Below the pieces are notes generated by a model. The model did not search any database, was not told the DNA's origin, and saw only the letters and a list, made by a program, of their open reading frames with translations. Source: Coriobacteriales bacterium OH1046 (GTDB taxonomy: Bacteria; Actinomycetota; Coriobacteriia; Coriobacteriales; Atopobiaceae). From it: a stretch of DNA of 64,000 bases. This document shows, one piece after another, positions 1 to 64,000 of this stretch (its first letter is position 1; every line of letters begins with the position of its first letter). Made by a program: the position numbers and the translations under genes. The stretch is taken from NCBI GenBank assembly GCA_004010535.1, contig RQYE01000005.1, positions 62,001-126,000 of the forward strand, written 5' to 3'.

Positions 1-192
1 CGTGCCATCCTCGCCGAGAATCTCGCCGATCGCCTGATCGTGAACCAAGCGGACACGCCCGAGTTGCTCGACGCCGGCCGAGAGCTCGCAGATCTTGTGG
101 GGCTCCCGGCTTGGGTCGGCTCGCTCGATGCAACTGCCCGCACAGCGGATTCCCTCTCCCCGCGCGCGGGATCGCACAGGGTTGGCGCCTAG
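1..192 (+). CDS. C-terminal fragment of a probable YqeC-like selenium hydroxylase accessory protein
   Basis: An open frame enters from the left edge and stops with TAG at 190-192, giving the last 63 residues. The readable part includes DRLIVNQADTPELLDAG and then LPAWVGSL. This resembles the end of YqeC-type proteins (putative accessory factors of selenium-dependent molybdenum hydroxylases), which carry an L-N-K/Q-x-D nucleotide-binding-like motif and finish shortly after a V-x-G-S-L strand. The context supports the guess, since mocA-, ygeX-, ygeY- and xdhD-like genes lie within 15 kb and these are neighbours in E. coli. The N-terminal nucleotide-binding part is outside the window, so the assignment rests on a short stretch. 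Confidence 0.45.
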   Translation, partial: RAILAENLADRLIVNQADTPELLDAGRELADLVGLPAWVGSLDATARTADSLSPRAGSHRVGA

Positions 193-365
193 CCGGGGCC
201 TTGAAGCCATCCGCGCAGGGCAGGTGCCGCCGCTTCGCACCGTCCGCTGCGGAGTGGTCGCAGGATCAGCAGGCCCGCGCGCTTCGAGAATCCCTGTTCA
301 GGGAGAACCCTCCCGAATGTGACACCTCGATAAACGGACGCCCGGAGGCATGCATCGCAGGACCG

Positions 366-410
366 CCCATCGTTACGATGGGTATATTGGAATCGTCCCG
401 GAACGGGACG
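366..410 (+). promoter_or_regulatory. Two tandem short hairpins in the leader of the CoA ligase gene
   Basis: CCCATCG at 366-372 pairs with CGATGGG at 376-382, and CGTCCCG at 394-400 pairs with CGGGACG at 404-410. Each has a 3-nt loop. They sit 21 bases upstream of the ligase start at 432. They could act as an attenuator, an mRNA-stabilising leader or a weak terminator for the upstream gene. There is no U-tract, and I did not recognise a known riboswitch. Confidence 0.35.
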
Positions 411-431
411 CGGATTCACGGGAAGGGCACC

Positions 432-1739
432 ATGAAGAAGCCCCAGGACATCCTCGCCATGCCCCATGACCAGCTGGAAGCCCTCCAACTCGCGGGCATC
501 AAGAAGACCGTGGCCGCCTGCTATGAGAACGTGCCCTTCTACCATGATCTCTTCGATGCGGCCGGCTTCGATCCCTACGCGGTCGAGACCCTCGACGATC
601 TCAAGGCGGCCCCCTTCACCACCAAGCAGGATCTGCGCGACAACTACCCCTACGGCTTCTTCGCCGTTCCCAAGCGCGAGATCCGCGAGATCCACATGTC
701 CTCCGGCACCACCGGCATCGCAACCGTGGGCGGCTACACCGAGCACGACCTCGATATCTGGGGCGACTGCTTCGCGCGCGGCATCTGGTACGCCGATGGC
801 GGCGAGGACGACATCGCCCAGATCTGCTACGGCTACGGCCTCTTCACCGGCGGCCTCGGCGCCCATTACGGCTGCGAGAAGGCCGGATGCATGACCATCC
901 CCATCAGCGCGGGCAACACCGAGCGCCAGATCCGGGTGCTGCGCGAGATGGGCTCCACCATCCTCTGCTGCACGCCCTCGTATGCGATGTACATAGCCGA
1001 CACGGCCCTCGCGATGGGCCTCGACCCCAAACGGGACTTCTCGCTGCGCGCCGGCATCCACGGCGCCGAGGCCTTCTCCGATAACTTCCGCGCCGAGCTG
1101 GAGGAGAAGCTCGACTACAAGGTGCTCGACATCTACGGCCTCACCGAGACCATGGGGCCGGGCGTGGCCATCGAGTGCATGGAACAGCAGGGGCTGCACC
1201 TAGCGGAGGACCACTTCTTCGCCGAGATCATCGATCCCGATACCGGCGAGGTCCTGCCGGACGGCGCGTGGGGCGAGCTCGTGCTCACCACCATCGACCG
1301 CGAGGCCACCCCCGTCGTGCGCTACCGCACGCGCGACATCACGCGCATCATCCCGGACGCCTGCCCCTGCGGTCGCACGCACCGCCGCATCGACCGCCTG
1401 CACGGGCGCACCGACGACATGCTCATCATCCGCGGGGTCAATGTCTTCCCGAGCCAGATCGAGGATGTCATGAAGACGTTCCCGCAGATCGCCTCGTGGT
1501 ACCAGATCGAGCTCGCGCGCAAAAACCACCTCGATGCGGTCACGCTCAAGGTCGAGGTCAACCCCGATTTCGATTTCGACCAGATGAGCGCCATCGAGAA
1601 GCTCCAGAAGGATATCTCCTCCAGGCTCAAGACGGCCCTCTCCGTGGGCATCCGCGTCAGGCTCGTGGAGCCCAGATCCATCCCCCGCTCCGAGGGCAAG
1701 GCGAAGCGCGTCATCGACCTGAGAGGAGACGATGCTTAA
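432..1739 (+). CDS. paaK: Phenylacetate--CoA ligase family protein (adenylate-forming)
   Basis: This 435-aa protein is close to the usual PaaK length of about 430. Members activate phenylacetate or other aryl acids with ATP to an acyl-adenylate and then to the CoA thioester. The adenylate-forming P-loop SSGTTG is at residues 90-95, YGLTE lies near the middle, and the C-terminal lid contains DDMLIIRGVNVFPSQIE. The start at 432 is preceded by GAAGGG; longer upstream frames have no comparable ribosome site. The stop abuts the next gene, a two-ACT-domain protein, so the two are surely co-translated. In anaerobes this pair often accompanies indolepyruvate:ferredoxin oxidoreductase, not seen here. 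The exact aryl substrate is unknown. Confidence 0.85.
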   Translation: MKKPQDILAMPHDQLEALQLAGIKKTVAACYENVPFYHDLFDAAGFDPYAVETLDDLKAAPFTTKQDLRDNYPYGFFAVPKREIREIHMSSGTTGIATVGGYTEHDLDIWGDCFARGIWYADGGEDDIAQICYGYGLFTGGLGAHYGCEKAGCMTIPISAGNTERQIRVLREMGSTILCCTPSYAMYIADTALAMGLDPKRDFSLRAGIHGAEAFSDNFRAELEEKLDYKVLDIYGLTETMGPGVAIECMEQQGLHLAEDHFFAEIIDPDTGEVLPDGAWGELVLTTIDREATPVVRYRTRDITRIIPDACPCGRTHRRIDRLHGRTDDMLIIRGVNVFPSQIEDVMKTFPQIASWYQIELARKNHLDAVTLKVEVNPDFDFDQMSAIEKLQKDISSRLKTALSVGIRVRLVEPRSIPRSEGKAKRVIDLRGDDA

Positions 1740-2168
1740 ATGATCATGCAGCTCACGGTATTCCTCGAGAACTCCGAGGGTCGGCTCGCCGCGCTCTGCC
1801 GTACCTTGGCGGATGCGAACATCAACATGAGCGCCCTCACCATCGCCGAGACATCGGACTATGGCGTCGTGCGCATCATCTGCAACGACGTGTTCCGCGC
1901 GGTGGACGTGCTCGAGGATGCGGGATTCCGCGCCGCCAAGACCAAGGTGCTGGCCGTCGAGCTTCCCGACCGGCCCGGTGCGCTGGCGGAGCTCCTCGAG
2001 GCGCTCGATTCGACCAAGGTCAACATCGAGTATGGCTATTGCTTCCAGACCAACGGCGAGGTGGCTATCCACGTGCTCAAGATCAAGCCCGAGGACCGCC
2101 CAATTGCCGAGGAGGCCATCGCCGGGGCGGGCTTCAAGCTCCTGCACTGGAACGATATTGCAGGGTAG
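1740..2168 (+). CDS. Tandem ACT domain protein partnered with the CoA ligase
   Basis: A 142-aa protein made of two ACT domains, about residues 3-70 and 73-140. Each begins with a strand and the family-typical turn: ENSEGRLAAL in the first and PDRPGALAEL in the second. ACT domains bind amino acids and usually regulate metabolic enzymes. The start codon lies directly after the ligase stop (TAA then ATG), with GAGAGGAG upstream inside the ligase gene; a second ATG at 1746 is also possible. Tight coupling to the PaaK-type ligase suggests it senses an aromatic or branched-chain amino acid linked to the ligase substrate. That role is inference; no catalytic motif is present. Confidence 0.8.
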   Translation: MIMQLTVFLENSEGRLAALCRTLADANINMSALTIAETSDYGVVRIICNDVFRAVDVLEDAGFRAAKTKVLAVELPDRPGALAELLEALDSTKVNIEYGYCFQTNGEVAIHVLKIKPEDRPIAEEAIAGAGFKLLHWNDIAG

Positions 2169-2219
2169 CGGTGTTTCGGGAGGCGGCGAAGATGGCGGGG
2201 CAGGCCGCCTTCGCAGGAT

Positions 2220-2603
2220 CTATACCCGTGCGACGGCCTTGATCTCCACCTTGGCGCCCTTGGGCAGGGCGGCCACCTGGAAGGCGGCGCGCGCGGGATA
2301 CGGGGCCTCGAAGAACTCCGCGTAGACCTCGTTCATGGCACCGAACTCGGCGATGTCGGTGAGGAGCACGGTGGTCTCGACGACATCCGCCATGGTGGCA
2401 CCGGCCTCGGCGAGGATGGCCCTGATATTGGCGAGGCTCTGACGGGTCTGGCTCTGGATATCATCGCCCGCGAACACGCCGGTGGCAGGATCGATGGGGA
2501 GCTGGCCCGAGACGTTGATCGAGGCCCCCTCGGCCCGGATCGCCTGGCTGTAGGGGCCGATGGCGGCGGGGGCGTCGGCGGTGGCGATGGCAAGATTGTT
2601 CAT
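2220..2603 (-). CDS. ridA: RidA family enamine/imine deaminase
   Basis: A 127-aa protein of normal RidA length. RidA hydrolyses reactive 2-aminoacrylate and related enamines released by PLP enzymes. It shows the family features IGPYSQAI near the N-terminus, SGQLPIDPATG, and the C-terminal block with the conserved Arg (YPARAAFQV). The start at 2603 has GAGGAGG just upstream and is far better than the longer frame. It lies in the same direction as, and just downstream of, the ModE-MocA fusion and diaminopropionate ammonia-lyase. The lyase generates aminoacrylate from 2,3-diaminopropionate, so a detoxifying RidA in the same operon makes biochemical sense. Confidence 0.9.
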   Translation of the reverse strand: MNNLAIATADAPAAIGPYSQAIRAEGASINVSGQLPIDPATGVFAGDDIQSQTRQSLANIRAILAEAGATMADVVETTVLLTDIAEFGAMNEVYAEFFEAPYPARAAFQVAALPKGAKVEIKAVARV

Positions 2604-2626
2604 GGAGTCCTCCTCGAATCGCATGA

Positions 2627-3535
2627 TCAGGCGAACTGCTCGAGCTGCTCCAGCTCGGCAGGGGTATCTATGTCGGTGAGCTCGCAGGCGCGGGCCGCTT
2701 CGATCAGCATGACGCGCGCAGCGAGGTCGGGACGCGTGCGCAGGAGCTCCGACCCGCCGGCATCGCCCTCGAGCGCCGCAAGCGCCGGGAAGCACGAGCG
2801 TGGGAAGACGATGGGCGAGCCCGGAGAGCCCCCGAAGGAGAGACGGATGATGGACTCGGCCTGCCGCGCCTGCGCGAGCACGAGCGCCCGCACGCTCGCC
2901 GCCGAGAGAAGCGGCTGATCGCCCGGTACGAACATGCAGGCGGGCGCATCGGGAAGCGCTGCGAGCCCTGCGCGGATGGTATCGCTCTGGAAGGAGCCGC
3001 CGTGCAGCACCGCAGCGACACCGCAGCCTTCGGCGACGGCGGCCGTCTCCCTGCTCCGCGTGACCACGCGCACATCGAGCAGCTCATCGGACAGGACGGC
3101 GAGCGTATGCTCGAGCACCGTGGAGCCCGCGAAAGGCGCGAGCAGCTTGTTCGATCCAAAGCGCACGGCATCGCCGGACGCCATGACCACGCAGCCTATG
3201 CGTGAGAAATGTCGTGCGAACAGATCGGCCGCCGAAGCCTCGCACGCCATGCGCCATGCGTGATAGCGCGCGGCCAAGAGCTCGGCGCCGAAGGTGAGCG
3301 CAGAGCCGCCGCCCGCCGCCCCGCCGATCCTACGCTCGAGCAACCTATAGCCCAAAGCGGCCTCGGCCGTGCGGATGATGCGGATGGCCTTGCTGTAGGC
3401 CATGCCCATCTCGGAGGCGGCAGCGTGCAGGCTCCCCGTCCCGCGCGTGCGCTCCAAGAGCTCCGCCGGTCCGGGACCGAACACGCGGCCCCCATCGCCG
3501 GCGAGCACCGGGGCTATGGATGGATGTAACCCCAT
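2627..3535 (-). CDS. ModE-type HTH fused to MocA-like molybdopterin cytidylyltransferase
   Basis: A 302-aa two-domain protein. Residues about 20-105 match the ModE/LysR-type winged helix, including GSLHAAASEMGMAYSKA and a Gly-rich GGAAGGGSALT segment. Residues about 110-300 match the MobA/MocA nucleotidyltransferase fold, with VVMASGDAVRFGSNKLL replacing the usual A-G-x-S-x-R-F-G loop and PGDQPLLS in the middle. MocA transfers CMP to molybdopterin to give the dinucleotide cofactor of xanthine dehydrogenase-type enzymes. The gene follows diaminopropionate ammonia-lyase by 8 bases and lies in the same cluster as two such hydroxylases. The start at 3535 is the first that does not overlap the upstream gene; no strong ribosome site is visible. 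Confidence 0.8.
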   Translation of the reverse strand: MGLHPSIAPVLAGDGGRVFGPGPAELLERTRGTGSLHAAASEMGMAYSKAIRIIRTAEAALGYRLLERRIGGAAGGGSALTFGAELLAARYHAWRMACEASAADLFARHFSRIGCVVMASGDAVRFGSNKLLAPFAGSTVLEHTLAVLSDELLDVRVVTRSRETAAVAEGCGVAAVLHGGSFQSDTIRAGLAALPDAPACMFVPGDQPLLSAASVRALVLAQARQAESIIRLSFGGSPGSPIVFPRSCFPALAALEGDAGGSELLRTRPDLAARVMLIEAARACELTDIDTPAELEQLEQFA

Positions 3536-3543
3536 GGCAGCGC

Positions 3544-4770
3544 CTAAAGCGTTGCCGCAGGACTCGTCCACGCGCCACCCCATACGATCTCGCGGTAGCG
3601 CCCGGGATCGGTATCGCCCTCCGTCGAAAAGAGCAATACCTTGCTATTCTCGTCGAATGCCAGAGAATCTTTGAGCTGGGCATATGCGGGATCGGTCATG
3701 ATGGTGGCGAGCACGCCCATGCCGATGGCGCCGGATTCGCCGGATGTGATGGCAGGATCTCCTGTCAGCGGTGCTGCGAGCATGCGCATGCCGAGCGCGC
3801 TCATCCAGTCGGGGCACGAGACGAAGGCATCCGCATGGTTGCGGAGGATATCCCAGGAGATGATGTTGGGCTCGCCGCACGCGAGGCCCGCCATGATGGT
3901 GGCGAGGTCGCCGGCCACCGCACGCATCGATCCGTCGCCGGCGCAGGCACCCCGATAGAGGCAGTCCGCCGCAGCGGTCTCCATGACGATGAACCTCGGC
4001 ACCGCATCCGCGTAGCGATGCGCGAGGTAGCCCACCACCGCACCCGCGAGCGAGCCTACGCCCGCCTGCACGAGCACGTGCGTGGGCGCGTCGATGCCGT
4101 CGGCTGCGAGCTGCTCGGCCGCCTCGGACGCCATGGTACCGTAGCCCTGCATGATCCACGCGGGAATCTCCTCGTAGCCCTCCCACGCGGTATCCTGCAC
4201 CACCACGCCATGCTCGGTCTCGGCAGCCTCGGAAGCAGCGAGGCGCACGCAATCATCGTAGTTGAGCTCCTCGATCGTCACGTCCGCTCCGAGCGCGGCG
4301 ATGTTGTCGAAGCGGCTTTTCGTGGTGCCCTTGGGCATGTGCACGACGGCCTTCTGGCCCAGCTGCCTGGCAGCCCAGGCCACGCCGCGGCCATGGTTGC
4401 CGTCGGTGGCCGTGAAGAAGGTCGTCTGGCCGAAATCGTGCACGAGCTCCGGGCCCGTAAGATAGCCGTAGGTGCATTCTGCAAGCGATCGGCCCGTCTG
4501 GCCCGCGATATAGCGCGCCATGGCAAACGATCCGCCGAGCACCTTGAACGCGTTCAGGCCGAAGCGGTGGCTCTCATCCTTCACATGCAGCGACGATACG
4601 CCCAGATGCCCGGCCATGCGCGTGAGGCTCGTGCATGGTGTCACCGCATACTGCGGGAAGCTCTCGTGGAATGCGCGCGCGGCGGCAACGTTCGCGCAGC
4701 CCATGATCTTAAGCTGCGCATCGCCGCTTTCGGGCATGGTGTTCAGAACCCACTTCATCTCGGATCTCAT
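3544..4770 (-). CDS. dpaL: Diaminopropionate ammonia-lyase (YgeX type)
   Basis: A 408-aa PLP enzyme of fold type II that converts 2,3-diaminopropionate to pyruvate and two ammonia. The Schiff-base lysine is Lys76 in FGLNAFKVLGGSFA, the typical YgeX context. TDGNHGRGVAWAA forms the phosphate/carboxylate-binding loop. The glycine-rich QAGVGSLAG is present, and STEGDTDP is near the C-terminus. The length equals the family norm (about 400). It is transcribed divergently from the YgeY-type hydrolase, with 130 bases between the starts, as neighbours in the E. coli cluster. In anaerobic purine degradation it is the last step, after ring opening and removal of the ureido groups. Confidence 0.93.
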   Translation of the reverse strand: MRSEMKWVLNTMPESGDAQLKIMGCANVAAARAFHESFPQYAVTPCTSLTRMAGHLGVSSLHVKDESHRFGLNAFKVLGGSFAMARYIAGQTGRSLAECTYGYLTGPELVHDFGQTTFFTATDGNHGRGVAWAARQLGQKAVVHMPKGTTKSRFDNIAALGADVTIEELNYDDCVRLAASEAAETEHGVVVQDTAWEGYEEIPAWIMQGYGTMASEAAEQLAADGIDAPTHVLVQAGVGSLAGAVVGYLAHRYADAVPRFIVMETAAADCLYRGACAGDGSMRAVAGDLATIMAGLACGEPNIISWDILRNHADAFVSCPDWMSALGMRMLAAPLTGDPAITSGESGAIGMGVLATIMTDPAYAQLKDSLAFDENSKVLLFSTEGDTDPGRYREIVWGGAWTSPAATL

Positions 4771-4900
4771 CGCGCGCCTCCGCAGTCGTCCTCATCCCGC
4801 ATAAGGATACCGCGAACAGCTATGATGGAGGTATGAGAAGGGATAACCGACGTGCCCTCATCGGTGCGTGCCACCCACCGCACAGACGAAGGGAGCATCC

Positions 4901-6085
4901 ATGGACGAGACGCGTTCCGCCGAGTTGGTCGAATTCTGCCGGAACCTTATCCGGGCGAGAAGCTATTCCGGACAGGAGGCCGAGGCGGCGGCCGTGCTGG
5001 CCGACGAGATGCGTGCGCTGGGCTACGATGAGGTCGTCGTCGACAGATACGGTAGCGTGATCGGCACCATCAACGGCAACCGCCCCGGCCCCACCGTGCT
5101 CTTCGACGGCCACATCGATACCGTGCCCGCCGAGAACGCCGAGAAGTGGACCTATCCCCCGTTCGAGGCGCGTATCGCGGACGATCGCATCTACGGCCGC
5201 GGGACCTCCGATATGAAGGGCGCCGACGCCGCGTTCACCAAGGCCGTGGCCTGGTTCGCCGCCGATCGCGACCGCGATTTCGCAGGGAAGATCTGTGTGG
5301 CGGGCGTGGTGCAGGAGGAGTGCTTCGAAGGGGTGGCCTCCCGCTCCGTGAGCTCCATCACCAAACCCGACTACGTCATCATAGGCGAGTCATCGCGCTG
5401 CAACCTCAAGATCGGACAGCGCGGCCGCGCCGAGATCAAGATCGAGACCCATGGCGTGCCGGCGCACTCCGCCAATCCCGAGATGGGCGTGAATGCCGTC
5501 TATACGATGTGCGACGTGATCGGCCGCGTGCGCGAGCTCGTCCCCACCGAGCATCCCGTGCTCGGCAAGGGCATCCTCGAGCTCGTCGATATCAAGAGCG
5601 AGCCCTACCCCGGTGCCTCCGTGGTGCCCGAGTCCTGCTCGGCAACGTACGACCGTCGCCTGCTCACGGGCGAGACTCCCGCAAGCGTGCTCGCACCCGT
5701 GAGCAAAGCGCTTGAGGAGCTGGGCGAGGACGACCCCGCGCTTTCAGCCACCGCGCACTTCACGCGGGCGCAGGAGACCTGCTACACCGGCGAGACCATC
5801 TCCGCCGAACGCTTCTTCCCCGGCTGGCTCTTCGACCGCGATGCCGATTGGGTGCAGGCGATCAAGGCCAAGCTCGATGAGAAGGGTTTCTTCCCCGAGA
5901 TAACGCAGTACAACTTCTGCACCAATGGTAGCCACTATGCCGGCGAGGCGGGCATCAGGACCATCGGCCTCGGCCCCTCGCGCGAGGACCTTGCCCACAC
6001 CGTGGACGAGTACATCGAGATCTCCGAGCTCGCCAAGGCGGCCGAGTGCTACTACGGCGTGCTCGAGGCGCTGCTGCTGGGCTAG
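4901..6085 (+). CDS. ygeY: YgeY-type M20 metallohydrolase linked to selenium/purine clusters
   Basis: A 394-aa M20-family zinc hydrolase. The metal ligands are visible in FDGHIDTVP (His71, Asp73), in GRGTSDMKGADAAF, and in the Glu pair of VVQEECFE. The C-terminal His is in LAHTVDEYIEI. YgeY proteins accompany DpaL and selenium-dependent hydroxylases and are thought to remove carbamoyl or acyl groups from diaminopropionate-type intermediates; the precise reaction here is inference. The start at 4901 is preceded by GAAGGGAG. The gene faces away from dpaL across a 130-bp shared regulatory region, so the two are probably co-induced. Confidence 0.88.
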   Translation: MDETRSAELVEFCRNLIRARSYSGQEAEAAAVLADEMRALGYDEVVVDRYGSVIGTINGNRPGPTVLFDGHIDTVPAENAEKWTYPPFEARIADDRIYGRGTSDMKGADAAFTKAVAWFAADRDRDFAGKICVAGVVQEECFEGVASRSVSSITKPDYVIIGESSRCNLKIGQRGRAEIKIETHGVPAHSANPEMGVNAVYTMCDVIGRVRELVPTEHPVLGKGILELVDIKSEPYPGASVVPESCSATYDRRLLTGETPASVLAPVSKALEELGEDDPALSATAHFTRAQETCYTGETISAERFFPGWLFDRDADWVQAIKAKLDEKGFFPEITQYNFCTNGSHYAGEAGIRTIGLGPSREDLAHTVDEYIEISELAKAAECYYGVLEALLLG

Positions 6086-6094
6086 TCGATGGAT

Positions 6095-6138
6095 GGAAGG
6101 GGATGCTGCTCCCCCGATGGGTAGAGGGCTCCCCTTCC
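6095..6138. terminator. Stem-loop between convergent genes
   Basis: GGAAGGGGA at 6095-6103 is the exact reverse complement of TCCCCTTCC at 6130-6138. It lies between the stop of the YgeY-like gene (6085) and the stop of the oppositely oriented decarboxylase-cupin gene (6146). The position suits a shared terminator, but no strong T-run is present on either strand. Confidence 0.4.
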
Positions 6139-6145
6139 GCCCGTC

Positions 6146-6907
6146 TTACGCCAGCTTCCCGTATGCCTCATCATCCACGGGCTCGAGCCACTCCGCCGAG
6201 CAGCCCTCGCCGGGAACCTCGATCGCCAGATGCGAGAACCAGCTGTCGGGCGCAGCGCCATGCCAGTGCTTGACGCCTGCGGGTATGTTCACGCAATCGC
6301 CGGGGAGCAACGCACGCGCAGGCTCGCCCCACGCTTGGTAGTAGCCGCGGCCCGCAACGCATACCAAGATCTGGCCTCCGCCTTTCCCCGCGTGGTGGAT
6401 ATGCCAATTGTTGCGGCATCCCGGCTCGAAGGTGACGTTGAAGATACCCACCTGCTCCGTCGAGATGGGAGCAAGATAGCTCCGGCCGATGAAATACCGC
6501 TCATAGGCCTCGTTGGGCGCGCCGATGGGAAAGACCATGCCCGCCGCGTGGGCGGCCTTGGCGGGATCATCCTCAACGGGAGCCTCGTCCGCCCACACAT
6601 CCTTCGCGATCCTGAACACGGCCCACGCTTTGGGCCAACCGGCATAGAACGCCGCGTGGGTCACCACAGCGGCGATCTCGGCACGTGAGACGCCGTGGGC
6701 CTTGGCGTTCTGCAGATGGTACTGGAGCGAGGAATCCGTGATGCCCTGCGCCATGAGCGCGACCACGGTCACGATGCAACGTGCCTTGAGATCGATACCC
6801 CCGTTGTTCCAGTTCTCGCCGAACAGGACATCGTCGTTGAAATGCGCGAACTCCGGAGCGAACTCCCCCAGCGCATCGCGTCCTGCCGTCTGGACGATTT
6901 TCACCAT
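6146..6907 (-). CDS. Carboxymuconolactone decarboxylase-cupin fusion protein
   Basis: A 253-aa fusion. Residues about 15-110 form a carboxymuconolactone decarboxylase/AhpD-like helical domain (ARCIVTVVALMAQG, then the HGVSRAEIAAVVTHAAFY helix pair). Residues about 145-240 form a cupin barrel with likely metal ligands in NNWHIHHAGKGGG and GVKHWHG. The peroxidatic CxxC of AhpD is absent, so redox activity is unlikely. Such fusions are widespread in anaerobes and are usually annotated only by domain; the substrate is unknown. The cyclase-family gene starts just upstream in the same direction (gap 66 bp), suggesting a small operon acting on an oxo-acid or amide. Confidence 0.82.
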   Translation of the reverse strand: MVKIVQTAGRDALGEFAPEFAHFNDDVLFGENWNNGGIDLKARCIVTVVALMAQGITDSSLQYHLQNAKAHGVSRAEIAAVVTHAAFYAGWPKAWAVFRIAKDVWADEAPVEDDPAKAAHAAGMVFPIGAPNEAYERYFIGRSYLAPISTEQVGIFNVTFEPGCRNNWHIHHAGKGGGQILVCVAGRGYYQAWGEPARALLPGDCVNIPAGVKHWHGAAPDSWFSHLAIEVPGEGCSAEWLEPVDDEAYGKLA

Positions 6908-6973
6908 TGCCGTCCCCCTTCTCTCCCATTCGAAAATGTCACCGAAGGAAATTGCCCACTACAGGTGGGCTCG

Positions 6974-7723
6974 TTAGCCGTAGACCGCCCAAGCGCGCAC
7001 GGGTAGGCCGGTCGCGCCCTCGATGCGCGGATACGCGATGAAGATGATGGCACCGGTCGCAGGGAGCTGATCGAGGTTGTCCATAACCTCCACCTGGAAA
7101 CGGCCGCTGTCGAGGATGTAGCGCTCGCAGGCGAGATCCCCCTCCCTGGCGGCTTCGGGCGAGGCGTCGGTATCGAAGGTCTCGTGGCCGATGGCGGCGA
7201 TAGCGCGCTCCTCCACGAGGAACCTCACCACGGGCAGGCTCCAACCGGGGGCATGCTCGCCACCCTCGTCATCGAAATTGTTGAGGGCGTCGTTGCTCGG
7301 CCAGCGGTGGCACCAACCGGTGCAGAGCGCTACGAACGCGCCGGCGGGGATGACGCCGTGCTCCGCCTCGAACGCCTCGATATCGGCCAGCGTGATGGCA
7401 TACTCGGGATTCTCGGCAACCTTATCGCGGATGTCGATCACAACGAGCGGCAGCACATGGTCGGCGACGGAGAAGATCTCGGGGCCGGGTGCGCCGTCGA
7501 TGAAGTGGTTCGGGAAATCGATATGGGTACCGAACTGGCCGGGGAACTTGAAGGTGTGGATACGGCAGCGCAGCATCTCGCTGTCGTAGTCGAAGACTGT
7601 CTTGCAGAGCTCCACAGAACCCTCGGGGATACCGCTCCAGAAGGGGCTGCCGTTGTTCAGGGTATGCGAGAGCTCTACCCAGCGACACTTCTTGAGCTCG
7701 GCGAGCATATTCCAGAGACCCAT
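6974..7723 (-). CDS. Cyclase family protein (kynurenine formamidase-like metal hydrolase)
   Basis: A 249-aa member of the cyclase family, which contains kynurenine formamidases and isatin hydrolases. The signature FGTHIDFPNHF at residues 64-74 supplies the probable metal ligands His67, Asp69 and His73. A further His lies in IAAIGHETFDTDAS in the second half. The start at 7723 has TAGGAGG upstream. It would hydrolyse a ring amide or formamide; the real substrate is not evident. Together with the following decarboxylase-cupin gene it could act on a small heterocycle, which would fit the surrounding purine-related block, but this is inference. Confidence 0.85.
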   Translation of the reverse strand: MGLWNMLAELKKCRWVELSHTLNNGSPFWSGIPEGSVELCKTVFDYDSEMLRCRIHTFKFPGQFGTHIDFPNHFIDGAPGPEIFSVADHVLPLVVIDIRDKVAENPEYAITLADIEAFEAEHGVIPAGAFVALCTGWCHRWPSNDALNNFDDEGGEHAPGWSLPVVRFLVEERAIAAIGHETFDTDASPEAAREGDLACERYILDSGRFQVEVMDNLDQLPATGAIIFIAYPRIEGATGLPVRAWAVYG

Positions 7724-8025
7724 CGCATTCCTCCTAACGGGATCGACTCGATACGGCTTTTATACCACATCCGCAAACGGGCTTGATGCTTTTTTGCGCG
7801 GGGAGCCCATCCATATGCAGCGGCGCACCAAATCATACAAGGTGCTGCCCGTATCGTGCGGCATAGAGCTCCATAACGTCGCCGAACATGATCCTACCTC
7901 GGGCGGGGCGGGAAAACTGGAGGCAGCCCGGCGCACAGAACTTCTCCGAGAGCGTAGGGGCGTACGGGCACGCGGGCCGGCTCGGGCGGGGGGCCGTCGG
8001 TCTCCATGGATCGCTCGGGAACGGG

Positions 8026-8175
8026 GTACCTATGAGCACATCGGAGTTGCAGGAAGATTTGGCGGGGCATTCTGCGCGCATCTCCACGCCAACTGGTCTT
8101 TTATAGGAGCCGGGGACCTTTCCGGAGGGCATCCGCGCTTGAATCTTCCTGCAACTCCGATGTGCTCATAGGTAC
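8026..8175. repeat. 34-bp perfect inverted repeat enclosing an 82-nt spacer (MITE-like)
   Basis: Bases 8026-8059 are the exact reverse complement of 8142-8175; both arms contain GAGCACATCGGAGTTGCAGG. The 82-nt spacer (8060-8141) holds no credible gene. The 615-bp gap between the cyclase-family gene and the next gene at 8339 contains nothing else that I can name. The element could fold into a very long RNA hairpin or be a miniature transposable element. A GGG triplet flanks both ends, too little to call a target duplication. I saw no second copy in this window. Confidence 0.7.
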
Positions 8176-8338
8176 GGGAGGGAGGGGCCCGGATCTGCCG
8201 GTAGGTATCAACCGAAACCCGGCCCACCCACCTCCATGCGTTCAAAAAAATCTTCAAGTCGAAGAATGGTTGCATGGATATGCCCCCCTCATTCGTATTA
8301 CCCATAGAACGGCCGATCGCAAGGGAAAGGAGAACGGC

Positions 8339-8722
8339 ATGAACGCAGTACGTAAGGTGGGCTGGGCGGCGGTGATGGCGGCTATCGTCCTGGCACTGGG
8401 GGCCGCCCCGGCGTTCGCATGGGGCAACCGTGATTCGGCGTCGCGCGGCATGAAGCATCAGCATCGCAGCACCATAGCGGCCGGCTATGTCGATGCCGAC
8501 GGGGACGGATCCTGCGACAACTTCGCCAGTGGCGGCGCACGTGGATCCCGCAGTGCGAACTTCATCGATGAGGATGGCGACGGGATATGCGACAATCGCG
8601 GTACAGGTACCGGATTCGTCGATGCCGACGGCGATGGCGTATGCGACAATCAAGGCATCTACGGTCGTCACGACGGAACGGGGAATGGCTCCGGCAATGG
8701 ACACCACGGCGGACGTCTCTAG
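8339..8722 (+). CDS. Secreted protein with three DADGDGxCDN calcium-binding-like repeats
   Basis: A 127-aa protein starting with a clear signal peptide (positive start, hydrophobic core about residues 7-22, then APAFAWG). Three repeats follow: YVDADGDGSCDN, FIDEDGDGICDN and FVDADGDGVCDN. They resemble DxDxDG calcium-binding loops of dockerin or thrombospondin type-3 repeats, each with a conserved Cys. The tail is Gly/Asn/His-rich. AAAGGAG precedes the ATG. It is the first gene of an operon with an ECF sigma factor 9 bases downstream and its putative anti-sigma factor, so it may be a sensor ligand or the main target of that sigma factor. Function is unknown. Confidence 0.75.
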   Translation: MNAVRKVGWAAVMAAIVLALGAAPAFAWGNRDSASRGMKHQHRSTIAAGYVDADGDGSCDNFASGGARGSRSANFIDEDGDGICDNRGTGTGFVDADGDGVCDNQGIYGRHDGTGNGSGNGHHGGRL

Positions 8723-8731
8723 CAAGCACGC

Positions 8732-9202
8732 ATGAGCAATCCAGCGCAGACGGAACGGGCGATGGGCAGATATGCCGACATGGTGTGGCATATCTGCCTT
8801 CTGCATGCCTCCCAAAGATCAGATGCCCAAGATGCGTTCCAGAACACGTTCCTCAAGCACCTCACCCACGAGAAGCCCTTCGAAAGCGACGAGCACGAGA
8901 AGGCCTGGCTCATCCGCGTTGCCATCAATACCTGCAACGACCAGCATAAGAGGTCGCACCGAAACGATGATGAGCTGCCCGAGGGACTTCAGTCCGCTAC
9001 TCTCGATCAGCCGGGAGGCGAGCTCTCCGACGTCCTCGACGCGATGGCGAAGCTCCCTCGCGACCAGCGAGACGCCCTCTACCTGAACGCCGTGCAGGGA
9101 TACACGGCGGAAGAGATCGCCCGACTCATGGGGAGCACGACGGGCACCGTATACTCATGGATATCGCGGGCACGCGCACGGTTGAAGGAGGCGCTTCGAT
9201 GA
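8732..9202 (+). CDS. ECF-type RNA polymerase sigma factor
   Basis: A 156-aa sigma-70 family protein with only regions 2 and 4, the ECF layout. Region 2 includes DAQDAFQNTFLKHLTH and EKAWLIRVAINTCND. Region 4 includes the helix-turn-helix GYTAEEIARLMGSTTGTVYS followed by WISRARARLKE. The gene lies between the secreted repeat protein and the RsgI-like protein; its TGA overlaps the ATG of the latter (ATGA). Such tight coupling is typical of a sigma/anti-sigma pair. It probably directs its own operon and perhaps cell-surface genes; no matching promoter could be confirmed by eye. Confidence 0.88.
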   Translation: MSNPAQTERAMGRYADMVWHICLLHASQRSDAQDAFQNTFLKHLTHEKPFESDEHEKAWLIRVAINTCNDQHKRSHRNDDELPEGLQSATLDQPGGELSDVLDAMAKLPRDQRDALYLNAVQGYTAEEIARLMGSTTGTVYSWISRARARLKEALR

Positions 9203-9972
9203 ACGACCAGAAGCTGGACAGCCTGCTGGCAGAGGCCTTCGGCGAGCTGCATACCCCCGAAGAGTTGGCTGCGGCTACCGCTGACGCCGTACGCAAGGCC
9301 TCCTTCGTGCCGGCCAAGAGGCTCATCCGCACTCGGCTTGTCGCAGCCATCGCCGCATGCCTCGTGCTGCTCGCTGCCATACCGAGCGGCATATACCTCT
9401 ACAACGACGTGACCACGGTGGTGAGCATCGACGTCAATCCGTCTGTCGAGCTGTCGCTCAACCGATTCGACCGCGTCTTGAGCGCGCGCGGCGCAAACGA
9501 CGATGGCGCGGCGCTTCTCGCGAGCGTGCCCGTCGTGGGACTCGACTGCGAGGAGGCCGTTCGGCTGCTGCTTGCAGACGAATCGATCCGGCAAGCTGCC
9601 AGCGAGGCGAACCGCGTCGAGATCGTGGTGGCTTCGCTCTCCGATGGCGACACGAGCGCGATCCAGGAGAAGATCCGATCCGCAAGCGCCGCAGCCTCGT
9701 GCCCCTGCAACTGCTCGAGTGCGACGGCCGATGAATTGCAGGCTGCCAACGAGGCGGGCCTCACCGTGGGGAAGTACCGTGCATACACGGCACTGCAGGA
9801 GGCGGGCATCGACATCAGCCTCGACGAGGTGCGCTCCATGACCATGCACGAGCTCCACGAGCTTGCCGACGAGCATGGGATCGAACTGGAGCACGACCAA
9901 AACCAAGGTGGAAACGCAGAGCACGGATCAGGCAACGGACAGGGAAACGAGCATCGCACGGGACGCCCCTGA
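9199..9972 (+). CDS. RsgI-like membrane anti-sigma factor
   Basis: A 257-aa protein. Residues 1-45 are cytoplasmic and could bind the sigma factor. One membrane helix spans about 47-68. The extracellular part begins with VVSIDVNPSVELSLNRFDRV, which matches the conserved extracytoplasmic domain of RsgI anti-sigma-I factors, including the Asn-Pro pair (residues 80-81) at which RsgI proteins are known to be split. A Cys-rich CPCNCS segment lies near residue 175, and the C-terminus is Asn/Gly/His-rich. The partner upstream is an ECF factor, not SigI. The role is presumed signal-dependent release of that factor. Confidence 0.75.
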   Translation: MNDQKLDSLLAEAFGELHTPEELAAATADAVRKASFVPAKRLIRTRLVAAIAACLVLLAAIPSGIYLYNDVTTVVSIDVNPSVELSLNRFDRVLSARGANDDGAALLASVPVVGLDCEEAVRLLLADESIRQAASEANRVEIVVASLSDGDTSAIQEKIRSASAAASCPCNCSSATADELQAANEAGLTVGKYRAYTALQEAGIDISLDEVRSMTMHELHELADEHGIELEHDQNQGGNAEHGSGNGQGNEHRTGRP

Positions 9973-9986
9973 AACCGTCCCGTGCG
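9955..9986 (+). terminator. GC-rich hairpin at the end of the sigma/anti-sigma operon
   Basis: CGCACGGGACG (9955-9965) pairs with CGTCCCGTGCG (9976-9986) around a 10-nt loop, overlapping the last codons and stop of the anti-sigma gene. The stem is an 11-bp perfect match. There is only a short TTC after it, so it may need Rho or act as an RNA stabiliser. The next gene is on the opposite strand. Confidence 0.5.
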
Positions 9987-10056
9987 GTTCTGCGGTGGTT
10001 TCGATCCTTTGCCGGATGAATCCGCTTCCTGAATGATATGAGAAGCACCGATCTTG

Positions 10057-10983
10057 CTACAGCACGCGATCGATGAAGGCCTCGGCATTGGCGAAGAAGA
10101 TCTTCTCGGCAAGATCCTCGCCGAGGACTTCCGCGAATGCCGCACGGAGGACCGGCATGGACTGCACGCCCTCGATGCCTGCCGGGAAGAGACCGTCGCA
10201 GCCATCGAAGTCTCCTCCAAGGGCGAGCGCATCTTCGCCACCCATCCCCAGAATGTAATCGGCGTGACGGATGAGCGTGGCAAGCGATGCGTCCTCGCCC
10301 CCTACGAAGAGCCGGAAGAAATTGAGGCCGATGAGGCCCTTGCGGCGGATAAGCTCCTCCACCTGCCAGCGTGCGAGGTTGCGCGGCATGCCGCAGAGAT
10401 CGCGCGCGTTGGAATGCGATGCCATGATAGGCGCTTCCGTCAGGGAGAAGAGCTCCTCTACACCGGCATCGGAGGTGTGGCTGATGTCCATCACCACACC
10501 CTGCGATACAAGCTCGGACGCAAGCGCACGGCCACGTTCCGTAAGACCCTTGGCCTGATCGGCGACCGCCCCGCATGCGTAGAGATTATCATGGTTCCAG
10601 GCAAGCATGCAGAAACGGAAGCCCAAGTCATAAAGCTCGCCGATACGGCTTCCCATAACCGAGGCATCCTCTATCGAGAGAAACGCCGCCGCCTTGCCCG
10701 CCGCATGGGCGGCGTGCATCTCGGCGGACGAGGTCACGAGCGAGATATGCTCACACTGATCATCAAGATAGCGCCGAGCTTGGGCGTAGATCTGGTCGAA
10801 ACGCGCATCGCGCTGATCATCGGGAGTATGCGTTACATCATCGAAGACGGCAAAGACCTGCGTGTAGCGCCTGGCGAAGGCCGAGGTGCGCGCGAGGTCG
10901 ACATCGCAGCCATTCTCGAGCAACGTCTCCCGTGCCGGATCCATCTCGGTCAGCGTGTCGGCATGGCAATCGAAGTAGCGCAT
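10057..10983 (-). CDS. Membrane dipeptidase (peptidase family M19)
   Basis: A 308-aa M19 dipeptidase of the amidohydrolase superfamily. Visible zinc ligands are the N-terminal CHADT (His7, Asp9), Glu105 in LSIEDAS, and the later histidines in MDISHTSD and MASHSNARD. Length is typical (300-400). The start at 10983 has TAGGAG upstream, while the longer frame reaches into the previous gene's end. It is the last gene of the minus-strand hydantoinase/hydroxylase group, 35 bases after the dihydropyrimidinase. M19 enzymes hydrolyse dipeptides, D-amino acid containing amides or related small amides, so a role in cleaving a ureido or amide intermediate is possible but unproved. Confidence 0.85.
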   Translation of the reverse strand: MRYFDCHADTLTEMDPARETLLENGCDVDLARTSAFARRYTQVFAVFDDVTHTPDDQRDARFDQIYAQARRYLDDQCEHISLVTSSAEMHAAHAAGKAAAFLSIEDASVMGSRIGELYDLGFRFCMLAWNHDNLYACGAVADQAKGLTERGRALASELVSQGVVMDISHTSDAGVEELFSLTEAPIMASHSNARDLCGMPRNLARWQVEELIRRKGLIGLNFFRLFVGGEDASLATLIRHADYILGMGGEDALALGGDFDGCDGLFPAGIEGVQSMPVLRAAFAEVLGEDLAEKIFFANAEAFIDRVL

Positions 10984-11018
10984 GGAATCTCCTATCGGCT
11001 CGCAGCGCAGGCGGGGCA

Positions 11019-12371
11019 TCATCGTCGTAGGAACGAGCCGCTACCCGGCTCGGCGTGGACCGCCGTGCCATCATACACCTCGCGGCCCCCCTTGAAGACG
11101 CGCGCGATGCGGCCCGAGAGCTCCATGCCCTCGTAGATGCTGTAATCGATGGCCGAAGCGGATACGCCCATACCGAGCGTGGTCGTGCCGACGGGGTCGA
11201 TGAGCACGAGATCGGCATCGGAACCGGGAGCTATGCAGCCCTTTCTCGGCCACATGCCATAGAAACGCGCGGCGGCGGCCGAAGTCAGATCGACGAAGCG
11301 CTCCATCGAAAGGCCGCGCTTGACCACGCCCTCGGAATAGGCGTAGATCATGCGCCACTGCACCCCGTCCACGCCGCAGGGCACCGTCCGATAGGTCGCG
11401 TCATCCTTGTAGCGTGCATGGTAGGGGCAGTGATCGGTCGAGAGGATCGAGAGCTTGCCCGAGAGGATGGCCTCCCAGAGCGCAGCTTGATCGGCGATCG
11501 TGCGCAGCGGCGGCACCATCGTGGATCGCGCGCCCCTATCGCCGGCAAGGGCATCCTCCGTGAAGGCCAGGTAGTGCGGGCAGGTTTCGAGCAGAAACTC
11601 CCCGCAGGGGAGCGGCCCATCCAGAAGCGCCACGGTCTCAGCGCAGGTGGAGTGGGCGATGCAGACGCGCGCGCCCGTCTCGGCCACAAGATCATGCAGG
11701 GCCTCGACTTCCCGGAACTCCGCAGTATCGGGACGCGTACGTGCAAGGTATTGCATATCAACGCTATCGCCCAGCTCATCCTGGAGGCATGCGACCAGCT
11801 CGGCATCCTCGGCATGGATGAGGAAGGTGCGCCGCAGATCCCCGGCGAGCCGCGAGAAGATCGAGCGGACATCGTCGAGACCGAGCGTGGTGTTGTCGTA
11901 AACCGTGAAGAGCTTGTAGTCCCGTATGCCGGCCTCGTCCTCGATGCAGGAGAGGTCGGCGAGCAGATCCTCGTATTGCTCGGAGAGCACGAAGTGGAAG
12001 GCATAGTCCACGGCGGAGCAGGAGGCATCGGCCATGCGGCGTGCGATCACGGCACGTGCGTCCTCCCCGCGCGCGGGCTCGCAGAAATCCATGACGGTGG
12101 TGGTGCCGCCCGCAAGCGCGCCGCACGATCCCGTCCAGAAATCGTCGGCGATGGGGATATCGCCGAAACCGCCGAAGTGCACGTGCGGATCGATGCCGCC
12201 GGGCACGAGCCACGCGCCCTCGGCATCGATGGTCTCCGCGCCCTCCGGGCGTGGAGCGAGGCGGTCGGACGGGGCATCCTCGACGGCGATGATACCCCGC
12301 TCGTCGAACACCGCCCCTCCGAGACGTATGCCCGCAGGCGTTACGACCCGTGCGTTGACGATGCGGCGCAT
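11019..12371 (-). CDS. hydA: Dihydropyrimidinase / D-hydantoinase (HyuA/YgeZ type)
   Basis: A 450-aa cyclic amidohydrolase. The binuclear metal site is visible: His63 and His65 in GIDPHVHFGGFGD, the carboxylatable Lys153 in DYKLFTVY, His in IAHSTCAE and ETCPHYL, and Asp in LSTDHCPYH. The protein opens hydantoin or dihydropyrimidine rings. Its start lies inside the end of the XdhD-like gene (31-base overlap), so the two are co-translated. In E. coli the homologous hyuA lies between ygeY and the xdhD part of the same kind of cluster. In the purine scheme it would act on a five-membered ureide ring. Confidence 0.9.
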   Translation of the reverse strand: MRRIVNARVVTPAGIRLGGAVFDERGIIAVEDAPSDRLAPRPEGAETIDAEGAWLVPGGIDPHVHFGGFGDIPIADDFWTGSCGALAGGTTTVMDFCEPARGEDARAVIARRMADASCSAVDYAFHFVLSEQYEDLLADLSCIEDEAGIRDYKLFTVYDNTTLGLDDVRSIFSRLAGDLRRTFLIHAEDAELVACLQDELGDSVDMQYLARTRPDTAEFREVEALHDLVAETGARVCIAHSTCAETVALLDGPLPCGEFLLETCPHYLAFTEDALAGDRGARSTMVPPLRTIADQAALWEAILSGKLSILSTDHCPYHARYKDDATYRTVPCGVDGVQWRMIYAYSEGVVKRGLSMERFVDLTSAAAARFYGMWPRKGCIAPGSDADLVLIDPVGTTTLGMGVSASAIDYSIYEGMELSGRIARVFKGGREVYDGTAVHAEPGSGSFLRR

Positions 12372-15151
12372 CGGATCGCCTCCTCGGTGATGGGGATCTT
12401 CGCGAAGGTGCATCCCAGCGCATCGGCAACGGCTGCCGACACGGCCCCTGCCACGGGCACCATGCCGCACTCGCCCACGCTCTTGGCACCGAAGGGACCC
12501 GTATGCTCCTCGGAATCGAGGAACTCCACGCGGATATCGCGCGGCATATCGGTCGCCCGGAAGAGATGGCAATCGCGCAGGAACCGGTTCTTGAGCGCAC
12601 CCGAGCCGTCGTCCTTGAGCTCGAGGCCCTCGGAGAGCGCATAGCCGAGGCCCATCTGGATGCCGCCATGGACCTGTCCCTCGAGCCCCATCGGATTCAG
12701 GGCCCTCCCCACATCGTGCACCGCCGCGTAGACGAGCGGCGTCACCGCACCCGTCTCGAGATCGATCTCGACCTTCACGAGATGGGCCCCCGCGCTCGCA
12801 GGCACCGCCGAGCTGCCGAAGTTGCCGCCGATGGTGATATCGCGCTCCAGCTCGTGGGCGCGGTGCGCGACCTCCCCCATCGAGACCCAGCGCCCGGGAT
12901 CGCCGATAACGCCCACGCCGTTCGCGCGGAGCTCCAACGCTCCGGCCTTCTCGCCGAGAAGGCCCGCTGCAAGCGAGCGGATCTCCGCCGCAACCTTCTC
13001 GGCGCACTGATAGGCCGCCCCGCCGCCCACATAGGTCCCACGGCTGGCAAAGATGCCCACATCGTAACCTGTGAGCTCGGTATCGGTGTGGACGAGGGCG
13101 ATGTTGTCGAGCGGCAGGGCGAGCACCTCGGCGACGATCATGCGCTGGACGGTATTGGAGCCGTTGCCCATGTCGCTCATGCCGCTGAAGAGGGTGATGG
13201 AGCCGTCGAGGTTCATCTTGATGGTGATGCCGCAGGTATCGGGCATGACACCGTATAGGGAGCTGCCATGCGGCGCGACCGCGCAGCCCACGCCGATGCG
13301 CCTGGCCGCCCCCGCAGCCCTGCTCGCACGCGCCTCCGCAACGGCCTCGTCCCAGCCGAAGAGCTCCTTCGCACGCGCCAGGCAATCCTTGGCGCGGAAG
13401 TTGCCAAGCTCCTCGCCGCGCTGGTCGATCGTATCGGGATCGTGCAGGTTGAGCGCGTAGAGCTCGGTCGCATCGCGTCCGCATCTCTCGGCAGCCTCGC
13501 GCACGAGCTGCGCGAAGACCCAGAAGACCTGCGGCGAGCCGAAACCGCGCATGGCACCGGCGTTCTGGCGGTTGGTGTAGACGGGAATGGCATGGTTGCG
13601 CATGTTGGGACACTTGAAGAGCTTGAAGAACTTGCCGCCCGCAGCCCATGCCACGCTCATCGTGCCGCCGGAATGCGCCCCCGCGTTGATGTAGACCGTG
13701 TAGTCCAAAGCGGTGAGCTCGCCGCTGTTCTTGAAGCCGGCGCGGGCGTAGATGGTCTCGGCATGGCGGGTGGGGCTGGCTTGGATATCCTCCTGGCGTG
13801 TGTAGACGCACTTCACGGGACGACCGGTTTTGAGCGAGAGGAGCGCAGCCACGGGCTCCGTGGATGCATCGATCTTGCCGCCGAAGCCGCCGCCGAGCGC
13901 GGGGGCGAGCACGCGCACCTTGGCGTAGGGCAGGCCGAAGATCTTGGCGAGGTTGCGGCGCTTCCCGAAGACATCCTGCGAGCTCGACCAAACGGTGAGC
14001 TTGCCATCGGCATCGAAGGAGGCTATGCAGCCGTGGGTCTCCATGGCGGCATGATGGATGGCGGGCACCTCGAAGCGCTTCTCGAGCGTGAAATCCGCCC
14101 GCGAGAAGCCCTCGTCGAGATCGCCGAAGCTGTTATCGACCTCCCAGAGGATATTGCCGTTCTCGTTCCAGTCATGGAGCCTCACGGCATCGGGCTTGGC
14201 CGCTTCCTCGGGGTCGAAGTATGCGGGCAGATCCTCGTATTCGACCTTGATGAGCTTGAGCGCCTTGGCCGCGATGGCCTCGGTATCGGCTGCGACGGCG
14301 CAGACCTTATCGCCCACGTAGCGCACGCGCGAATCGAGCACGCGCTCGCTCTCGAGGATATCCCAATCCTCTCCGTTGCCGTTGAAGCGCACGGCGGGGG
14401 CGTCCCGATAGGTCACGACGGCGCGCACGCCGGGCAGGGCCTCGGCCGCGCCCGTATCGATCGAGATGATAGTGGCATGCGCCTTGGGTGAGAGCAGGAT
14501 CTTGGCGTGGAGCATGCCGGGCAGTCTCATGTCATCCACATACTGCAGCTGGCCCGAGACCTTGAGGCGGGCGTCGAAGACAGGCGTCGGCTCGCCGATA
14601 ACCCCCGGAACACTTGGGCCAAAGGATCCTGTCCGACCATCGGACGAAAGACACGGGGATGTCTGTCCGACGGTTTCCCCCGCCAAAGCGCCCATCCGTT
14701 CGGCTGCCAGCCGAACCGCCTCGACGATCTTCACGTAACCGGTGCAGCGGCAGAGATTGGGCTCGAGGGCAGCGCGGATCTCCTCCTCCGCAGGATCGGG
14801 GTTGGCGTCGAGGAGCGCCTTCGCGCTCATGATCATGCCCGGCGTGCAGAAACCGCACTGCACGGCGCCGGCATCGATGAAGGCCTGTTGGATGGGATGC
14901 AGCTCGGTGCCGCGCGACAGGCCTTCGATGGTCTCGATGCGCTTGCCCGCGAGATTTTTCACCATGAGGACGCACGAGTTCTTGGCCTCCCCGTCTACGA
15001 TCACGCGGCAGGCCCCGCAGTCGTTGGTGCCGCAGCCGCATTTGGTGCCCGTGAGGCCGAGCACGTCTCGCAGTACGTAGAGGAGGTTCCAGGTTTTCTC
15101 GTAGAGGATCGGATAGGTTTCGCCGTTGACGATCAGTTCGGTCTGCTCCAC
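12341..15151 (-). CDS. xdhD: Fused [2Fe-2S]/molybdopterin hydroxylase, XdhD type
   Basis: A 936-aa protein combining an N-terminal two-cluster [2Fe-2S] region (residues about 1-165) with a xanthine dehydrogenase-type molybdopterin region. Plant-type cluster cysteines are in TKCGCGTNDCGAC and the second cluster in QCGFCTPGMIMS and NLCRCTGY. The Mo part contains ALGGGFGGK and AMRGFGSPQ. No FAD domain is present, matching E. coli XdhD (about 950 aa, same fusion). The GTG start at 15151 has GGAGG eight bases upstream and is preferred over the longer ATG frame. The substrate is probably a purine or related heterocycle. Whether the Mo carries a selenide ligand cannot be read from sequence. Confidence 0.88.
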   Translation of the reverse strand: MEQTELIVNGETYPILYEKTWNLLYVLRDVLGLTGTKCGCGTNDCGACRVIVDGEAKNSCVLMVKNLAGKRIETIEGLSRGTELHPIQQAFIDAGAVQCGFCTPGMIMSAKALLDANPDPAEEEIRAALEPNLCRCTGYVKIVEAVRLAAERMGALAGETVGQTSPCLSSDGRTGSFGPSVPGVIGEPTPVFDARLKVSGQLQYVDDMRLPGMLHAKILLSPKAHATIISIDTGAAEALPGVRAVVTYRDAPAVRFNGNGEDWDILESERVLDSRVRYVGDKVCAVAADTEAIAAKALKLIKVEYEDLPAYFDPEEAAKPDAVRLHDWNENGNILWEVDNSFGDLDEGFSRADFTLEKRFEVPAIHHAAMETHGCIASFDADGKLTVWSSSQDVFGKRRNLAKIFGLPYAKVRVLAPALGGGFGGKIDASTEPVAALLSLKTGRPVKCVYTRQEDIQASPTRHAETIYARAGFKNSGELTALDYTVYINAGAHSGGTMSVAWAAGGKFFKLFKCPNMRNHAIPVYTNRQNAGAMRGFGSPQVFWVFAQLVREAAERCGRDATELYALNLHDPDTIDQRGEELGNFRAKDCLARAKELFGWDEAVAEARASRAAGAARRIGVGCAVAPHGSSLYGVMPDTCGITIKMNLDGSITLFSGMSDMGNGSNTVQRMIVAEVLALPLDNIALVHTDTELTGYDVGIFASRGTYVGGGAAYQCAEKVAAEIRSLAAGLLGEKAGALELRANGVGVIGDPGRWVSMGEVAHRAHELERDITIGGNFGSSAVPASAGAHLVKVEIDLETGAVTPLVYAAVHDVGRALNPMGLEGQVHGGIQMGLGYALSEGLELKDDGSGALKNRFLRDCHLFRATDMPRDIRVEFLDSEEHTGPFGAKSVGECGMVPVAGAVSAAVADALGCTFAKIPITEEAIRCAASSTHGS

Positions 15152-15366
15152 AGCAGTACCTCCAGCGCGGGCCGACACCCCGCACGAGCCCAGTACATAC
15201 CTTCTAACGATACAACATCAGGTCTGTCCGATCGCGCATTGCTCGGCACGTGTGCCACATTTTCCACTGCAGTAATCGCTCAATGACAAATCTAGCTGCG
15301 GAAACGAAAAGACCGCCGCATTCCAGCAAGGAAAATGTGGTGGTCCGGCGAGAAAACCTGCGGGAT
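15152..15366 (-). promoter_or_regulatory. Leader region of the XdhD-like gene with an inverted repeat
   Basis: This 215-bp gap separates the PreA-like gene from the XdhD-like gene. CCACATTTTCC at 15255-15265 is the exact reverse complement of GGAAAATGTGG at 15330-15340, and a few more bases outside and inside also pair imperfectly. The AT-rich arms differ from the GC-rich background. It could be a terminator/attenuator or a binding site controlling the downstream half of the cluster. No clear -10/-35 pair was identified. Confidence 0.4.
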
Positions 15367-16455
15367 CTAGCGGACGGCTCCCCGCTCCACAGCGAGCGCC
15401 CCGAAACCGCAGACCGAGACGCAGAGGCCGCAGCGGCGGCATAGCGCCTTGTCGACCACGGCATAGCCGACCTCGTCAAAGCTGCGCGCACGATACGCGC
15501 ACGCTGTGACGCACTGGTTGCAGTGCCGGCACGCAGCGTAGTCGAAGCCCATCTCGTAGCCTCTGTCCTGTTCCACGGGCAGATGCTCCAGCACACGTCC
15601 GCGCATCTCCTCGAGCTCGCGCACGCCATGCTCGGCGCACCACGCGTCGACGCGTGCGTTCATGCGCGCGATGAAGACCGGCCCGTGAATGATCGCCGCA
15701 CTCGCCACGCCCATCATGTCGGCGCCCGCCATCACGAACTCGATGCCATCCTGCCAGCTCGTGATGCCCCCGAGGCCGATGATCGGCACGTCGGGCAGGA
15801 CCTGCCGCAATGCGGCGATGCGAGCCACCGTGAACGGGAAGATCGCCGCACCCGTGAGCCAGCCGCAGCCGTCCGCGCCGCCCATGAGAGGCTTTCCCGT
15901 CTCGATGTCGATGCGCATGGCAGGGCCGATGGAGTCGCAGGCCGTGAGCGCGTCGGCTCCCGCATCCACGCAGCGTCGTGCGTGTCCCATGAGATCGGCG
16001 GAGTTGGGCGAGAGCTTCACGATCACGGGGATATCCACCCGGCGCTTGGTATCCTCGAGCATGGGCAGCACGGTATCGTCGGCATACGAGACGAGCTCGA
16101 TGGCCACGACGCCGATATCCTCGAGCCGCTCCACGCAAAGACGGGAATCCTCCACGCTATGGCCCACGCTCGCGATGCACGTGACACCCGCCGCGACCGC
16201 CTGCGGCATCTCGGCGGAAAGCCAGCGCTCCATGGGGAAATCGGTCCACTTCTCGCAGTTGATGAGCGTCTCCTTGCCCGCGAGCACCATGTGCAGATCG
16301 GGGTTCTCGGCGGCGCGGCGGTTGATGGTCTTGCACACCACCGCGCCCGCACCCGCCTCATGGCAGCGGATCATCGCATCGGCCCCGAAACTCGCGGGAC
16401 TCGATCCCACGATCACGGGCGATTGCAGCTCATGGCCGAGGAATGTGGTCCTCAC
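15367..16455 (-). CDS. PreA-like dihydroorotate/dihydropyrimidine dehydrogenase with two [4Fe-4S] clusters
   Basis: A 362-aa flavoprotein. Residues 1 to about 290 are an FMN-binding TIM barrel of the dihydroorotate dehydrogenase family (VIVGSSPAS, VIVKLSPNS, IIGLGGITS). The C-terminus has two ferredoxin motifs, CRHCNQCVTACAY and CRRCGLCVSVCGF. This is the layout of PreA, the catalytic half of bacterial dihydropyrimidine dehydrogenase; the NADH subunit PreT is absent nearby. The GTG start at 16455 overlaps the SsnA stop (GTGA) and has AAGGGG upstream; an ATG 36 bases earlier is possible. It may reduce a purine- or pyrimidine-like ring with ferredoxin electrons, in the place held by YgfK in E. 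coli. Confidence 0.8.
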   Translation of the reverse strand: MRTTFLGHELQSPVIVGSSPASFGADAMIRCHEAGAGAVVCKTINRRAAENPDLHMVLAGKETLINCEKWTDFPMERWLSAEMPQAVAAGVTCIASVGHSVEDSRLCVERLEDIGVVAIELVSYADDTVLPMLEDTKRRVDIPVIVKLSPNSADLMGHARRCVDAGADALTACDSIGPAMRIDIETGKPLMGGADGCGWLTGAAIFPFTVARIAALRQVLPDVPIIGLGGITSWQDGIEFVMAGADMMGVASAAIIHGPVFIARMNARVDAWCAEHGVRELEEMRGRVLEHLPVEQDRGYEMGFDYAACRHCNQCVTACAYRARSFDEVGYAVVDKALCRRCGLCVSVCGFGALAVERGAVR

Positions 16456-17765
16456 CGCGCGCTCATCCCCTTCCAGAATGCGGCCGCGCACGCACGCAGC
16501 TCCGCAAAGGCACGCTCCTCGTCGATCGTGGCAAGGATATCGTCATCCAAGATGGCCCGGCCCGCCACGTACACGTCGCGTACGTTGTCGCTGTTGCCGA
16601 AGATCACCAGCTGATCGAAGATGTTATGCCGCTCGACCGGTGTGAGCTGGGCATCCTCGTAGACCACGAGATCGGCCTGCATGCCGGGGGCAAGCGTGCC
16701 CACGCCGGCCAGATGCAGGGCCTCGGCACCATACTCCGTCGCCATGCGGAAGACCACGGGGGCGGGCATGACCACGGTGTTCTCGGCCCACGCCTTGTGG
16801 ATGAGGCAGGCTGCGCGCATGACCTGGTAGAAGTCGTCGATGTAGCCATCGGTGCCGAGCGCGGGGCAAAAGCCCATCCCGAGCATGGCCGGCACAGGCG
16901 CCACGCCGCCACCCACCTCGCAGTTGCTGATGGGCAGGTGCGCGGTTTTGACACCATGGGCGAGCAGCACCTCCAGCTCCTCCGGCGTTGTCTTGACAAC
17001 CTGCGCCGCCAGCGTGCCGGGACCGAGCGCACCGGCGCTCTCGTAGATCGAGACGGGCGTGCGGCCCAGATGAGCTGCGGTCCACCTGCCCTCGTAGGCG
17101 CTCTCGGAGAGATGGAACTGCAGGATGCAGCCGCGCTCGGAGGCGAGCTCCGCCGCGTGGGCGATCATCCGCTCGGAGCAGGTGAAGGCGGTATGCGTGC
17201 AGATGGCCCCGCGCACGAGGCCGCCGCGCGCCGCGAAATGATCCACGGCCTCGGCATTCCGGAGCAGGCAGGCCGCACCGTTGGCCTCGTCCACGCGTTC
17301 CGAGCTCTCGAGCGAGACGATCGCGCGCATGCCCGCAGCCTCGATGGCCTCGCCTTGCGCGATGAGGGTATCAGGTTCGGCGAGCGGTCCCTCGAGGCAG
17401 TCGCAGAACGCCGTGATGCCCGAGCGGATCATCCCGGCCATCGATGCCTGGCTCGTGATGAGGACCTGCTGTTTGCGGATGCGATCCTCGATGGAGGGCC
17501 ACCAGTACGCGCGCAGGAACGAGTCGAAGTCCGTGACCTCCCCCAGCTGCGGGATACCGTGGGAGAGCAGGCCGTACTGGTGCTCGTGGGCGTTCACGAA
17601 GCCGGGGTGGACGATAGCGCGGCTACGATCGATGATCGTGCAACCTGCGGGAATCGCATCTGTCGGCACGACATCCGCCACGCGTGCGCCGTCGATGAGC
17701 ACGGCGGCGTCCTCGCGCACGTCATCGGCCGAGACGATGACCCACCGGGCTTTGATCGCGATCAT
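16452..17765 (-). CDS. ssnA: SsnA-type amidohydrolase (putative aminohydrolase)
   Basis: A 437-aa amidohydrolase. Metal-binding motifs include HPGFVNAHEHQ near residue 60, FHLSESAYEG and ALGTDGYIDD. The family includes guanine deaminase and chlorohydrolase-like enzymes; SsnA is the member found with xdhD, ygfM and ygfK. The start overlaps the end of the FAD-subunit gene by four bases (ATGA), and its own stop overlaps the PreA-like start. All three are therefore one translational unit. The role is presumably deamination or ring-hydrolysis of a purine intermediate. Confidence 0.87.
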   Translation of the reverse strand: MIAIKARWVIVSADDVREDAAVLIDGARVADVVPTDAIPAGCTIIDRSRAIVHPGFVNAHEHQYGLLSHGIPQLGEVTDFDSFLRAYWWPSIEDRIRKQQVLITSQASMAGMIRSGITAFCDCLEGPLAEPDTLIAQGEAIEAAGMRAIVSLESSERVDEANGAACLLRNAEAVDHFAARGGLVRGAICTHTAFTCSERMIAHAAELASERGCILQFHLSESAYEGRWTAAHLGRTPVSIYESAGALGPGTLAAQVVKTTPEELEVLLAHGVKTAHLPISNCEVGGGVAPVPAMLGMGFCPALGTDGYIDDFYQVMRAACLIHKAWAENTVVMPAPVVFRMATEYGAEALHLAGVGTLAPGMQADLVVYEDAQLTPVERHNIFDQLVIFGNSDNVRDVYVAGRAILDDDILATIDEERAFAELRACAAAFWKGMSAR

Positions 17766-18688
17766 ATGCGCCTCTTCCTCTCGAGCGTCTCCCCCGCCAT
17801 GAAGGCTGCGATACCGTCGGCTAGAAGTGCCGGAGCGACACGTGATTTGTAGCCGTAGTCGACGAGCGCGCCGGACTCCGCAGCGAGCTTCTCCGCGAGC
17901 GCCGCCTTCACGCGGTCGAGCGTCGATACGTCCGCCGAGGTCCCGCGCAGGACGGCCGAGCAGCCATCGAGCGTGCAGGGGCGCGGGAAGAGGCCGCCCA
18001 TCGAGATCGAGAGGCCCTCCACCACGCCGCCCAACAGCGTGCCGATGAGGGCGAGGTTGACGCATGCGAGGCCGATATTCTGCGTGCGCGCGAGCTTGTA
18101 GAACAGATGGCGCGAGCCTGCGCGCGGAAGCGGCACGATCAGCGAGCGCACCAGCTCGCCAGGCTCGAGGACGGTCTTCTTGGAAGCCGCATCGGGGAAG
18201 AGGCAGCTGCGCACATACATGCCCTCATGCTTGAGGCAGTGCGGGCAGTCGACGAAGAAATCGGCGAGGGGGATGGTGCGTGCGGTGGTTCTCACGGAAG
18301 CGTCCAGCACCATGAGCGCGGGGATGATATCGGATGCCGGGCAGGCATTCACCACGTTGCCGCCTATGGTTGCGCGGTTGCGGGTCTGCACGCCGCCCAC
18401 ATGCTCCATGGCATCCACCAGGAGCGGGAGCCTCTCGCGCAGGGCCCGATCGGCGCAGAGACCGGAGAGCGTGCACGCGGCGCCGATCTCGATGGCACCG
18501 CCCCGCTCCCCCACCAGATGGAGTTCCCCGATCCCGCTCACATCCACGAGGACCTTATCGGCATAGATGTTGCGGCTGCGGCCCTTGACCATGATGTCCG
18601 TGCCGCCGGCGATGACGATGCCGCCGCGCGCACGGGCGGAGGCGGCATCGGCGAGCGACGCCGCGCGCAGGTAACCGCCCGCCTTCAT
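17762..18688 (-). CDS. ygfM: FAD-binding subunit of a molybdenum hydroxylase (YgfM-like)
   Basis: A 308-aa CoxM/XdhB-type FAD-binding subunit. The two FAD-binding stretches are visible: IVIAGGTDIM near residue 25 and TRNRATIGGNVVNACPASD near 100. It passes electrons between the [2Fe-2S] subunit and FAD. It overlaps the upstream small subunit and the downstream ssnA by four bases each. Since the XdhD-like fusion lacks an FAD domain, this one subunit could serve both hydroxylases of the cluster. Confidence 0.9.
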   Translation of the reverse strand: MKAGGYLRAASLADAASARARGGIVIAGGTDIMVKGRSRNIYADKVLVDVSGIGELHLVGERGGAIEIGAACTLSGLCADRALRERLPLLVDAMEHVGGVQTRNRATIGGNVVNACPASDIIPALMVLDASVRTTARTIPLADFFVDCPHCLKHEGMYVRSCLFPDAASKKTVLEPGELVRSLIVPLPRAGSRHLFYKLARTQNIGLACVNLALIGTLLGGVVEGLSISMGGLFPRPCTLDGCSAVLRGTSADVSTLDRVKAALAEKLAAESGALVDYGYKSRVAPALLADGIAAFMAGETLERKRRI

Positions 18689-19266
18689 CGCGCATCGCCG
18701 CCCTCGGGCGCGGGCGTCGAGGTGGGCGGCGTGCGTGCGAACGGGACGCCCGCCTCGAGCCGGGCGCTTGAGCGGATAAGCCCGGCCTGCTCGTCGAGAA
18801 GGGCGCGCGCGCCGGTGCCGGCCACGCTCGCGATCGCGGCGATGGCCTGCTCGTAACCGGTGCAGCGGCAGAGGTTCCCCCGGATGGCCGTGCGTATCTC
18901 CTCTTCGGTGGGCTCGGGGTTCTCATCCAGGAGCGCCCGCGCGCTCATCACGAGACCCGGCGTGCAGAAACCGCATTGGATGGCATGGTGGTCGAGGAAG
19001 GCCTGCTGGAGCGGATCGAGGCCATCCGTCGAGAGGCCCTCGACCGTGACGACCGATGCGCCCTCGAGCGAGGCGGCGGGCACGAGGCAGGCGTTCTCGG
19101 CACGGCCGTCGACGAGCACCGTGCAGGCGCCGCAGACCCCGATGCCGCATCCTTCCTTGGTGCCGGTGAGGCCCAGACGGCCGCGCAGCACATCGATCAG
19201 GCGCTCTCCCGGCCCCACGCGCAGCGTATGCGCCGCCCCATTCACGGAGAAGGAGACCTCTATCAT
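18685..19266 (-). CDS. xdhC: [2Fe-2S] subunit of xanthine dehydrogenase-type enzyme
   Basis: A 193-aa iron-sulfur subunit. The first cluster site is GCGIGVCGACTVLVDG with a later Cys in ENACLVPA; the second is QCGFCTPGLVMS plus NLCRCTGYEQA. The length suits XdhC/CoxS with a short C-terminal extension of about 35 residues. The ATG at 19266 overlaps the large-subunit stop (ATGA) and has GGGGAGG seven bases upstream; the ATG six bases earlier is too close to that ribosome site. It is part of the three-subunit hydroxylase with the genes on both sides. Confidence 0.9.
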   Translation of the reverse strand: MIEVSFSVNGAAHTLRVGPGERLIDVLRGRLGLTGTKEGCGIGVCGACTVLVDGRAENACLVPAASLEGASVVTVEGLSTDGLDPLQQAFLDHHAIQCGFCTPGLVMSARALLDENPEPTEEEIRTAIRGNLCRCTGYEQAIAAIASVAGTGARALLDEQAGLIRSSARLEAGVPFARTPPTSTPAPEGGDAR

Positions 19267-21590
19267 ACGCATGCCTCCCCTTGGGCGAGGAGCTCGAGGA
19301 TGTACTCGGGCGTGAGAGGGATCTTGCGCACGGGCCGTTTGATCGCGTGCTTCACGGCCAAGGCGCACGCGGCGCCGATCATCTCGGTAGCGTTCTCGGC
19401 GAGGCTCTTCGCGCCATAGGCGCCCTCGGGATCATCGCACTCGTAGAGCCTGATGTTGACGAGCGGTGCATCCTTGGCGGTTGCGATCAGGTATGCATCG
19501 AGGTTGTCGTCGAAGGATCTGCCCTGCTCGAGGCGGTACTCCTCATAGAGGCCGAAGCCCATGCCCATGAGGATGCCACCGTAGATCTGCCCGCGGATGA
19601 GGGCGGGGTTGAGCGCGTGGCCCACATCGTGGTAGGCGCTCACCTCGTCCACGATGACCTCCCCGCTGTGGGTGTTCACCGAGACCTCTGCCACGCAGAC
19701 GCCGTAGGCATAGGTTTGGAAGGCCTCGCCTTGGCCGGTGGCATCGTCGTTCACGAGCGGACGCGCGCTGTACCACTGGTAGGTGGAGAGCTGACGGCCG
19801 GTGTAGCGGCGCATGGTCCAGATATCGGAGACGCGGACGCTGCGGTCGGGCCGCCCTTCGATCCAGGCGATGCTGTCGCGCACCTCGATCCGCTCATCGG
19901 GCGCGGCATCGAGCATGGCGCGGGCGGTTTCCTCGATCATGGCGCGGATGGCCTCGCCTGCCATGCGCACGGACTGCCCTCCCTGAGCGGTTCCACGCGA
20001 CGCCACGGTGAGGCCGCTGTCGGCCATGACGGTGGTATCCACGGGCTCGAGACGGATATCGGAAAGCGCGACGCCGCTCGCCTCCGAAGCGATCTGCGCA
20101 TAGACGGTGTTCAGCCCTTGGCCGAACTCCATGAGCGAGGGCCGCAGTACGAACGAGCCATCCTGCATGCCGGTCATCATGGCGCCCGAGGCATCCACGC
20201 CCTCGCCGCCGAGCGCGGCGCCGCGATAAGCGGTCACGAGTCCGATGCCGTGGCGCCAGACGCCCGCCTCGGCAGCATACGCAGCGCGCTTCTCCTCGTA
20301 GCGGGTATCGCGCAGGATGTCCTCCATCATGTCCACGAGCAGGGTCTCGTGCACGAGCTGCTGGCCTGTGGCGGTGATGGAACCGCGACGCAGAAGGTTT
20401 TTCCGCTTGAGTTCGACAACCGAGATGCCCAGTTCGTCGGCAAGCTCGTCGATGGCCATCTCATTCGCGAAGATAACCTGCGGCGAGCTGTAGCCTCGGA
20501 AGGCACCGGGCACCGTGTTGTTGGTGTAGACCGCGTAGGTGTCGGTGCTAATGTTCGCGATGTCGTAGGGGCCGGCCGAATGAACGCGCGCCCGGATGTT
20601 CATCCACGGAGCCTGGTTGTTGTAGGCACCCGCATTCTCGACCTGCGAGGCCTGATAGGCGCAGATCTTGCCATCCGCTGTCGCGCCGATGCGGACCGTG
20701 GTGGTGAAGGGATGGCGCTTGGTGCTCTCGAGGATGGAGTCCTCGCGTGCGTAGGTCATCTTGACGGGGCGCCCCGTCGCAGACATGGCTACGGCCGCAC
20801 GGCCGCACATGAGTCCCACGAGCTCGAGTTTGCTTCCGAAGGAACCTCCCACGGTAGTGGATACCGCACGTACGCGGCTCATCGGGATCTGGAGGGCATC
20901 CGCCACGAAATCTTGCGGGGTATGGCCCTGCTGCGACGATGCGCGGATAAGCACGCCGTCGGCGCCCTCGGGTGAGACGAGCACGCTCTCGGGCTCGAGA
21001 TAGGCATGCTCCACATAGGGAGTATCGTAGGTGCGTTCCACGATCAGATCGGCCTGCGCGAAACCGGCGGCGAGATCGCCCTTGCGCAGCGGTTTGTAGG
21101 ATGCCGGGAAGATGTTGCCCGGACGCTCGGGGTCGGGCACGCCGTCCTCGCCGAGCGCAACGCCCTCCGCGCGCACCTGGGGCGCACCCGGCGATAAGGC
21201 ATCCGCCACGGTGAACACGGCTGGGAGCTTGGTGTATCCCACGCGCACGGCTGCGATGCCCTCTTCCAGCGCCTCGGGCGTCTCGGCTGCGACCACGGCG
21301 AGCACATCCCCCCGGTAGCGCGGATGGGAGGTGCAGTAGAACCAGTCGTAGCGCGATTGGGGCTTGGGGAAGTCCTTCTCGATGAGCACGGCGACCACCC
21401 CCGGAACCGAACGCGCCGGAGTGGGATCGACCTCGACGATGGCGTGGGGTTGCCTGCTATGGACACAGCCCGCATACAGCATGCCGGGCAGCGACATGTC
21501 ATCGGTATAGAGCGCCCGGCCGGTGACCTTGTCGTAGCCGTCGACGCGCGGCGTCGGGCTCCCGACCACGTGGAATGAGTCCTGCTGCAT
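19263..21590 (-). CDS. xdhA: Molybdopterin-binding subunit of xanthine dehydrogenase-type enzyme
   Basis: A 775-aa large subunit of the aldehyde/xanthine dehydrogenase family. It begins GSPTPRVDGYDKVTGRALYT, the normal start of the family. The Mo-site motifs include VGGSFGSK, GAFRGYSSPQ and, near the end, GAYGAKSLAE, which places the catalytic Glu region after it. No iron-sulfur or FAD domain is fused, so it needs the two downstream subunits. The start at 21590 has GGAGAGG upstream; an ATG at 21665 would add 25 residues with no family similarity and a weaker site. It is the first gene of the six-gene overlapping minus-strand operon. Confidence 0.88.
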   Translation of the reverse strand: MQQDSFHVVGSPTPRVDGYDKVTGRALYTDDMSLPGMLYAGCVHSRQPHAIVEVDPTPARSVPGVVAVLIEKDFPKPQSRYDWFYCTSHPRYRGDVLAVVAAETPEALEEGIAAVRVGYTKLPAVFTVADALSPGAPQVRAEGVALGEDGVPDPERPGNIFPASYKPLRKGDLAAGFAQADLIVERTYDTPYVEHAYLEPESVLVSPEGADGVLIRASSQQGHTPQDFVADALQIPMSRVRAVSTTVGGSFGSKLELVGLMCGRAAVAMSATGRPVKMTYAREDSILESTKRHPFTTTVRIGATADGKICAYQASQVENAGAYNNQAPWMNIRARVHSAGPYDIANISTDTYAVYTNNTVPGAFRGYSSPQVIFANEMAIDELADELGISVVELKRKNLLRRGSITATGQQLVHETLLVDMMEDILRDTRYEEKRAAYAAEAGVWRHGIGLVTAYRGAALGGEGVDASGAMMTGMQDGSFVLRPSLMEFGQGLNTVYAQIASEASGVALSDIRLEPVDTTVMADSGLTVASRGTAQGGQSVRMAGEAIRAMIEETARAMLDAAPDERIEVRDSIAWIEGRPDRSVRVSDIWTMRRYTGRQLSTYQWYSARPLVNDDATGQGEAFQTYAYGVCVAEVSVNTHSGEVIVDEVSAYHDVGHALNPALIRGQIYGGILMGMGFGLYEEYRLEQGRSFDDNLDAYLIATAKDAPLVNIRLYECDDPEGAYGAKSLAENATEMIGAACALAVKHAIKRPVRKIPLTPEYILELLAQGEACV

Positions 21591-21773
21591 GCCCCGCCTC
21601 TCCCCAGAACGGATTGGCACCGCATCGCCCTCTGGCCCGCACGCGGCGTCAGCGCTGGAATTCATGCAGTGGCTGCTCCCATTCTAGCGTACGGGCCAGA
21701 GGCGCGAGCGCCAAAGCGCGAACGGCAGATGGCGCTACAATAGGTACCGGTGGACCGCGTGCAGGGAGGGCCT

Positions 21774-22451
21774 ATGCGCATCGCCCATATCTACCATAGC
21801 GGCATGCTCGTCGAACTGGACGGGGCGGTGCTCGTCTTCGATTGGTACTGCGGAGAGCTCCCCGCATTCGACCACGGCAAGCTGGTCATCTGCTTCGTCT
21901 CGCACGACCATCGCGATCACTATGGGCCCCGCATCTGGGGGCTCGCGGAGAGCTGCCCGAACATCCACTATGTGCTTGATGATGCGCTGCGCGCCCAGAG
22001 GCGCCTGCACGATGGGCTGGATATCCGCATCGTGACCCACGGGGACGATCTCGAGCTCGGGGGAGCGCGCATGCGGGCCATCGAGTCCAACGACGCCGGC
22101 GTGGCATTCCTCGTGGAGGCCGAGGGCAGGACCATCTACCATTCCGGCGATCTCAACGTATGGTGGTGGGACCGCGCGCTCGAGGCGAACGAGGCGAGCG
22201 ACGCGTTCTTCCGCCGCGCGGTCGCGGGTCTCGGCGTGCATGACGTTGACGCAGCGTTTCTGCCGCTCGATCCGCGGCTTCGAGATCCCACGCGCGGGGT
22301 GGTCGCCTTCATGGAGGAAGTGGGGGCCGAGCTCGTGATACCCATGCACTACGGAGACGAGCAGGAGAAGGCGATGGCCCATCTCGACGCAGCGGCGCTC
22401 GCACCGTACCGCGACCGGATCTGCTTCGACGACGTGATCGAAGTACGCTGA
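21774..22451 (+). CDS. MBL-fold metallo-hydrolase
   Basis: A 225-aa protein of the metallo-beta-lactamase superfamily, UlaG/RNase Z-like group. The metal motif is SHDHRDHYG at about residues 43-51; a further Asp is in YHSGDLNVWWW and a terminal His in IPMHYGDE. The start at 21774 has GGAGGG upstream, and TACAAT at 21736-21741 may be the -10 box. It is divergent from the xanthine dehydrogenase operon. Many proteins of this group have unknown substrates; a link to the neighbouring pathway is not shown by the sequence. Confidence 0.85.
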   Translation: MRIAHIYHSGMLVELDGAVLVFDWYCGELPAFDHGKLVICFVSHDHRDHYGPRIWGLAESCPNIHYVLDDALRAQRRLHDGLDIRIVTHGDDLELGGARMRAIESNDAGVAFLVEAEGRTIYHSGDLNVWWWDRALEANEASDAFFRRAVAGLGVHDVDAAFLPLDPRLRDPTRGVVAFMEEVGAELVIPMHYGDEQEKAMAHLDAAALAPYRDRICFDDVIEVR

Positions 22452-22611
22452 GGGTTCCGTGCCCGTAGAGGACGCTCGCGGTGCGAAGAGATCTTGACCA
22501 AGACTTCCGAACACCGCCTCGCTCAGATCGCACGAGGCCGGAAACACGCCCTGCCCGAACTCAGACAGCTCTCGGCCGTTTCCCGTGTCACGTGAAATCG
22601 CCCGCATGGCG

Positions 22612-22735
22612 GAATATCCCGCTTTTCCGCCGTTTTTCGGCATCGGGGAAGGCGGGGTCCCATACGCATGCCCATCTGCCTGCTCGTATGCCGGCGCCCT
22701 TCGCGCCCCATGGCGGATCGGCACCCCGGATCGGC
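22612..22735. repeat. Left arm of a perfect 124-bp inverted repeat
   Basis: This 124-bp stretch is the exact reverse complement of 23696-23819. It starts with GAATATCCCGC and ends with CCCCGGATCGGC, and contains internal palindromic pieces (CATACG with CGTATG). The two arms enclose 960 bp carrying the endonuclease-like gene. The reading frame of that gene runs into this arm from the right but has no recognisable protein similarity inside it. Identity over 124 bases implies a recent event, gene conversion, or a sequence kept by recombination. Confidence 0.9.
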
Positions 22736-23620
22736 GGGAGGGCGCATATCCTGCTTGACAATCTCTCGCGGCCGCTGCACGTCCTCGTACGGAGTAAAGA
22801 CCACGTCACCATATCCGAAGGTTTCCACCCGCATCTGTGGAACGGCAATGTCGGAAGGCGCGCATTCATCAATCTCGGGCACGATGTGTATCTCAGCATG
22901 CCGTCGTTCGTGTTTCTCCAGATGGCTGTTTCGCTTACCAAGGTCGAGCTCGTTATGCTCGGAATGATGCTCTGCGGATATTACTCCCCGGGACCTGCCT
23001 TTGGCAGATCGGCGCGGAAAGGCAACCTCGATACACCTCTTAGAGATCTGCACGCTCCGATGGTGCGCAGCGCGCAGGCTTTCGAACTCGAACCCCTATG
23101 CACCGAAAGCATCTTGAAGACGTTCCTCGAGGGTCACCCCGGCGTGCGCGGACTCAAAGCTGCGAAAGCCGCTCTCCCTTGGGTAAGGAACACCTCTGCT
23201 TCGCATATGGAAACAGCACTTTATCTGCTGCTTTGCCTGCCAGTGCATATGGGAGGATATGGGCTTCCAAAACCGTATCTCAACCCTTTGGTCCGCATTG
23301 AGCAGGCAAGCGGGGATATCACGTGCTATCCCGACCTGTATTGGCCCGGATCCTCAATCGATGTGGAATACAACAGCGACTGGGCGCATTGCGGCGTGAG
23401 CGCGCATTATCTTGATTCGCGCCGCCTGACGGCTATCGTCTGCAACGATATAGACTACCTGTCGATTTCGACGGGGCAGCTCAAGAATGCACAGGATATG
23501 GACAACGCCGCGCGCGGTCTTGCAAGAAAACTCAAGCATCGCATACGCTACACCGACGAGGAATGGCAGCGCAAGAGGACGCGGCTGCGCGGTGTCGTGC
23601 TTCCCCCGGTTGACCTGTAG
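22688..23620 (+). CDS. Endonuclease-like protein (DUF559/Vsr-like fold), N-terminus probably lost to repeat
   Basis: The frame is open from 22481 to 23620; I list it from the ATG at 22688. Recognisable protein begins at about 22740 (LLDNLSRPLHVLV). The centre has FLQMAVSLTKVELVMLG and SHMETALYLLLCLP. The C-terminal part has YPDLYWPGSSIDVEYNSD, a later His, then DSRRL, resembling the D-x(n)-E-x-S/K-type nuclease core of DUF559/Vsr proteins. From memory this resembles a multi-copy coriobacterial protein family whose members have about 40-60 further N-terminal residues; here that part is replaced by the 124-bp repeat arm. No good ribosome site precedes the ATG, so it may be a decaying gene. Confidence 0.5.
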   Translation: MPAPFAPHGGSAPRIGGRAHILLDNLSRPLHVLVRSKDHVTISEGFHPHLWNGNVGRRAFINLGHDVYLSMPSFVFLQMAVSLTKVELVMLGMMLCGYYSPGPAFGRSARKGNLDTPLRDLHAPMVRSAQAFELEPLCTESILKTFLEGHPGVRGLKAAKAALPWVRNTSASHMETALYLLLCLPVHMGGYGLPKPYLNPLVRIEQASGDITCYPDLYWPGSSIDVEYNSDWAHCGVSAHYLDSRRLTAIVCNDIDYLSISTGQLKNAQDMDNAARGLARKLKHRIRYTDEEWQRKRTRLRGVVLPPVDL

Positions 23621-23654
23621 CCCGGCACATGAGGGCATCTCGTCGGAGCTGTTG

Positions 23655-24068
23655 TCACGTGAAAACACCAGAATGGCGAAAAATCGCGGGTTTCGGCCGA
23701 TCCGGGGTGCCGATCCGCCATGGGGCGCGAAGGGCGCCGGCATACGAGCAGGCAGATGGGCATGCGTATGGGACCCCGCCTTCCCCGATGCCGAAAAACG
23801 GCGGAAAAGCGGGATATTCGCATTCGAACGCGTCGCTGTAACCGAAATGCATGAACAGGGACAGCTCGCGATTGTCCTTCGAGGGGACGTATCCTATCTT
23901 GACACCCTCGAAGTACATCGCGACGGCACGGCAGTCGTGCGGGTTATCGGGCTCGGGAACCAAAGTGACCCCAGTGCCGATCTTGAGCTTATCGAAGACC
24001 TTATACCCCTCATGATGCGAGAAACCGGCAATGTGAAAACCCATAAGCTGACGCGAAGGCTCGAACAT
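23655..24068 (-). CDS. HIRAN domain protein, C-terminus replaced by repeat sequence
   Basis: A 137-aa reading frame with GGAAAGGAG upstream of its ATG. Residues about 8-83 match a HIRAN domain, a fold that binds DNA ends and occurs in helicases and phage-related proteins: GFHIAGFSHHEG, LVPEPDNPHDCRAVAMYF and KIGYVPSKDNREL. At residue 84 the frame enters the right 124-bp repeat arm (23819 downward), and the rest is simply translated repeat. So the native C-terminus has probably been lost. The remaining domain looks intact and could still be made. It is divergent from a lipoprotein gene. Confidence 0.7.
   Translation of the reverse strand: MFEPSRQLMGFHIAGFSHHEGYKVFDKLKIGTGVTLVPEPDNPHDCRAVAMYFEGVKIGYVPSKDNRELSLFMHFGYSDAFECEYPAFPPFFGIGEGGVPYACPSACSYAGALRAPWRIGTPDRPKPAIFRHSGVFT
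23696..23819. repeat. Right arm of a perfect 124-bp inverted repeat
   Basis: This is the exact reverse complement of 22612-22735. Just inside it (from about 23655) lies CACGTGAAAACACCAGAATG, and just outside the left arm lies the similar CACGTGAAATCGCCCGCATG, so a second, diverged direct repeat accompanies the inverted pair. The arm interrupts the HIRAN gene. Recombination between the arms would flip the 960-bp centre. Confidence 0.9.
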
Positions 24069-24226
24069 GGCGCACTCCTTTCCACCTAACCGCCTGACAT
24101 CCTAACGATAACGGGAGCACCGGACAAAAATACGCGTGTGGAACGGGGCGAATGCTCAGCGACAAAGCCGCCCGCCCGCTCGTATATGAAGTAGCAGAGA
24201 ATGAGCCTGACGGCAGAGGGGGACCC

Positions 24227-25324
24227 ATGAAACATCCGCTCCGTATCTTCTCGCTGAGCTGCCTTGTGCTCGCACTTACATCCTGTACATCCGGCACCAG
24301 CCAAAAACCCGCTTCCAACCCCATGCGCATGGACGGTGGGGATCCGCAGGAAATCGAGCTCGTGGCATCAGATCGAAATCCCGTCTCCGACAATGCGGTA
24401 TGGTGCGGCAGCTTCCAGATCTGTTGGGATATGGCAGTCGAGACGATCGGTGCGGGCTCGCAGCTCACCCCGCTTGAACCCAACGCGCTTGCAGACGAAC
24501 TCAACTCCTCGGGCTTCTCGCCAGAATCTCTCGGCGATGAGCACTACTACGCATATGCGGGACCGGCTACCCAATCGGCAAGGCTTCGGATTGCGCAGGG
24601 CATCGAACGGAGATTCCATCAGGAGAGCGACATCCTCGACAAGCTGACCTGGTACGATGATGCGGATCTTGATGCGGGGATGCTCTTCTACACCATGCTC
24701 TACCGCGAGTTCTCCTATGAGGAGCCCTTCGAGTATCTCGAACCTGCTGGCTTCGGCAGCGTGGAGGGCGGCAACCAGTCAAGCGGCGTTCTCTACTTCG
24801 GCGCGAAAGCCGGAGATGCGGCGCTCGATCAGGTCGTGCCCCTGTATTACGAGGATGGCGAGCACTTCGCCGCCATCATCTACACGCCCGATGGGGATGC
24901 GCTCGTGCTCGTGCGGTCGCCCGAGGGCGCAACCTTCCACGAGATGTGGGAGAACGCCTTCGCCCGCGAACGCGACTACAGCCCGCTCGAGGTGGATTCG
25001 TTTGCATGCCCCTGCCTCGATCTCGATATCGTTCGAGAATTCGAGCAGCTCGAAGGCGTCACGCTCGTCGCAGCGGATGGCAGCGCATGGCCCGTGGCCG
25101 ACGCCATCCAGACCGTGCGGTTCTCGCTCGACGCGCAGGGCGGCGTGGTTAAGAGCGAAGCCGGGCAGGTCAACACCTCAGAGAGGCCGGACGAGGATCC
25201 TCTCCACGTCGACCTGATCTTCGAGGATAGCTTCGCCCTCTTCCTCATCGATTCGAAGTCGGGTTGCTTCGAGCCCTATCTCGGCGTGCTCGTGGATGAT
25301 GTCACAGCCTATCAAGCCGGCTGA
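24227..25324 (+). CDS. Putative lipoprotein of unknown function
   Basis: A 365-aa protein. The N-terminus is a lipoprotein signal: charged start, hydrophobic stretch, then LVLALTSC with the lipobox Cys at about residue 20. After a short linker comes a conserved-looking domain beginning NAVWCGSFQICWDM and extending to the end. No catalytic motif was recognised. GAGGGGG precedes the ATG at 24227; a longer frame from 24152 lacks a comparable site. It is probably anchored to the outer face of the membrane. I do not know its function; a distant protease-inhibitor-like fold is conceivable but not supported. Confidence 0.65.
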   Translation: MKHPLRIFSLSCLVLALTSCTSGTSQKPASNPMRMDGGDPQEIELVASDRNPVSDNAVWCGSFQICWDMAVETIGAGSQLTPLEPNALADELNSSGFSPESLGDEHYYAYAGPATQSARLRIAQGIERRFHQESDILDKLTWYDDADLDAGMLFYTMLYREFSYEEPFEYLEPAGFGSVEGGNQSSGVLYFGAKAGDAALDQVVPLYYEDGEHFAAIIYTPDGDALVLVRSPEGATFHEMWENAFARERDYSPLEVDSFACPCLDLDIVREFEQLEGVTLVAADGSAWPVADAIQTVRFSLDAQGGVVKSEAGQVNTSERPDEDPLHVDLIFEDSFALFLIDSKSGCFEPYLGVLVDDVTAYQAG

Positions 25325-25797
25325 GGCGATGCGATAAGATAGCGAGCGGCGTGGCGTTCGCATTCATCTTGCTCTCATCGGTCACGAGCTCCCGTGCGGG
25401 CGAGATACCGTTAACCTTCGTTCTGCTCGCGGCATGCCCGGAACGTCCTCATGAGGATTACCAAAAACTCTCTAAGCGGAGAGGCGGTCGCCGCTTTCGA
25501 TGCACGCTCGTCGCTCCCGGGAGATTCCCACTGGTAACACGCAGGACAGGAACGCCGTCGCAATTAATCCACATGGGCTCGGTAACTAAAACCCGAGATC
25601 TGGAAAGATGAGGGGCATCTCTTCATTCGAAAAGCCCCACGGGTTACCCGACGTATACGTGGCAGCAAGCACGTAGCTCGTTCGAAGAAGCCGTCATCAA
25701 GGTGCCCGTGCATGATCACGCGCCTGTGAATAGCTCGGCACCTATGAAGAGCAGTATAGTGGACGTGTAATCCTCATGCGCTATTCCCAAGGACGCT
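25325..25797. other. 473-bp gap with no recognisable gene
   Basis: No frame here has a credible start or protein similarity. The stretch is less GC-rich than its surroundings in parts (near 25560-25630) and contains a TATAGT at 25755-25760 that could be the -10 box of the Vsr gene. It may be the scar of a lost gene, possibly a cytosine methylase partner of Vsr, but no methylase motif is visible on either strand. Confidence 0.4.
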
Positions 25798-26238
25798 ATG
25801 GTTTCCGAAGCCGTACATAAGAGCATGCAAGGCAACAAGCGCTCCGACACGAGGCCCGAGTTGTTGCTGCGCGCCTTGCTTCGCTCGTCCGGACTCACCG
25901 GCTACCGGCTGCAGTGGAAGATTCCCGGACACCCCGACATCGCATGGCCCGGCAAGAAGGTCGCCCTCTTCGTCAACGGCTGCTTCTGGCATCGCTGCCC
26001 CCGTTGCAAGCTCTCGATGCCTAAATCCAACGTGGAATACTGGAGTGCGAAATTCGCCGCCAACCAGAAACGTGATCGTCGGGTGCGCGCCGAGCTTGAG
26101 GAAGCGGGCTGGATCGTCCACACGGTATGGGAGTGCGAGCTCAAGAAGAAGGCCGTCGATGCCACGGTAGCCGATCTCTTCCCCCAGCTCGCGGCAGAGC
26201 TCGGCAAAAAGCTCCGCCTCCGGGAGACCGAGGATTAG
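25798..26238 (+). CDS. vsr: Very short patch repair endonuclease (Vsr)
   Basis: A 146-aa Vsr-family endonuclease, which nicks beside T:G mismatches that arise when 5-methylcytosine deaminates. It shows SMQGNKRSDTRPELLLR at the start, the catalytic Asp47 in GHPDIAWPG, and the zinc-linked VNGCFWHRCPRC. The tail contains WIVHTVWECEL. Length is normal. AAGGA precedes the ATG. Vsr genes are usually next to a DNA cytosine methyltransferase; none is visible within the window, so this copy is an orphan or works with a distant enzyme. Confidence 0.93.
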   Translation: MVSEAVHKSMQGNKRSDTRPELLLRALLRSSGLTGYRLQWKIPGHPDIAWPGKKVALFVNGCFWHRCPRCKLSMPKSNVEYWSAKFAANQKRDRRVRAELEEAGWIVHTVWECELKKKAVDATVADLFPQLAAELGKKLRLRETED

Positions 26239-26289
26239 GCATCCTTCTCGCCTGCAAGCATGCCGATAGCAGGGTTATCGGGTCCTTCC

Positions 26290-27123
26290 CTATCGCAGGA
26301 ACGTCTTCTCGAGGAAATCTGCAAAGCCCTCCTGGCCGTTGGGAAGATCGGTCACCATGCGTGCAACGGCCTTGACCTCGTCCATACCGTTCGCCATGGC
26401 AACACCCAACCCCACGTTCGCGATCATCGATACGTCGTTGCCATGGTCGCCCACCGCGCAGACCTCATCGGACGCGATGCCCAGATATTCGCAGAGCACC
26501 TGCAGCGCACGGCCCTTCGAGACGTCGCGCTTACAGATCTCGATGCTCTCTCGTTCCGCGCGGAATGACCGCAAGCCGGGATAACTTTGGGCGACGAACG
26601 ACATCGCCTTGGGAATATCGGTCTCCCAATCGAGGAACACCACGCCGAGCTTGGCAACATCGCAGCCCATCTCACGGATCTTGCCTGCAAGATCGGCCTC
26701 AAGATTGTCACGCCACACGCGACCCTGCTCGACCCGGGCGAAGAGCTCGAAATCGTAGATGTTGCCGAAATAGGAGCTCGTATCATCGCCGAGCTGCAGG
26801 TAGATCTTGGTGTTTCGGCGTGCGAGACCATCGATGAGATCTGCCGCCACCGCATAGGGGATGAGGTTGCGCAAGCGCTCGATGCCTGCCGCATAGTCGT
26901 AGAGGATGGCTCCATTCGCCGAGATGGCGTAATCGATATCCGTGATGCCGAGCGTATCCTCGCGCAGTCGTGAGAAACCGCGTCCCGTGGCCGGCACGAG
27001 CATGATTCCCGTATCGGAAACCGCCTGCAGGGCAAGGCGCGTGCGCTCGGTCACATGCCCCATATCGTCGAGCGCTGTGCCGTCCATGTCGAAAGCCAGC
27101 AGCTTGATATGCGAGATATCCAT
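26290..27123 (-). CDS. Cof-type HAD family hydrolase
   Basis: A 277-aa sugar- or nucleotide-phosphate phosphatase-like protein of the Cof/HAD-IIB group. Motif I is AFDMDGTALDD near residue 12, motif II includes PATGRG, Lys lies in CKRDVSKGRAL and motif III/IV is CAVGDHGNDVSMI. The cap domain is of the C2 type between. The start at 27123 has GAGGGG upstream. The substrate cannot be read from sequence. It stands alone between the Vsr gene and a repeat. Confidence 0.87.
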   Translation of the reverse strand: MDISHIKLLAFDMDGTALDDMGHVTERTRLALQAVSDTGIMLVPATGRGFSRLREDTLGITDIDYAISANGAILYDYAAGIERLRNLIPYAVAADLIDGLARRNTKIYLQLGDDTSSYFGNIYDFELFARVEQGRVWRDNLEADLAGKIREMGCDVAKLGVVFLDWETDIPKAMSFVAQSYPGLRSFRAERESIEICKRDVSKGRALQVLCEYLGIASDEVCAVGDHGNDVSMIANVGLGVAMANGMDEVKAVARMVTDLPNGQEGFADFLEKTFLR

Positions 27124-27272
27124 GCCATGCCCCCTCGTTGCGCGAATCCTATCCAAATCGATTATACAAACCCCCATCTGCCTCGCGGGCATCGCGAACC
27201 ATGCGTGAATACCGTAGCCCCATCGCGCCGATAAATACGGAACAAACCATCCACCTGCGGCTTAGTAGCTAG

Positions 27273-27320
27273 CGCAGTTTCCCGCGTCGGAGAAAACTGC
27301 GGGAATCGCGAGTCACGCAG
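27273..27320. repeat. Hairpin plus diverged copy of a 24-nt repeat
   Basis: CGCAGTTT (27273-27280) pairs with AAACTGCG (27294-27301). Overlapping it, 27297-27320 is similar to the 24-nt repeat found exactly twice at 57019-57042 and 57122-57145. The hairpin lies between the HAD gene start and the rsmI stop. It may be a small dispersed palindromic element, or a terminator for rsmI. Confidence 0.5.
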
Positions 27321-27402
27321 TCTGCCGATGCGGGTTGATGCGGATCGGTGCGAAATCGGCAAGCCGCACAGTCGACGCCACGGATACCGCAACTGCCCTC
27401 CC

Positions 27403-28233
27403 CTACTGCGCAAGCTCCAGCACGCGGGTGTAGACATCGCTGCGAGCCCGACCATATGCACGCGACAAGCGCTTCGCCAGCGCGCTCTTGGCCTCTCCCT
27501 TTGCAAGGCCGGCACGGATCGCCTCGTCGAGCGGAACCTGCGGCGGAGCGGTCGCCCGCTCGGAGCCATCGCCCTCCTCCACGCAGACGACGCACTCGCC
27601 GCGCAGCTCCCCGCGTTCCGAAAGCACCTCCGCAAGCTCGGCGGCGCTTCCCCGGAGCAGCTCCTCATGGAGCTTGGTGAGCTCGCGGGCAAGGGCTACG
27701 CGGCGTGCGGGCATGAGCGCGGCAATGCGCGCCAGCGTATCGACGACGCGTTTGGGAGACTCGAAGAGCACGAATGTCGCCCCCATAGCGCGCAGCCATT
27801 CCAAGCGCTCGCGAGCAGGGCCCGCCTTGCGCGGCAGGAATCCCTCGAAGAAGAAGCGCCCGCTCGCAAGACCCGAACGGGCCAGGGCGGACAACACCGC
27901 CGACGGACCGGGAACGACCTCCACGGGAAGCGCGGCATCCAGCACGGCATCCACGAGACGCTGCCCGGGATCCGCGATGCAGGGCATGCCCGCATCGCTC
28001 ACGAAGGCGATCCTCTCGCCTGCTGCAAGGCGCTCAAGCAGCTCGGGAATGCGATCCCCGATCACGTTCTCGTCGCAGCGCATCAGCGGCACGCGGACAT
28101 CGAAGCGCGCAAGCAGCTTGGAGGTGACGCGCGTGTCCTCGCAACACACGAGATCGGCACGCGACAGCGTCTCCACGAGACGCGGCGAGGCATCCGCGAG
28201 GTTGCCGATAGGCGTGCCGCAGATGGAGAGCAT
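27403..28233 (-). CDS. rsmI: 16S rRNA 2'-O-ribose methyltransferase RsmI (C1402)
   Basis: A 276-aa tetrapyrrole-methylase-fold protein. It has the RsmI signature START: GTPIGNLADASPRL, then CEDTRVTSKLL, and SDAGMPCIADPG, VVPGPSAVLSAL and FEGFLPRK. It methylates the ribose of C1402 in 16S rRNA using SAM. Length is typical (about 280). The gene follows queD by 5 bases on the minus strand and continues a housekeeping run reaching back to topA. Confidence 0.95.
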   Translation of the reverse strand: MLSICGTPIGNLADASPRLVETLSRADLVCCEDTRVTSKLLARFDVRVPLMRCDENVIGDRIPELLERLAAGERIAFVSDAGMPCIADPGQRLVDAVLDAALPVEVVPGPSAVLSALARSGLASGRFFFEGFLPRKAGPARERLEWLRAMGATFVLFESPKRVVDTLARIAALMPARRVALARELTKLHEELLRGSAAELAEVLSERGELRGECVVCVEEGDGSERATAPPQVPLDEAIRAGLAKGEAKSALAKRLSRAYGRARSDVYTRVLELAQ

Positions 28234-28238
28234 AGCGC

Positions 28239-28664
28239 CTAGCCGCCCACGTAGTAGCTTGCGCAGTTGTTGGGCGTCTCATACAGGTCGATCTGGCAGA
28301 CGGGCAGGCCGTCCCCGATGAGGCGCTCCGCGAAGTGGCGCGCGAGGTTCTCTGCGGTCGTGCGGAACGGAAGCATCTTGAGGGAGAACCCCTCGCCCTC
28401 GAGCGCCTCCACGGTGGCGGGCTTGAGCGAGCCCTCCTCTACGAGGAACGTATGGTCGAACTCGCTGCAGAGCAAGCGCACCTTGCTTTTGAATACACCG
28501 AAATCGAGCACCATGCCGCGCATGGCGCCCTCGCTTTGGAGATCTTCCTGGGCAAGATAGGCCACGACGCGCCAGCGATGGCCGTGCAGGTTCTCGCACG
28601 CACCATAGTAATCGGTCAGGAAGTGGGCGGAGTCGAACGCGCCCTCGGTCTTGAGTCCGAACAT
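28239..28664 (-). CDS. queD: 6-carboxytetrahydropterin synthase (QueD family)
   Basis: A 141-aa member of the 6-pyruvoyl-tetrahydropterin synthase family. Zinc ligands are His14, His27 and His29 (FDSAHF and NLHGHRW), with the catalytic Cys23 just before. The C-terminal TPNNCASYYV supplies the conserved Glu/pterin-binding end. It makes 6-carboxytetrahydropterin in queuosine/7-deazaguanine synthesis. No other queuosine genes are adjacent. It lies between rsmI and the PSP1 gene with gaps under 10 bases. Confidence 0.9.
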   Translation of the reverse strand: MFGLKTEGAFDSAHFLTDYYGACENLHGHRWRVVAYLAQEDLQSEGAMRGMVLDFGVFKSKVRLLCSEFDHTFLVEEGSLKPATVEALEGEGFSLKMLPFRTTAENLARHFAERLIGDGLPVCQIDLYETPNNCASYYVGG

Positions 28665-28673
28665 CGTATCCTC

Positions 28674-30125
28674 CTATTCGGAAGCCTGCTCCCCCGAGCC
28701 CCCCTGGTCGCCCTTGCCCCCGCGACCACGTCCGCCGCGGCGGCGCGGCCGCTTCTTCGCAGAAGGCGCATCGTCGCTCCCGCCGGCTTCGGGCGCGGGC
28801 GCGGCGGCGCGGCGCGGAGAACCGCCCTTGTCACCGGGCTTGCGGGAACGCTTCGCCGCAGGAGCTGCGGCGGCAGGAGACTCGCCGGCAGTCCTGCCGG
28901 GAGCCGCCGACGCCTCCGAGATGCCCTCGGGGCTCTTGTGGCGCCTGCGGCGCCGGCCGGTGGCTGCGAGGTCGTTCGCATCCTTCTCGGGCTCACGGTC
29001 GGCGGCTTCCGCCGTCGCGGCCTTCTTGCGGCGCCTACGCGATGCGGGCTGGGCGGCATCTTTACCGGACGTTGCGGCTTCGCCATCGGACTCGGTAACC
29101 GTGTACCCCGCAGAGCGCGCACGGCGACGCGGTTTGGGTTCGATGAAGATATCCGAGCTGTCGAAGGGCTCCTCCTCGAGCACGCCCATCTTGCGATCGA
29201 GCTCGGCCAGCGCCATCTGCACATCGGGTGAGTTCAGGCGCTCGAGGACCTCTCGGGCAACGGTATCGGGCCTGCAGGCGCATCCCAGCTCCTCGCTCTT
29301 CCTGACCGCAGTCTCGGAAGCCGTCATATCCGCAAGCGCGACGCGGATGATCTTGCCGTTCTCGAGACGCAGCGCGATCTGCTCCTTGGGGGTATCGTAC
29401 TCGATGATCTTCCCCATGCCGAGCGGCGTCTCGATGATGGCATTGCGCTTGGGTGCGCGGCTCTTGAAATCGCGGTAGGCCTCGAACTCGTAGCGCAAAC
29501 AGCACATGAGGCGGCCGCATGCCCCGGAGATCTTGGCGGAATTCAAGGGCAGGTCCTGCTCCTTCGCCATGCGGATGGACACCGGCTCGAAGACGGGGCC
29601 GAAACGCGCGCAGCAGAGCTCTTGGCCGCAGTGGCCGTAGCCGCCGATATGGGCCGATTCCTCGCGCACGCCGATCTGGCGCATGTCGACCCGCGCGTGC
29701 AGCTCGTGGGAAAGCTCGCGTACCAGCTGGCGGAAATCCACGCGGTCCTCGGCTGCGAAATAGCACACGACCTTGCCGCCGTCGAACAGGTACTCGACCC
29801 CCACGGGTTTCATATCGAGCCCGCAGCCGGAGATGCACCGGCGGAAGACGGGCATGGCCTCATCGCCCTTGCGTGCGAGCTCCTCGGCCCGGGCAAGATC
29901 CTCGTCGGATGCCACGCGCATGAGCTGCTTCAGGCTCGCACCGTCGGTCATCGACGAGAACTCCTTATCGGAGACCTCGCGGGCCTCGCCGGTGACGAGG
30001 CCGATCTCGGTGCCGCGCTCGGTGGAGCAGATGACATGGTCCCCCTCGACGGCACCCGTCTCGACCGGGTCGAACCACAGATCGCGCGAGGCATAGGCGA
30101 AACGGATCGGGATTATCGTGGGCAT
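28674..30125 (-). CDS. ricT: PSP1/RicT (YaaT)-type protein with long basic tail
   Basis: A 483-aa protein. Residues 1 to about 275 are a PSP1 domain with the family cysteines in GYGHCGQELCCARFG and SGACGRLMCCLRYE. In Bacillus the homologue YaaT/RicT forms an iron-sulfur complex that modulates RNase Y. It always sits next to holB and tmk, as here: the start overlaps the holB end by 13 bases. Residues about 325-483 form an unusual low-complexity tail rich in Lys, Arg, Ala and Pro, ending in an RGG-like RRRGGRGRGG segment. Usual family length is about 280, so the tail is an addition suited to RNA binding. Confidence 0.88.
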   Translation of the reverse strand: MPTIIPIRFAYASRDLWFDPVETGAVEGDHVICSTERGTEIGLVTGEAREVSDKEFSSMTDGASLKQLMRVASDEDLARAEELARKGDEAMPVFRRCISGCGLDMKPVGVEYLFDGGKVVCYFAAEDRVDFRQLVRELSHELHARVDMRQIGVREESAHIGGYGHCGQELCCARFGPVFEPVSIRMAKEQDLPLNSAKISGACGRLMCCLRYEFEAYRDFKSRAPKRNAIIETPLGMGKIIEYDTPKEQIALRLENGKIIRVALADMTASETAVRKSEELGCACRPDTVAREVLERLNSPDVQMALAELDRKMGVLEEEPFDSSDIFIEPKPRRRARSAGYTVTESDGEAATSGKDAAQPASRRRRKKAATAEAADREPEKDANDLAATGRRRRRHKSPEGISEASAAPGRTAGESPAAAAPAAKRSRKPGDKGGSPRRAAAPAPEAGGSDDAPSAKKRPRRRGGRGRGGKGDQGGSGEQASE

Positions 30126-31240
30126 TCAAGCGCCTCCTTTATGGAAAGCAGCCAATCCTCGAGGACCAGCTGCGGCGAAACATGCGCATCGAGTTTTCGC
30201 GCGGCGTCGGCGCAGCATCCCAACGCCCCTATGACGCTCTCCGTGCACGTGCGCGCGGCGGTGCGGGCGATGCTGTCGGAGGCGTCCTCGTTGACGATGT
30301 CCTCATCGATCCTGCTGCAGCAGATGAGGATATCGCGCAGGATGGACTCGCCGGCTGAGAGGATCTCCGTCATCCCCGCGCGCTCACGGGCTGTGAGCGC
30401 GCGTTTGTTGGCGTCCTCCATGCTGCGCAGGGCGTTTGCCGACAAGAACTCCCCGGCGATCTCGACCTTCTCCTTCTGGGCTTCGCGCACATCCTCGAGG
30501 GGCACGCGCGCGGCCTCGGCAAGGTCTTTGGCGGCAAGCAGCACATCCCAAGCGTCGTAGTCGAGGATGCCTCCCAAGGTGCGGACGACCTTGCGGCGCA
30601 CGTCGCGACGCGATGGGGAATTGAGGAAGTCGCTCGCCTCGCGCGGCGTGTGCACGATGGCAAGGGCGAGGCGGGCCTCCCATGCCCGGGCACCCGTAGC
30701 GCGCGTGACGGAGGCTTGGGCGACCTCCGGGGCGACCACGCGGAAAGGCACGATCTGGCACCGCGAGACGATCGTCGGAAGCACCGATTCGGCCGAGGGC
30801 GCGATGAGGATGAACACCACGTTGGCAGGCGGCTCCTCGATGGTCTTGAGCAGTGCATTGGCCGATGATTCGCGCAGCGTGTCGGCACGGTCGATCACAT
30901 AGACCTTGCGCGCAGCACGTATCGGCGCGCGGATGCTGTCGTCGATGAGCTCGCGGATCTGCTCCACACGGTAGCCCGAGACACCGCTCGGCTCTAGGAA
31001 ACGCACGTCGGCATGGGTGCGATGCGCCACGCGGCGGCATTCGTCGCAGTCGGCGTCTCCCCCGTTGGGGCAGACGAGGCACTGCGCCAGAGCTTGGGCG
31101 GCCTCCTGCATGCCGCTCCCGGGCGCGCCCGTGAAGAGATAGGCATGGCCCACGCCGCCGGCGACCGCAGACGCCAGAAAGCTCTGCACGCGCGGCTGGT
31201 CGGAGAGGGGCTCGAGGGCTGTCGGGATGCGCTCATCCAT
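30113..31240 (-). CDS. holB: DNA polymerase III subunit delta'
   Basis: A 375-aa clamp-loader subunit. The N-terminal AAA+ part has a degenerate P-loop (FTGAPGSGMQEA, lacking the Lys), as expected for delta'. The zinc module is CLVCPNGGDADCDEC. Further motifs are YVIDRADTL, SANALLKTIEEPP and SRCQIVPF. The long C-terminus is helical. The ATG at 31240 overlaps the tmk stop (TGATG), which fixes the start against the long upstream frame. The tmk-holB-ricT order is a conserved operon. Confidence 0.92.
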   Translation of the reverse strand: MDERIPTALEPLSDQPRVQSFLASAVAGGVGHAYLFTGAPGSGMQEAAQALAQCLVCPNGGDADCDECRRVAHRTHADVRFLEPSGVSGYRVEQIRELIDDSIRAPIRAARKVYVIDRADTLRESSANALLKTIEEPPANVVFILIAPSAESVLPTIVSRCQIVPFRVVAPEVAQASVTRATGARAWEARLALAIVHTPREASDFLNSPSRRDVRRKVVRTLGGILDYDAWDVLLAAKDLAEAARVPLEDVREAQKEKVEIAGEFLSANALRSMEDANKRALTARERAGMTEILSAGESILRDILICCSRIDEDIVNEDASDSIARTAARTCTESVIGALGCCADAARKLDAHVSPQLVLEDWLLSIKEALECPR

Positions 31241-31893
31241 CAGAGGGCGCCCTCCGCGAGCTCGGGGAGAAGGTCGAGCAGCTCCCCGCGCATACGGGCA
31301 TAGACCTCGACCTTCTCGCCATGGCCGTCGACCACGCGCACGCGGTCGGGCTCCTCGGTGGAAAGGCGCAGGTAACCGTGGCGCACACGGGCTTGGAAGG
31401 GCTCTCCGTCGAGTTCCATGCGATCGATGCCATGGCGGGTCGCACGCTCGAAGGACTCGTCGACCTCGAGGTCGAATACGATGGTGCGGTCGGGTACGAG
31501 CCCGCAGCTGCCCATCTTGTTGGCCCGGCGGACGAGGTCCTCGTCGAGGCCGCGACCGACAGCCTGGTAGGCGAAGGTGGAATCGTAGTAGCGGTCGCAC
31601 ACGACCACGGCCCCGCGCTCGAGCGCCGGCAGGATGACCTCGCACGTGAGCTGGGCGCGCGCGGCTTCGAAGAGCATCAGCTCGCATTCGGGTGCCATGT
31701 CCGCGGCCTCGGGGTCGAGCAGGATCGTGCGGATACGCTCGGAGATTCCGGTGCCGCCGGGATCGCGCAACGATACCACCTCGCGGCCTTTGGACACGAG
31801 CTCCTCGGCGAGCATACGGCCCTTGGTGGACTTGCCGCAACCGTCCATCCCCTCGAGGGTGATGAAGACGCCCTGTCTAACCCGCGCATCCAT
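31240..31893 (-). CDS. tmk: Thymidylate kinase
   Basis: A 217-aa kinase that makes dTDP from dTMP. The P-loop is EGMDGCGKSTKG near residue 14, the DR(Y/H) motif is CDRYYDSTFAYQ, and RDPGGTGISE gives the dTMP-binding DPG loop (DPG rather than the EPG of many homologues). Length is normal. The start overlaps the topA stop by one base. It supplies dTTP for replication and is co-transcribed with topA and holB. Confidence 0.94.
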   Translation of the reverse strand: MDARVRQGVFITLEGMDGCGKSTKGRMLAEELVSKGREVVSLRDPGGTGISERIRTILLDPEAADMAPECELMLFEAARAQLTCEVILPALERGAVVVCDRYYDSTFAYQAVGRGLDEDLVRRANKMGSCGLVPDRTIVFDLEVDESFERATRHGIDRMELDGEPFQARVRHGYLRLSTEEPDRVRVVDGHGEKVEVYARMRGELLDLLPELAEGAL

Positions 31894-34412
31894 TACTTCT
31901 CACCAGGCTTTGCACGGGAGCTGCGTGCGGACTTCGCCGTGCGTCCCCGGCGCCCGCGGGAGGAACCCTTGGCCTTGGCCTCCCCCTTGGCGGGACAGTC
32001 CATGTTGACGCAGAACTTCCACGGGCCGCGCGCTGTGACGACCTGCACCATGGGCGCCCCGCATGCGGGGCAGATCTCCCCGGTGCTGGAGAGCTTCCCG
32101 CGCTGGGGCAGCGGGTAACTCACGCCGCAGAGGTCGTAGTTGGTGCAGCGGATGAAACGCTTGCCGCTCTTCTCGCTCTTGTGGGCTATGAGCTGGCCGA
32201 AACGGCCCTGTTCGGCGCACACCGAGCACTCCCCCACCTTGATATCGGGCTCCCGGTTGGTGGGGCAGGCGGGATTGACGCAGGTCTCGTAGGCGGCAGC
32301 GCGGAACGGGCGCACCTTCACGCGCGGGGCGCCGCATTCCGGGCACACGCCCTGCTCGCCTTCGATGGGCTCGAGCTTGCCCTGCGGAACGGGATAGGTC
32401 ACCTCGCATGCGGGCCAGCCCATGCAGCCGATGAAGCTTCCCCGGGTCTTGGCGGAGTTCTTGATCACGAGATCCTTGCCGCACGTGGGACAGACGCCCA
32501 CCTTGGCATCGGCGGTGACGGCATCGGAGATGGCGTTGCCCAGATCCTCCCTGTGGTCGATGAGCACGTCCATGATGCCGGCAAGCAGCGCGCGCGAGTG
32601 CGCCACGACAGCATCTTGGGTATCGGCTCCCTCGGCCACGCTGTTCATGTCCGCCTCGAGCTCGGCCGTCATGTCGGGCGAGGTGATGCGGGGCGCGAAC
32701 GACATGAGGGCATCGATGACGGCCATCCCCAGCCGGCTCGGCTCGATGGGATCGTTCTTGAGGTATTTCACCGTGTAAAGGCGCTCGATGATGGAGGCGC
32801 GGGTCGACTTGGTGCCCAAGCCCCTGCGTTCCATCTCCTGGATGAGGTGGCCTTGGCTGTAGCGCGCGGGCGGCTCGGTCTGCTTGGCGACGAGCTCCAT
32901 AGCGCGCACGGAGAGCCTATCGCCTTCGCTCAGCTCGGGAAGCTGCTCGTCTTTGCGCATGCCGTAGGGATAGATCTCGCGGAAGCCGGGCTTCACGACC
33001 ACGTTGCCGCTTGCCACGAAGGGCTCGCCCTCCACATCGACCATGACCTTGGTGCCCTCGATCACGGCGGCATCCATGAGCGTGGCGAGGAAACGGCGGG
33101 CGATGAGGTTGTAGAGCTTCCACTCGGCGGGTTGGAGCTTCTCGGGATCAGCAGCTGCCGTGGGGTAGATGGGCGGATGGTCAGTGGTCTGCTGCTTGCC
33201 GCGCGTGGGATGGAGCCTCCCGACGGCAAGGAGCTTCTTGCACACAGGAGCGTACTGCGGTACTGCGGAGAGAGTCTTCACGCAATCCTTGAGATCAAGG
33301 GATGCGGGATAGACCGTGTTGTCGACGCGCGGATAGGAGATGAGGCCCTCCATATAGAGGCTCTCGGCGAGGCGCATGGTGCGCGCGGGAGAGAGGCCCT
33401 CGGCAGCGGCTGCAGCCTGCAACGACGTGGTGTTGAAGGGTGCCGGCGCCGCCTGCCTGCGGCTCTTGCGCTCCACGCCCGTCACACTACCCCCATCGGC
33501 CTCGGCCACGCGTTGGAAAGCGGCTTCCGCCTGCCCGGCATCCTTGAAGCGACCGGCGGCATGGCCGATCTTGAAGGCGTCGGCTCCCTTGGTGGCCTCC
33601 CCCGAGATGACCCAGTAGTCCTCGGGCACGAAGGCGAGGCGCTCGCGTTCGCGCTCGACCACGAGGGCCAGCGTGGGCGTCTGCACGCGTCCGGCGGAGC
33701 GCACGTTGCCGAAACCGCCGTAACGGGCCATGGTGAGATAGCGCGTGAGGACGGCACCCCAGATGAGATCGATGTACTGGCGGCTCTCGCCGGCATCTGC
33801 CAGATTCTGGTCGAGATCCACGAGATGCGCGAAAGCGTGGTCGATCTCGGCCTTGGTGAAGGCGGAGTAGCGCGCGCGGTAGGCGGGCAGGCCGGGGTTG
33901 GCGGCGAGCACCTGGCGCAGGGCATCCGAGCCGATGAGCTCGCCCTCGCGGTCGAAGTCGGTGCCGATGATGACCCGGTCGGCCTTCTTGGCGAGGTTCT
34001 TGAGCGAGCGGATGATCTCCTTCTCGGCAGGGTTCTTCTCGATGGGAGCCCACACGAGGTAGGGCAGGCTCGCGACCTTCCAGCTCTTGATGTCGATGCC
34101 GTCGGCCAGATAAGGTTTGCGGCGGCTGGGATAGGGCGGACGCGCCAATCCGTCGGGAATATCGGCAGGCAGGATCCCGCCATCGGACGAGGCCGCGAAC
34201 CAGCCCTGCTCGCCGTCGAACTTGAGCTCGGAGGGGAAGTCGGGTTCGAGGATGTGGCCGCGCAAGCCGATGGCCACGTACTCCTCGCCATCCTTCTTGA
34301 AACGGTAGACAGGCGTGTTGTAGACCTTGTCCGACGCGGGTTTCCCCGCATCGGACAGAAGGCGCGCGATCTGGGCTGCAGCGTCGTTTTTCTCGGTGAC
34401 GATGAGATTCAA
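31893..34412 (-). CDS. topA: Type IA DNA topoisomerase (TopA), archaeal-like N-terminus
   Basis: An 839-aa type IA topoisomerase. The Toprim domain begins LIVTEKNDAAAQIARLLS, with the metal site IIGTDFDREGELIG. The catalytic tyrosine is in GLISYPRVDN. The last 250 residues contain three to four CxxC zinc modules (CPTCGKDLV, CPECGAPRV, CPACGAPMV) and a basic tail. Bacterial TopA normally starts with a V-E-S-P-A-K-A segment; TEKN-x-A is the archaeal form. It relaxes negative supercoils. GTP-independent. It heads the topA-tmk-holB-ricT operon, 27 bases downstream of tatC. Confidence 0.93.
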   Translation of the reverse strand: MNLIVTEKNDAAAQIARLLSDAGKPASDKVYNTPVYRFKKDGEEYVAIGLRGHILEPDFPSELKFDGEQGWFAASSDGGILPADIPDGLARPPYPSRRKPYLADGIDIKSWKVASLPYLVWAPIEKNPAEKEIIRSLKNLAKKADRVIIGTDFDREGELIGSDALRQVLAANPGLPAYRARYSAFTKAEIDHAFAHLVDLDQNLADAGESRQYIDLIWGAVLTRYLTMARYGGFGNVRSAGRVQTPTLALVVERERERLAFVPEDYWVISGEATKGADAFKIGHAAGRFKDAGQAEAAFQRVAEADGGSVTGVERKSRRQAAPAPFNTTSLQAAAAAEGLSPARTMRLAESLYMEGLISYPRVDNTVYPASLDLKDCVKTLSAVPQYAPVCKKLLAVGRLHPTRGKQQTTDHPPIYPTAAADPEKLQPAEWKLYNLIARRFLATLMDAAVIEGTKVMVDVEGEPFVASGNVVVKPGFREIYPYGMRKDEQLPELSEGDRLSVRAMELVAKQTEPPARYSQGHLIQEMERRGLGTKSTRASIIERLYTVKYLKNDPIEPSRLGMAVIDALMSFAPRITSPDMTAELEADMNSVAEGADTQDAVVAHSRALLAGIMDVLIDHREDLGNAISDAVTADAKVGVCPTCGKDLVIKNSAKTRGSFIGCMGWPACEVTYPVPQGKLEPIEGEQGVCPECGAPRVKVRPFRAAAYETCVNPACPTNREPDIKVGECSVCAEQGRFGQLIAHKSEKSGKRFIRCTNYDLCGVSYPLPQRGKLSSTGEICPACGAPMVQVVTARGPWKFCVNMDCPAKGEAKAKGSSRGRRGRTAKSARSSRAKPGEK

Positions 34413-34438
34413 GGCCGATCCTTATCTCGCTATGCGGT

Positions 34439-35227
34439 TTATGCGTCGAACTCGTGGGCTTCGTAATCCTCGCGCGTCCATTTGAGCGCCTCGCGACCGT
34501 CGCGCGCCGTGATGACCACGCGGGCCACCGCGAGCGCCAGCTCGTAGAGCGAGATAAGGGCGGCGAACATGAGCACCATGGTGACCGGAGAGGCATCGGG
34601 GGTAACGACAGCCGAGAGCGTGAGCAGGCCCACGTAGATGTAGCGCCATTGCTCGCGGAAGACCTTGTAGGGGACGAGGTGGAGCGTGGAGAGATAGAAG
34701 ATGGCGAGCGGCAGCTGGAAGGCGATGCCGAAGCCCACCTCGAGCTTCATCATGATATCGAGGAAGTCCTCGGCGTTCACGACCTGCTCGGCGAAGGCGT
34801 CGGTCTGGGCCAGCAGCCAGCCGAACGCCGCTTTCTGGATGACGAAGTAGCAGAAGACCATCCCGATGAAGAAGAGCGCCACCATGGCACCGACCGTGGG
34901 CACGGCCCATCTGCGCTCGTTTTTATGCAGCGCCGGCAGGAAGAAGCCCATGGCCTCCCACAGGATGATGGGCGTGCAGATGATGAGGCCGAAGAAGAAC
35001 GCGACTTTGAAGCGGATGGTGAAGCCTCCCAAAGCCGACAGGATCGTGAGCTGCGATCCCTCGGGCAAAGCCGAGCGGATGGGATCGATCATGATCTCGA
35101 TCAGCGTGGGCGTGGCGAAGTAGATGACGACCGCCGTGACGATGACGGAGACGACGACGATGGTGAGGCGCCTCCTGAGCTCTCCCAGATGATCGAGGAG
35201 GGGCATGCGTGCGGGTGTGATGGGCAT
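34439..35227 (-). CDS. tatC: Twin-arginine translocase subunit TatC
   Basis: A 262-aa polytopic membrane protein with six predicted helices. The conserved N-terminal LLDHLGELRRRL and the loop FFLPALHKNERRW are diagnostic. TatC recognises twin-arginine signal peptides of folded cofactor-containing proteins. It lies 24 bases downstream of the TatA-like gene. No twin-arginine substrate stands out in this window; the molybdenum enzymes here lack signal peptides. Confidence 0.95.
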   Translation of the reverse strand: MPITPARMPLLDHLGELRRRLTIVVVSVIVTAVVIYFATPTLIEIMIDPIRSALPEGSQLTILSALGGFTIRFKVAFFFGLIICTPIILWEAMGFFLPALHKNERRWAVPTVGAMVALFFIGMVFCYFVIQKAAFGWLLAQTDAFAEQVVNAEDFLDIMMKLEVGFGIAFQLPLAIFYLSTLHLVPYKVFREQWRYIYVGLLTLSAVVTPDASPVTMVLMFAALISLYELALAVARVVITARDGREALKWTREDYEAHEFDA

Positions 35228-35251
35228 GGTAGCGTTGAGGCCGCAGCGGAT

Positions 35252-35914
35252 CTACTCCGCAGCCGCCTCGTCCTCCTTCCCGGTGCTGCCGGCATCCCCT
35301 GCGGATGGAGCATCGTCTCCAGACATTACGGCGGGCTCTCCCGCAGCAGGTTCCTTGGATGCAGCCTTTTTCCTGACGGGTTTGGCGTAAAGCTCCGCCG
35401 CAGCCGTGGGCGTGCCCTTCCTGGGCGTCGCGGGCTTGGGTTTGGCGGCAGGCGCAGCGGGCTTCTCGGCGGGGACGGCCTCCGTCTCGGCGTCTGCGGG
35501 GATATCGGCGCCCGAATCGGCGGTTGTATCCGCAGCCTCCCGCTCTGTCTTCGCCGCAGCCTCCTCCTCAGCCGCCTTCGCGGCGGCGCGCTCGGCCGCA
35601 AGACGTGCCTTGCGCTCGGCGAAGGTCTCCTTGCGCGGAGTCGCGGCTGCGTCGTCCCCACCCTCGATATCGGCGTCCTCGGCGAGCTCGGCCGCACGGT
35701 TGCGGTTGGGTTTCGCCGCATCGAGGTTCATCATCTCGGTCGCAGGATCGACGATCTCGGTTTGGACGACCTTGGTGAAGCCTTCCTGCGCGCTCCTGAA
35801 CTGACGGAGCGCCCGGCCTAGCGTACGGCCCATCCCCGGCAGCTTATCGGGGCCGAAGACCATGAAGCCGAAGAGGACGATGATGAGAAGCTCGGTCTCT
35901 CCTATGCCAAACAC
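35252..35914 (-). CDS. tatA: Twin-arginine translocase subunit TatA/TatB
   Basis: A 220-aa protein. The first 30 residues form the Tat membrane hairpin: GIGETELLIIVLFGFMVFG then PDKLPGMGRTLGRALRQFRSA as amphipathic helix. After residue 90 it is an unusually long acidic/Ala/Lys-rich tail, mostly low complexity. TatA proteins are usually 60-90 aa; TatB are longer, so it may act as TatB or a combined TatA/B. Glu rather than Gln at the start of the helix fits TatB. It is followed by tatC. Confidence 0.88.
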   Translation of the reverse strand: MFGIGETELLIIVLFGFMVFGPDKLPGMGRTLGRALRQFRSAQEGFTKVVQTEIVDPATEMMNLDAAKPNRNRAAELAEDADIEGGDDAAATPRKETFAERKARLAAERAAAKAAEEEAAAKTEREAADTTADSGADIPADAETEAVPAEKPAAPAAKPKPATPRKGTPTAAAELYAKPVRKKAASKEPAAGEPAVMSGDDAPSAGDAGSTGKEDEAAAE

Positions 35915-35977
35915 GTGGTTTTACCTCCCCCGAAGAATCGGTGCACGTTGCAGTTCATACCCATCCGACAGCCGATC

Positions 35978-36292
35978 CTAACGTTCGGAGACGCCCAGCT
36001 CGTCGACGATGCCCAGCAGCTCGAGCACGCGCGCGACGTTGCGCTGCGGGCGGACCACCTCGAAGGCGATACCCTGCTCGGCTGCCGCATGGGCGGTGCC
36101 CACGAGCACGCCGATACCCGTCGAATCGATGTAGGGCATCTCGGCGACGTCGATGCGGATGCCCTTGGCTTCATGCTCCATGACGCGCGAGATGCAGGCC
36201 CTGAGCTCGTCGGCGCACGAGACGTCGACCTCGCCGCGAACGCTCACGATCGAGATGCCCGCCTGCTCGCTTGTCCCAAGTTCGAGTGCCAT
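35978..36292 (-). CDS. STAS domain anti-sigma factor antagonist
   Basis: A 104-aa single STAS domain of the SpoIIAA/RsbV type. The phosphorylatable Ser is in PYIDSTGIGVLVG. It begins ISIVSVRGEVDVSCADEL. Such proteins bind anti-sigma kinases when unphosphorylated and free a sigma factor. No kinase or sigma partner is adjacent. It lies between the TPR gene and tatA on the same strand, with gaps of 15 and 63 bases, so it may share their transcript. Confidence 0.9.
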   Translation of the reverse strand: MALELGTSEQAGISIVSVRGEVDVSCADELRACISRVMEHEAKGIRIDVAEMPYIDSTGIGVLVGTAHAAAEQGIAFEVVRPQRNVARVLELLGIVDELGVSER

Positions 36293-36307
36293 TGCACGCC
36301 CCCTTCG

Positions 36308-37063
36308 CTAGATGTTGGTATCCGAGAGATCGCGCAGCGTGCCCGAGAGCCCCTCGGAGCTGCTGCCGGAGGTGTTGAGCGCGAGAAGGCGCTGCGATGC
36401 GTAGGACTTGGCGCCCTGCGCATTATCGGGATCATGCTCGATGGCTGCGGAATAGGCCGTGCGCGCCGCTTCCGTGTCGCCGGAGATCTCGCAGACCAAG
36501 CCCAGGTTAGCCCATGCGACCGCGTTCTCGGGATCCTCGGAGGTGATGGTCTCGAGCGCGGTGCGCGCGGTGCTCGTCTCACCCGCATAGAGCAGGCACA
36601 GGGCGCGGTCGACCTTCGTCTGGCCGGCATCCTCGGGATCCGATGCGAGATAGCTGTCGAACATCTTGATCGCCTTGTCGAAGAGCTCGTTGGCATGCAG
36701 GGTCTCGTTATCGACGCTGGCCAAGTAGGAGACGTTGTAGCCCCAGTTCATGTAGGTCTTGCCCAGCTCGAGCACCGATTCCATATCGGTGGGATCGGCT
36801 GCGACCTTCTCCTCGAGCGGTTCGGCGATCTCGCCGTAACGGCTATCGATCTCCTCGATGGTGGTCGGATTCGCGTTGGAGCCGTCGCCGCCGAAGAGGC
36901 CTGCCAGCGACGGCAGCATCATCGAGAGCGCCAAAATCACCGCGAATGCGGCGATGACGGCCTTCGAGCCGGTGGAGAGACCCTTCTTCCCTGCGTTTTG
37001 CGGGACGGAGGCCTTGTGCGCCTTCTTGGCCTGCCGGCCCCTCTTGGTTGCTCGCTTGGACAT
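36308..37063 (-). CDS. Membrane-anchored TPR protein
   Basis: A 251-aa protein. The first 35 residues are highly basic (cytoplasmic), one membrane helix spans about 33-58, and residues about 90-235 carry three or four TPR-like helix pairs (FDKAIKMFDSYLASDPED, ALETITSEDPENAVAWANLG, AYSAAIEHDPDNA). The C-terminal domain therefore faces outside. TPRs mediate protein contacts. The gene precedes the STAS protein by 15 bases. Specific function unknown. Confidence 0.8.
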   Translation of the reverse strand: MSKRATKRGRQAKKAHKASVPQNAGKKGLSTGSKAVIAAFAVILALSMMLPSLAGLFGGDGSNANPTTIEEIDSRYGEIAEPLEEKVAADPTDMESVLELGKTYMNWGYNVSYLASVDNETLHANELFDKAIKMFDSYLASDPEDAGQTKVDRALCLLYAGETSTARTALETITSEDPENAVAWANLGLVCEISGDTEAARTAYSAAIEHDPDNAQGAKSYASQRLLALNTSGSSSEGLSGTLRDLSDTNI

Positions 37064-37195
37064 AGTGCTACCTATCGTATCCTTACTTTATTAAATATGC
37101 ACCTGCAAAACGTTAGTGTACGACAAATCGGGCCGCCGTCGGCGAACAGGCGGCCGTATGGGAGAACTACAGAACTCTACCAAATGTCGTGGGCA

Positions 37196-38482
37196 TCACA
37201 CGCGGGAGCCCCTCTCCATGCGGGCGCAGACGAGCTTGACCGCGCAGACGAATACGTCGAGCGCTTGGCCGAGGGCTTCGAGCGAGGGGAAGGTGGGGGC
37301 GATGCGGATATCGGAATCGCGGGGATCCGCACCGTAAGGCCAGGTGGCCCCGGCACCGGTAAGCGTGACACCGAGCTCTTTGGCAAGCGCGACGATGGCC
37401 ATGGCCGTGCCTTCAGGACCGTTGAACAGCACGAAGTACCCGCCGCGCGGATGCGTCCAGCTCGCGATGCCGAGGCCGTCGAGACCCTCGGCGAGCTTGC
37501 GCTCGACGAGCTCGAATCTCGGACGGGCGATGTCCGCGTGCTTTCTCATGTGCGCGCGCACGCCCGCCGCATCGCGCAGGAAAGCCGCATGGGCGAGCTG
37601 CGAGATCTTCTCGGGGCAGACGCGCATGGCCGCGAAATGGGCGCGGATATCGGCGATGTCGGTATCGCTTGCGGCAACCCATGCCATGCCGGAACCTGGG
37701 AAGGTGACCTTGGCCGTGGAGGCGAACTCGTAGACGAGATCGCGTCCCCCCGCCTCGGCGAGCACGTCGAAGATGTTCAGGAGCCTATCTCCCTCGTCGT
37801 AGAGATCGTGGACCGCGTAGGCGTTATCCCAGAAGATGCGGAAATCGGGCGCCGCGGGGTTCAGGGCGGCGAAGCGGCGGACCGTTTCGTCGGAGTAGGT
37901 ATAACCTTGGGGATTGGAGTACTTGGGAACGCACCAGATGCCCTTGACCTGCGGGTCCATCTCCACGAGACGGCAGACCTCATCCATGTCGGGGCCGTCG
38001 GGCGCCATGGGGATGGGGATGTTCTCGATACCGTAGTGGGCGGTCACGGTGAAATGGCGGTCGTAGCCGGGCGACGGGCAGAGGAACTTGACCCGGCCCT
38101 GCTGGCACCAGGGGGTATTGCCGCATACGCCGATCGCGAAGGCATGCGCCACGAGGTCGTGCATGAGGTTCAGGCTCGACGAACCGTTGACGATCACGTT
38201 CCCGGGATCGACGCCGATGAGCTCGGCGGCGAGTTCGCGGGCCGAGGGCAGGCCGTCGGGCGCGAAGTAGTTGTCGACCGGAACGGAACCGTCGGTGAGG
38301 TCCGTCGCGCTGGTCAGGAGGTCGAGCATGGGCCTGGAGAGCGCCGTCTGCTCGGGGCTGGGCTTGCCACGCGCCATATCGAGCGCCAGATGCTTCTCGC
38401 GCAGGGCCCGGCCCTGGGCCTCGAGCTGCGCGAGCTCCCGATCGAGATCCGCGTCGGACATGCTGTGGTACACGGATGCCAT
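37196..38482 (-). CDS. Class I/II aminotransferase (MocR-like type Ic aspartate aminotransferase group)
   Basis: A 428-aa PLP aminotransferase. It begins LDMARGKPSPEQTALSRP, which marks the actinobacterial type Ic aspartate aminotransferase group (Pfam Aminotran_MocR). The PLP-binding Lys lies in FASTAKVTFPGSGMAW, and WDNAYAVHDLY contains the Asn/Asp/Tyr cofactor contacts. The Arg near the C-terminus is in DSDIRIAPTFPS. GGAGAGAG precedes the start. Probable reaction: aspartate/2-oxoglutarate transamination. It is monocistronic and divergent from a small protein gene. Confidence 0.88.
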   Translation of the reverse strand: MASVYHSMSDADLDRELAQLEAQGRALREKHLALDMARGKPSPEQTALSRPMLDLLTSATDLTDGSVPVDNYFAPDGLPSARELAAELIGVDPGNVIVNGSSSLNLMHDLVAHAFAIGVCGNTPWCQQGRVKFLCPSPGYDRHFTVTAHYGIENIPIPMAPDGPDMDEVCRLVEMDPQVKGIWCVPKYSNPQGYTYSDETVRRFAALNPAAPDFRIFWDNAYAVHDLYDEGDRLLNIFDVLAEAGGRDLVYEFASTAKVTFPGSGMAWVAASDTDIADIRAHFAAMRVCPEKISQLAHAAFLRDAAGVRAHMRKHADIARPRFELVERKLAEGLDGLGIASWTHPRGGYFVLFNGPEGTAMAIVALAKELGVTLTGAGATWPYGADPRDSDIRIAPTFPSLEALGQALDVFVCAVKLVCARMERGSRV

Positions 38483-38546
38483 GCTCTCTCCTCACCGCGT
38501 GGACTCGACGTCAGATGAAGTATAGACGCCGGGCAGACGTGCGCGG

Positions 38547-38555
38547 TGCTAATAT
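38547..38555 (+). promoter_or_regulatory. Extended -10 box placed for a leaderless transcript
   Basis: TGCTAATAT (38547-38555) is an extended -10 element. The ATG of the 93-aa protein follows six bases later, where the transcript would be expected to begin. No ribosome site is present upstream of that ATG. Leaderless mRNAs are common in actinobacteria. No -35 box is obvious, which extended -10 promoters tolerate. Confidence 0.5.
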
Positions 38556-38561
38556 GGGTGC

Positions 38562-38843
38562 ATGAAAAATACTGCTAACAAGCCCGCCGCATCGGACCCG
38601 CATGCCGATGAGTACGGCGAGCTGCAGCGGCTCGTCGATGCGCTCTTCGCCGTGAACCCCTCGAAAGCGGTTCCGCGCCTCGACGTGGTCGTGCTCGCCG
38701 AGACCTTCGACCTCTGCGATGACCTCGTGGACGTGGTGGAACATCTGCCGGCGGGCTCCTACAAGCGCCAGCGCCTCTGCGACCAGCTCAATTCCATCAT
38801 CACGGCGCGCGGTCTGGGTTTCGTCTACGGCACCGTGGAGTAG
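38562..38843 (+). CDS. Small conserved-looking protein of unknown function
   Basis: A 93-aa acidic soluble protein without signal peptide or membrane helix. Residues 20-90 look helical, with RLDVVVLAETFDLCDDLVDV and LCDQLNSIITARGLGFVYGTV. I do not recognise a family. The codon use matches the genome, and an extended -10 box lies six bases upstream of the ATG, so it appears to be a real, probably leaderless gene. It stands alone, divergent from the aminotransferase. Confidence 0.65.
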   Translation: MKNTANKPAASDPHADEYGELQRLVDALFAVNPSKAVPRLDVVVLAETFDLCDDLVDVVEHLPAGSYKRQRLCDQLNSIITARGLGFVYGTVE

Positions 38844-39234
38844 CTCCCCATCGGCGGGATCCGCCTTCGTGCTCCAGGGGGATGTTTTCGAGGATATGGC
38901 GGCATGCGGAACGGCAAGCAGCTATAGACTGCAGCAGCGGAGCCGGACACGGGGGGGGTGGCGGAGCGCCCTTTCCGTATCAGATCGTCTCAGACCCGTC
39001 GCAAACAACGGGATCATCCTGCGGTGCTGACGGCAGCCATGACGGATCCACGAGTGCAGCCTTAAAGGATTGATTTTGCAAGAAGGCTGCGATGGGAGTC
39101 CTGGGCCGAAGCGAGGGCGGGATTCCGTCACGTGCCCACGTCGGCATTGCATTGCATGCGATCGCCTCGGGCAGCCCCGCGTAGCGCACGGCGTCGACCG
39201 TGCAACGCGCGCCCGTCCTCCGGAGACGACGCGC
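38844..39234. other. 391-bp gap with no recognisable gene
   Basis: This region follows the 93-aa gene and precedes the stop of the minus-strand response regulator. GGCGGGATCCGCC near 38856 could be a short terminator hairpin of the small gene. An 8-G run lies near 38951. No open frame with a plausible start or similarity was found on either strand. It is large for a simple gap between convergent genes in this genome and could hold a small RNA. Confidence 0.35.
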
Positions 39235-39912
39235 CTAGACCTTGAAGAGGTAGCCCACGCCCCGGATAGTGACGATATGGGAGGCCACTTGGGGGCCGAC
39301 CTTGGAACGCACGCGGCGGATATGCACGTCGACCGTGCGGGTGCCGCCGCAGTACTCGAAGCCCCAGACGCGGTGGAGCAGCGTCTCGCGCGAATAGGCG
39401 CGGCCGGGATGCGTGGCCAGAAAGGAGAGCAGCGAGTATTCCATGAGGGTGAGGTCCACCGGCTTGTCATCGATGCTCACCTGATAGGTGGCCAAGCTGA
39501 TGGTCATGTTGTCGATGGTGACGATATCGTCGGGAGCGCTCTCCTCGCCCGGCCAGAGCAGAAGCGAGCAGCGCACCTCGAACTCGGCCTCGCCGGCGGT
39601 CGAGAGGATGAAATCGTTGCGGCCCTGCATGGGCATGTGGAGCGACGAGAGCTTGTCGGGATCGACCACGGCGAGCATGGGGATGAGGCCGTTCTCGGCG
39701 ACGAACGCATCGACCGCGTTGAGCGTTGCCTGCGGAAGGCCCTCGGCATCGAGGATGACGAGGTCGAACTCATGTCCCGAGTTCAGGGCCTGGGGAAGCG
39801 TATCGTGCGTGGCAAGCGCGATGGACACATCGATCGCATGCCCGAGTGCGCGCATGCGATCGTGGAGACGCGCGGTGCTCGAGACGAGCAGTATTGTCTT
39901 GTGATGCGCCAT
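39235..39912 (-). CDS. Orphan OmpR-family response regulator with degenerate receiver
   Basis: A 225-aa protein. The C-terminal winged helix (about 125-225) is standard OmpR/PhoB type: LTLMEYSLLSFLATHPGRAYSRE then TVDVHIRRVRSK and IRGVGYLF. The N-terminal receiver keeps the phospho-acceptor-like Asp in DLVILDAEG but has SS where the acidic Mg2+ pair should follow ILLV, and the conserved Lys of the K-P motif is missing. No sensor kinase is adjacent. It is therefore probably controlled other than by normal phosphorylation. AAAGGA precedes the ATG. Confidence 0.87.
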   Translation of the reverse strand: MAHHKTILLVSSTARLHDRMRALGHAIDVSIALATHDTLPQALNSGHEFDLVILDAEGLPQATLNAVDAFVAENGLIPMLAVVDPDKLSSLHMPMQGRNDFILSTAGEAEFEVRCSLLLWPGEESAPDDIVTIDNMTISLATYQVSIDDKPVDLTLMEYSLLSFLATHPGRAYSRETLLHRVWGFEYCGGTRTVDVHIRRVRSKVGPQVASHIVTIRGVGYLFKV

Positions 39913-40091
39913 GCTGGTCCTTTATGTTTCCAAACGATGAAATGATAGTTCACATTACCACAAAAAGAAGTCGATTAGGTACCTGCACATATCCACGCCA
40001 CACTTTTCCGGATGCAGGCCGGGAGAAGGGTCGGACGGGCAGCCCGGCGGGTATGCGGGCTTCGCGCGGTTCTCCCGCACCTCCGGGGCAT

Positions 40092-40958
40092 CTACTCGAT
40101 GCTGCCCAGAAACTCCGCCGTCCTCTGGTTCTCGGGATGGTCGAAGACCTTCTCGGGCCTGCCCTGCTCCACCACCACGCCATCCTCCATGAAGACCACC
40201 CGATCGGCCACGTCGCGGGCGAAACCCATCTCGTGGGTGACGATGATCATGGTCATGCCCGAGTTCTCGGCGAGATCGCGCATGACATCGAGGACGCCGC
40301 GCACGAGCTCGGGATCGAGTGCCGAGGTGGGTTCATCGAACAGGATCACGTTGGGATGCATGGCAACCGCGCGGGCGATGGCGACGCGCTGCTGCTGGCC
40401 GCCCGAGAGCGCTGCGGGCTTGTAGTCGGCGCGGTCGAGCAATCCGACGGCCTCGAGCTGGATAAGCGCCTCCTTCTCGGCCTCCCCCTTGCTCTTGCCG
40501 AGCACCTTGGTCTGGCCGATCATGACGTTCTCCTTGGCCGTGAGGTGCGGGAAGAGGTTGAAGCTCTGGAACACCATGCCCACGTCGCGGCGGAGCTTGT
40601 TGACGTCGGTCGCGCCCTTGCCCGTGATCTCCTCGTCCTCGATGAGGATATGGCCCGCCGTGGGGATCTCGAGCAGGTTGATGCAGCGCAGCATCGTTGA
40701 CTTGCCCGAACCCGAGGGGCCGAGCACCACGACGACCTCGCCGGGCCACACGTTGAGGTTGACATCGCGCAGCACCTGCGTGGTGCCGTCGAAGGTCTTG
40801 TTGAGATGCTCGATGCGCACGATGGGATGCTCGCCCTCCACGAAGTGATGGCTCGTGAGATCCCGATCGGCCGCGAAGGCGCCGCGTGCCGCCTCCTCGG
40901 CACCGAGCGGCGGCGGAACGACGGGAAGCTCGAGCTTGGCTTTACGCTTACCGACCAT
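40092..40958 (-). CDS. glnQ: Polar amino acid ABC transporter ATP-binding protein (GlnQ type)
   Basis: A 288-aa ATPase. Walker A is GPSGSGKST, the signature is LSGGQQQR, Walker B is [12 protein letters not shown] and the switch His is in VTHEMGF. It resembles GlnQ/HisP over residues 45-285, with an N-terminal extension of about 40 residues. The ATG at 40958 has AAAGGGGGG upstream and overlaps the permease stop by 11 bases, so the longer frame is not used. Transporter order is binding protein, permease, ATPase. Confidence 0.92.
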
Positions 40959-42399
40959 GGCCATCCCCCCTTTGCATAGACGCTGCGGGCATCGCGGGGA
41001 CAAAGGGCGCGAGCAGGCCCCCCGGCAACGAATGCTCCCCGTCGGCCCCCTCGAAGTGCGAGCTTCCCGCAATCTCGAGGGAGGGTCCGCCACCCGCATG
41101 CGCCTGCGATGCCTTGGCCTTGGCGCCGGGCCTCGTGCCCTGGCCGCGCTCGGAGCGGGCGAGGTTCTTCTCGATGATGCCGACCACCTTGATGAGCGGC
41201 AGCGTCACGACGAGGTAGAACAGGGCGGCGGTCACATACGGCGTGATATTGCCCGAGACGGAGGTGGCGTTCTTGGCGAACATCATGAGCTCCATGACGC
41301 CCACGCTGGAGAGCAGCGAGGTGTCCTTGTAGCTGGTGATGAAGTCGCTCGTGACCGTGGGGATGACGCGGCGGACGGTCTGCGGCAGGATGATGGTGAA
41401 CATGGTCTGGATGCGGTTCATGCCCAGGCTCGCCGCAGCCTCGTACTGGCCCTGCGGGATGGACTGGATACCCGCGCGGAAGATCTCGGCCAGATACGCC
41501 GATGAGTTGATGGCCATGACCGCCACGCCGAGCACGTTGTTGTCGATGACGATGCCGAGCATGGGCAGGCCGAAGAACATGATATAGATCTGCAGGAAGA
41601 GCGGTGTGCCGCGCAGGATGTTGATGTAGACCACCGAGATGGCGCGCAAAAGCGGGTTATGGGAGATCTTCATGAGGGCGAAGAGCAGCCCCAGCGCGAT
41701 GGCGAAGGGGTAGGCCGCGAGCACGATGGCAAGGCACACGAGCCATCCCGGGAAGAGCGAGAAGAGCGATGTGAGCATGAGCTGAGGCTTGAAGAACATG
41801 CCGAGGAACTGGTTGGAATTCCATGCTTGGACGGCGGGGCTGGCATCGAGTGCGGCCACGGCCTGCTGGAGCCAGGTGTTGGCGATGACCGCGATGGGCT
41901 CCGAGGCTTCGAGCTCGACGGTCGCACCGGCAGCCGTGGCATAGCTGCCCGTGACGGAGACGGCCCCGCCCTCGGATGGCAGATGCGTGTCCTCGAGCTC
42001 GAGGCGCAGGAGCGATCCCGCTGGGATGGGCTCGGAGAAGGCCACGGTGATGGAATCGCCCTCCGCAGAGGCGGATGCCACGCCGATGGGCACGCGGTCG
42101 AGGCCGTCGAGCACGGTGACCTTCACGGATGCATCCTCGAAGGTGCCGTCTCCGGGGAGCGTGAGGGTGACCGAGACGACCTGCTCGCCTGCATCGACCG
42201 TGCCCTCCCACGTGAGGCGCGTAGGCAGGCCGCCTATGACGTTGTGCCCGCCATCCTCGTTGGGACGCGCGGTTGCCTTATTGGTCGTGAGCGCCAGCGC
42301 AGGGGGCGCGATGAGGAGCGAGACGAGCAGCGCGCACGCCAAGACGAGCGCACGAAGCGCCCGTCCTTGGCCTGCTGCATGTTTTCCTGAGACCGGCAT
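40948..42399 (-). CDS. Amino acid ABC permease with an N-terminal extracellular domain
   Basis: A 483-aa protein. It starts with a signal-type hydrophobic segment (about residues 10-38). About 150 residues of predicted beta-rich extracellular sequence follow (for example [19 protein letters not shown] and [15 protein letters not shown]). A permease domain with five helices then extends from about 210 to 430. The permease part has the cytoplasmic EAA loop [19 protein letters not shown]. Ordinary GlnP/HisM permeases are 220-250 aa; the front domain is not a substrate-binding protein and has no family name that I can give. A linker and Gly/Ser-rich tail end the protein. Confidence 0.85.
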
Positions 42400-42422
42400 G
42401 CGATCCTCTTCCGCGAGCACTC

Positions 42423-43259
42423 CTAGATGGAGTCGCCGAACCACTTCTGCTTGAGCTCATCCATGGTGCCATCGGCCTCCATATCGGCGAGGACCTGATT
42501 GATGGCCGCAGTGAGGCCGGGGTTGTCCTTCGAGACGACGATGGCGTACTGCTCGCCCGTGGGGATCTCGATCGAGACCTCGCAGTCGGTGAAGGAGACC
42601 GTGCACTGGTGGCCGATGACGGGCAGGTCGGCGACGACGGCGTCGTAGAGGCCCGAGGCGAGGCCGGCCATGGCCTCGGTCACGGTGGTCAGCGGCACGA
42701 TCTCGGCATTGGGGAGGTTCTCGCGGGCCCACGCCTCGCCGGTGGTGCCGGCTTGGACGGCGATCTTCTTATCGGCGGAGTTCAGGGCATCCTCGGTTGC
42801 GGCCTCGGCACCCTTCTTGACGGCAACGCCCAGGTTGGAATCGAGGTAGGGGTCGGTGAAGTCGACTTCCTTCTTGCGATCCTCGGTGATGGAGAAGGCG
42901 GAATTGCCGATATCGGCCTTGCCGCCCTGGGCGATCATCGGAACGATCGAATCGAAGTTCTGGGGCGGCAGGTAGACGACCTCGAGGCCCAAGCGCTTGC
43001 CGATCTCGTTGGAGAGATCGACGTCGAAACCGGAGGGCACGCCGTCCTCGAACGAGTCGAGGGGCGGGAAGTCGAGATCCGAGGCCACGATGAGCTGGCC
43101 CTCCTGGACGAGGGTGTATGAGGCTTCGGTCTCGGTTCCGGCATCTCCAGAACCGTCGCTGCCCGGCCCCGCATCGGTGCCGGACCCGGAGTTGCAGCCC
43201 GCGAGAGCGAGCACGGCAGCGAGGGCAAGGCCCATAAGCGCATGCGTTTGCTTCTTCAT
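42423..43259 (-). CDS. Polar amino acid ABC transporter substrate-binding lipoprotein
   Basis: A 278-aa lipoprotein; lipobox LALAGCNSG places the lipidated Cys at about residue 22, after a typical signal. The mature part is a type-II periplasmic-binding fold with SDLDFPPLDSFEDGVPSGFDVD, the amino acid-binding consensus start. It belongs with the downstream permease (24-base gap) and ATPase. Substrate likely a polar amino acid such as glutamine; not further definable. The start at 43259 has GAAGGAA upstream. Confidence 0.92.
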   Translation of the reverse strand: MKKQTHALMGLALAAVLALAGCNSGSGTDAGPGSDGSGDAGTETEASYTLVQEGQLIVASDLDFPPLDSFEDGVPSGFDVDLSNEIGKRLGLEVVYLPPQNFDSIVPMIAQGGKADIGNSAFSITEDRKKEVDFTDPYLDSNLGVAVKKGAEAATEDALNSADKKIAVQAGTTGEAWARENLPNAEIVPLTTVTEAMAGLASGLYDAVVADLPVIGHQCTVSFTDCEVSIEIPTGEQYAIVVSKDNPGLTAAINQVLADMEADGTMDELKQKWFGDSI

Positions 43260-43436
43260 GATGCGTTCCTTCCTGAGGGGACACATGATACTGCTGATGC
43301 AGTTTGGCAGATGGCCGATACCCTGCATAGTCGATTCGATCGTTTTTACATAAATGACATACTTTCCGAGGCTTTATGAGCAATAAAAGTATAAAAATAC
43401 CGATATAATGCATAACCATGACACATGCGTGACAGG

Positions 43437-43515
43437 GCGTGACAAGGGGACAGGTCATTTGTCACGCCATGCCCCCAATGACAGGCGTGACAAATGACCT
43501 GTCCCCTTGTCACGC
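43437..43515. repeat. 32-bp perfect inverted repeat of the GTGACA family
   Basis: 43437-43468 (starting GCGTGACAAGGGGACAGGTC) is the exact reverse complement of 43484-43515, with a 15-nt loop. A half copy (TGTCCCCTTGTCA) follows at about 43525. A second, slightly diverged element is at 46122-46190. It sits in the 484-bp gap between the binding-protein gene and the glutamine synthetase homologue, together with the 147-bp element. These look like REP/RAYT- or MITE-type palindromes; no transposase is nearby. Confidence 0.85.
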
Positions 43516-43544
43516 TTGTCAATGTGTCCCCTTGTCAATGCATC

Positions 43545-43691
43545 TTCCCAGCACGGTCCCCGGCGACTGTACAGTCGCTAGAAGCCGTGCTGGGGAAACG
43601 TCGTTTTCCGACCCTTCCGGATGCTCTCCTCGGCGCGTTTGACCAGCGGCACCTCTAGTGACTGTACAGTCGCCGGGGACCGTGCTGGGAA
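43545..43691. repeat. 147-bp palindromic element, copy 1
   Basis: The ends are perfect 32-base reverse complements (43545-43576 and 43660-43691; core GACTGTACAGTC). The inner parts also pair imperfectly, so the whole stretch can fold as one long hairpin. Its reverse complement aligns without gaps to 51864-52010, which is also 147 bases. It lies just downstream of the glutamine synthetase homologue. The size, terminal inverted repeats and copy number fit a MITE-like or structured dispersed repeat. Confidence 0.85.
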
Positions 43692-43743
43692 GATGCCAGA
43701 GAAGGGAGGGCTACGGCACGGCAGGACCCGCGTCCAGGGAACC

Positions 43744-45087
43744 CTACACGCCGCCGTAGTAGCGCGTACGCTCCCAATCGGTGACCGAGGTGCAGAAATC
43801 CTCCCATTCGCGCGTCTTGGCATCGATCAGGAAGTCGAAGATATGATCGCCTAAGACCGTGCGCATGAGATCGCTCGCGGCGAAGCGCTCGATGGCCTCC
43901 CCCAACGTACGCGGCAGGCGGACGATGCCGCGCTCCTCGAGCTCGGCCACGGAGAGCAAACGCGTCTCGGCAGCAGATTCGGGGGGCATCGCGACGCCCT
44001 CCTCGATCCCCCTGAGCCCCGCAGCCAAGACGGCGGCGAGCGCCAGATAGGGATTGGCCGTGGGGTCGGGATTGCGCAACTCCACGCGGGTGGCGATATG
44101 CTTGCCGGGCTTGTGCGTGGGAATGCGGACGAGCGCGGAGCGATCCTTGCGACCCCAGGTGGCATAGATGGGCACGACGCCGGTCCGGTTGAAGCGCTTG
44201 TAGGAGTTGACCGTGGGATTCGTGATCAGCATGAACTCGGGCGCGTAGGCGAGCAGGCCGCCCACGAAGTGCTGGGCAAGCTCGGAGAGATGAGCCTCGT
44301 TGCTCTCCTTGGGTGCCCAGAAGAGGTTCTCGCCGTCGTGATCGAGCAGCGAGAGGTACAGGAACATGGCGGAACCCGGATGGTCGGCCAAGGGCTTGGG
44401 CATGAAGGAGGCGAACAGCCCGCGCTTGGCGGTCTGCTCGCGGATGATCAGGCGTGTGGCCATGATGTTGTCGGCGCAGCTCACAGCCTCGCTATAGCGC
44501 AGCTCGATAGCATTTTGGGATTGTGCGCTGGCGTGGAAGGAGTACTGCACGGGAATGCCGATCTTCTCGCACTCGCGCGAGATGGCGCGACGCAGATCGA
44601 GCGAGGAATCCGTCGGCGAGAAATCGAAGTAGCCGCAGCGGTCGAGCGGTTTGGGATCGAGGTCGTTGTCGAAGAAGAAGTACTCGATCTTGGGACCGAC
44701 GTTGAAGACATAACCCTGCTCGTCGGCCTTGGAGAAGGCCCGCTCGAGCACGCCGCGCGGATCGCCCTCGAAGGGCTCGCGGCTGGGCGTGCGGATATCG
44801 CAGAACACGCGCGCGACGGAGCTGTTCTCACCCTCTTTGCGGGACATGAGCTGGAAGGTGTTGGCATCGGGGAAAGCGAGCATATCCGATTCCTCGAGGC
44901 GAGCGAAGCCGTCGACGGCCGACCCATCGAAGCCGATGCCCTCCTCGAAGGCCTCCTCGAGCTCCTCGGGCGAGATGGAGAACGATTTGAGGTGCCCCAG
45001 CACATCGGTGAACAACAGCCGCACGAAGCGGATATCGCGCTCCTCGACGGTTTTAAGGACGAAATCGATGCTGCTCTCGCTGCTCAT
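43744..45087 (-). CDS. Glutamine synthetase homologue with most catalytic residues replaced
   Basis: A 447-aa protein of GS type I length and overall sequence. Intact parts include [35 protein letters not shown] and [16 protein letters not shown]. The active site is altered: the E-P-E metal motif reads GPKIEYFFF, the HHE-V-A-x-G-Q-H-E block reads [12 protein letters not shown], the NGSGMH block reads [11 protein letters not shown], and the flap Glu block reads [10 protein letters not shown]. In Salmonella numbering this replaces Glu129, Glu212, Glu220, His269 and Glu327, leaving Glu131 and Glu357. The frame is unbroken and the start has GGAGGGAG. Glutamine synthesis is unlikely; a regulatory or novel ligase role is possible. 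Confidence 0.85.
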
Positions 45088-45201
45088 GCAGACTCCCTCC
45101 GGGGCCGGCTGCCGATCTTTCCCCTCCCACGTTGCCACAAACGTGTTTCGGGTCCGTTTCACCATCTGCGAACGGTATCAACCACCACGCACGGAGCACC
45201 A

Positions 45202-45207
45202 ATTATA
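45202..45207 (-). promoter_or_regulatory. Probable -10 box for the glutamine synthetase homologue
   Basis: Read on the minus strand, TATAAT lies at 45207-45202, about 115 bases upstream of the start at 45087, preceded by TG. No matching -35 box is evident. The 201-bp region between this gene and gpmA is divergent and contains both promoters. Confidence 0.45.
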
Positions 45208-45288
45208 CATTCCGAAGTGAAAAGGGCGCGCAACTGGGCCATACTAGTATCAGCTGCGTTTTCCCGCGATTCCCGAGAAAGGACTGCT

Positions 45289-46047
45289 ATGGGCAAAGAG
45301 ATGACGCTCGTGATTATCCGCCATGGTGAGAGCGAATGGAACAAGCTCAACCTCTTCACCGGATGGACCGATGTCGACCTCACCGAGACCGGCCATACCG
45401 AGGCTGCGGCCGGCGGGCGGGCCCTCAAAGAGGCCGGCTACGATTTCGATGTCTGCTATACCTCATACCTCAAGCGCGCGATCCACACCCTGAACCATGT
45501 CCTCGACGAGATGGACCGCAACTGGCTGCCCGTCATCAAGGCATGGGAGCTCAACGAGCGCCACTACGGTGCCCTGCAGGGCCTCAATAAGGCCGATGCC
45601 GCCGCCGAGCATGGAGAGGCCCAGGTCAAGATCTGGCGCCGCAGCTTCGATATCTGCCCGCCCGCGCTGGAGCCCGGCGACGAGCGCGACCCGCACGTCC
45701 TCGAGATGTTCCGCAGCGTGCCGCGTGAGGATCTGCCCTACACCGAGTGCCTCAAAGACACCATCGCCCGCGCATGGCCGTATTTCGAGCGCGAGATCAA
45801 ACCCAGGATGGAGGCCGGCGAGCGCGTGCTGATCGCCGCCCATGGCAACAGCCTGCGCGCCCTCTACATGATGTTCGAGCACCTCACGCCCGAGGAGATC
45901 CTCGAGATCAACATCCCCACCGGCGTGCCGCTGTCCTACACCTTCGACGAGGACTGGAACATCCTCGACAAGCACTACATCGGCGATCCCGCCACCATCG
46001 CCGCCAAGATCGACGCCGTCGCGAACCAGGGAAAGGCCAAGAAGTAG
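45289..46047 (+). CDS. gpmA: 2,3-bisphosphoglycerate-dependent phosphoglycerate mutase
   Basis: A 252-aa enzyme of glycolysis interconverting 3- and 2-phosphoglycerate. The phospho-histidine motif is [10 protein letters not shown] (His12). Other family blocks are [28 protein letters not shown] and [12 protein letters not shown]. Length is normal (about 250). GAAAGGA precedes the ATG. A strong hairpin follows the stop. The gene is monocistronic and divergent from the glutamine synthetase homologue. Confidence 0.96.
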
Positions 46048-46071
46048 CCACTGGTTCGGCGTGAGCCGCGA

Positions 46072-46100
46072 GCGGGCCCCGGGCACTGCCCGGGGCCCGC
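46072..46100 (+). terminator. Terminator hairpin of gpmA
   Basis: GCGGGCCCCGGGCA (46072-46085) is the exact reverse complement of TGCCCGGGGCCCGC (46087-46100), followed by TTCATT. The 14-bp GC stem begins 24 bases after the gpmA stop. The T-run is short but the stem is very stable. Confidence 0.75.
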
Positions 46101-46121
46101 TTCATTGCATCTGATAGCACA

Positions 46122-46190
46122 CGTGACAGGGGGACGGGTCATTTGTCACGCTCGTAAAAGGCGTGACAAATGACCCGTCCCCCTGTCACG
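46122..46190. repeat. 30-bp perfect inverted repeat of the GTGACA family, second copy
   Basis: 46122-46151 (CGTGACAGGGGGACGGGTCA and on) is the exact reverse complement of 46161-46190, with the 9-nt loop TCGTAAAAG. It matches the element at 43437-43515 with compensating changes in both arms, such as GGGGACAGG to GGGGACGGG, which keeps the pairing. It ends 12 bases before the helicase stop. It may serve as the terminator of the helicase operon as well as being a dispersed repeat. Confidence 0.85.
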
Positions 46191-46202
46191 CGACGTTGGG
46201 GC

Positions 46203-48443
46203 TCACCTCCACGAGAGTACCCGCCCGCGCATGCCCCCCATATCGAGCACGCCCCTGGCGAAGCCCTTGCGCACGAGCTCGGGTGGCAGGAACTCGTCGT
46301 ATTTGTCGAAAACCGGGATCTCGCCGGGATACACCAGCTCGATGGGATCGAACTCCTCTGCAGCGGCATCCGCGAGCGCCGCGAGGAACCCGTCGGCAGA
46401 CGCCTCCATCCTGAACTGGATGTAATACGGCCTGCATACATCCATGCCCTTGATTCCCAGCGCTGCGGGCAACCTGCGCTTGATCACGCGCTCCAGAGCG
46501 ATGAACGCGTAGGTGCCGAGCCACGGGAAGAGGGCCCAGGTGTCGCCGCCGAGGTTGATGAGCGGGGATGCGGTCGCACCGGCGGCACGGGCTGCACGAC
46601 GTGCGTGGACGAGACGTGCACGGGCGTTCTCCTGCAGATAGGGATAGGAGGCATCCTCCATGAGCACCTGGCGCATGCGCTCGAGGATGCGCGTGTCGAT
46701 GTCGCCGGGACACTCGCCGAAGTACGCTGGAACCTTGCCCTTGACCTGCGTGACGTAGACGAGCCTGCGCTTGTGGTCGACCTCCTCGACGATCCACACC
46801 GAGCCCGCGATGGCGAGCTTCTCGCCCACCGGCGGCGGCTGGACCACGGTGCCCAGCTCCTGGCTCTCGGAGCGCACGGTATACTCCTCGCTCTCGACGA
46901 ACACGCCGTAGAAGCGGAAGCTGTTGGTGATGCGCTCCCCTGCGAGCCCCACGATGAGGCCGCCCGTCTCGGTACGCTCGATGTGGTCGGCTTCGAGGAG
47001 GTGGCGCAGGAGCAGCCGGTAGTCATCCTCTCCGATGCGCGAGAAGGGCGAGAGCGAGAGCACCCGGCCCGCAAGCTGCGCGGGCGTGAGCTCGCCGCAT
47101 GAGGCGAGCGTCGCCATGGTCTGATGGTAGAGCAGGCTGTAGCGCAAACGCCGCGCATCGGGCGGCTCGACCCAGCGCTCCTCGAGGTAGAGCTGCACGA
47201 GCGAGATGCCCTGCAGGAGCTTCCAAGGAATGGCCTCGGGCATCGTCGCACGCGGCTCGGGCGGATCCTCGCGCATGACGAAGCGCATCTCGGACGGCTG
47301 GCCGCGCCGACCCGTGCGGCCCATGCGCTGCAGGAAGCTCGATACGGTGAACGGCGCGTCGATCTGGAACGCCCGCTCAAGGCGGCCGATATCGATGCCC
47401 AGCTCGAGCGTGGAGGTGGTGCAGGTGGTCAGCGCGACCTCCTCGTCGCGCATGAGCTCTTCCGCCGTCTCGCGGAAGCTCGACGAGAGGTTTCCGTGGT
47501 GGATGAGGAAGCGATTGGGCTCGCCCGTGTGCTCGCAATACGAGCGCAGCGTGGAGGTGACCGCCTCGCATTCCTCGCGCGAATTGGAGAAGACGAGGCA
47601 CTTGCGGCCCTGCGTATGCTCGTAGATGTAACCGATGCCCGGATCGGCGTTTGCGGGAGCCGCCCCGGCTTCCGGGGAGGGGGCGTTCTCCAACGCCGCA
47701 TCGTCGGCACGAGCACCCTGCTGCTCGGACGCCTGCGGGCCGTGAGTATAGAAATGCTCCATGGAGATGCGCCAGCGCTGGGCGGATTCCTTCACCCGGG
47801 GTACCGTGCAGCCCCTGCCCGACCCGTGGGAGAGGAGCCGCGCGGCGGCATCGGGATCGCCGATGGTGGCGGATAGCCCGATCCTGCGCGGACATACCCC
47901 CGCCCTGCGCGAGAGGCGCTCGATGAGGCAGAGCGTCTGGGCACCGCGGTCACCGCGCAGCAGCGCATGCACCTCGTCGATCACGACGAAGCGCAGGTCG
48001 CCGAAGAGCTGGGGGATGGCGGTGTGGCGATGGAGGAGCAGGGCCTCGAGCGACTCGGGTGTGATCTGCAGAATGCCGCTCGGATGCTCCATGAAGCGCG
48101 CCTTATGCGATGCGGCCACGTCGCCGTGCCAGTGCCACACGGGGATGCCGCCCTCCGCGCACAGGTCGGCCAAACGATAGAACTGGTCGTTGATGAGCGC
48201 TTTCAGGGGACCTACGTAGATGCATCCCGCCGATGCGGGAGGATCCTCCCACAGCTCGGTCAGGATGGGGAAGAAGGCCGCCTCGGTCTTACCCGATGCC
48301 GTGAAGGACGTGAGCAGGACGTTCTCATCGGTGTTGAAGATGGCGTCGGCTGCCGCCACCTGGATGGCGCGCAGCGACTCCCAATCGTGCGCATAGACGA
48401 AATCCTGCACGAACGGTGCGAACCTATCGAAGATCCCGGCCAT
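46203..48443 (-). CDS. Lhr/BrxH-like DEAD/DEAH-box helicase
   Basis: A 746-aa superfamily 2 helicase. Motif I is TSFTASGKTEAAFFP, motif II VVIDEVHALL, motif III GLSATIGD, motif VI LQRMGRTGRRG. The C-terminal 350 residues form the winged-helix/Lhr-core type region, ending without a zinc module. It is of the kind found with BREX ATPases. The start at 48443 is preceded by AAAGGG. It is the third gene of an operon after the TerB protein and the BrxD-like ATPase (75-base gap). The module probably acts on DNA, perhaps invading or damaged DNA; that is inference. Confidence 0.85.
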   Translation of the reverse strand: MAGIFDRFAPFVQDFVYAHDWESLRAIQVAAADAIFNTDENVLLTSFTASGKTEAAFFPILTELWEDPPASAGCIYVGPLKALINDQFYRLADLCAEGGIPVWHWHGDVAASHKARFMEHPSGILQITPESLEALLLHRHTAIPQLFGDLRFVVIDEVHALLRGDRGAQTLCLIERLSRRAGVCPRRIGLSATIGDPDAAARLLSHGSGRGCTVPRVKESAQRWRISMEHFYTHGPQASEQQGARADDAALENAPSPEAGAAPANADPGIGYIYEHTQGRKCLVFSNSREECEAVTSTLRSYCEHTGEPNRFLIHHGNLSSSFRETAEELMRDEEVALTTCTTSTLELGIDIGRLERAFQIDAPFTVSSFLQRMGRTGRRGQPSEMRFVMREDPPEPRATMPEAIPWKLLQGISLVQLYLEERWVEPPDARRLRYSLLYHQTMATLASCGELTPAQLAGRVLSLSPFSRIGEDDYRLLLRHLLEADHIERTETGGLIVGLAGERITNSFRFYGVFVESEEYTVRSESQELGTVVQPPPVGEKLAIAGSVWIVEEVDHKRRLVYVTQVKGKVPAYFGECPGDIDTRILERMRQVLMEDASYPYLQENARARLVHARRAARAAGATASPLINLGGDTWALFPWLGTYAFIALERVIKRRLPAALGIKGMDVCRPYYIQFRMEASADGFLAALADAAAEEFDPIELVYPGEIPVFDKYDEFLPPELVRKGFARGVLDMGGMRGRVLSWR

Positions 48444-48518
48444 GATGGCCCTTTCCCCCCACTGCCAGGATGCTCCCGAACGGCGGTGTGCTGCTCGGGA
48501 AGCATTCCTCATGAACCC

Positions 48519-49862
48519 TTAGATGGCAAACTCGGCGAAGCCCGCCTCTCCCTCGGCGGCATCGTCGGCTCCGCCTGGACCCGCCACGGCATGCACGAAC
48601 GAATCGGACCCGAGAAGCCCCTCCACCGTGAGTCCGGGCGCCTGGAGCATGATGTCGAGCATCTCGATGAAATCCCTGATGACCTCGCGCGGGGTGACGA
48701 GGGTATCGGCACCAACGCGTGAGAGCTCGAGCTCGAGGAAGGCGGCGAGGTCATCTTCGGTGAGGCCGCGCCCGTAGCCGAAGAGCCCGGCGTGGATATC
48801 GGCGAGCTTCTCGATGAGCACGAGCAGCTCCTCGGGCGTGAGCGGCGCGATCCTGATGACCGGGGCCATGAGGTCTGCCCTGCCCTCGCGGCCGAAGCGG
48901 CCTTGCGCGAGGCGCGAGCGCAGGGCCTCGTAGGAATAGAGGCCGCGTCGGCGGTCGTCCACGCACGGGGGCGTGCCGCTCATGATGATGCCCAGGTAGG
49001 AGGCCTTGCCCTGAAGGGTGTCGTTATACATGGCGAGGATCTTCTCGTAGTTGTACTGACGTGACACCGCATGGGGGATCTTGTAGAGGTTGACGAGCTC
49101 GTCGATGAGCACGATGAGCCCCTCGTAGCCGGCACCGCGCAGGAAACGGGCGAAGAGCTTGATGTAGTCGTACCAGTCGTCGTCGGTCACGATGATCGAG
49201 ATGCCCAGCTCGGCGCGGGCCTCGGCTTTGGTGCGGTACTCGCCGCGGAACCATTTGACCACGTTTCCCTTGATCTCGTCATCGCCGTCGAGATGGGCGC
49301 GAAAATACCGTGAGAGAAGCCGTGCGAAATCGAAGCCGTGGACCATCTCCTGCACCTCGGAGATGACGGCATGGATGCGCTGCTCGACAAGGCCGGCGAA
49401 GGCGGGATCGTCCGGCGCGGTGCCGGAGACCGCGACCTCCTGCTGTATGTTGGAGATCCAGCGGTCGAGGATGAGCGTGAGCGCACCGCCCTCGGGGCGG
49501 GTCTTGACGGAGAGATTTGAGACGAGCTCCCGATAGGTGGCCAAGCCCTGGCCCCTCGTACCCTGCAAACGGCGCTCGGGCGAGAGGTCGGCGTCTGCCA
49601 CCGCGAAGTTCCTGCCCATGGCGTGGTTTCTGATGGTCTGCAAAAGGAAGCTCTTGCCGCTGCCGTACTTGCCCACGACGAAACGGAACGATGCCCCGCC
49701 ATCGGCTGCGATCTCGAGGTCGCGGAGCAGGGCCGCCACCTCGGACTCGCGGCCCACGGCGATGTAGGGCAGTCCCATACGGGGTACGACACCGCCCTTG
49801 AGCGCGTTGATGAGCACCGTGGCGATACGCCTCGGAACCTTGGGGGCCGCTATCCCGTCCAT
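48519..49862 (-). CDS. BrxD-like ATP-binding protein (DUF2791 family)
   Basis: A 447-aa P-loop ATPase of the DUF2791/BrxD family. Walker A is VVGKYGSGKSFLL near residue 64, and Walker B is LIVLIDELVNLYKIP. It begins PRRIATVLINALKGGVVPR, the typical BrxD opening, and includes GIIMSGTPPCVDD after it. The ATG overlaps the TerB gene's stop (TGATG), so the pair is co-translated. In type 2 BREX, BrxD works beside a BrxH helicase; here no other BREX genes are present. Role presumably energy-dependent loading or remodelling on DNA with its two partners. Confidence 0.85.
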   Translation of the reverse strand: MDGIAAPKVPRRIATVLINALKGGVVPRMGLPYIAVGRESEVAALLRDLEIAADGGASFRFVVGKYGSGKSFLLQTIRNHAMGRNFAVADADLSPERRLQGTRGQGLATYRELVSNLSVKTRPEGGALTLILDRWISNIQQEVAVSGTAPDDPAFAGLVEQRIHAVISEVQEMVHGFDFARLLSRYFRAHLDGDDEIKGNVVKWFRGEYRTKAEARAELGISIIVTDDDWYDYIKLFARFLRGAGYEGLIVLIDELVNLYKIPHAVSRQYNYEKILAMYNDTLQGKASYLGIIMSGTPPCVDDRRRGLYSYEALRSRLAQGRFGREGRADLMAPVIRIAPLTPEELLVLIEKLADIHAGLFGYGRGLTEDDLAAFLELELSRVGADTLVTPREVIRDFIEMLDIMLQAPGLTVEGLLGSDSFVHAVAGPGGADDAAEGEAGFAEFAI

Positions 49863-51511
49863 CACGAAAGCGCCTTTCTCACGTCATCCGCATAGTCTTC
49901 GACCAGATGCGGATCCTCTCCCTCGAATTCGATGACGGTATCGCCTATGTGCTCGAAAAGCGCCTCGTTGATGCGATCGACCGCAAGCGAGGCCATCGCG
50001 CCGCGCCCGGGCAGGGCGGCTGCATCATACGTCCCCTCGAGCAGGCTCCTGAGCAATGACACGTCGCCCACCGAGAGCCCGAAGGGGCTCCCAACGCCGA
50101 TGGGTGCATCCGCATGAGGCTCCTTCGCGGGTGCGGTTTTGGGAGCCTGCGCAGGGAACCTGTCCGGCACCTCCTCGCGCTCCTCATCCACCAGCAGGGC
50201 CTCGCGCGTGTGGATCGCCGCCACGCGGATACCGAGGAGCGCCGAACGATCGATATGCACCTCGGCCGCCTCCTCGGCGGCCCTCCGATCGAGGCAGGCC
50301 GTAACCTCGTCCTCCACGATGCGCCGCACGTACGCGGGCAGCGCACGGGCCTTGAGCTCGGGAAGGCCGCCCAGTTCGACCCGCAGCATGCGGTCGATCT
50401 CATGGAGGATGTCGCCCAGCTCCGCGCTGGTCTCCGTAAGGCGATGGGGGCGGTACCTCGACCAGCGGCCCGAACGGCAGCGAAACCTCACGCCGCTCAT
50501 CAGCTCGACCACGCAGTCGGGATGCGGCACCGGATCATAGAAGATCGCCGAGCGGAACGGGGTGTAGGACGCGTCCACGGCATCGCCGAAGAGCCCATCG
50601 ACGAACCCGCGCTTACGGCGGCGCTTGCAATGATCGACCATACGCGCGAAGACCGCCGCACAGCATTCCCCGAGCTCGTCGAAATGCTCGGAGAACACCC
50701 GCGACCGCTCCATCCGATAACGCGATGCGGCTGCGAGCGCGCAGGCGAAGTCCCCGCGTTCGGGAAGGCCCGCACCCGTACACCGCCACTCGGCAGGCTC
50801 CGCTGTGGAGAGGAGCGCCCGCTCCGCGCCGGCGAGCACCGCCACCGCCCGGTCGAGCGGGGCGCCCTCGGCATCGCATCCGAGCGCTGCGCGATCGAGC
50901 CCGTGGTAGACCGCATAATCGGCCATCCATATGGAGAGATGGCCGATGAGGGCGCCGTTGCCCGGATCGGACCCATAGGTATCGCGCAGGAGCGCGAGGG
51001 CGCGCAGGCCCTCTTCGCGGTCTTCAACACCAACGCCGCAGAGCAGCTCGTAGGCATGCACGAACAGGAACGACAACGGGGCCCGAGGAGCTTCTCCGGC
51101 GCGATAGCGGGTTCTCCACGTGAAATAGCCTCTCAGCTGCGCGTCGGACATGTCCTCGTAGGTAGGGTAGTATCTCATGAATGCGCCTTCATACGGGCAG
51201 TCATCGGTGTAGCGTTCCATGAGACGGGCCTGATCGTAGAAGAGCTTGGGATCGGCATAGGAAACGGCCCAGCGGCTTCGATTGCGTGCGAGGCTGCGCA
51301 TCTGGACGATGGGTTCGGGCACCGGGCCTGCGATCGTAGGGGCGAGGTCGGGGAGGTTCTTGCCCAGCGATCGAAACACCGCGGTGCCGCGTGCGCCGAA
51401 GGCCTGCCGCCCGGTGCGGATGACGGGCTCGTCTCTATAGACGCCTCCCGAGAGCACGCGATTCCCGCGTGCGGCGTCGAGTATGAGCTCGACGACCTGC
51501 TCGGCCCTCAC
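49862..51511 (-). CDS. TerB-N/TerB-C domain protein
   Basis: A 549-aa protein. Residues about 15-165 match a TerB-N domain (KLFYDQARLMERYTDD, then YYPTYEDMSDAQLRGYFTWR and LSFLFVHAYELL). The last third resembles a TerB-C domain. TerB-N/C proteins were linked in genome-context studies to tellurite-type stress and phage defence systems. The GTG at 51511 has GGGGAGG eight bases upstream; ATG at 51544 is possible if the transcript is leaderless. It heads the operon with the BrxD-like ATPase and helicase. No enzyme motif is visible; a scaffold or sensor role is likely. Confidence 0.8.
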   Translation of the reverse strand: MRAEQVVELILDAARGNRVLSGGVYRDEPVIRTGRQAFGARGTAVFRSLGKNLPDLAPTIAGPVPEPIVQMRSLARNRSRWAVSYADPKLFYDQARLMERYTDDCPYEGAFMRYYPTYEDMSDAQLRGYFTWRTRYRAGEAPRAPLSFLFVHAYELLCGVGVEDREEGLRALALLRDTYGSDPGNGALIGHLSIWMADYAVYHGLDRAALGCDAEGAPLDRAVAVLAGAERALLSTAEPAEWRCTGAGLPERGDFACALAAASRYRMERSRVFSEHFDELGECCAAVFARMVDHCKRRRKRGFVDGLFGDAVDASYTPFRSAIFYDPVPHPDCVVELMSGVRFRCRSGRWSRYRPHRLTETSAELGDILHEIDRMLRVELGGLPELKARALPAYVRRIVEDEVTACLDRRAAEEAAEVHIDRSALLGIRVAAIHTREALLVDEEREEVPDRFPAQAPKTAPAKEPHADAPIGVGSPFGLSVGDVSLLRSLLEGTYDAAALPGRGAMASLAVDRINEALFEHIGDTVIEFEGEDPHLVEDYADDVRKALS

Positions 51512-51553
51512 CGTCCGCACCTCCCCGTCTTGGAATGAGTACATTTGTTCGTG

Positions 51554-51562
51554 AGTATAGCA
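51554..51562 (-). promoter_or_regulatory. Extended -10 promoter of the TerB-ATPase-helicase operon
   Basis: On the minus strand TGCTATACT is an extended -10 box at 51562-51554. Transcription would begin near 51547, either giving a short leader before the GTG at 51511 or an almost leaderless message from the ATG at 51544. No clear -35 box. Confidence 0.45.
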
Positions 51563-51863
51563 CGGGAACAGATGTTTGGTCCGCATTTTTCGGAAGATGC
51601 CTAATGCGGATGTGGGAGAGGCATCGGGTCGAGACAGCATTGCGCCGCCTGTGCAAGAAAGGGGGAACACAGGCGGCGCGGGTAAGGCCCGTACGCTCGG
51701 CAGGGAGAGGGTCTGCGAGCGTCGAGGCAGGAAACAACGTGCTTGAAGTTAGTTAAAGTTAACTTCTACTGATAGTATACCTATAATTCCTACGAAGGCA
51801 AGGGGTATTTTTAAAATGGTATCGTTGCGGTTTCCCGCCGCCTATTCGGAACCGTTGCGCATG

Positions 51864-52010
51864 TCCCCAGCAGGACTCCCGGTGACTGTACAGCCGATGG
51901 AGATGTCGCTGGTCAAACGTGCCGAAAGGAGCATCCAAGAGTGTTGGAAAACGGCGTCTTCCCAGCACAGCTCCTAGCGACTGTACAGTCGCTAGGAGCT
52001 GTGCTGGGAA
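51864..52010. repeat. 147-bp palindromic element, copy 2, with a perfect 52-bp palindrome
   Basis: It aligns without gaps to the reverse complement of 43545-43691, with clear similarity along the full length. Its right part, 51959-52010, is a perfect 52-bp palindrome centred on CGACTGTACAGTCG. The left end is TCCCCAGCAGG and the right end GTGCTGGGAA. It lies in the 717-bp gap upstream of the TerB operon and the flippase gene. This gap otherwise holds an AT-rich stretch (about 51745-51830) and a third fragment at 52052-52109. Confidence 0.85.
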
Positions 52011-52051
52011 AACATGCCGGGAGGAAGCGCATGAGCGATACGTCGGAGGAC

Positions 52052-52109
52052 ATTTCCCCAGCAGGGCTCCCGGTGGCTGTACAGTCGCTGCAGACCGTGC
52101 TGGGGAAAT
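52052..52109. repeat. Partial third copy of the palindromic element
   Basis: ATTTCCCCAGCA at the left pairs with TGCTGGGGAAAT at the right around the centre GGCTGTACAGTC. The 58-bp imperfect palindrome matches the end palindromes of the 147-bp element. It lies 41 bases after copy 2. Confidence 0.75.
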
Positions 52110-52170
52110 GCCAGAAGGGGGGATTATGCGATCTCCCGCACCGCCGCCCCTCTCTGTAACAATCCCGTGT

Positions 52171-52201
52171 GGTTTGCCGACGCATGCGGCACGGTTGCTA
52201 C
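52171..52201 (+). promoter_or_regulatory. Probable promoter of the flippase gene
   Basis: TTGCCG (52171-52176) and TACAAT (52196-52201), with TGC before the latter, form an extended -10 promoter with a long 19-base spacer. The start codon at 52229 has GAGGAGG upstream. Confidence 0.45.
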
Positions 52202-52228
52202 AATCGATATCGTCGATGAGGAGGTTCG

Positions 52229-53689
52229 ATGTCGCTGGAAAAGCGCCGCATGAGGCGTCGGGCACAGGAAGGGATCCGTGTGGCGGGTCAGCGCCCTGTT
52301 CTGCCAACGCATAGGCACCGCCCCCGCAGCTCTTCTCGGGATGCAGCGTCCGGGCAAAGGGAATCGCGCCTCTCCCATCTTATCAACTCCTGGTGGAACC
52401 GCCTGATCGGAGCCATCTATTCCGGCTCGCTCTCCGATGAGACGGCCATCTACGCCGCGCACCAGACCACCCGCGACTACGTCTGCAACGCCATCGGCCA
52501 AGCCGCATGGGGCGGTTACTTCCCTTTGCTCACGGTCGTGGTCACGCAGCTCGTGGGCATCCAGCAGGCCGGCATGTTCTCGATGGCCTTCGCCATCGGG
52601 CTCCTGCTGCTGTTCGTGGGCAACTACGGCGTGCGCGCCTACCAGGTCTCCGATGTCGCGGAGATGCAGTCGTTCAACGACTACCAGATCAACCGTATCA
52701 TCACCTGCGCGGCCATGCTCGTCGCGGGCTTCACCTACTGCAGGCTCCGCGGCTATTCCGAGCCTATGATGTCGATCTGCATGGGCATGATCGCCTTCCG
52801 CGTGATCGATGCGCTCGCCGATGTCTACGAGGGGCGCCTCCAGCAGAAGGACAAGCTCTATCTTGCAGGTATCTCGCAGACCGTGCGCTGCGTGATCCCC
52901 TTCGTGGTCTGCACGATCGTGCTCGCCCTCTCGCGCAACCTCGTGTGGGCCTGCTGGGCCATGGCGATCGCCGAGGGCGCCGCCGTGCTCATCCTCACCC
53001 TGCCGCTCACCTTCTTCGAGACCGAGCGCTCCTATCCGTGGAGCACGCGGGCAGTGGGAGAGCTCTTCGCGCAATGCCTGCCGCTCTTCTTGGCGGCGTT
53101 CCTCTACAACGTCCTCGGGAGCCTGCCCAAGTTCGCCATGGAGGGCACCCTCTCCTACGACAACCAGCTCTATTACAACGCGCTCTACTTCCCCTCGCAG
53201 ATGATCCTCATGGTCTTCGGCTTCATCTACAAGCCGCAGCTGGTGCGCCTCGCCAACATCTGGGCCGATCCCAGCAGGCGCACGCGGTTCGACCTGGTCG
53301 TGCTCGCGATGCTCGGCGTCGTCGTGGGCATCACGGCGCTCTTCGCCCTTGTGATGTCGTGGGTCGGTATCCCGCTCATGAATATCATGTACGGCATCGA
53401 TTTCGGGGGATACCGCTCGCTCATGCTCGTGATGATCGGCGCGGGGGGACTCTGCGCGGCCATCGACTTCCTGTACCAGATCATCGCCCTGCTGCGCGAG
53501 CAGGAGTCCATCACCAAGCTCTACCTCATCGCCATCGCCTTCGCGGTGCCGGTGACGCTTCTGCTGATCAAATTCGCGCAGCTCGCAGGCGCCATCGTGG
53601 CAAGCCTCGTCATCATGGCCATCCTCACGGTGCTCCTGGTCTACGAGTACCTTGCCATCCGCAGGCGCCTCTCCGAGAAGCTCTGGTAG
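52229..53689 (+). CDS. Polysaccharide flippase-like membrane protein (MATE/Wzx superfamily)
   Basis: A 486-aa polytopic protein. The first 50 residues are basic and Ser-rich; about 12 hydrophobic helices follow from residue 85 to 475 (for example FPLLTVVVTQLVGI and AIGLLLLFVGNYGV). The layout fits lipid-linked oligosaccharide flippases of the Wzx/MOP superfamily. Similar coriobacterial genes belong to surface-glycan loci, but here it stands alone without glycosyltransferases. GAGGAGG precedes the ATG. The lipid-linked substrate is unknown. Confidence 0.72.
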   Translation: MSLEKRRMRRRAQEGIRVAGQRPVLPTHRHRPRSSSRDAASGQRESRLSHLINSWWNRLIGAIYSGSLSDETAIYAAHQTTRDYVCNAIGQAAWGGYFPLLTVVVTQLVGIQQAGMFSMAFAIGLLLLFVGNYGVRAYQVSDVAEMQSFNDYQINRIITCAAMLVAGFTYCRLRGYSEPMMSICMGMIAFRVIDALADVYEGRLQQKDKLYLAGISQTVRCVIPFVVCTIVLALSRNLVWACWAMAIAEGAAVLILTLPLTFFETERSYPWSTRAVGELFAQCLPLFLAAFLYNVLGSLPKFAMEGTLSYDNQLYYNALYFPSQMILMVFGFIYKPQLVRLANIWADPSRRTRFDLVVLAMLGVVVGITALFALVMSWVGIPLMNIMYGIDFGGYRSLMLVMIGAGGLCAAIDFLYQIIALLREQESITKLYLIAIAFAVPVTLLLIKFAQLAGAIVASLVIMAILTVLLVYEYLAIRRRLSEKLW

Positions 53690-53714
53690 CCCGAACACCC
53701 CGGACAGGATAGGA

Positions 53715-53766
53715 ACCGGTCGGATCCCGCTCCCAGGCAGCGGATGCTGGCGCGGATCCGTCCGGT
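53715..53766. terminator. Imperfect stem-loop between convergent flippase and aspS
   Basis: ACCGGTCGGATCC (from 53715) pairs with GGATCCGTCCGGT (ending 53766) with a single mismatch pair. It lies between the two convergent stops (53689 and 53801). It could terminate both transcripts; no T-runs. Confidence 0.45.
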
Positions 53767-53800
53767 CGGATACGCCGTCCTCGCTCTGCCGGCCGATCGG

Positions 53801-55573
<1,773 letters not shown>

Positions 55574-55821
55574 GGCCTCTCCCCTCGTCCCTGCCGCCCC
55601 GTGCCGGTGCGGGCGGCTCCCCAGCAGACGGCAACGCCGCGTAGACGGCACGACGTTGCGCAACCTGCTCATGATAGCACCGCATCGGGAGCGCTGCGGG
55701 CGGGGAAGGCCGTATCTATGAAACCCATGGCGCTGTTTGCAGACACAGCCGCATAAGCTGTGCCACAATGGGAGGCAGCGCACGCGAGCTTTTTCGCCTC
55801 GTGTATTCCGAGGAGGAGGAT

Positions 55822-56472
55822 ATGGGCTACAAGCTGGTGGTTTTCGATCTCGACGGGACCTTGCTCGACACGTTGGGCGACCTCGTATTCTCCGCGAACG
55901 AGGCGCTCGCGGCCCACGGCATGCCCGTGCGCACACCAGACGAGATCCGCGCATTCACCGGGAGCGGCGTCCGCATGCTCATAGAGCGCGCGGTTCCCGA
56001 GGGCACCGATGCGGCCGTGGCGGAGACGGTTCTCGGCGATTTCCTGCGCTCCTATGTGGAACACGACGCCGATACCACGCGCCCCTACCCCGGCATCCCC
56101 GAGCTGCTCGACACCCTGCGCGAGAAGGGGATCCGCTGCGCCGTCGTCTCGAACAAGGCCGATTTCGCCGTGCAGGAGCTGGTTGCGTGCTACTTCCCCG
56201 GCCAGATCGACCTCGTTTTGGGCGAACGGGAGGGCCTTGCCAAGAAACCCGCGACCGACATGCTCGATTTCGCCCTCGCCCAGCTCGGAGCCGCGCGCGA
56301 TGAGATGGTCTATGTGGGCGATTCGGAGATCGACTTCGATACGGCAGCGAACTTCGGCTGCGATCTCATCCTCTGCTCGTGGGGTTTCAGGAGCAGGGAC
56401 GAGCTGCGCGCGCTCGGTCCGGCTGTCGTTGCCGACAGTCCCGGGGAGCTGCTTCACGCCCTTCTCGGATGA
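55822..56472 (+). CDS. HAD family phosphatase (phosphoglycolate phosphatase-like)
   Basis: A 216-aa HAD hydrolase. Motif I is [15 protein letters not shown], motif [11 protein letters not shown], the Lys lies in [11 protein letters not shown], and motif IV is [16 protein letters not shown]1 helical cap follows motif I. It resembles Gph/pyrophosphatase PpaX. The start at 55822 has GAGGAGG. It is divergent from aspS and 146 bases before a small gene. Confidence 0.88.
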
Positions 56473-56571
56473 GCTTGTGGATTCGCTGTGGATGCGTCCC
56501 CGCCCGCGTGCGAATTGCAGCCCATTCAAAACATTTTTCATGGCAACCGCTTTTTTGGCTTTGCCGGGCGG

Positions 56572-56577
56572 TATAGT
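56572..56577 (+). promoter_or_regulatory. Probable -10 box of the 99-aa protein gene
   Basis: TATAGT at 56572-56577 lies 41 bases upstream of the ATG at 56619, in an AT-rich stretch (runs of T at about 56536 and 56551). No convincing -35 hexamer. The ribosome site AGAAAGGA follows. Confidence 0.4.
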
Positions 56578-56618
56578 TTTTTCAACAACAAGGTGCATAC
56601 CTCAGAAAGGACGTTGCC

Positions 56619-56918
56619 ATGGGAAAGAAAGCGACTGAGGCACTCGATATCAATTACGAGGATCTGGCCGAATACCTGCACATCAATCACTCGGTGTACA
56701 TGAGGGTCGGCCATGATATCTACTACCTGACCGATGCCAATTTCGAGGCGTGGCGCGCTCAGGATACCTCTAAGCTCAACCATAAGGGCCACTTCACGGA
56801 TTGCAGCCCGCTCGTGCCCACGGTTGACGAGTTCCTCTCGCTGCCTTTCGTCCATGGCGAGACCATCGAGGACGTTTTCGACCACGCCACGTTCTACGCT
56901 TCCATTAAGGGCGAGTAG
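56619..56918 (+). CDS. Small protein of unknown function
   Basis: A 99-aa acidic soluble protein (starts MGKKATEALDINYEDLAEYL). It contains several Tyr and His residues and two Asp-rich turns; no signal peptide or membrane helix. I do not recognise a domain. It has its own promoter-like TATAGT, a good ribosome site (AGAAAGGA) and a strong terminator hairpin, so it seems to be a well expressed single gene. Confidence 0.75.
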   Translation: MGKKATEALDINYEDLAEYLHINHSVYMRVGHDIYYLTDANFEAWRAQDTSKLNHKGHFTDCSPLVPTVDEFLSLPFVHGETIEDVFDHATFYASIKGE

Positions 56919-56947
56919 AGGCAGTCCCCACCTTTTTTCTGATGCGC

Positions 56948-56971
56948 GGGGGCGGACGGATGTCCGCCCCC
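56948..56971 (+). terminator. Terminator hairpin of the 99-aa protein gene
   Basis: GGGGGCGGAC (56948-56957) and GTCCGCCCCC (56962-56971) form a 10-bp perfect stem with the loop GGAT. It begins 30 bases after the stop. The following bases (CGCTTCTGT) are only modestly T-rich. Confidence 0.7.
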
Positions 56972-57018
56972 CGCTTCTGTGAGAAGCGTTCGCGCAGATG
57001 GCCATCCCGTTTCCGGTG

Positions 57019-57145
57019 CTGCGGTATTCGCGATCACCGCAGAATCCGAGGAGGAAAAAACTGCGGTACCCATAAAGCCCCAGGTAGAGGGCGTGCAGGA
57101 TCCCAACATCACAGGCGGTGACTGCGGTATTCGCGATCACCGCAG
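57019..57145. repeat. Two exact 24-nt direct repeats in the gap before the hydrogenase
   Basis: 57019-57042 and 57122-57145 are identical 24-mers, starting CTGCGGTATTCGCGATCACC. Each can also fold on itself (CTGCGG with CCGCAG). CCGCAG at the end of copy 1 also pairs with CTGCGG at 57061. A diverged copy is at 27297-27320. The spacing is 103 bases start to start. It lies between the 99-aa gene and the hydrogenase stop. Confidence 0.75.
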
Positions 57146-57186
57146 TCTCGAGGCCGCGATGGCCGCTGCCTCAAGCAGCGCTGATG

Positions 57187-58779
57187 CTACGCGGGGGCAG
57201 CTCCCCCATCTTCATCGGCCTGCTCGCGTTCGAGATCGTGCAGGAGCGGGCTGTACTCGTTCTCGATCGCGACCTTGTGCGGCGAACGCTTCGCATAGGC
57301 CCTCACCTGCGCGCGCGACTTATTGATCGCCTGGAGCGTCCCGGCACCCGCGATGCAGCCGCCCGGACAGGCCATGCCCTCGAGCAGATGCCCCGGATAC
57401 CTGCCCTTCACGGCATCCTTCAGCATCTGGCGGCATTCCTCGAGACCTTCGGCGTTCACCGTGGGCACCATGCGGTCGGGATCCTTGGCGTGGATGGCAT
57501 TCACGACTGCGGTGGCGACACCGCCCGCGATGGCGAAGGCGCGCCCGTCGGCAGAGGCGACCGCGAAATCGGACTTGTTGTCATCTGCGAGCGAGAGGTA
57601 CTCGATGCCCTTGGCATCCATCATGCCCGCCATCTCCTCGAAGGTGAGCACGAAATCGACCTCGCTGCGAACGGATCTGCGCATGGCCTCGAGCTTCTTG
57701 GCCGAGCACGGTCCCACGAACACGATCTTGGCAGCGGGGTGCTGGGTACGCACCATGCGCGCGGTGAGCACCATCGGCGTGAGCGCCATCGAGATGCAGT
57801 CGGCATGATCGGGGAACTCCATCTTGGCCATGGACGACCATGCGGGGCAACACGACGTGCCCATGAACGGGAGCCTGCCGGGGACCTCCTCCATGAAATC
57901 CTCGGCCTCCTGGACGGTGCAGAGATCGGCGCCGATGGCAACCTCCTCCACGCCCGAGAAGCCCAGGCGCTTGAACGCCTCGCGGAGCTTGCCCACATTG
58001 CCTTTGCCGCCGAACTGGCCCACGAAGGCCGGTGCCACGATGGCGATGACCTCGTCGCCCTGCGTGATCGACCAGATGACCTGCCCGAGCTGGCTTTTGT
58101 CGGCGATGGCGCCGAAGGGGCAGTTCACGAGGCACTGCCCGCAGGATACGCATCTCTCGTAATCGATTTCGGCGCGGCCGTGCTCATCGGAGCTGATGGC
58201 GTGCATGCCGCAGGCCTCCGCGCAGGGGCGCTCATGATGGTGGATCGCGTGGTAGGGGCAGGTCTTGGCGCAGAGGCCGCATTTGATGCACTTCTCCTGG
58301 TCGATGTAGGCGCGCTTATTCACGAAACTGATGGCGCCCTTGGGGCAGATCTCGCGGCAGGGGTGCGCGAGGCAGCCCTGACAGGCATCGGTGACCTCGT
58401 ACACGTTATCCTTGCAGGCGTTGCACGCGAATTTGATGATGTTGATCAGCGGCGGCTGGTAGTAGCGCTCGGCAGCCGTGGCGCTGCGCAAACCCTCGGA
58501 GATCCGGGTCGGGCGGTCCACATCCTGCAGCGGCAGGCCCATGGCCAAGCGGATGCGTTCGGTGATGACCGCGCGTTCGAGGAAGACGCTCTCGCGGTAC
58601 GTCGCCACGTCGCCGGGGAGGATGGCATAGGGCAGCTCCTCGAAGCGCTTGTCGATGAGATCGTGCCTCGACGGGCCCGCGCACCCGCCCGCCTCATAGC
58701 ACACGCGCGCGACTTCGCGGAACACCTTGCGGCGGATCTCGGTCAGGTTGGTATAGACGCCTCTCATGGTATCGGGCAT
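57187..58779 (-). CDS. Monomeric [FeFe] hydrogenase (probably group B)
   Basis: A 530-aa enzyme. N-terminal ferredoxin-type clusters are visible in CIKCGLCAKTCPYHAI and CVSCGQCLVNCPFGAI, with extra Cys in CNACKDN and ACQGCLAHPCREICP. The H-cluster motifs are GTSCCPAW, GPCSAKKLEA and EGMACPGGC. No NuoE/NuoF partner is adjacent, so it is a single-subunit, ferredoxin-linked enzyme; group B is suggested by the motif wording and absence of partner genes. It would evolve H2 from fermentation or take it up. GAGAGGGG precedes the ATG. Maturation genes are not in this window. Confidence 0.85.
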   Translation of the reverse strand: MPDTMRGVYTNLTEIRRKVFREVARVCYEAGGCAGPSRHDLIDKRFEELPYAILPGDVATYRESVFLERAVITERIRLAMGLPLQDVDRPTRISEGLRSATAAERYYQPPLINIIKFACNACKDNVYEVTDACQGCLAHPCREICPKGAISFVNKRAYIDQEKCIKCGLCAKTCPYHAIHHHERPCAEACGMHAISSDEHGRAEIDYERCVSCGQCLVNCPFGAIADKSQLGQVIWSITQGDEVIAIVAPAFVGQFGGKGNVGKLREAFKRLGFSGVEEVAIGADLCTVQEAEDFMEEVPGRLPFMGTSCCPAWSSMAKMEFPDHADCISMALTPMVLTARMVRTQHPAAKIVFVGPCSAKKLEAMRRSVRSEVDFVLTFEEMAGMMDAKGIEYLSLADDNKSDFAVASADGRAFAIAGGVATAVVNAIHAKDPDRMVPTVNAEGLEECRQMLKDAVKGRYPGHLLEGMACPGGCIAGAGTLQAINKSRAQVRAYAKRSPHKVAIENEYSPLLHDLEREQADEDGGAAPA

Positions 58780-58781
58780 GG

Positions 58782-59489
58782 CTATCCCCTCTCATCGGGC
58801 CGCGTCATGCTGCTCTTAAGTATGTACCAATCGTGACCCTGCGGAGCATCCAGATTCGCAAAGCGCTCCGGCCATGCGGTGCGCAGCAGCAGCTCCTCGC
58901 CCGTGACCGGATGGACGAGCCGCTCCTCGAGCGCATGGAGCATGAGGCCGCGCGCGCTTGCGGGTCCCCGGTAGAGGGCATCTCCCACCACAGGATGGCC
59001 GATGGCCGCCATATGCACGCGGATCTGATGGCGGCGCCCGGTCTTGAGCTCGAGCTCCACGAGCGTGGCGTTGTCGAAAACCCCCAAGGGCCGCAGGATC
59101 GTCACGCTGGGCTTGCCCGTCTTGGAGATGCGCATCCGCCGGGCATCGTGGCGGTCGCGGCCGATGGCCGCCTCGATGGTCCGCTCGCCGCGCGCGATGC
59201 GGCCTGCGACGAGGGCGATATAGCGCTTGCGGATGCCCCCGGTCGCGATGGCGGTATCGAGCGCGGGTTGGACGGCCTTATCGAGCGAGAAGAGCACGAG
59301 ACCCGTGGTCTCGACATCGAGGCGCTGGACAGGCTGGGCGCACGCGACGCCGGTCCGGGTGCGCACGAGCCCGGTGAGGCTCGCGGCGCCGGTGCCATCG
59401 CCGTGGACGAGCAGGCCGGCAGGCTTGTCAGCCGCGAGGAGCCACCCATCATGCCAAACTGTGACAAAAGTGTCAACCGCGTCGAACAC
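58782..59489 (-). CDS. RluA family pseudouridine synthase
   Basis: A 235-aa RNA pseudouridine synthase. The catalytic Asp is in VQRLDVETTGLVLF, the usual R-L-D-x-x-T-S/T-G motif. Others are ADKPAGLLVHG at the start and LKTGRRHQIRVHMAAIGHPVVGD. No S4 domain is present. It modifies uridines in rRNA or tRNA. It lies directly upstream of the hydrogenase (2-base gap), so the two share a transcript, an odd pairing of functions. Confidence 0.92.
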   Translation of the reverse strand: MFDAVDTFVTVWHDGWLLAADKPAGLLVHGDGTGAASLTGLVRTRTGVACAQPVQRLDVETTGLVLFSLDKAVQPALDTAIATGGIRKRYIALVAGRIARGERTIEAAIGRDRHDARRMRISKTGKPSVTILRPLGVFDNATLVELELKTGRRHQIRVHMAAIGHPVVGDALYRGPASARGLMLHALEERLVHPVTGEELLLRTAWPERFANLDAPQGHDWYILKSSMTRPDERG

Positions 59490-59520
59490 TGGAAAAATCC
59501 CTCCGATATCAGTGTATAGT
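59462..59520 (+). promoter_or_regulatory. Possible operator and -10 box of the MacAB-like operon
   Basis: TGACA (59462-59466) and TGTCA (59471-59475) form a short palindrome with AAAG between. Further on, TATAGT (59515-59520), preceded by TG with one base between, may be an extended -10 box. The transporter operon starts at 59587. The palindrome overlaps the first codons of the divergent pseudouridine synthase. Confidence 0.35.
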
Positions 59521-59586
59521 TAGTGCCGATGCCGCATCGAAGGGCATCGTACTCCAATCGTAGCCTATACGGTCCAAGGAGGATCC

Positions 59587-60927
59587 ATGGATCAGACGCA
59601 GCACGCCCCCGGCCAGGATACCGAGAAGCTCCAGAACGGGAACGGCGCACGCAAGGACAGCCCGCTCGACAAGCTCCCCCCGATCGACCAAGCCCCTCTG
59701 ACCCCGCCCGGGCAGATCGACGATGACGATGCCGAGAGCGCCCTCGCCTACCAGAGCCTCGCACGCCACCGCAAGGAACGCCGCCGCAAGAAGCTCGTGC
59801 GCACCGCCATCGCGGCGGGCATCGTGGCCGCCATCGTCCTCTTCCTCGCAGCCCGCAGCCTCTTCTCGAACGGCGGCTCCGCCGACAATCCCACCATCCC
59901 CACCGAATCCGTGTACCGCGATGATTTCCGCGAATCCGTCTCGGGCACCGGATCCGCCAAGCCGCGCGAGCAGGTGAGCGTGGCCAGCGGGCTCGAGGGC
60001 GAGGTCCTCTCCATCGATGTCGCCGTGGGCGATACGGTTTCGGAGGGCCAGATCCTGATGACCGTGAAAAACGACGGACTCGGCGAGGCTGCCGATGAGG
60101 CGTGGTATGCCTACAAGGATGCCGAAGCTGCGGAGGATGCCGCCCAGGAAGCGCTCAACGCGGTATGGTACGGCGATGATCAGGCCGCCAAGGACAGCGC
60201 CTACATCGCGCTCAAGAAGGCCGAGCTCGCCACCGAGAAGGCCTACAGCGCCTACGAGGATGCCGTCAAGAAGGCCGAGGACCGTACCGTGCGCGCACCC
60301 ATCGCCGGCACCGTGGTCTCGCTCGGCGGGGCGGTAGTGGGCCAGCGGCTCGGCACCACCGGCGGCAGCGAGGGCCAAGGCTCCGCGAACACCGGCATCC
60401 AGCTTGCCGATCTCTCGCAGATGTCGGTCGTCGTCCAGGTAAGCGAGGTCGACATCACCAAGGTCGAGGTCGGGCAGACCGCCACCGTGACCTTCTCGGC
60501 GCTTCCCGGCGTGGTATCGGACGCCGTGGTCTCCGAGATCGCCACGCTGTCATCGAGCGGCGAGGGCGGATACGGAGTCGGAGGCAACGTGACCTATGCG
60601 GTGACCCTGCTCATCGAGAACCCCGATCCGCAGCTCAAGCCCGGCATGACCGCGAGCGTCTCCATCGACGTGCAATACATCCCGGGCGCTCTGTGCGTAT
60701 CCTCCAACGCCCTCATGACCGACGATGGCGAGACGTATTACCTGCTCGTGGTGACCGATCCCGCTACCGGCGCAACCGAGCAGCGCTTCGTCACCGTGCT
60801 TGCCGAGAGTTCCACGACGGCCGCGATCGAGGGGAATATCGCCGAGGGCGATGCGGTGCAGTCCGGCATCGGCTGGACCGGTGGGGAGCCGGAAGCCGGT
60901 ATGGGCGGCGGAAGCGTGGTGTACTAG
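59587..60927 (+). CDS. MacA-like membrane fusion (efflux adaptor) protein
   Basis: A 446-aa protein with a cytoplasmic N-terminus, one membrane helix (about 75-95) and an extracellular HlyD/MFP part. The lipoyl half-motif is EGEVLSIDVAVGDTVSEGQI near 140. A helical hairpin follows (about 160-230, AEAAEDAAQEALN), then beta-barrel strands. It should link the FtsX-type permease to substrate outside. AAGGAGG precedes the ATG. The ABC ATPase starts 1 base after the stop. Confidence 0.9.
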   Translation: MDQTQHAPGQDTEKLQNGNGARKDSPLDKLPPIDQAPLTPPGQIDDDDAESALAYQSLARHRKERRRKKLVRTAIAAGIVAAIVLFLAARSLFSNGGSADNPTIPTESVYRDDFRESVSGTGSAKPREQVSVASGLEGEVLSIDVAVGDTVSEGQILMTVKNDGLGEAADEAWYAYKDAEAAEDAAQEALNAVWYGDDQAAKDSAYIALKKAELATEKAYSAYEDAVKKAEDRTVRAPIAGTVVSLGGAVVGQRLGTTGGSEGQGSANTGIQLADLSQMSVVVQVSEVDITKVEVGQTATVTFSALPGVVSDAVVSEIATLSSSGEGGYGVGGNVTYAVTLLIENPDPQLKPGMTASVSIDVQYIPGALCVSSNALMTDDGETYYLLVVTDPATGATEQRFVTVLAESSTTAAIEGNIAEGDAVQSGIGWTGGEPEAGMGGGSVVY

Positions 60928-60928
60928 C

Positions 60929-61657
60929 ATGCGTCCCGTCATCGAGGTGCAGGGCGTCCACCGCATCTACGAGACGGAGGCGGGCTACACGCATGCCCTG
61001 CGCTCCGTGTCACTCACGGTCAGACGCGGCGAGTTCCTCGCCATCATGGGTCCCTCGGGCTCGGGCAAATCAACGCTCATGAACATCCTCGGCTGCCTCG
61101 ACACCCCCACTGCGGGCACCTACCGCCTCGAGGGCCTCGAGGTGAGCTCGCTCGATGACGACGACCTCGCCGAGATCCGCGCCACGCGTCTGGGCTTCGT
61201 GTTCCAATCCTTCAACCTGCTTCCGCGCGCAACGGTGCTCCGCAACGTCATGCTGCCCCTCGTCTATTCCGACGTCCCCGCAGCAGAGCGCGAGATGCGC
61301 GCATGGAAGGCCCTCACGTCGGTCGATCTGCCCGAGGAGTACTACGAGCATAAATCAAACGAGCTCTCGGGCGGTCAGATGCAGCGCGTCGCCATCGCCC
61401 GCGCCCTCGTGAACGACCCTGCCCTCATCCTCGCCGATGAGCCTACCGGCAACCTCGACACCGCCACGGGCGAGATGGTGCTCCAGACCTTCGCCCGCAT
61501 GAAGCGCCGGGGCAAGACCATCGTCCTCATCACCCATGATGCGGACGTCGCCTCATGGGCCGACCGCGTGGTCCACATCCGCGATGGGCGCCTGCTCACC
61601 GACGAGCAGGAACGCGCCTACATCGCGCGCGCCGAGCGGAAGGGGGCGGACGCGTGA
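60929..61657 (+). CDS. ABC transporter ATP-binding protein (MacB/LolD type)
   Basis: A 242-aa ATPase. Walker A is GPSGSGKST, the Q-loop VFQSFNLLP, the signature LSGGQMQR, Walker [13 protein letters not shown], and the switch His is in LITHDADVA. The LolD/MacB group works with FtsX-type permeases in export of peptides, drugs or lipoproteins. The start follows the adaptor stop by one base, and its own stop overlaps the permease GTG. Confidence 0.93.
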
Positions 61658-62847
61658 AAGCAACGGACCTTTTCCGCGAGACGGGCTCGGCGCTCGACTC
61701 CAATCGCGGGCGCAGCCTCCTCACGGTGCTCGGCATCGTCATCGGCATCGCAGCGGTCATCGCCATGACCGCGCTTATCGACGGCATCAAATACGCGCTC
61801 GTGGGCCAGCTCGGCCTCAACCGGGCGCGCCTCGTCTACATCCAGTGCTGGACGCCCTACGGCAGCGTGAGCACCGCCGACCTCGATAGGTGGCAGCAGG
61901 CGCTCCCCGACTACGAATACCTCACCGGAGCCTCCTACGGCTGGGGCGATATGACCGCCGGGACCCGCAGCTCGAGCGGCCAGATCATGGGCACCTATCC
62001 CGAATTCTTCGATGCCATGGGCATCAAGCTGGTCGAGGGGCGCATCTACACGGATCGCGAGGTCGACCGAGGCTCGCTCGTCATCGTGATCGACGAGACC
62101 ATCGCCAAGACCCTCTTCGGCGAGGGCGGCGCGTATGTAGGCAGGACCGTCAAGATCGGCAGCAACGAGTACTCGGTGATCGGCGTGACGGAGGCATCCG
62201 GCATGACGTCGAACTCCTCCTACATGCCCTTCACCACATTGAACACGCGTGTGAACGGCTATGAGAGCATGGACCAGATCCTCGGCTACGCGCGCGACGG
62301 CGTCGACGCGGACGCGCTCGCCGAGCAGACCACGGCCTATCTTACGAGCACGTACGATATCGACGAGGAGCAGGGCAACGGCTACGTGTACGTCTACACC
62401 ATGGCGTCGATCACGCGCCAGCTCGACTCCACGATGATGTCGTTCCAGCTGCTCATGACCTCGGTGGCCTCGATCTCGCTCGTGGTGGGCGGCATCGGCA
62501 TCATGAACATGATGCTCACCAACGTGACCGAGCGCATCCGCGAGATCGGCCTGCGCAAGGCGCTGGGAGCGCGGAGCTCCGACATCACGAAGCAGTTCCT
62601 GCTCGAGAGCGTCACGCTCTGCATCGCGGGCGGCATCATCGGCATCCTCGCCGGATACGGCGGGGCGTGGGCGCTTGCGGGCGCGGCGAGCAACTTCGCG
62701 GGTATCGAGGGCGTGGCCCCGATCATCACGGCGAACTCGGTGATGCTGGCAACGGGCATCTGCGTGGGCATCGGCATCATCTTCGGCTACTATCCCGCAC
62801 GCCGTGCCGCGAAGCTCGACCCCGTGGAATCGCTCAGGTACCAGTAA
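61654..62847 (+). CDS. MacB-like FtsX family ABC permease
   Basis: A 397-aa permease. One helix near the N-terminus (SLLTVLGIVIGIAAVIAMTA), a large extracellular MacB-type domain (about 50-270), and three C-terminal helices including SLVVGGIGIMNMMLTNVTE and TERIREIGLRKALGA. The GTG start overlaps the ATPase stop (GTGA) and has AAGGGGG upstream. With the adaptor and ATPase it forms a complete MacAB-like exporter, a frequent means of antimicrobial peptide or drug export in this class. Confidence 0.92.
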   Translation: MKATDLFRETGSALDSNRGRSLLTVLGIVIGIAAVIAMTALIDGIKYALVGQLGLNRARLVYIQCWTPYGSVSTADLDRWQQALPDYEYLTGASYGWGDMTAGTRSSSGQIMGTYPEFFDAMGIKLVEGRIYTDREVDRGSLVIVIDETIAKTLFGEGGAYVGRTVKIGSNEYSVIGVTEASGMTSNSSYMPFTTLNTRVNGYESMDQILGYARDGVDADALAEQTTAYLTSTYDIDEEQGNGYVYVYTMASITRQLDSTMMSFQLLMTSVASISLVVGGIGIMNMMLTNVTERIREIGLRKALGARSSDITKQFLLESVTLCIAGGIIGILAGYGGAWALAGAASNFAGIEGVAPIITANSVMLATGICVGIGIIFGYYPARRAAKLDPVESLRYQ

Positions 62848-62935
62848 GCATGTCTTTTCGACTGGTCGGGTATTCCATCGCCCCGAATTGCTACACTTCT
62901 TTTGGAGTGTCAATTCCGCAATGAAAGGACGATGC

Positions 62936-63610
62936 ATGCAATACGAGATCAGAGGCGGGCAGTTCCCCGTCGTCATCTGCACCCTCGCCGCCGGCGAGAC
63001 CATGGTCACCGAGCGGGGTTCCATGGTATGGATGACCCCCAACATGACCATGGAGACCAAAGGCGGCGGCATCGGCAAGATGTTCTCCAAGGCCTTCTCG
63101 GGCGAGAGCATGTTCCAGAACCTCTACACCGCGCAGGGCGGACCCGGCATGATCGCCTTCGGTTCCAGCTTCCCCGGCAAGATCATGGCCATCGAGCTTG
63201 CGCCCGGACGTGAGTTCATCCTCCAGAAGCGGGCGTTCTTGGCAAGCGAGGCCAGCGTCCAGCTCGATATCCACTTCAACAAGCGGGCGAGCGTGGGCAT
63301 CTTCGGCGGCGAGGGCTTCATCATGCAGCGCATCTCAGGCTCCGGCATGGTCTTCGCCGAGATCGACGGCGAGCTCGTGGAATACCAGCTCGAGCCCGGC
63401 CAGCAGATGGTCGTCGACACCGGCAACGTAGCCGGTTTCGAGCCGTCCGTCTCGATCGAGATCCAGCAGGTCCCGGGCATCAAGAACAAGGTGCTCGGCG
63501 GCGAGGGCCTCTTCAACACCATCCTCACGGGACCCGGCCGCATCTGGCTGCAGACCATGCCCATCACGAGCGTGGCCGGAGCCATCCAGCCCTACATCGT
63601 CACCGGCTGA
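62936..63610 (+). CDS. AIM24 family protein
   Basis: A 224-aa protein of the AIM24/TIGR00266 family: beta-rich, with many glycines and motifs such as GGGIGKMFSKAFSGES, FQNLYTAQGGPGMIAFGS and GGEGLFNTILTGPGRIWLQT. The family is widespread and of unknown function; the yeast member affects mitochondrial inner-membrane architecture. The start at 62936 has GAAAGGA seven bases upstream; an in-frame ATG at 62921 is less likely. It is 88 bases downstream of the exporter permease. Confidence 0.9.
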   Translation: MQYEIRGGQFPVVICTLAAGETMVTERGSMVWMTPNMTMETKGGGIGKMFSKAFSGESMFQNLYTAQGGPGMIAFGSSFPGKIMAIELAPGREFILQKRAFLASEASVQLDIHFNKRASVGIFGGEGFIMQRISGSGMVFAEIDGELVEYQLEPGQQMVVDTGNVAGFEPSVSIEIQQVPGIKNKVLGGEGLFNTILTGPGRIWLQTMPITSVAGAIQPYIVTG

Positions 63611-63672
63611 TCCGCGCTCGGGAGTGCCCTCCCTGAACCTGCACGCACAAACGGGACAGGGCGGCGCGCAGG

Positions 63673-64000
63673 CTAAGCTTCCAGCCGGGCCTTGATCGCC
63701 TCGGCCAGCTCGGCGAGCGACACCAGAACCTGCTCGTGCGTCTCCATGTCGCGCAGCGTTGCAGAGCCAGCAGCCGCCTCGTCGGGACCGAGCACCACGC
63801 ACAGGCGCGCTCCGAGCTTATCGGCCAGCTTGAACTGGCTCTTGAGCGAACGGCCCTGATAATCGGCCTCGGTACGGATCCCGGCGGCGCGCAGGGCATG
63901 CGTGGCCGAGAAGGCCGCCTGCCGCTGATCGGGCGTGCAGGCCACGAACACGCAGGGCTCGGGTTCGGGCGCGGGCGAGGATCCGAGGGCTCTCAGGGCA
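63673..64000 (-). CDS. hisS: Histidyl-tRNA synthetase, C-terminal part
   Basis: The frame runs off the right edge; about 108 residues are visible. They show the class II anticodon-binding domain of HisS: ALRAAGIRTEADYQGRSLKS, QFKLADKLGARLCVVLG, and METHEQVLVSL. The catalytic core lies outside the window. Minus strand, convergent with the AIM24 gene. Confidence 0.85.
   Translation of the reverse strand, partial: ALRALGSSPAPEPEPCVFVACTPDQRQAAFSATHALRAAGIRTEADYQGRSLKSQFKLADKLGARLCVVLGPDEAAAGSATLRDMETHEQVLVSLAELAEAIKARLEA

What the first reader, a model, noticed from the sequence alone, without database searches (positions are those of the whole stretch)
43744..45087. Glutamine synthetase homologue with a dismantled active site
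Direct reading shows five of the seven acid/histidine residues used for metal binding and catalysis replaced: the E-P-E motif reads P-K-I-E, both Glu of the HHE...GQHE block are Ala, the His of NGSGMH is Phe, and the flap Glu is Val. Yet the frame is intact, promoter and ribosome site are good, and structural blocks are conserved. This is selection for a fold without glutamine synthesis: a regulator, an amino-acid sensor, or a ligase with new chemistry.
Basis: partly seen in the sequence, partly recalled or inferred. Interest (0 to 1): 0.75.

Follow-up and report, generated by a model that had tools for sequence, protein, structure and literature searches.

The report
Dead glutamine synthetase beside nitrogen regulator GlnR
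In two whole families of gut and mouth bacteria, a glutamine-making enzyme has lost the residues needed for its chemistry, yet it is still carefully preserved next to the master nitrogen-control gene, which suggests it has become a nitrogen-signalling protein.

Summary
The minus-strand ORF (45087..43744) is an intact type-I glutamine synthetase (GS) homologue lacking E129, E212, E220, H269 and flap E327 (Salmonella numbering). All 100 orthologues from Atopobiaceae and (by elimination) Coriobacteriaceae form one clade (support 0.999) that lost E212, E220 and H269 once; dN/dS is 0.03-0.17 and most pocket arginines are retained. The real GS there is type III (101/101 good family genomes).

Across class Coriobacteriia this GS, dead or alive, is normally followed by an OmpR-type orphan regulator whose best solved relatives are actinobacterial GlnR (window 39235-39912). 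They co-occur: 61/61 genomes with this GS have it, 0/17 near-complete genomes without it do. A GlnR-box-like motif (GnAAC-n6-GAAACA) learned only from GSIII promoters recurs upstream of the dead GS; in this 64-kb window the only two strong sites lie before the dead GS and before glnR. PII is missing from six of seven Atopobiaceae checked.

Best reading: a pseudo-GS kept as a signalling partner in a GlnR nitrogen circuit, analogous to but not the same as the Firmicute GS-GlnR(MerR) system. Physical interaction and ligand are untested.

The parts
43744..45087 (-). pseudo-glutamine synthetase (catalytically dead GSI-alpha homologue), 447 aa
45093..45100 (-). ribosome binding site GGAGGGAG, 5 nt before the ATG
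   Evidence: read directly
45141..45160 (-). GlnR-box-like site GAAACGGACCCGAAACACGT, 73-54 nt before the start codon, 16.7 bits with a motif learned only from GSIII promoters
39235..39912 (-). GlnR-like orphan OmpR-type regulator (225 aa); conserved operon partner of the GS across the class
39922..39941 (-). second strong GlnR-box-like site (17.5 bits) directly before glnR; not conserved outside the genus
42423..43259 (-). amino-acid ABC transporter substrate-binding protein, inserted between GS and glnR in most Atopobiaceae
40948..42444 (-). amino-acid ABC transporter permease with an extra N-terminal domain
40092..40964 (-). amino-acid ABC transporter ATPase (best NCBIfam model GlnQ, 307.6 bits, below the 379 cut-off)

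Best explanation
The gene encodes a pseudoenzyme. An ancestral GSI-alpha (glnA) sat in an operon with the OmpR-type nitrogen regulator GlnR. After Coriobacteriales gained a type III GS, which took over glutamine synthesis, glnA in the common ancestor of Atopobiaceae and Coriobacteriaceae lost both metal sites. The protein was kept because of a second, regulatory job: most likely it binds a nitrogen-status ligand or anion in the surviving arginine-lined pocket and passes that state to GlnR, by direct contact or sequestration; GlnR then controls GSIII and the pseudo-GS promoter through GnAAC-n6-GAAACA boxes. Shown: loss of catalytic residues, its age, purifying selection, operon and co-occurrence with GlnR, shared promoter box. 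Inferred: that GlnR binds these boxes, that pseudo-GS contacts GlnR, and what ligand is sensed.
For: All metal-site losses shared by 100 sequences in one clade, support 0.999; dN/dS 0.03-0.17 and conservation equal to active homologues; pocket residues E135, R298, R316, E336, R338, D54, S56 kept in all or nearly all members; GSIII in 101/101 good family genomes; same-strand glnA-glnR neighbourhood across the class; regulator closest to solved GlnR; GS copy and GlnR co-occur 61/61 against 0/17, both kept even where unlinked (f6, G026); GlnR-box-like motif before both GSIII and pseudo-GS; no PII in six of seven Atopobiaceae tested. Precedent for GSI-alpha as nitrogen sensor: PMC9249791.
Against: No test of binding. 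Co-occurrence is partly explained by co-deletion of neighbours. In most Atopobiaceae a transporter separates the two genes. The arginine used for glutamine feedback in B. subtilis (R62, recalled) is not conserved: R63 is present in the window protein but only in 12/76 and 0/24 of the clade. The regulator lacks a long C-tail like the one GS binds in Firmicutes. Many Atopobiaceae boxes score below 12 bits (13 of 20).
Confidence: 0.5

Rival explanations
1. The protein regulates glutamine supply itself: it binds GSIII or the adjacent amino-acid transporter and tunes their activity; the link to GlnR is only shared transcriptional control.
For: GSIII is present in 101/101 good family genomes and its promoter carries the same box; a glutamine/cystine-type transporter lies in the same cluster in most Atopobiaceae.
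Against: The glnA-glnR association predates GSIII: other orders have the operon and no GSIII. G020 and G034 lack the pseudo-GS and keep GSIII. The transporter is not beside the gene in Coriobacteriaceae or Eggerthellaceae. GSIII and GSI are different oligomers (general knowledge).
Confidence: 0.15
2. A ligase or other enzyme with new chemistry: the pocket was rebuilt for a different substrate or for metal-independent catalysis (Lys in place of the n2 metal).
For: Phosphate- and carboxylate-binding arginines and E131/E357 equivalents are kept; E129->K is nearly uniform in Atopobiaceae and arose separately in one f3 genus, as if the Lys were useful; several GS relatives have altered substrates.
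Against: Both divalent metal sites needed for ATP-dependent ligation in all known GS relatives are lost; residues at 186 and 193 vary among small side chains (A/S/G/T and G/A/V/S/C), not expected of a new catalytic centre; E129 is still present in most Coriobacteriaceae, so no single new site is shared.
Confidence: 0.2
3. The gene still has some ordinary GS or regulatory activity contributed in mixed oligomers with an intact GSI.
For: GSI forms oligomers with active sites shared between subunits (general knowledge).
Against: No intact GSI exists in the window's genome and 1 match per genome is the rule in the family.
Confidence: 0.03
4. A decaying relic carried along because it precedes glnR.
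For: It has lost catalysis; in the window's genus the flap Glu is also lost and dN/dS is somewhat higher, 0.14-0.17.
Against: Open frames without internal stops in the matches listed; conservation equal to active homologues; kept where glnR is not downstream (f6, G026).
Confidence: 0.05

Closest known systems
Firmicute GS-GlnR/TnrA circuit (feedback-inhibited GSI-alpha plus MerR-type regulator; PMC9249791)
   Same: GSI-alpha fold (Z about 51 to these structures), operon of GS with a nitrogen regulator, GS proposed as sensor
   Different: The regulator is a non-homologous OmpR-type GlnR; the GS here cannot catalyse; the feedback arginine and a long regulator C-tail are missing; gene order is glnA-glnR
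Actinobacterial GlnR (orphan OmpR-type regulator; PMC10704036, PMC4977719)
   Same: Best solved relatives of the neighbouring regulator; no ordinary receiver-domain match; similar 5+6+5 binding box
   Different: Shorter (225 aa), PF21695 score just under threshold (25.2 against 27); here linked to a GS gene, a linkage not found described for actinobacterial GlnR in the papers searched
Type I glutamine synthetase GlnA of Eggerthellaceae and other Coriobacteriia orders
   Same: Orthologous gene, 50-54% identical, same operon and promoter box
   Different: Those keep all or nearly all metal ligands; the dead clade lacks E212, E220 and H269
Lengsin (vertebrate eye-lens pseudo-GS, PDB 2j9i)
   Same: GS fold that lost catalysis (recalled knowledge)
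   Different: Distant sequence (E 1.9e-4), eukaryotic, structural role, no regulator partner

Membership tests
Type I glutamine synthetase (GlnA) | GS beta-grasp and catalytic domains, GSI fold | tested here: met
   PF00120 334 bits, PF03951 86 bits; Z 51
Type I glutamine synthetase (GlnA) | two metal sites: E129, H269, E357 and E131, E212, E220 | tested here: not met
   E129K, H269F, E212A, E220A
Type I glutamine synthetase (GlnA) | NCBIfam TIGR00653 cut-off 429 bits | tested here: not met
   387.5 bits
Type I glutamine synthetase (GlnA) | glutamine synthesis activity | not testable with these tools
   needs purified protein
Gamma-glutamylputrescine synthetase | NCBIfam NF045547 cut-off 650 bits | tested here: not met
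   265.6 bits
Firmicute GS-GlnR circuit | MerR-type GlnR or TnrA partner | tested here: not met
   partner is OmpR-type
Firmicute GS-GlnR circuit | feedback-inhibition arginine (B. subtilis R62 equivalent) | tested here: not met
   present in the window protein but not conserved: 12/76 and 0/24 in the clade; role of R62 recalled
Firmicute GS-GlnR circuit | direct GS-regulator complex | not testable with these tools
   no multimer prediction or binding assay available
Actinobacterial GlnR (for the neighbour gene) | atypical GlnR receiver PF21695 | tested here: inconclusive
   25.2 bits against cut-off 27
Actinobacterial GlnR (for the neighbour gene) | closest solved relatives are GlnR | tested here: met
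   8hig 1.4e-32, 8hih 5.1e-30, next RegX3 2.5e-19; Foldseek rank 1 is 8hih
Actinobacterial GlnR (for the neighbour gene) | regulates GS genes through 5+6+5 boxes | tested here: inconclusive
   boxes found before GSIII and pseudo-GS; binding not tested

The most novel reading that the evidence does not exclude
A glutamine synthetase fold stripped of catalysis is the dedicated nitrogen sensor that controls an OmpR-type GlnR. That would imply that GS-to-GlnR signalling is the ancestral, so far unknown, activation route of actinobacterial GlnR, here isolated from the enzymatic role.
Probability: 0.33. Interest if true: 0.88.

Novelty: new variant of a known kind. Interest (0 to 1): 0.7.

Why it matters
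How actinobacterial GlnR senses nitrogen is described as unanswered (PMC4977719, PMC10704036). A lineage where the neighbouring GS kept its fold and pocket but lost its chemistry is a natural separation-of-function experiment. If the dead GS is needed for GlnR control, GS signalling to GlnR can be studied without the confounding loss of glutamine synthesis. It would also be an ancient, widely conserved bacterial GS pseudoenzyme in common gut genera, where automatic annotation as glutamine synthetase would mislead metabolic models.

Tried and rejected
1. Shifted alignment or frameshift restoring the residues: rejected.
2. Recent pseudogene: rejected by dN/dS, intact frames and age.
3. The ABC transporter as the conserved partner: it is not beside the gene in Coriobacteriaceae and Eggerthellaceae.
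4. GlnR box conserved before glnR itself: only in the window's genus.
5. Box before the transporter binding protein: best 5.4 bits.
6. Bacillus-type glutamine feedback arginine: not conserved.
7. A published description of GS pseudoenzymes in bacteria, or of GlnR in Coriobacteria: no fitting paper in the held library; subscription papers are not held.
9. Second GS copies in G002 and G003 (L008, L009) are distant (37% and 33% identity) and may be contamination or transfer; not pursued.

Full report
OBSERVATION. The ORF is on the minus strand, 45087 to 43744, 447 residues, uninterrupted. Pfam finds both GS domains (PF00120 334 bits, PF03951 86 bits). NCBIfam's type I GS model scores 387.5 bits, under its cut-off of 429. 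Direct alignment with solved GSI gives E129->K133, E212->A186, E220->A193, H269->F242 and flap E327->V304, while E131 (E135) and E357 (E336) stay. The AlphaFold2 model (mean pLDDT 85.6, pTM 0.90) superposes on GSI-alpha structures with Z 51, rmsd 1.9 over 416-425 residues.

HOW OLD AND HOW CONSTRAINED. Orthologues were found in 129 of 140 genomes of the same family (99 of 101 good ones), which named records show to be Atopobiaceae (Olsenella, Thermophilibacter, Tractidigestivibacter, Atopobium). Hence f2 is Eggerthellaceae, and f3 is Coriobacteriaceae by elimination and from memory of the Coriobacterium glomerans genome size. A FastTree tree of 178 sequences (midpoint-rooted) groups all 76 Atopobiaceae and 24 f3 sequences in one clade (support 0.999, stem 0.27). 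Every member lacks E212, E220 and H269. Sequences outside the clade (Eggerthellaceae, other Coriobacteriales, other orders) keep E212 and H269 throughout, and E220 in all but one. E129 is K in 66/76 Atopobiaceae and in one f3 genus (g51, three sequences). The flap Glu is kept in 66/76 Atopobiaceae but lost in the window's genus and in 22 of 24 f3 sequences. Pairwise dN/dS is 0.03-0.17, and mean column conservation equals that of the active set (0.760 against 0.761). Of 160 positions conserved in active homologues, 106 are retained at 95% or more and 20 are replaced. Kept in all or nearly all members are the equivalents of E131, H211, R321, R344, E357, R359, D50 and S53. So the metal sites went, but an arginine-rich pocket stayed.

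WHAT MAKES GLUTAMINE INSTEAD. The window's genome has one other GS, a GSIII with complete-looking blocks (L002: GPEQEYF, HNEVAPCQHE, NGSGKH). GSIII is in 101 of 101 good Atopobiaceae genomes and in all tested Coriobacteriales but one 90%-complete genome (G359), but in none of five genomes from other orders, which carry a canonical GSI and mostly a second copy. This supports gain of GSIII, then loss of GSI catalysis.

THE MISSED PARTNER. In Coriobacteriaceae, Eggerthellaceae, most genomes from other orders and some Atopobiaceae (L155, L156, L161) the next gene on the same strand is one OmpR-type regulator. In most Atopobiaceae, including the window, an amino-acid ABC transporter lies between them (window 40092-43259). 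The regulator (39235-39912) has as best solved relatives GlnR of Saccharopolyspora (8hig, E 1.4e-32) and M. tuberculosis (8hih, 5.1e-30), well ahead of RegX3 (2.5e-19). It hits Pfam GlnR_1st just under threshold and no ordinary receiver model, and the top Foldseek match of its predicted model is M. tuberculosis GlnR.

CO-OCCURRENCE. A profile of 18 such regulators (A1) separates orthologues (206-373 bits) from paralogues (at most 146 bits). All 61 tested genomes with this GS copy have the regulator. None of 17 genomes at least 90% complete that lack this copy have it: nine with no GSI match and eight with only a second-copy-like or weak match. The latter were classed from sequence for G163, G206 and G368 and from score alone for the others. 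Four genomes with GlnR but no GS are all under 90% complete. In family f6 and in G026 the two genes lie on different contigs and both are kept. Because they are usually adjacent, single deletions explain part of this.

PROMOTER EVIDENCE. A motif learned only from 40 GSIII upstream regions reads GnAA(C)-n6-GAAACA (log-likelihood 197 against 70 for shuffles). It resembles the published GlnR consensus t/gTAAC-n6-Gc/aAAC of M. smegmatis and related forms (PMC10704036). Applied to GS upstream regions, which are independent sequences, it gives scores of at least 12 bits in 7/20 Atopobiaceae (0.08 expected), 8/10 Coriobacteriaceae (0.10), 6/10 Eggerthellaceae (0.07) and 20/24 in other orders (0.22). 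Second GS copies have none (0/5). Over both strands of the whole 64-kb window only two sites reach 12 bits: 45141-45160 (16.7 bits) before the pseudo-GS and 39922-39941 (17.5 bits) directly before glnR. The latter is not conserved outside the genus.

MECHANISM. Shown: dead metal sites, age, constraint, GSIII replacement, operon and co-occurrence with GlnR, common promoter box. Inferred: pseudo-GS reports nitrogen state to GlnR, probably through ligand or anion binding in the retained pocket. The Firmicute precedent has feedback-inhibited GSI-alpha binding the C-tail of an unrelated GlnR inside the active-site cavity (PMC9249791). The details cannot be the same here: the regulator family differs, it has no long C-tail (it ends at GVGYLFKV), and the arginine used for glutamine feedback in B. 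subtilis (R62, recalled) is not conserved. PII is missing from six of seven Atopobiaceae tested; the one hit is in a 633-aa ORF of G002 contig C24, which also carries the divergent GS and may be foreign. Three of four Coriobacteriaceae and all three Eggerthellaceae tested have PII. So the pseudo-GS/GlnR pair could be the main nitrogen-sensing module of Atopobiaceae.

VERDICT. Observation confirmed; interpretation partly supported and sharpened. It is not a member of functional GlnA (metal ligands tested, not met). It works, most likely, like the Firmicute GS-GlnR circuit but is not that system. Searches of the held library found no description.

Noticed in passing
window 46203-51670 (-): A three-gene cassette next to gpmA matches SngA, SngB and SngC (Shango-type anti-phage defence; PADLOC E 7e-68, 9e-182, 2e-270). 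In the 20 Atopobiaceae loci compared it sits here only in the window's genus.
   Followed up: partly
window 43437-43515 and 46133-46179: Perfect 32-nt inverted repeats around GACAGGTCATTTGTCACGC, present at two places in the window (four matches, 0.01 expected), perhaps a small mobile or REP-like element.
   Followed up: partly
window 43540-43696: A long imperfect inverted repeat, arms of 61 nt, 87% complementary, 35-nt loop, just downstream of the pseudo-GS.
   Followed up: no
window 40948-42444 (-): The ABC permease carries an extra N-terminal secreted-like domain of about 200 aa (weak DUF2808 match) before the membrane part.
   Followed up: no
L201, L210, L213 (other Coriobacteriales): Independent partial decay of the GS active site outside the dead clade: E129 is A, T or K while E212, E220 and H269 stay.
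   Followed up: no
G363:C26:4293-5788: In family f6, where glnR is not beside the type I GS, glnR lies divergently next to the GSIII gene.
   Followed up: no
G002:C24 and G003:C5 (L008, L009): Divergent extra GSI homologues in two same-genus assemblies, one on a contig that also carries a GSIII and a PII-like match; possibly contamination.
   Followed up: no
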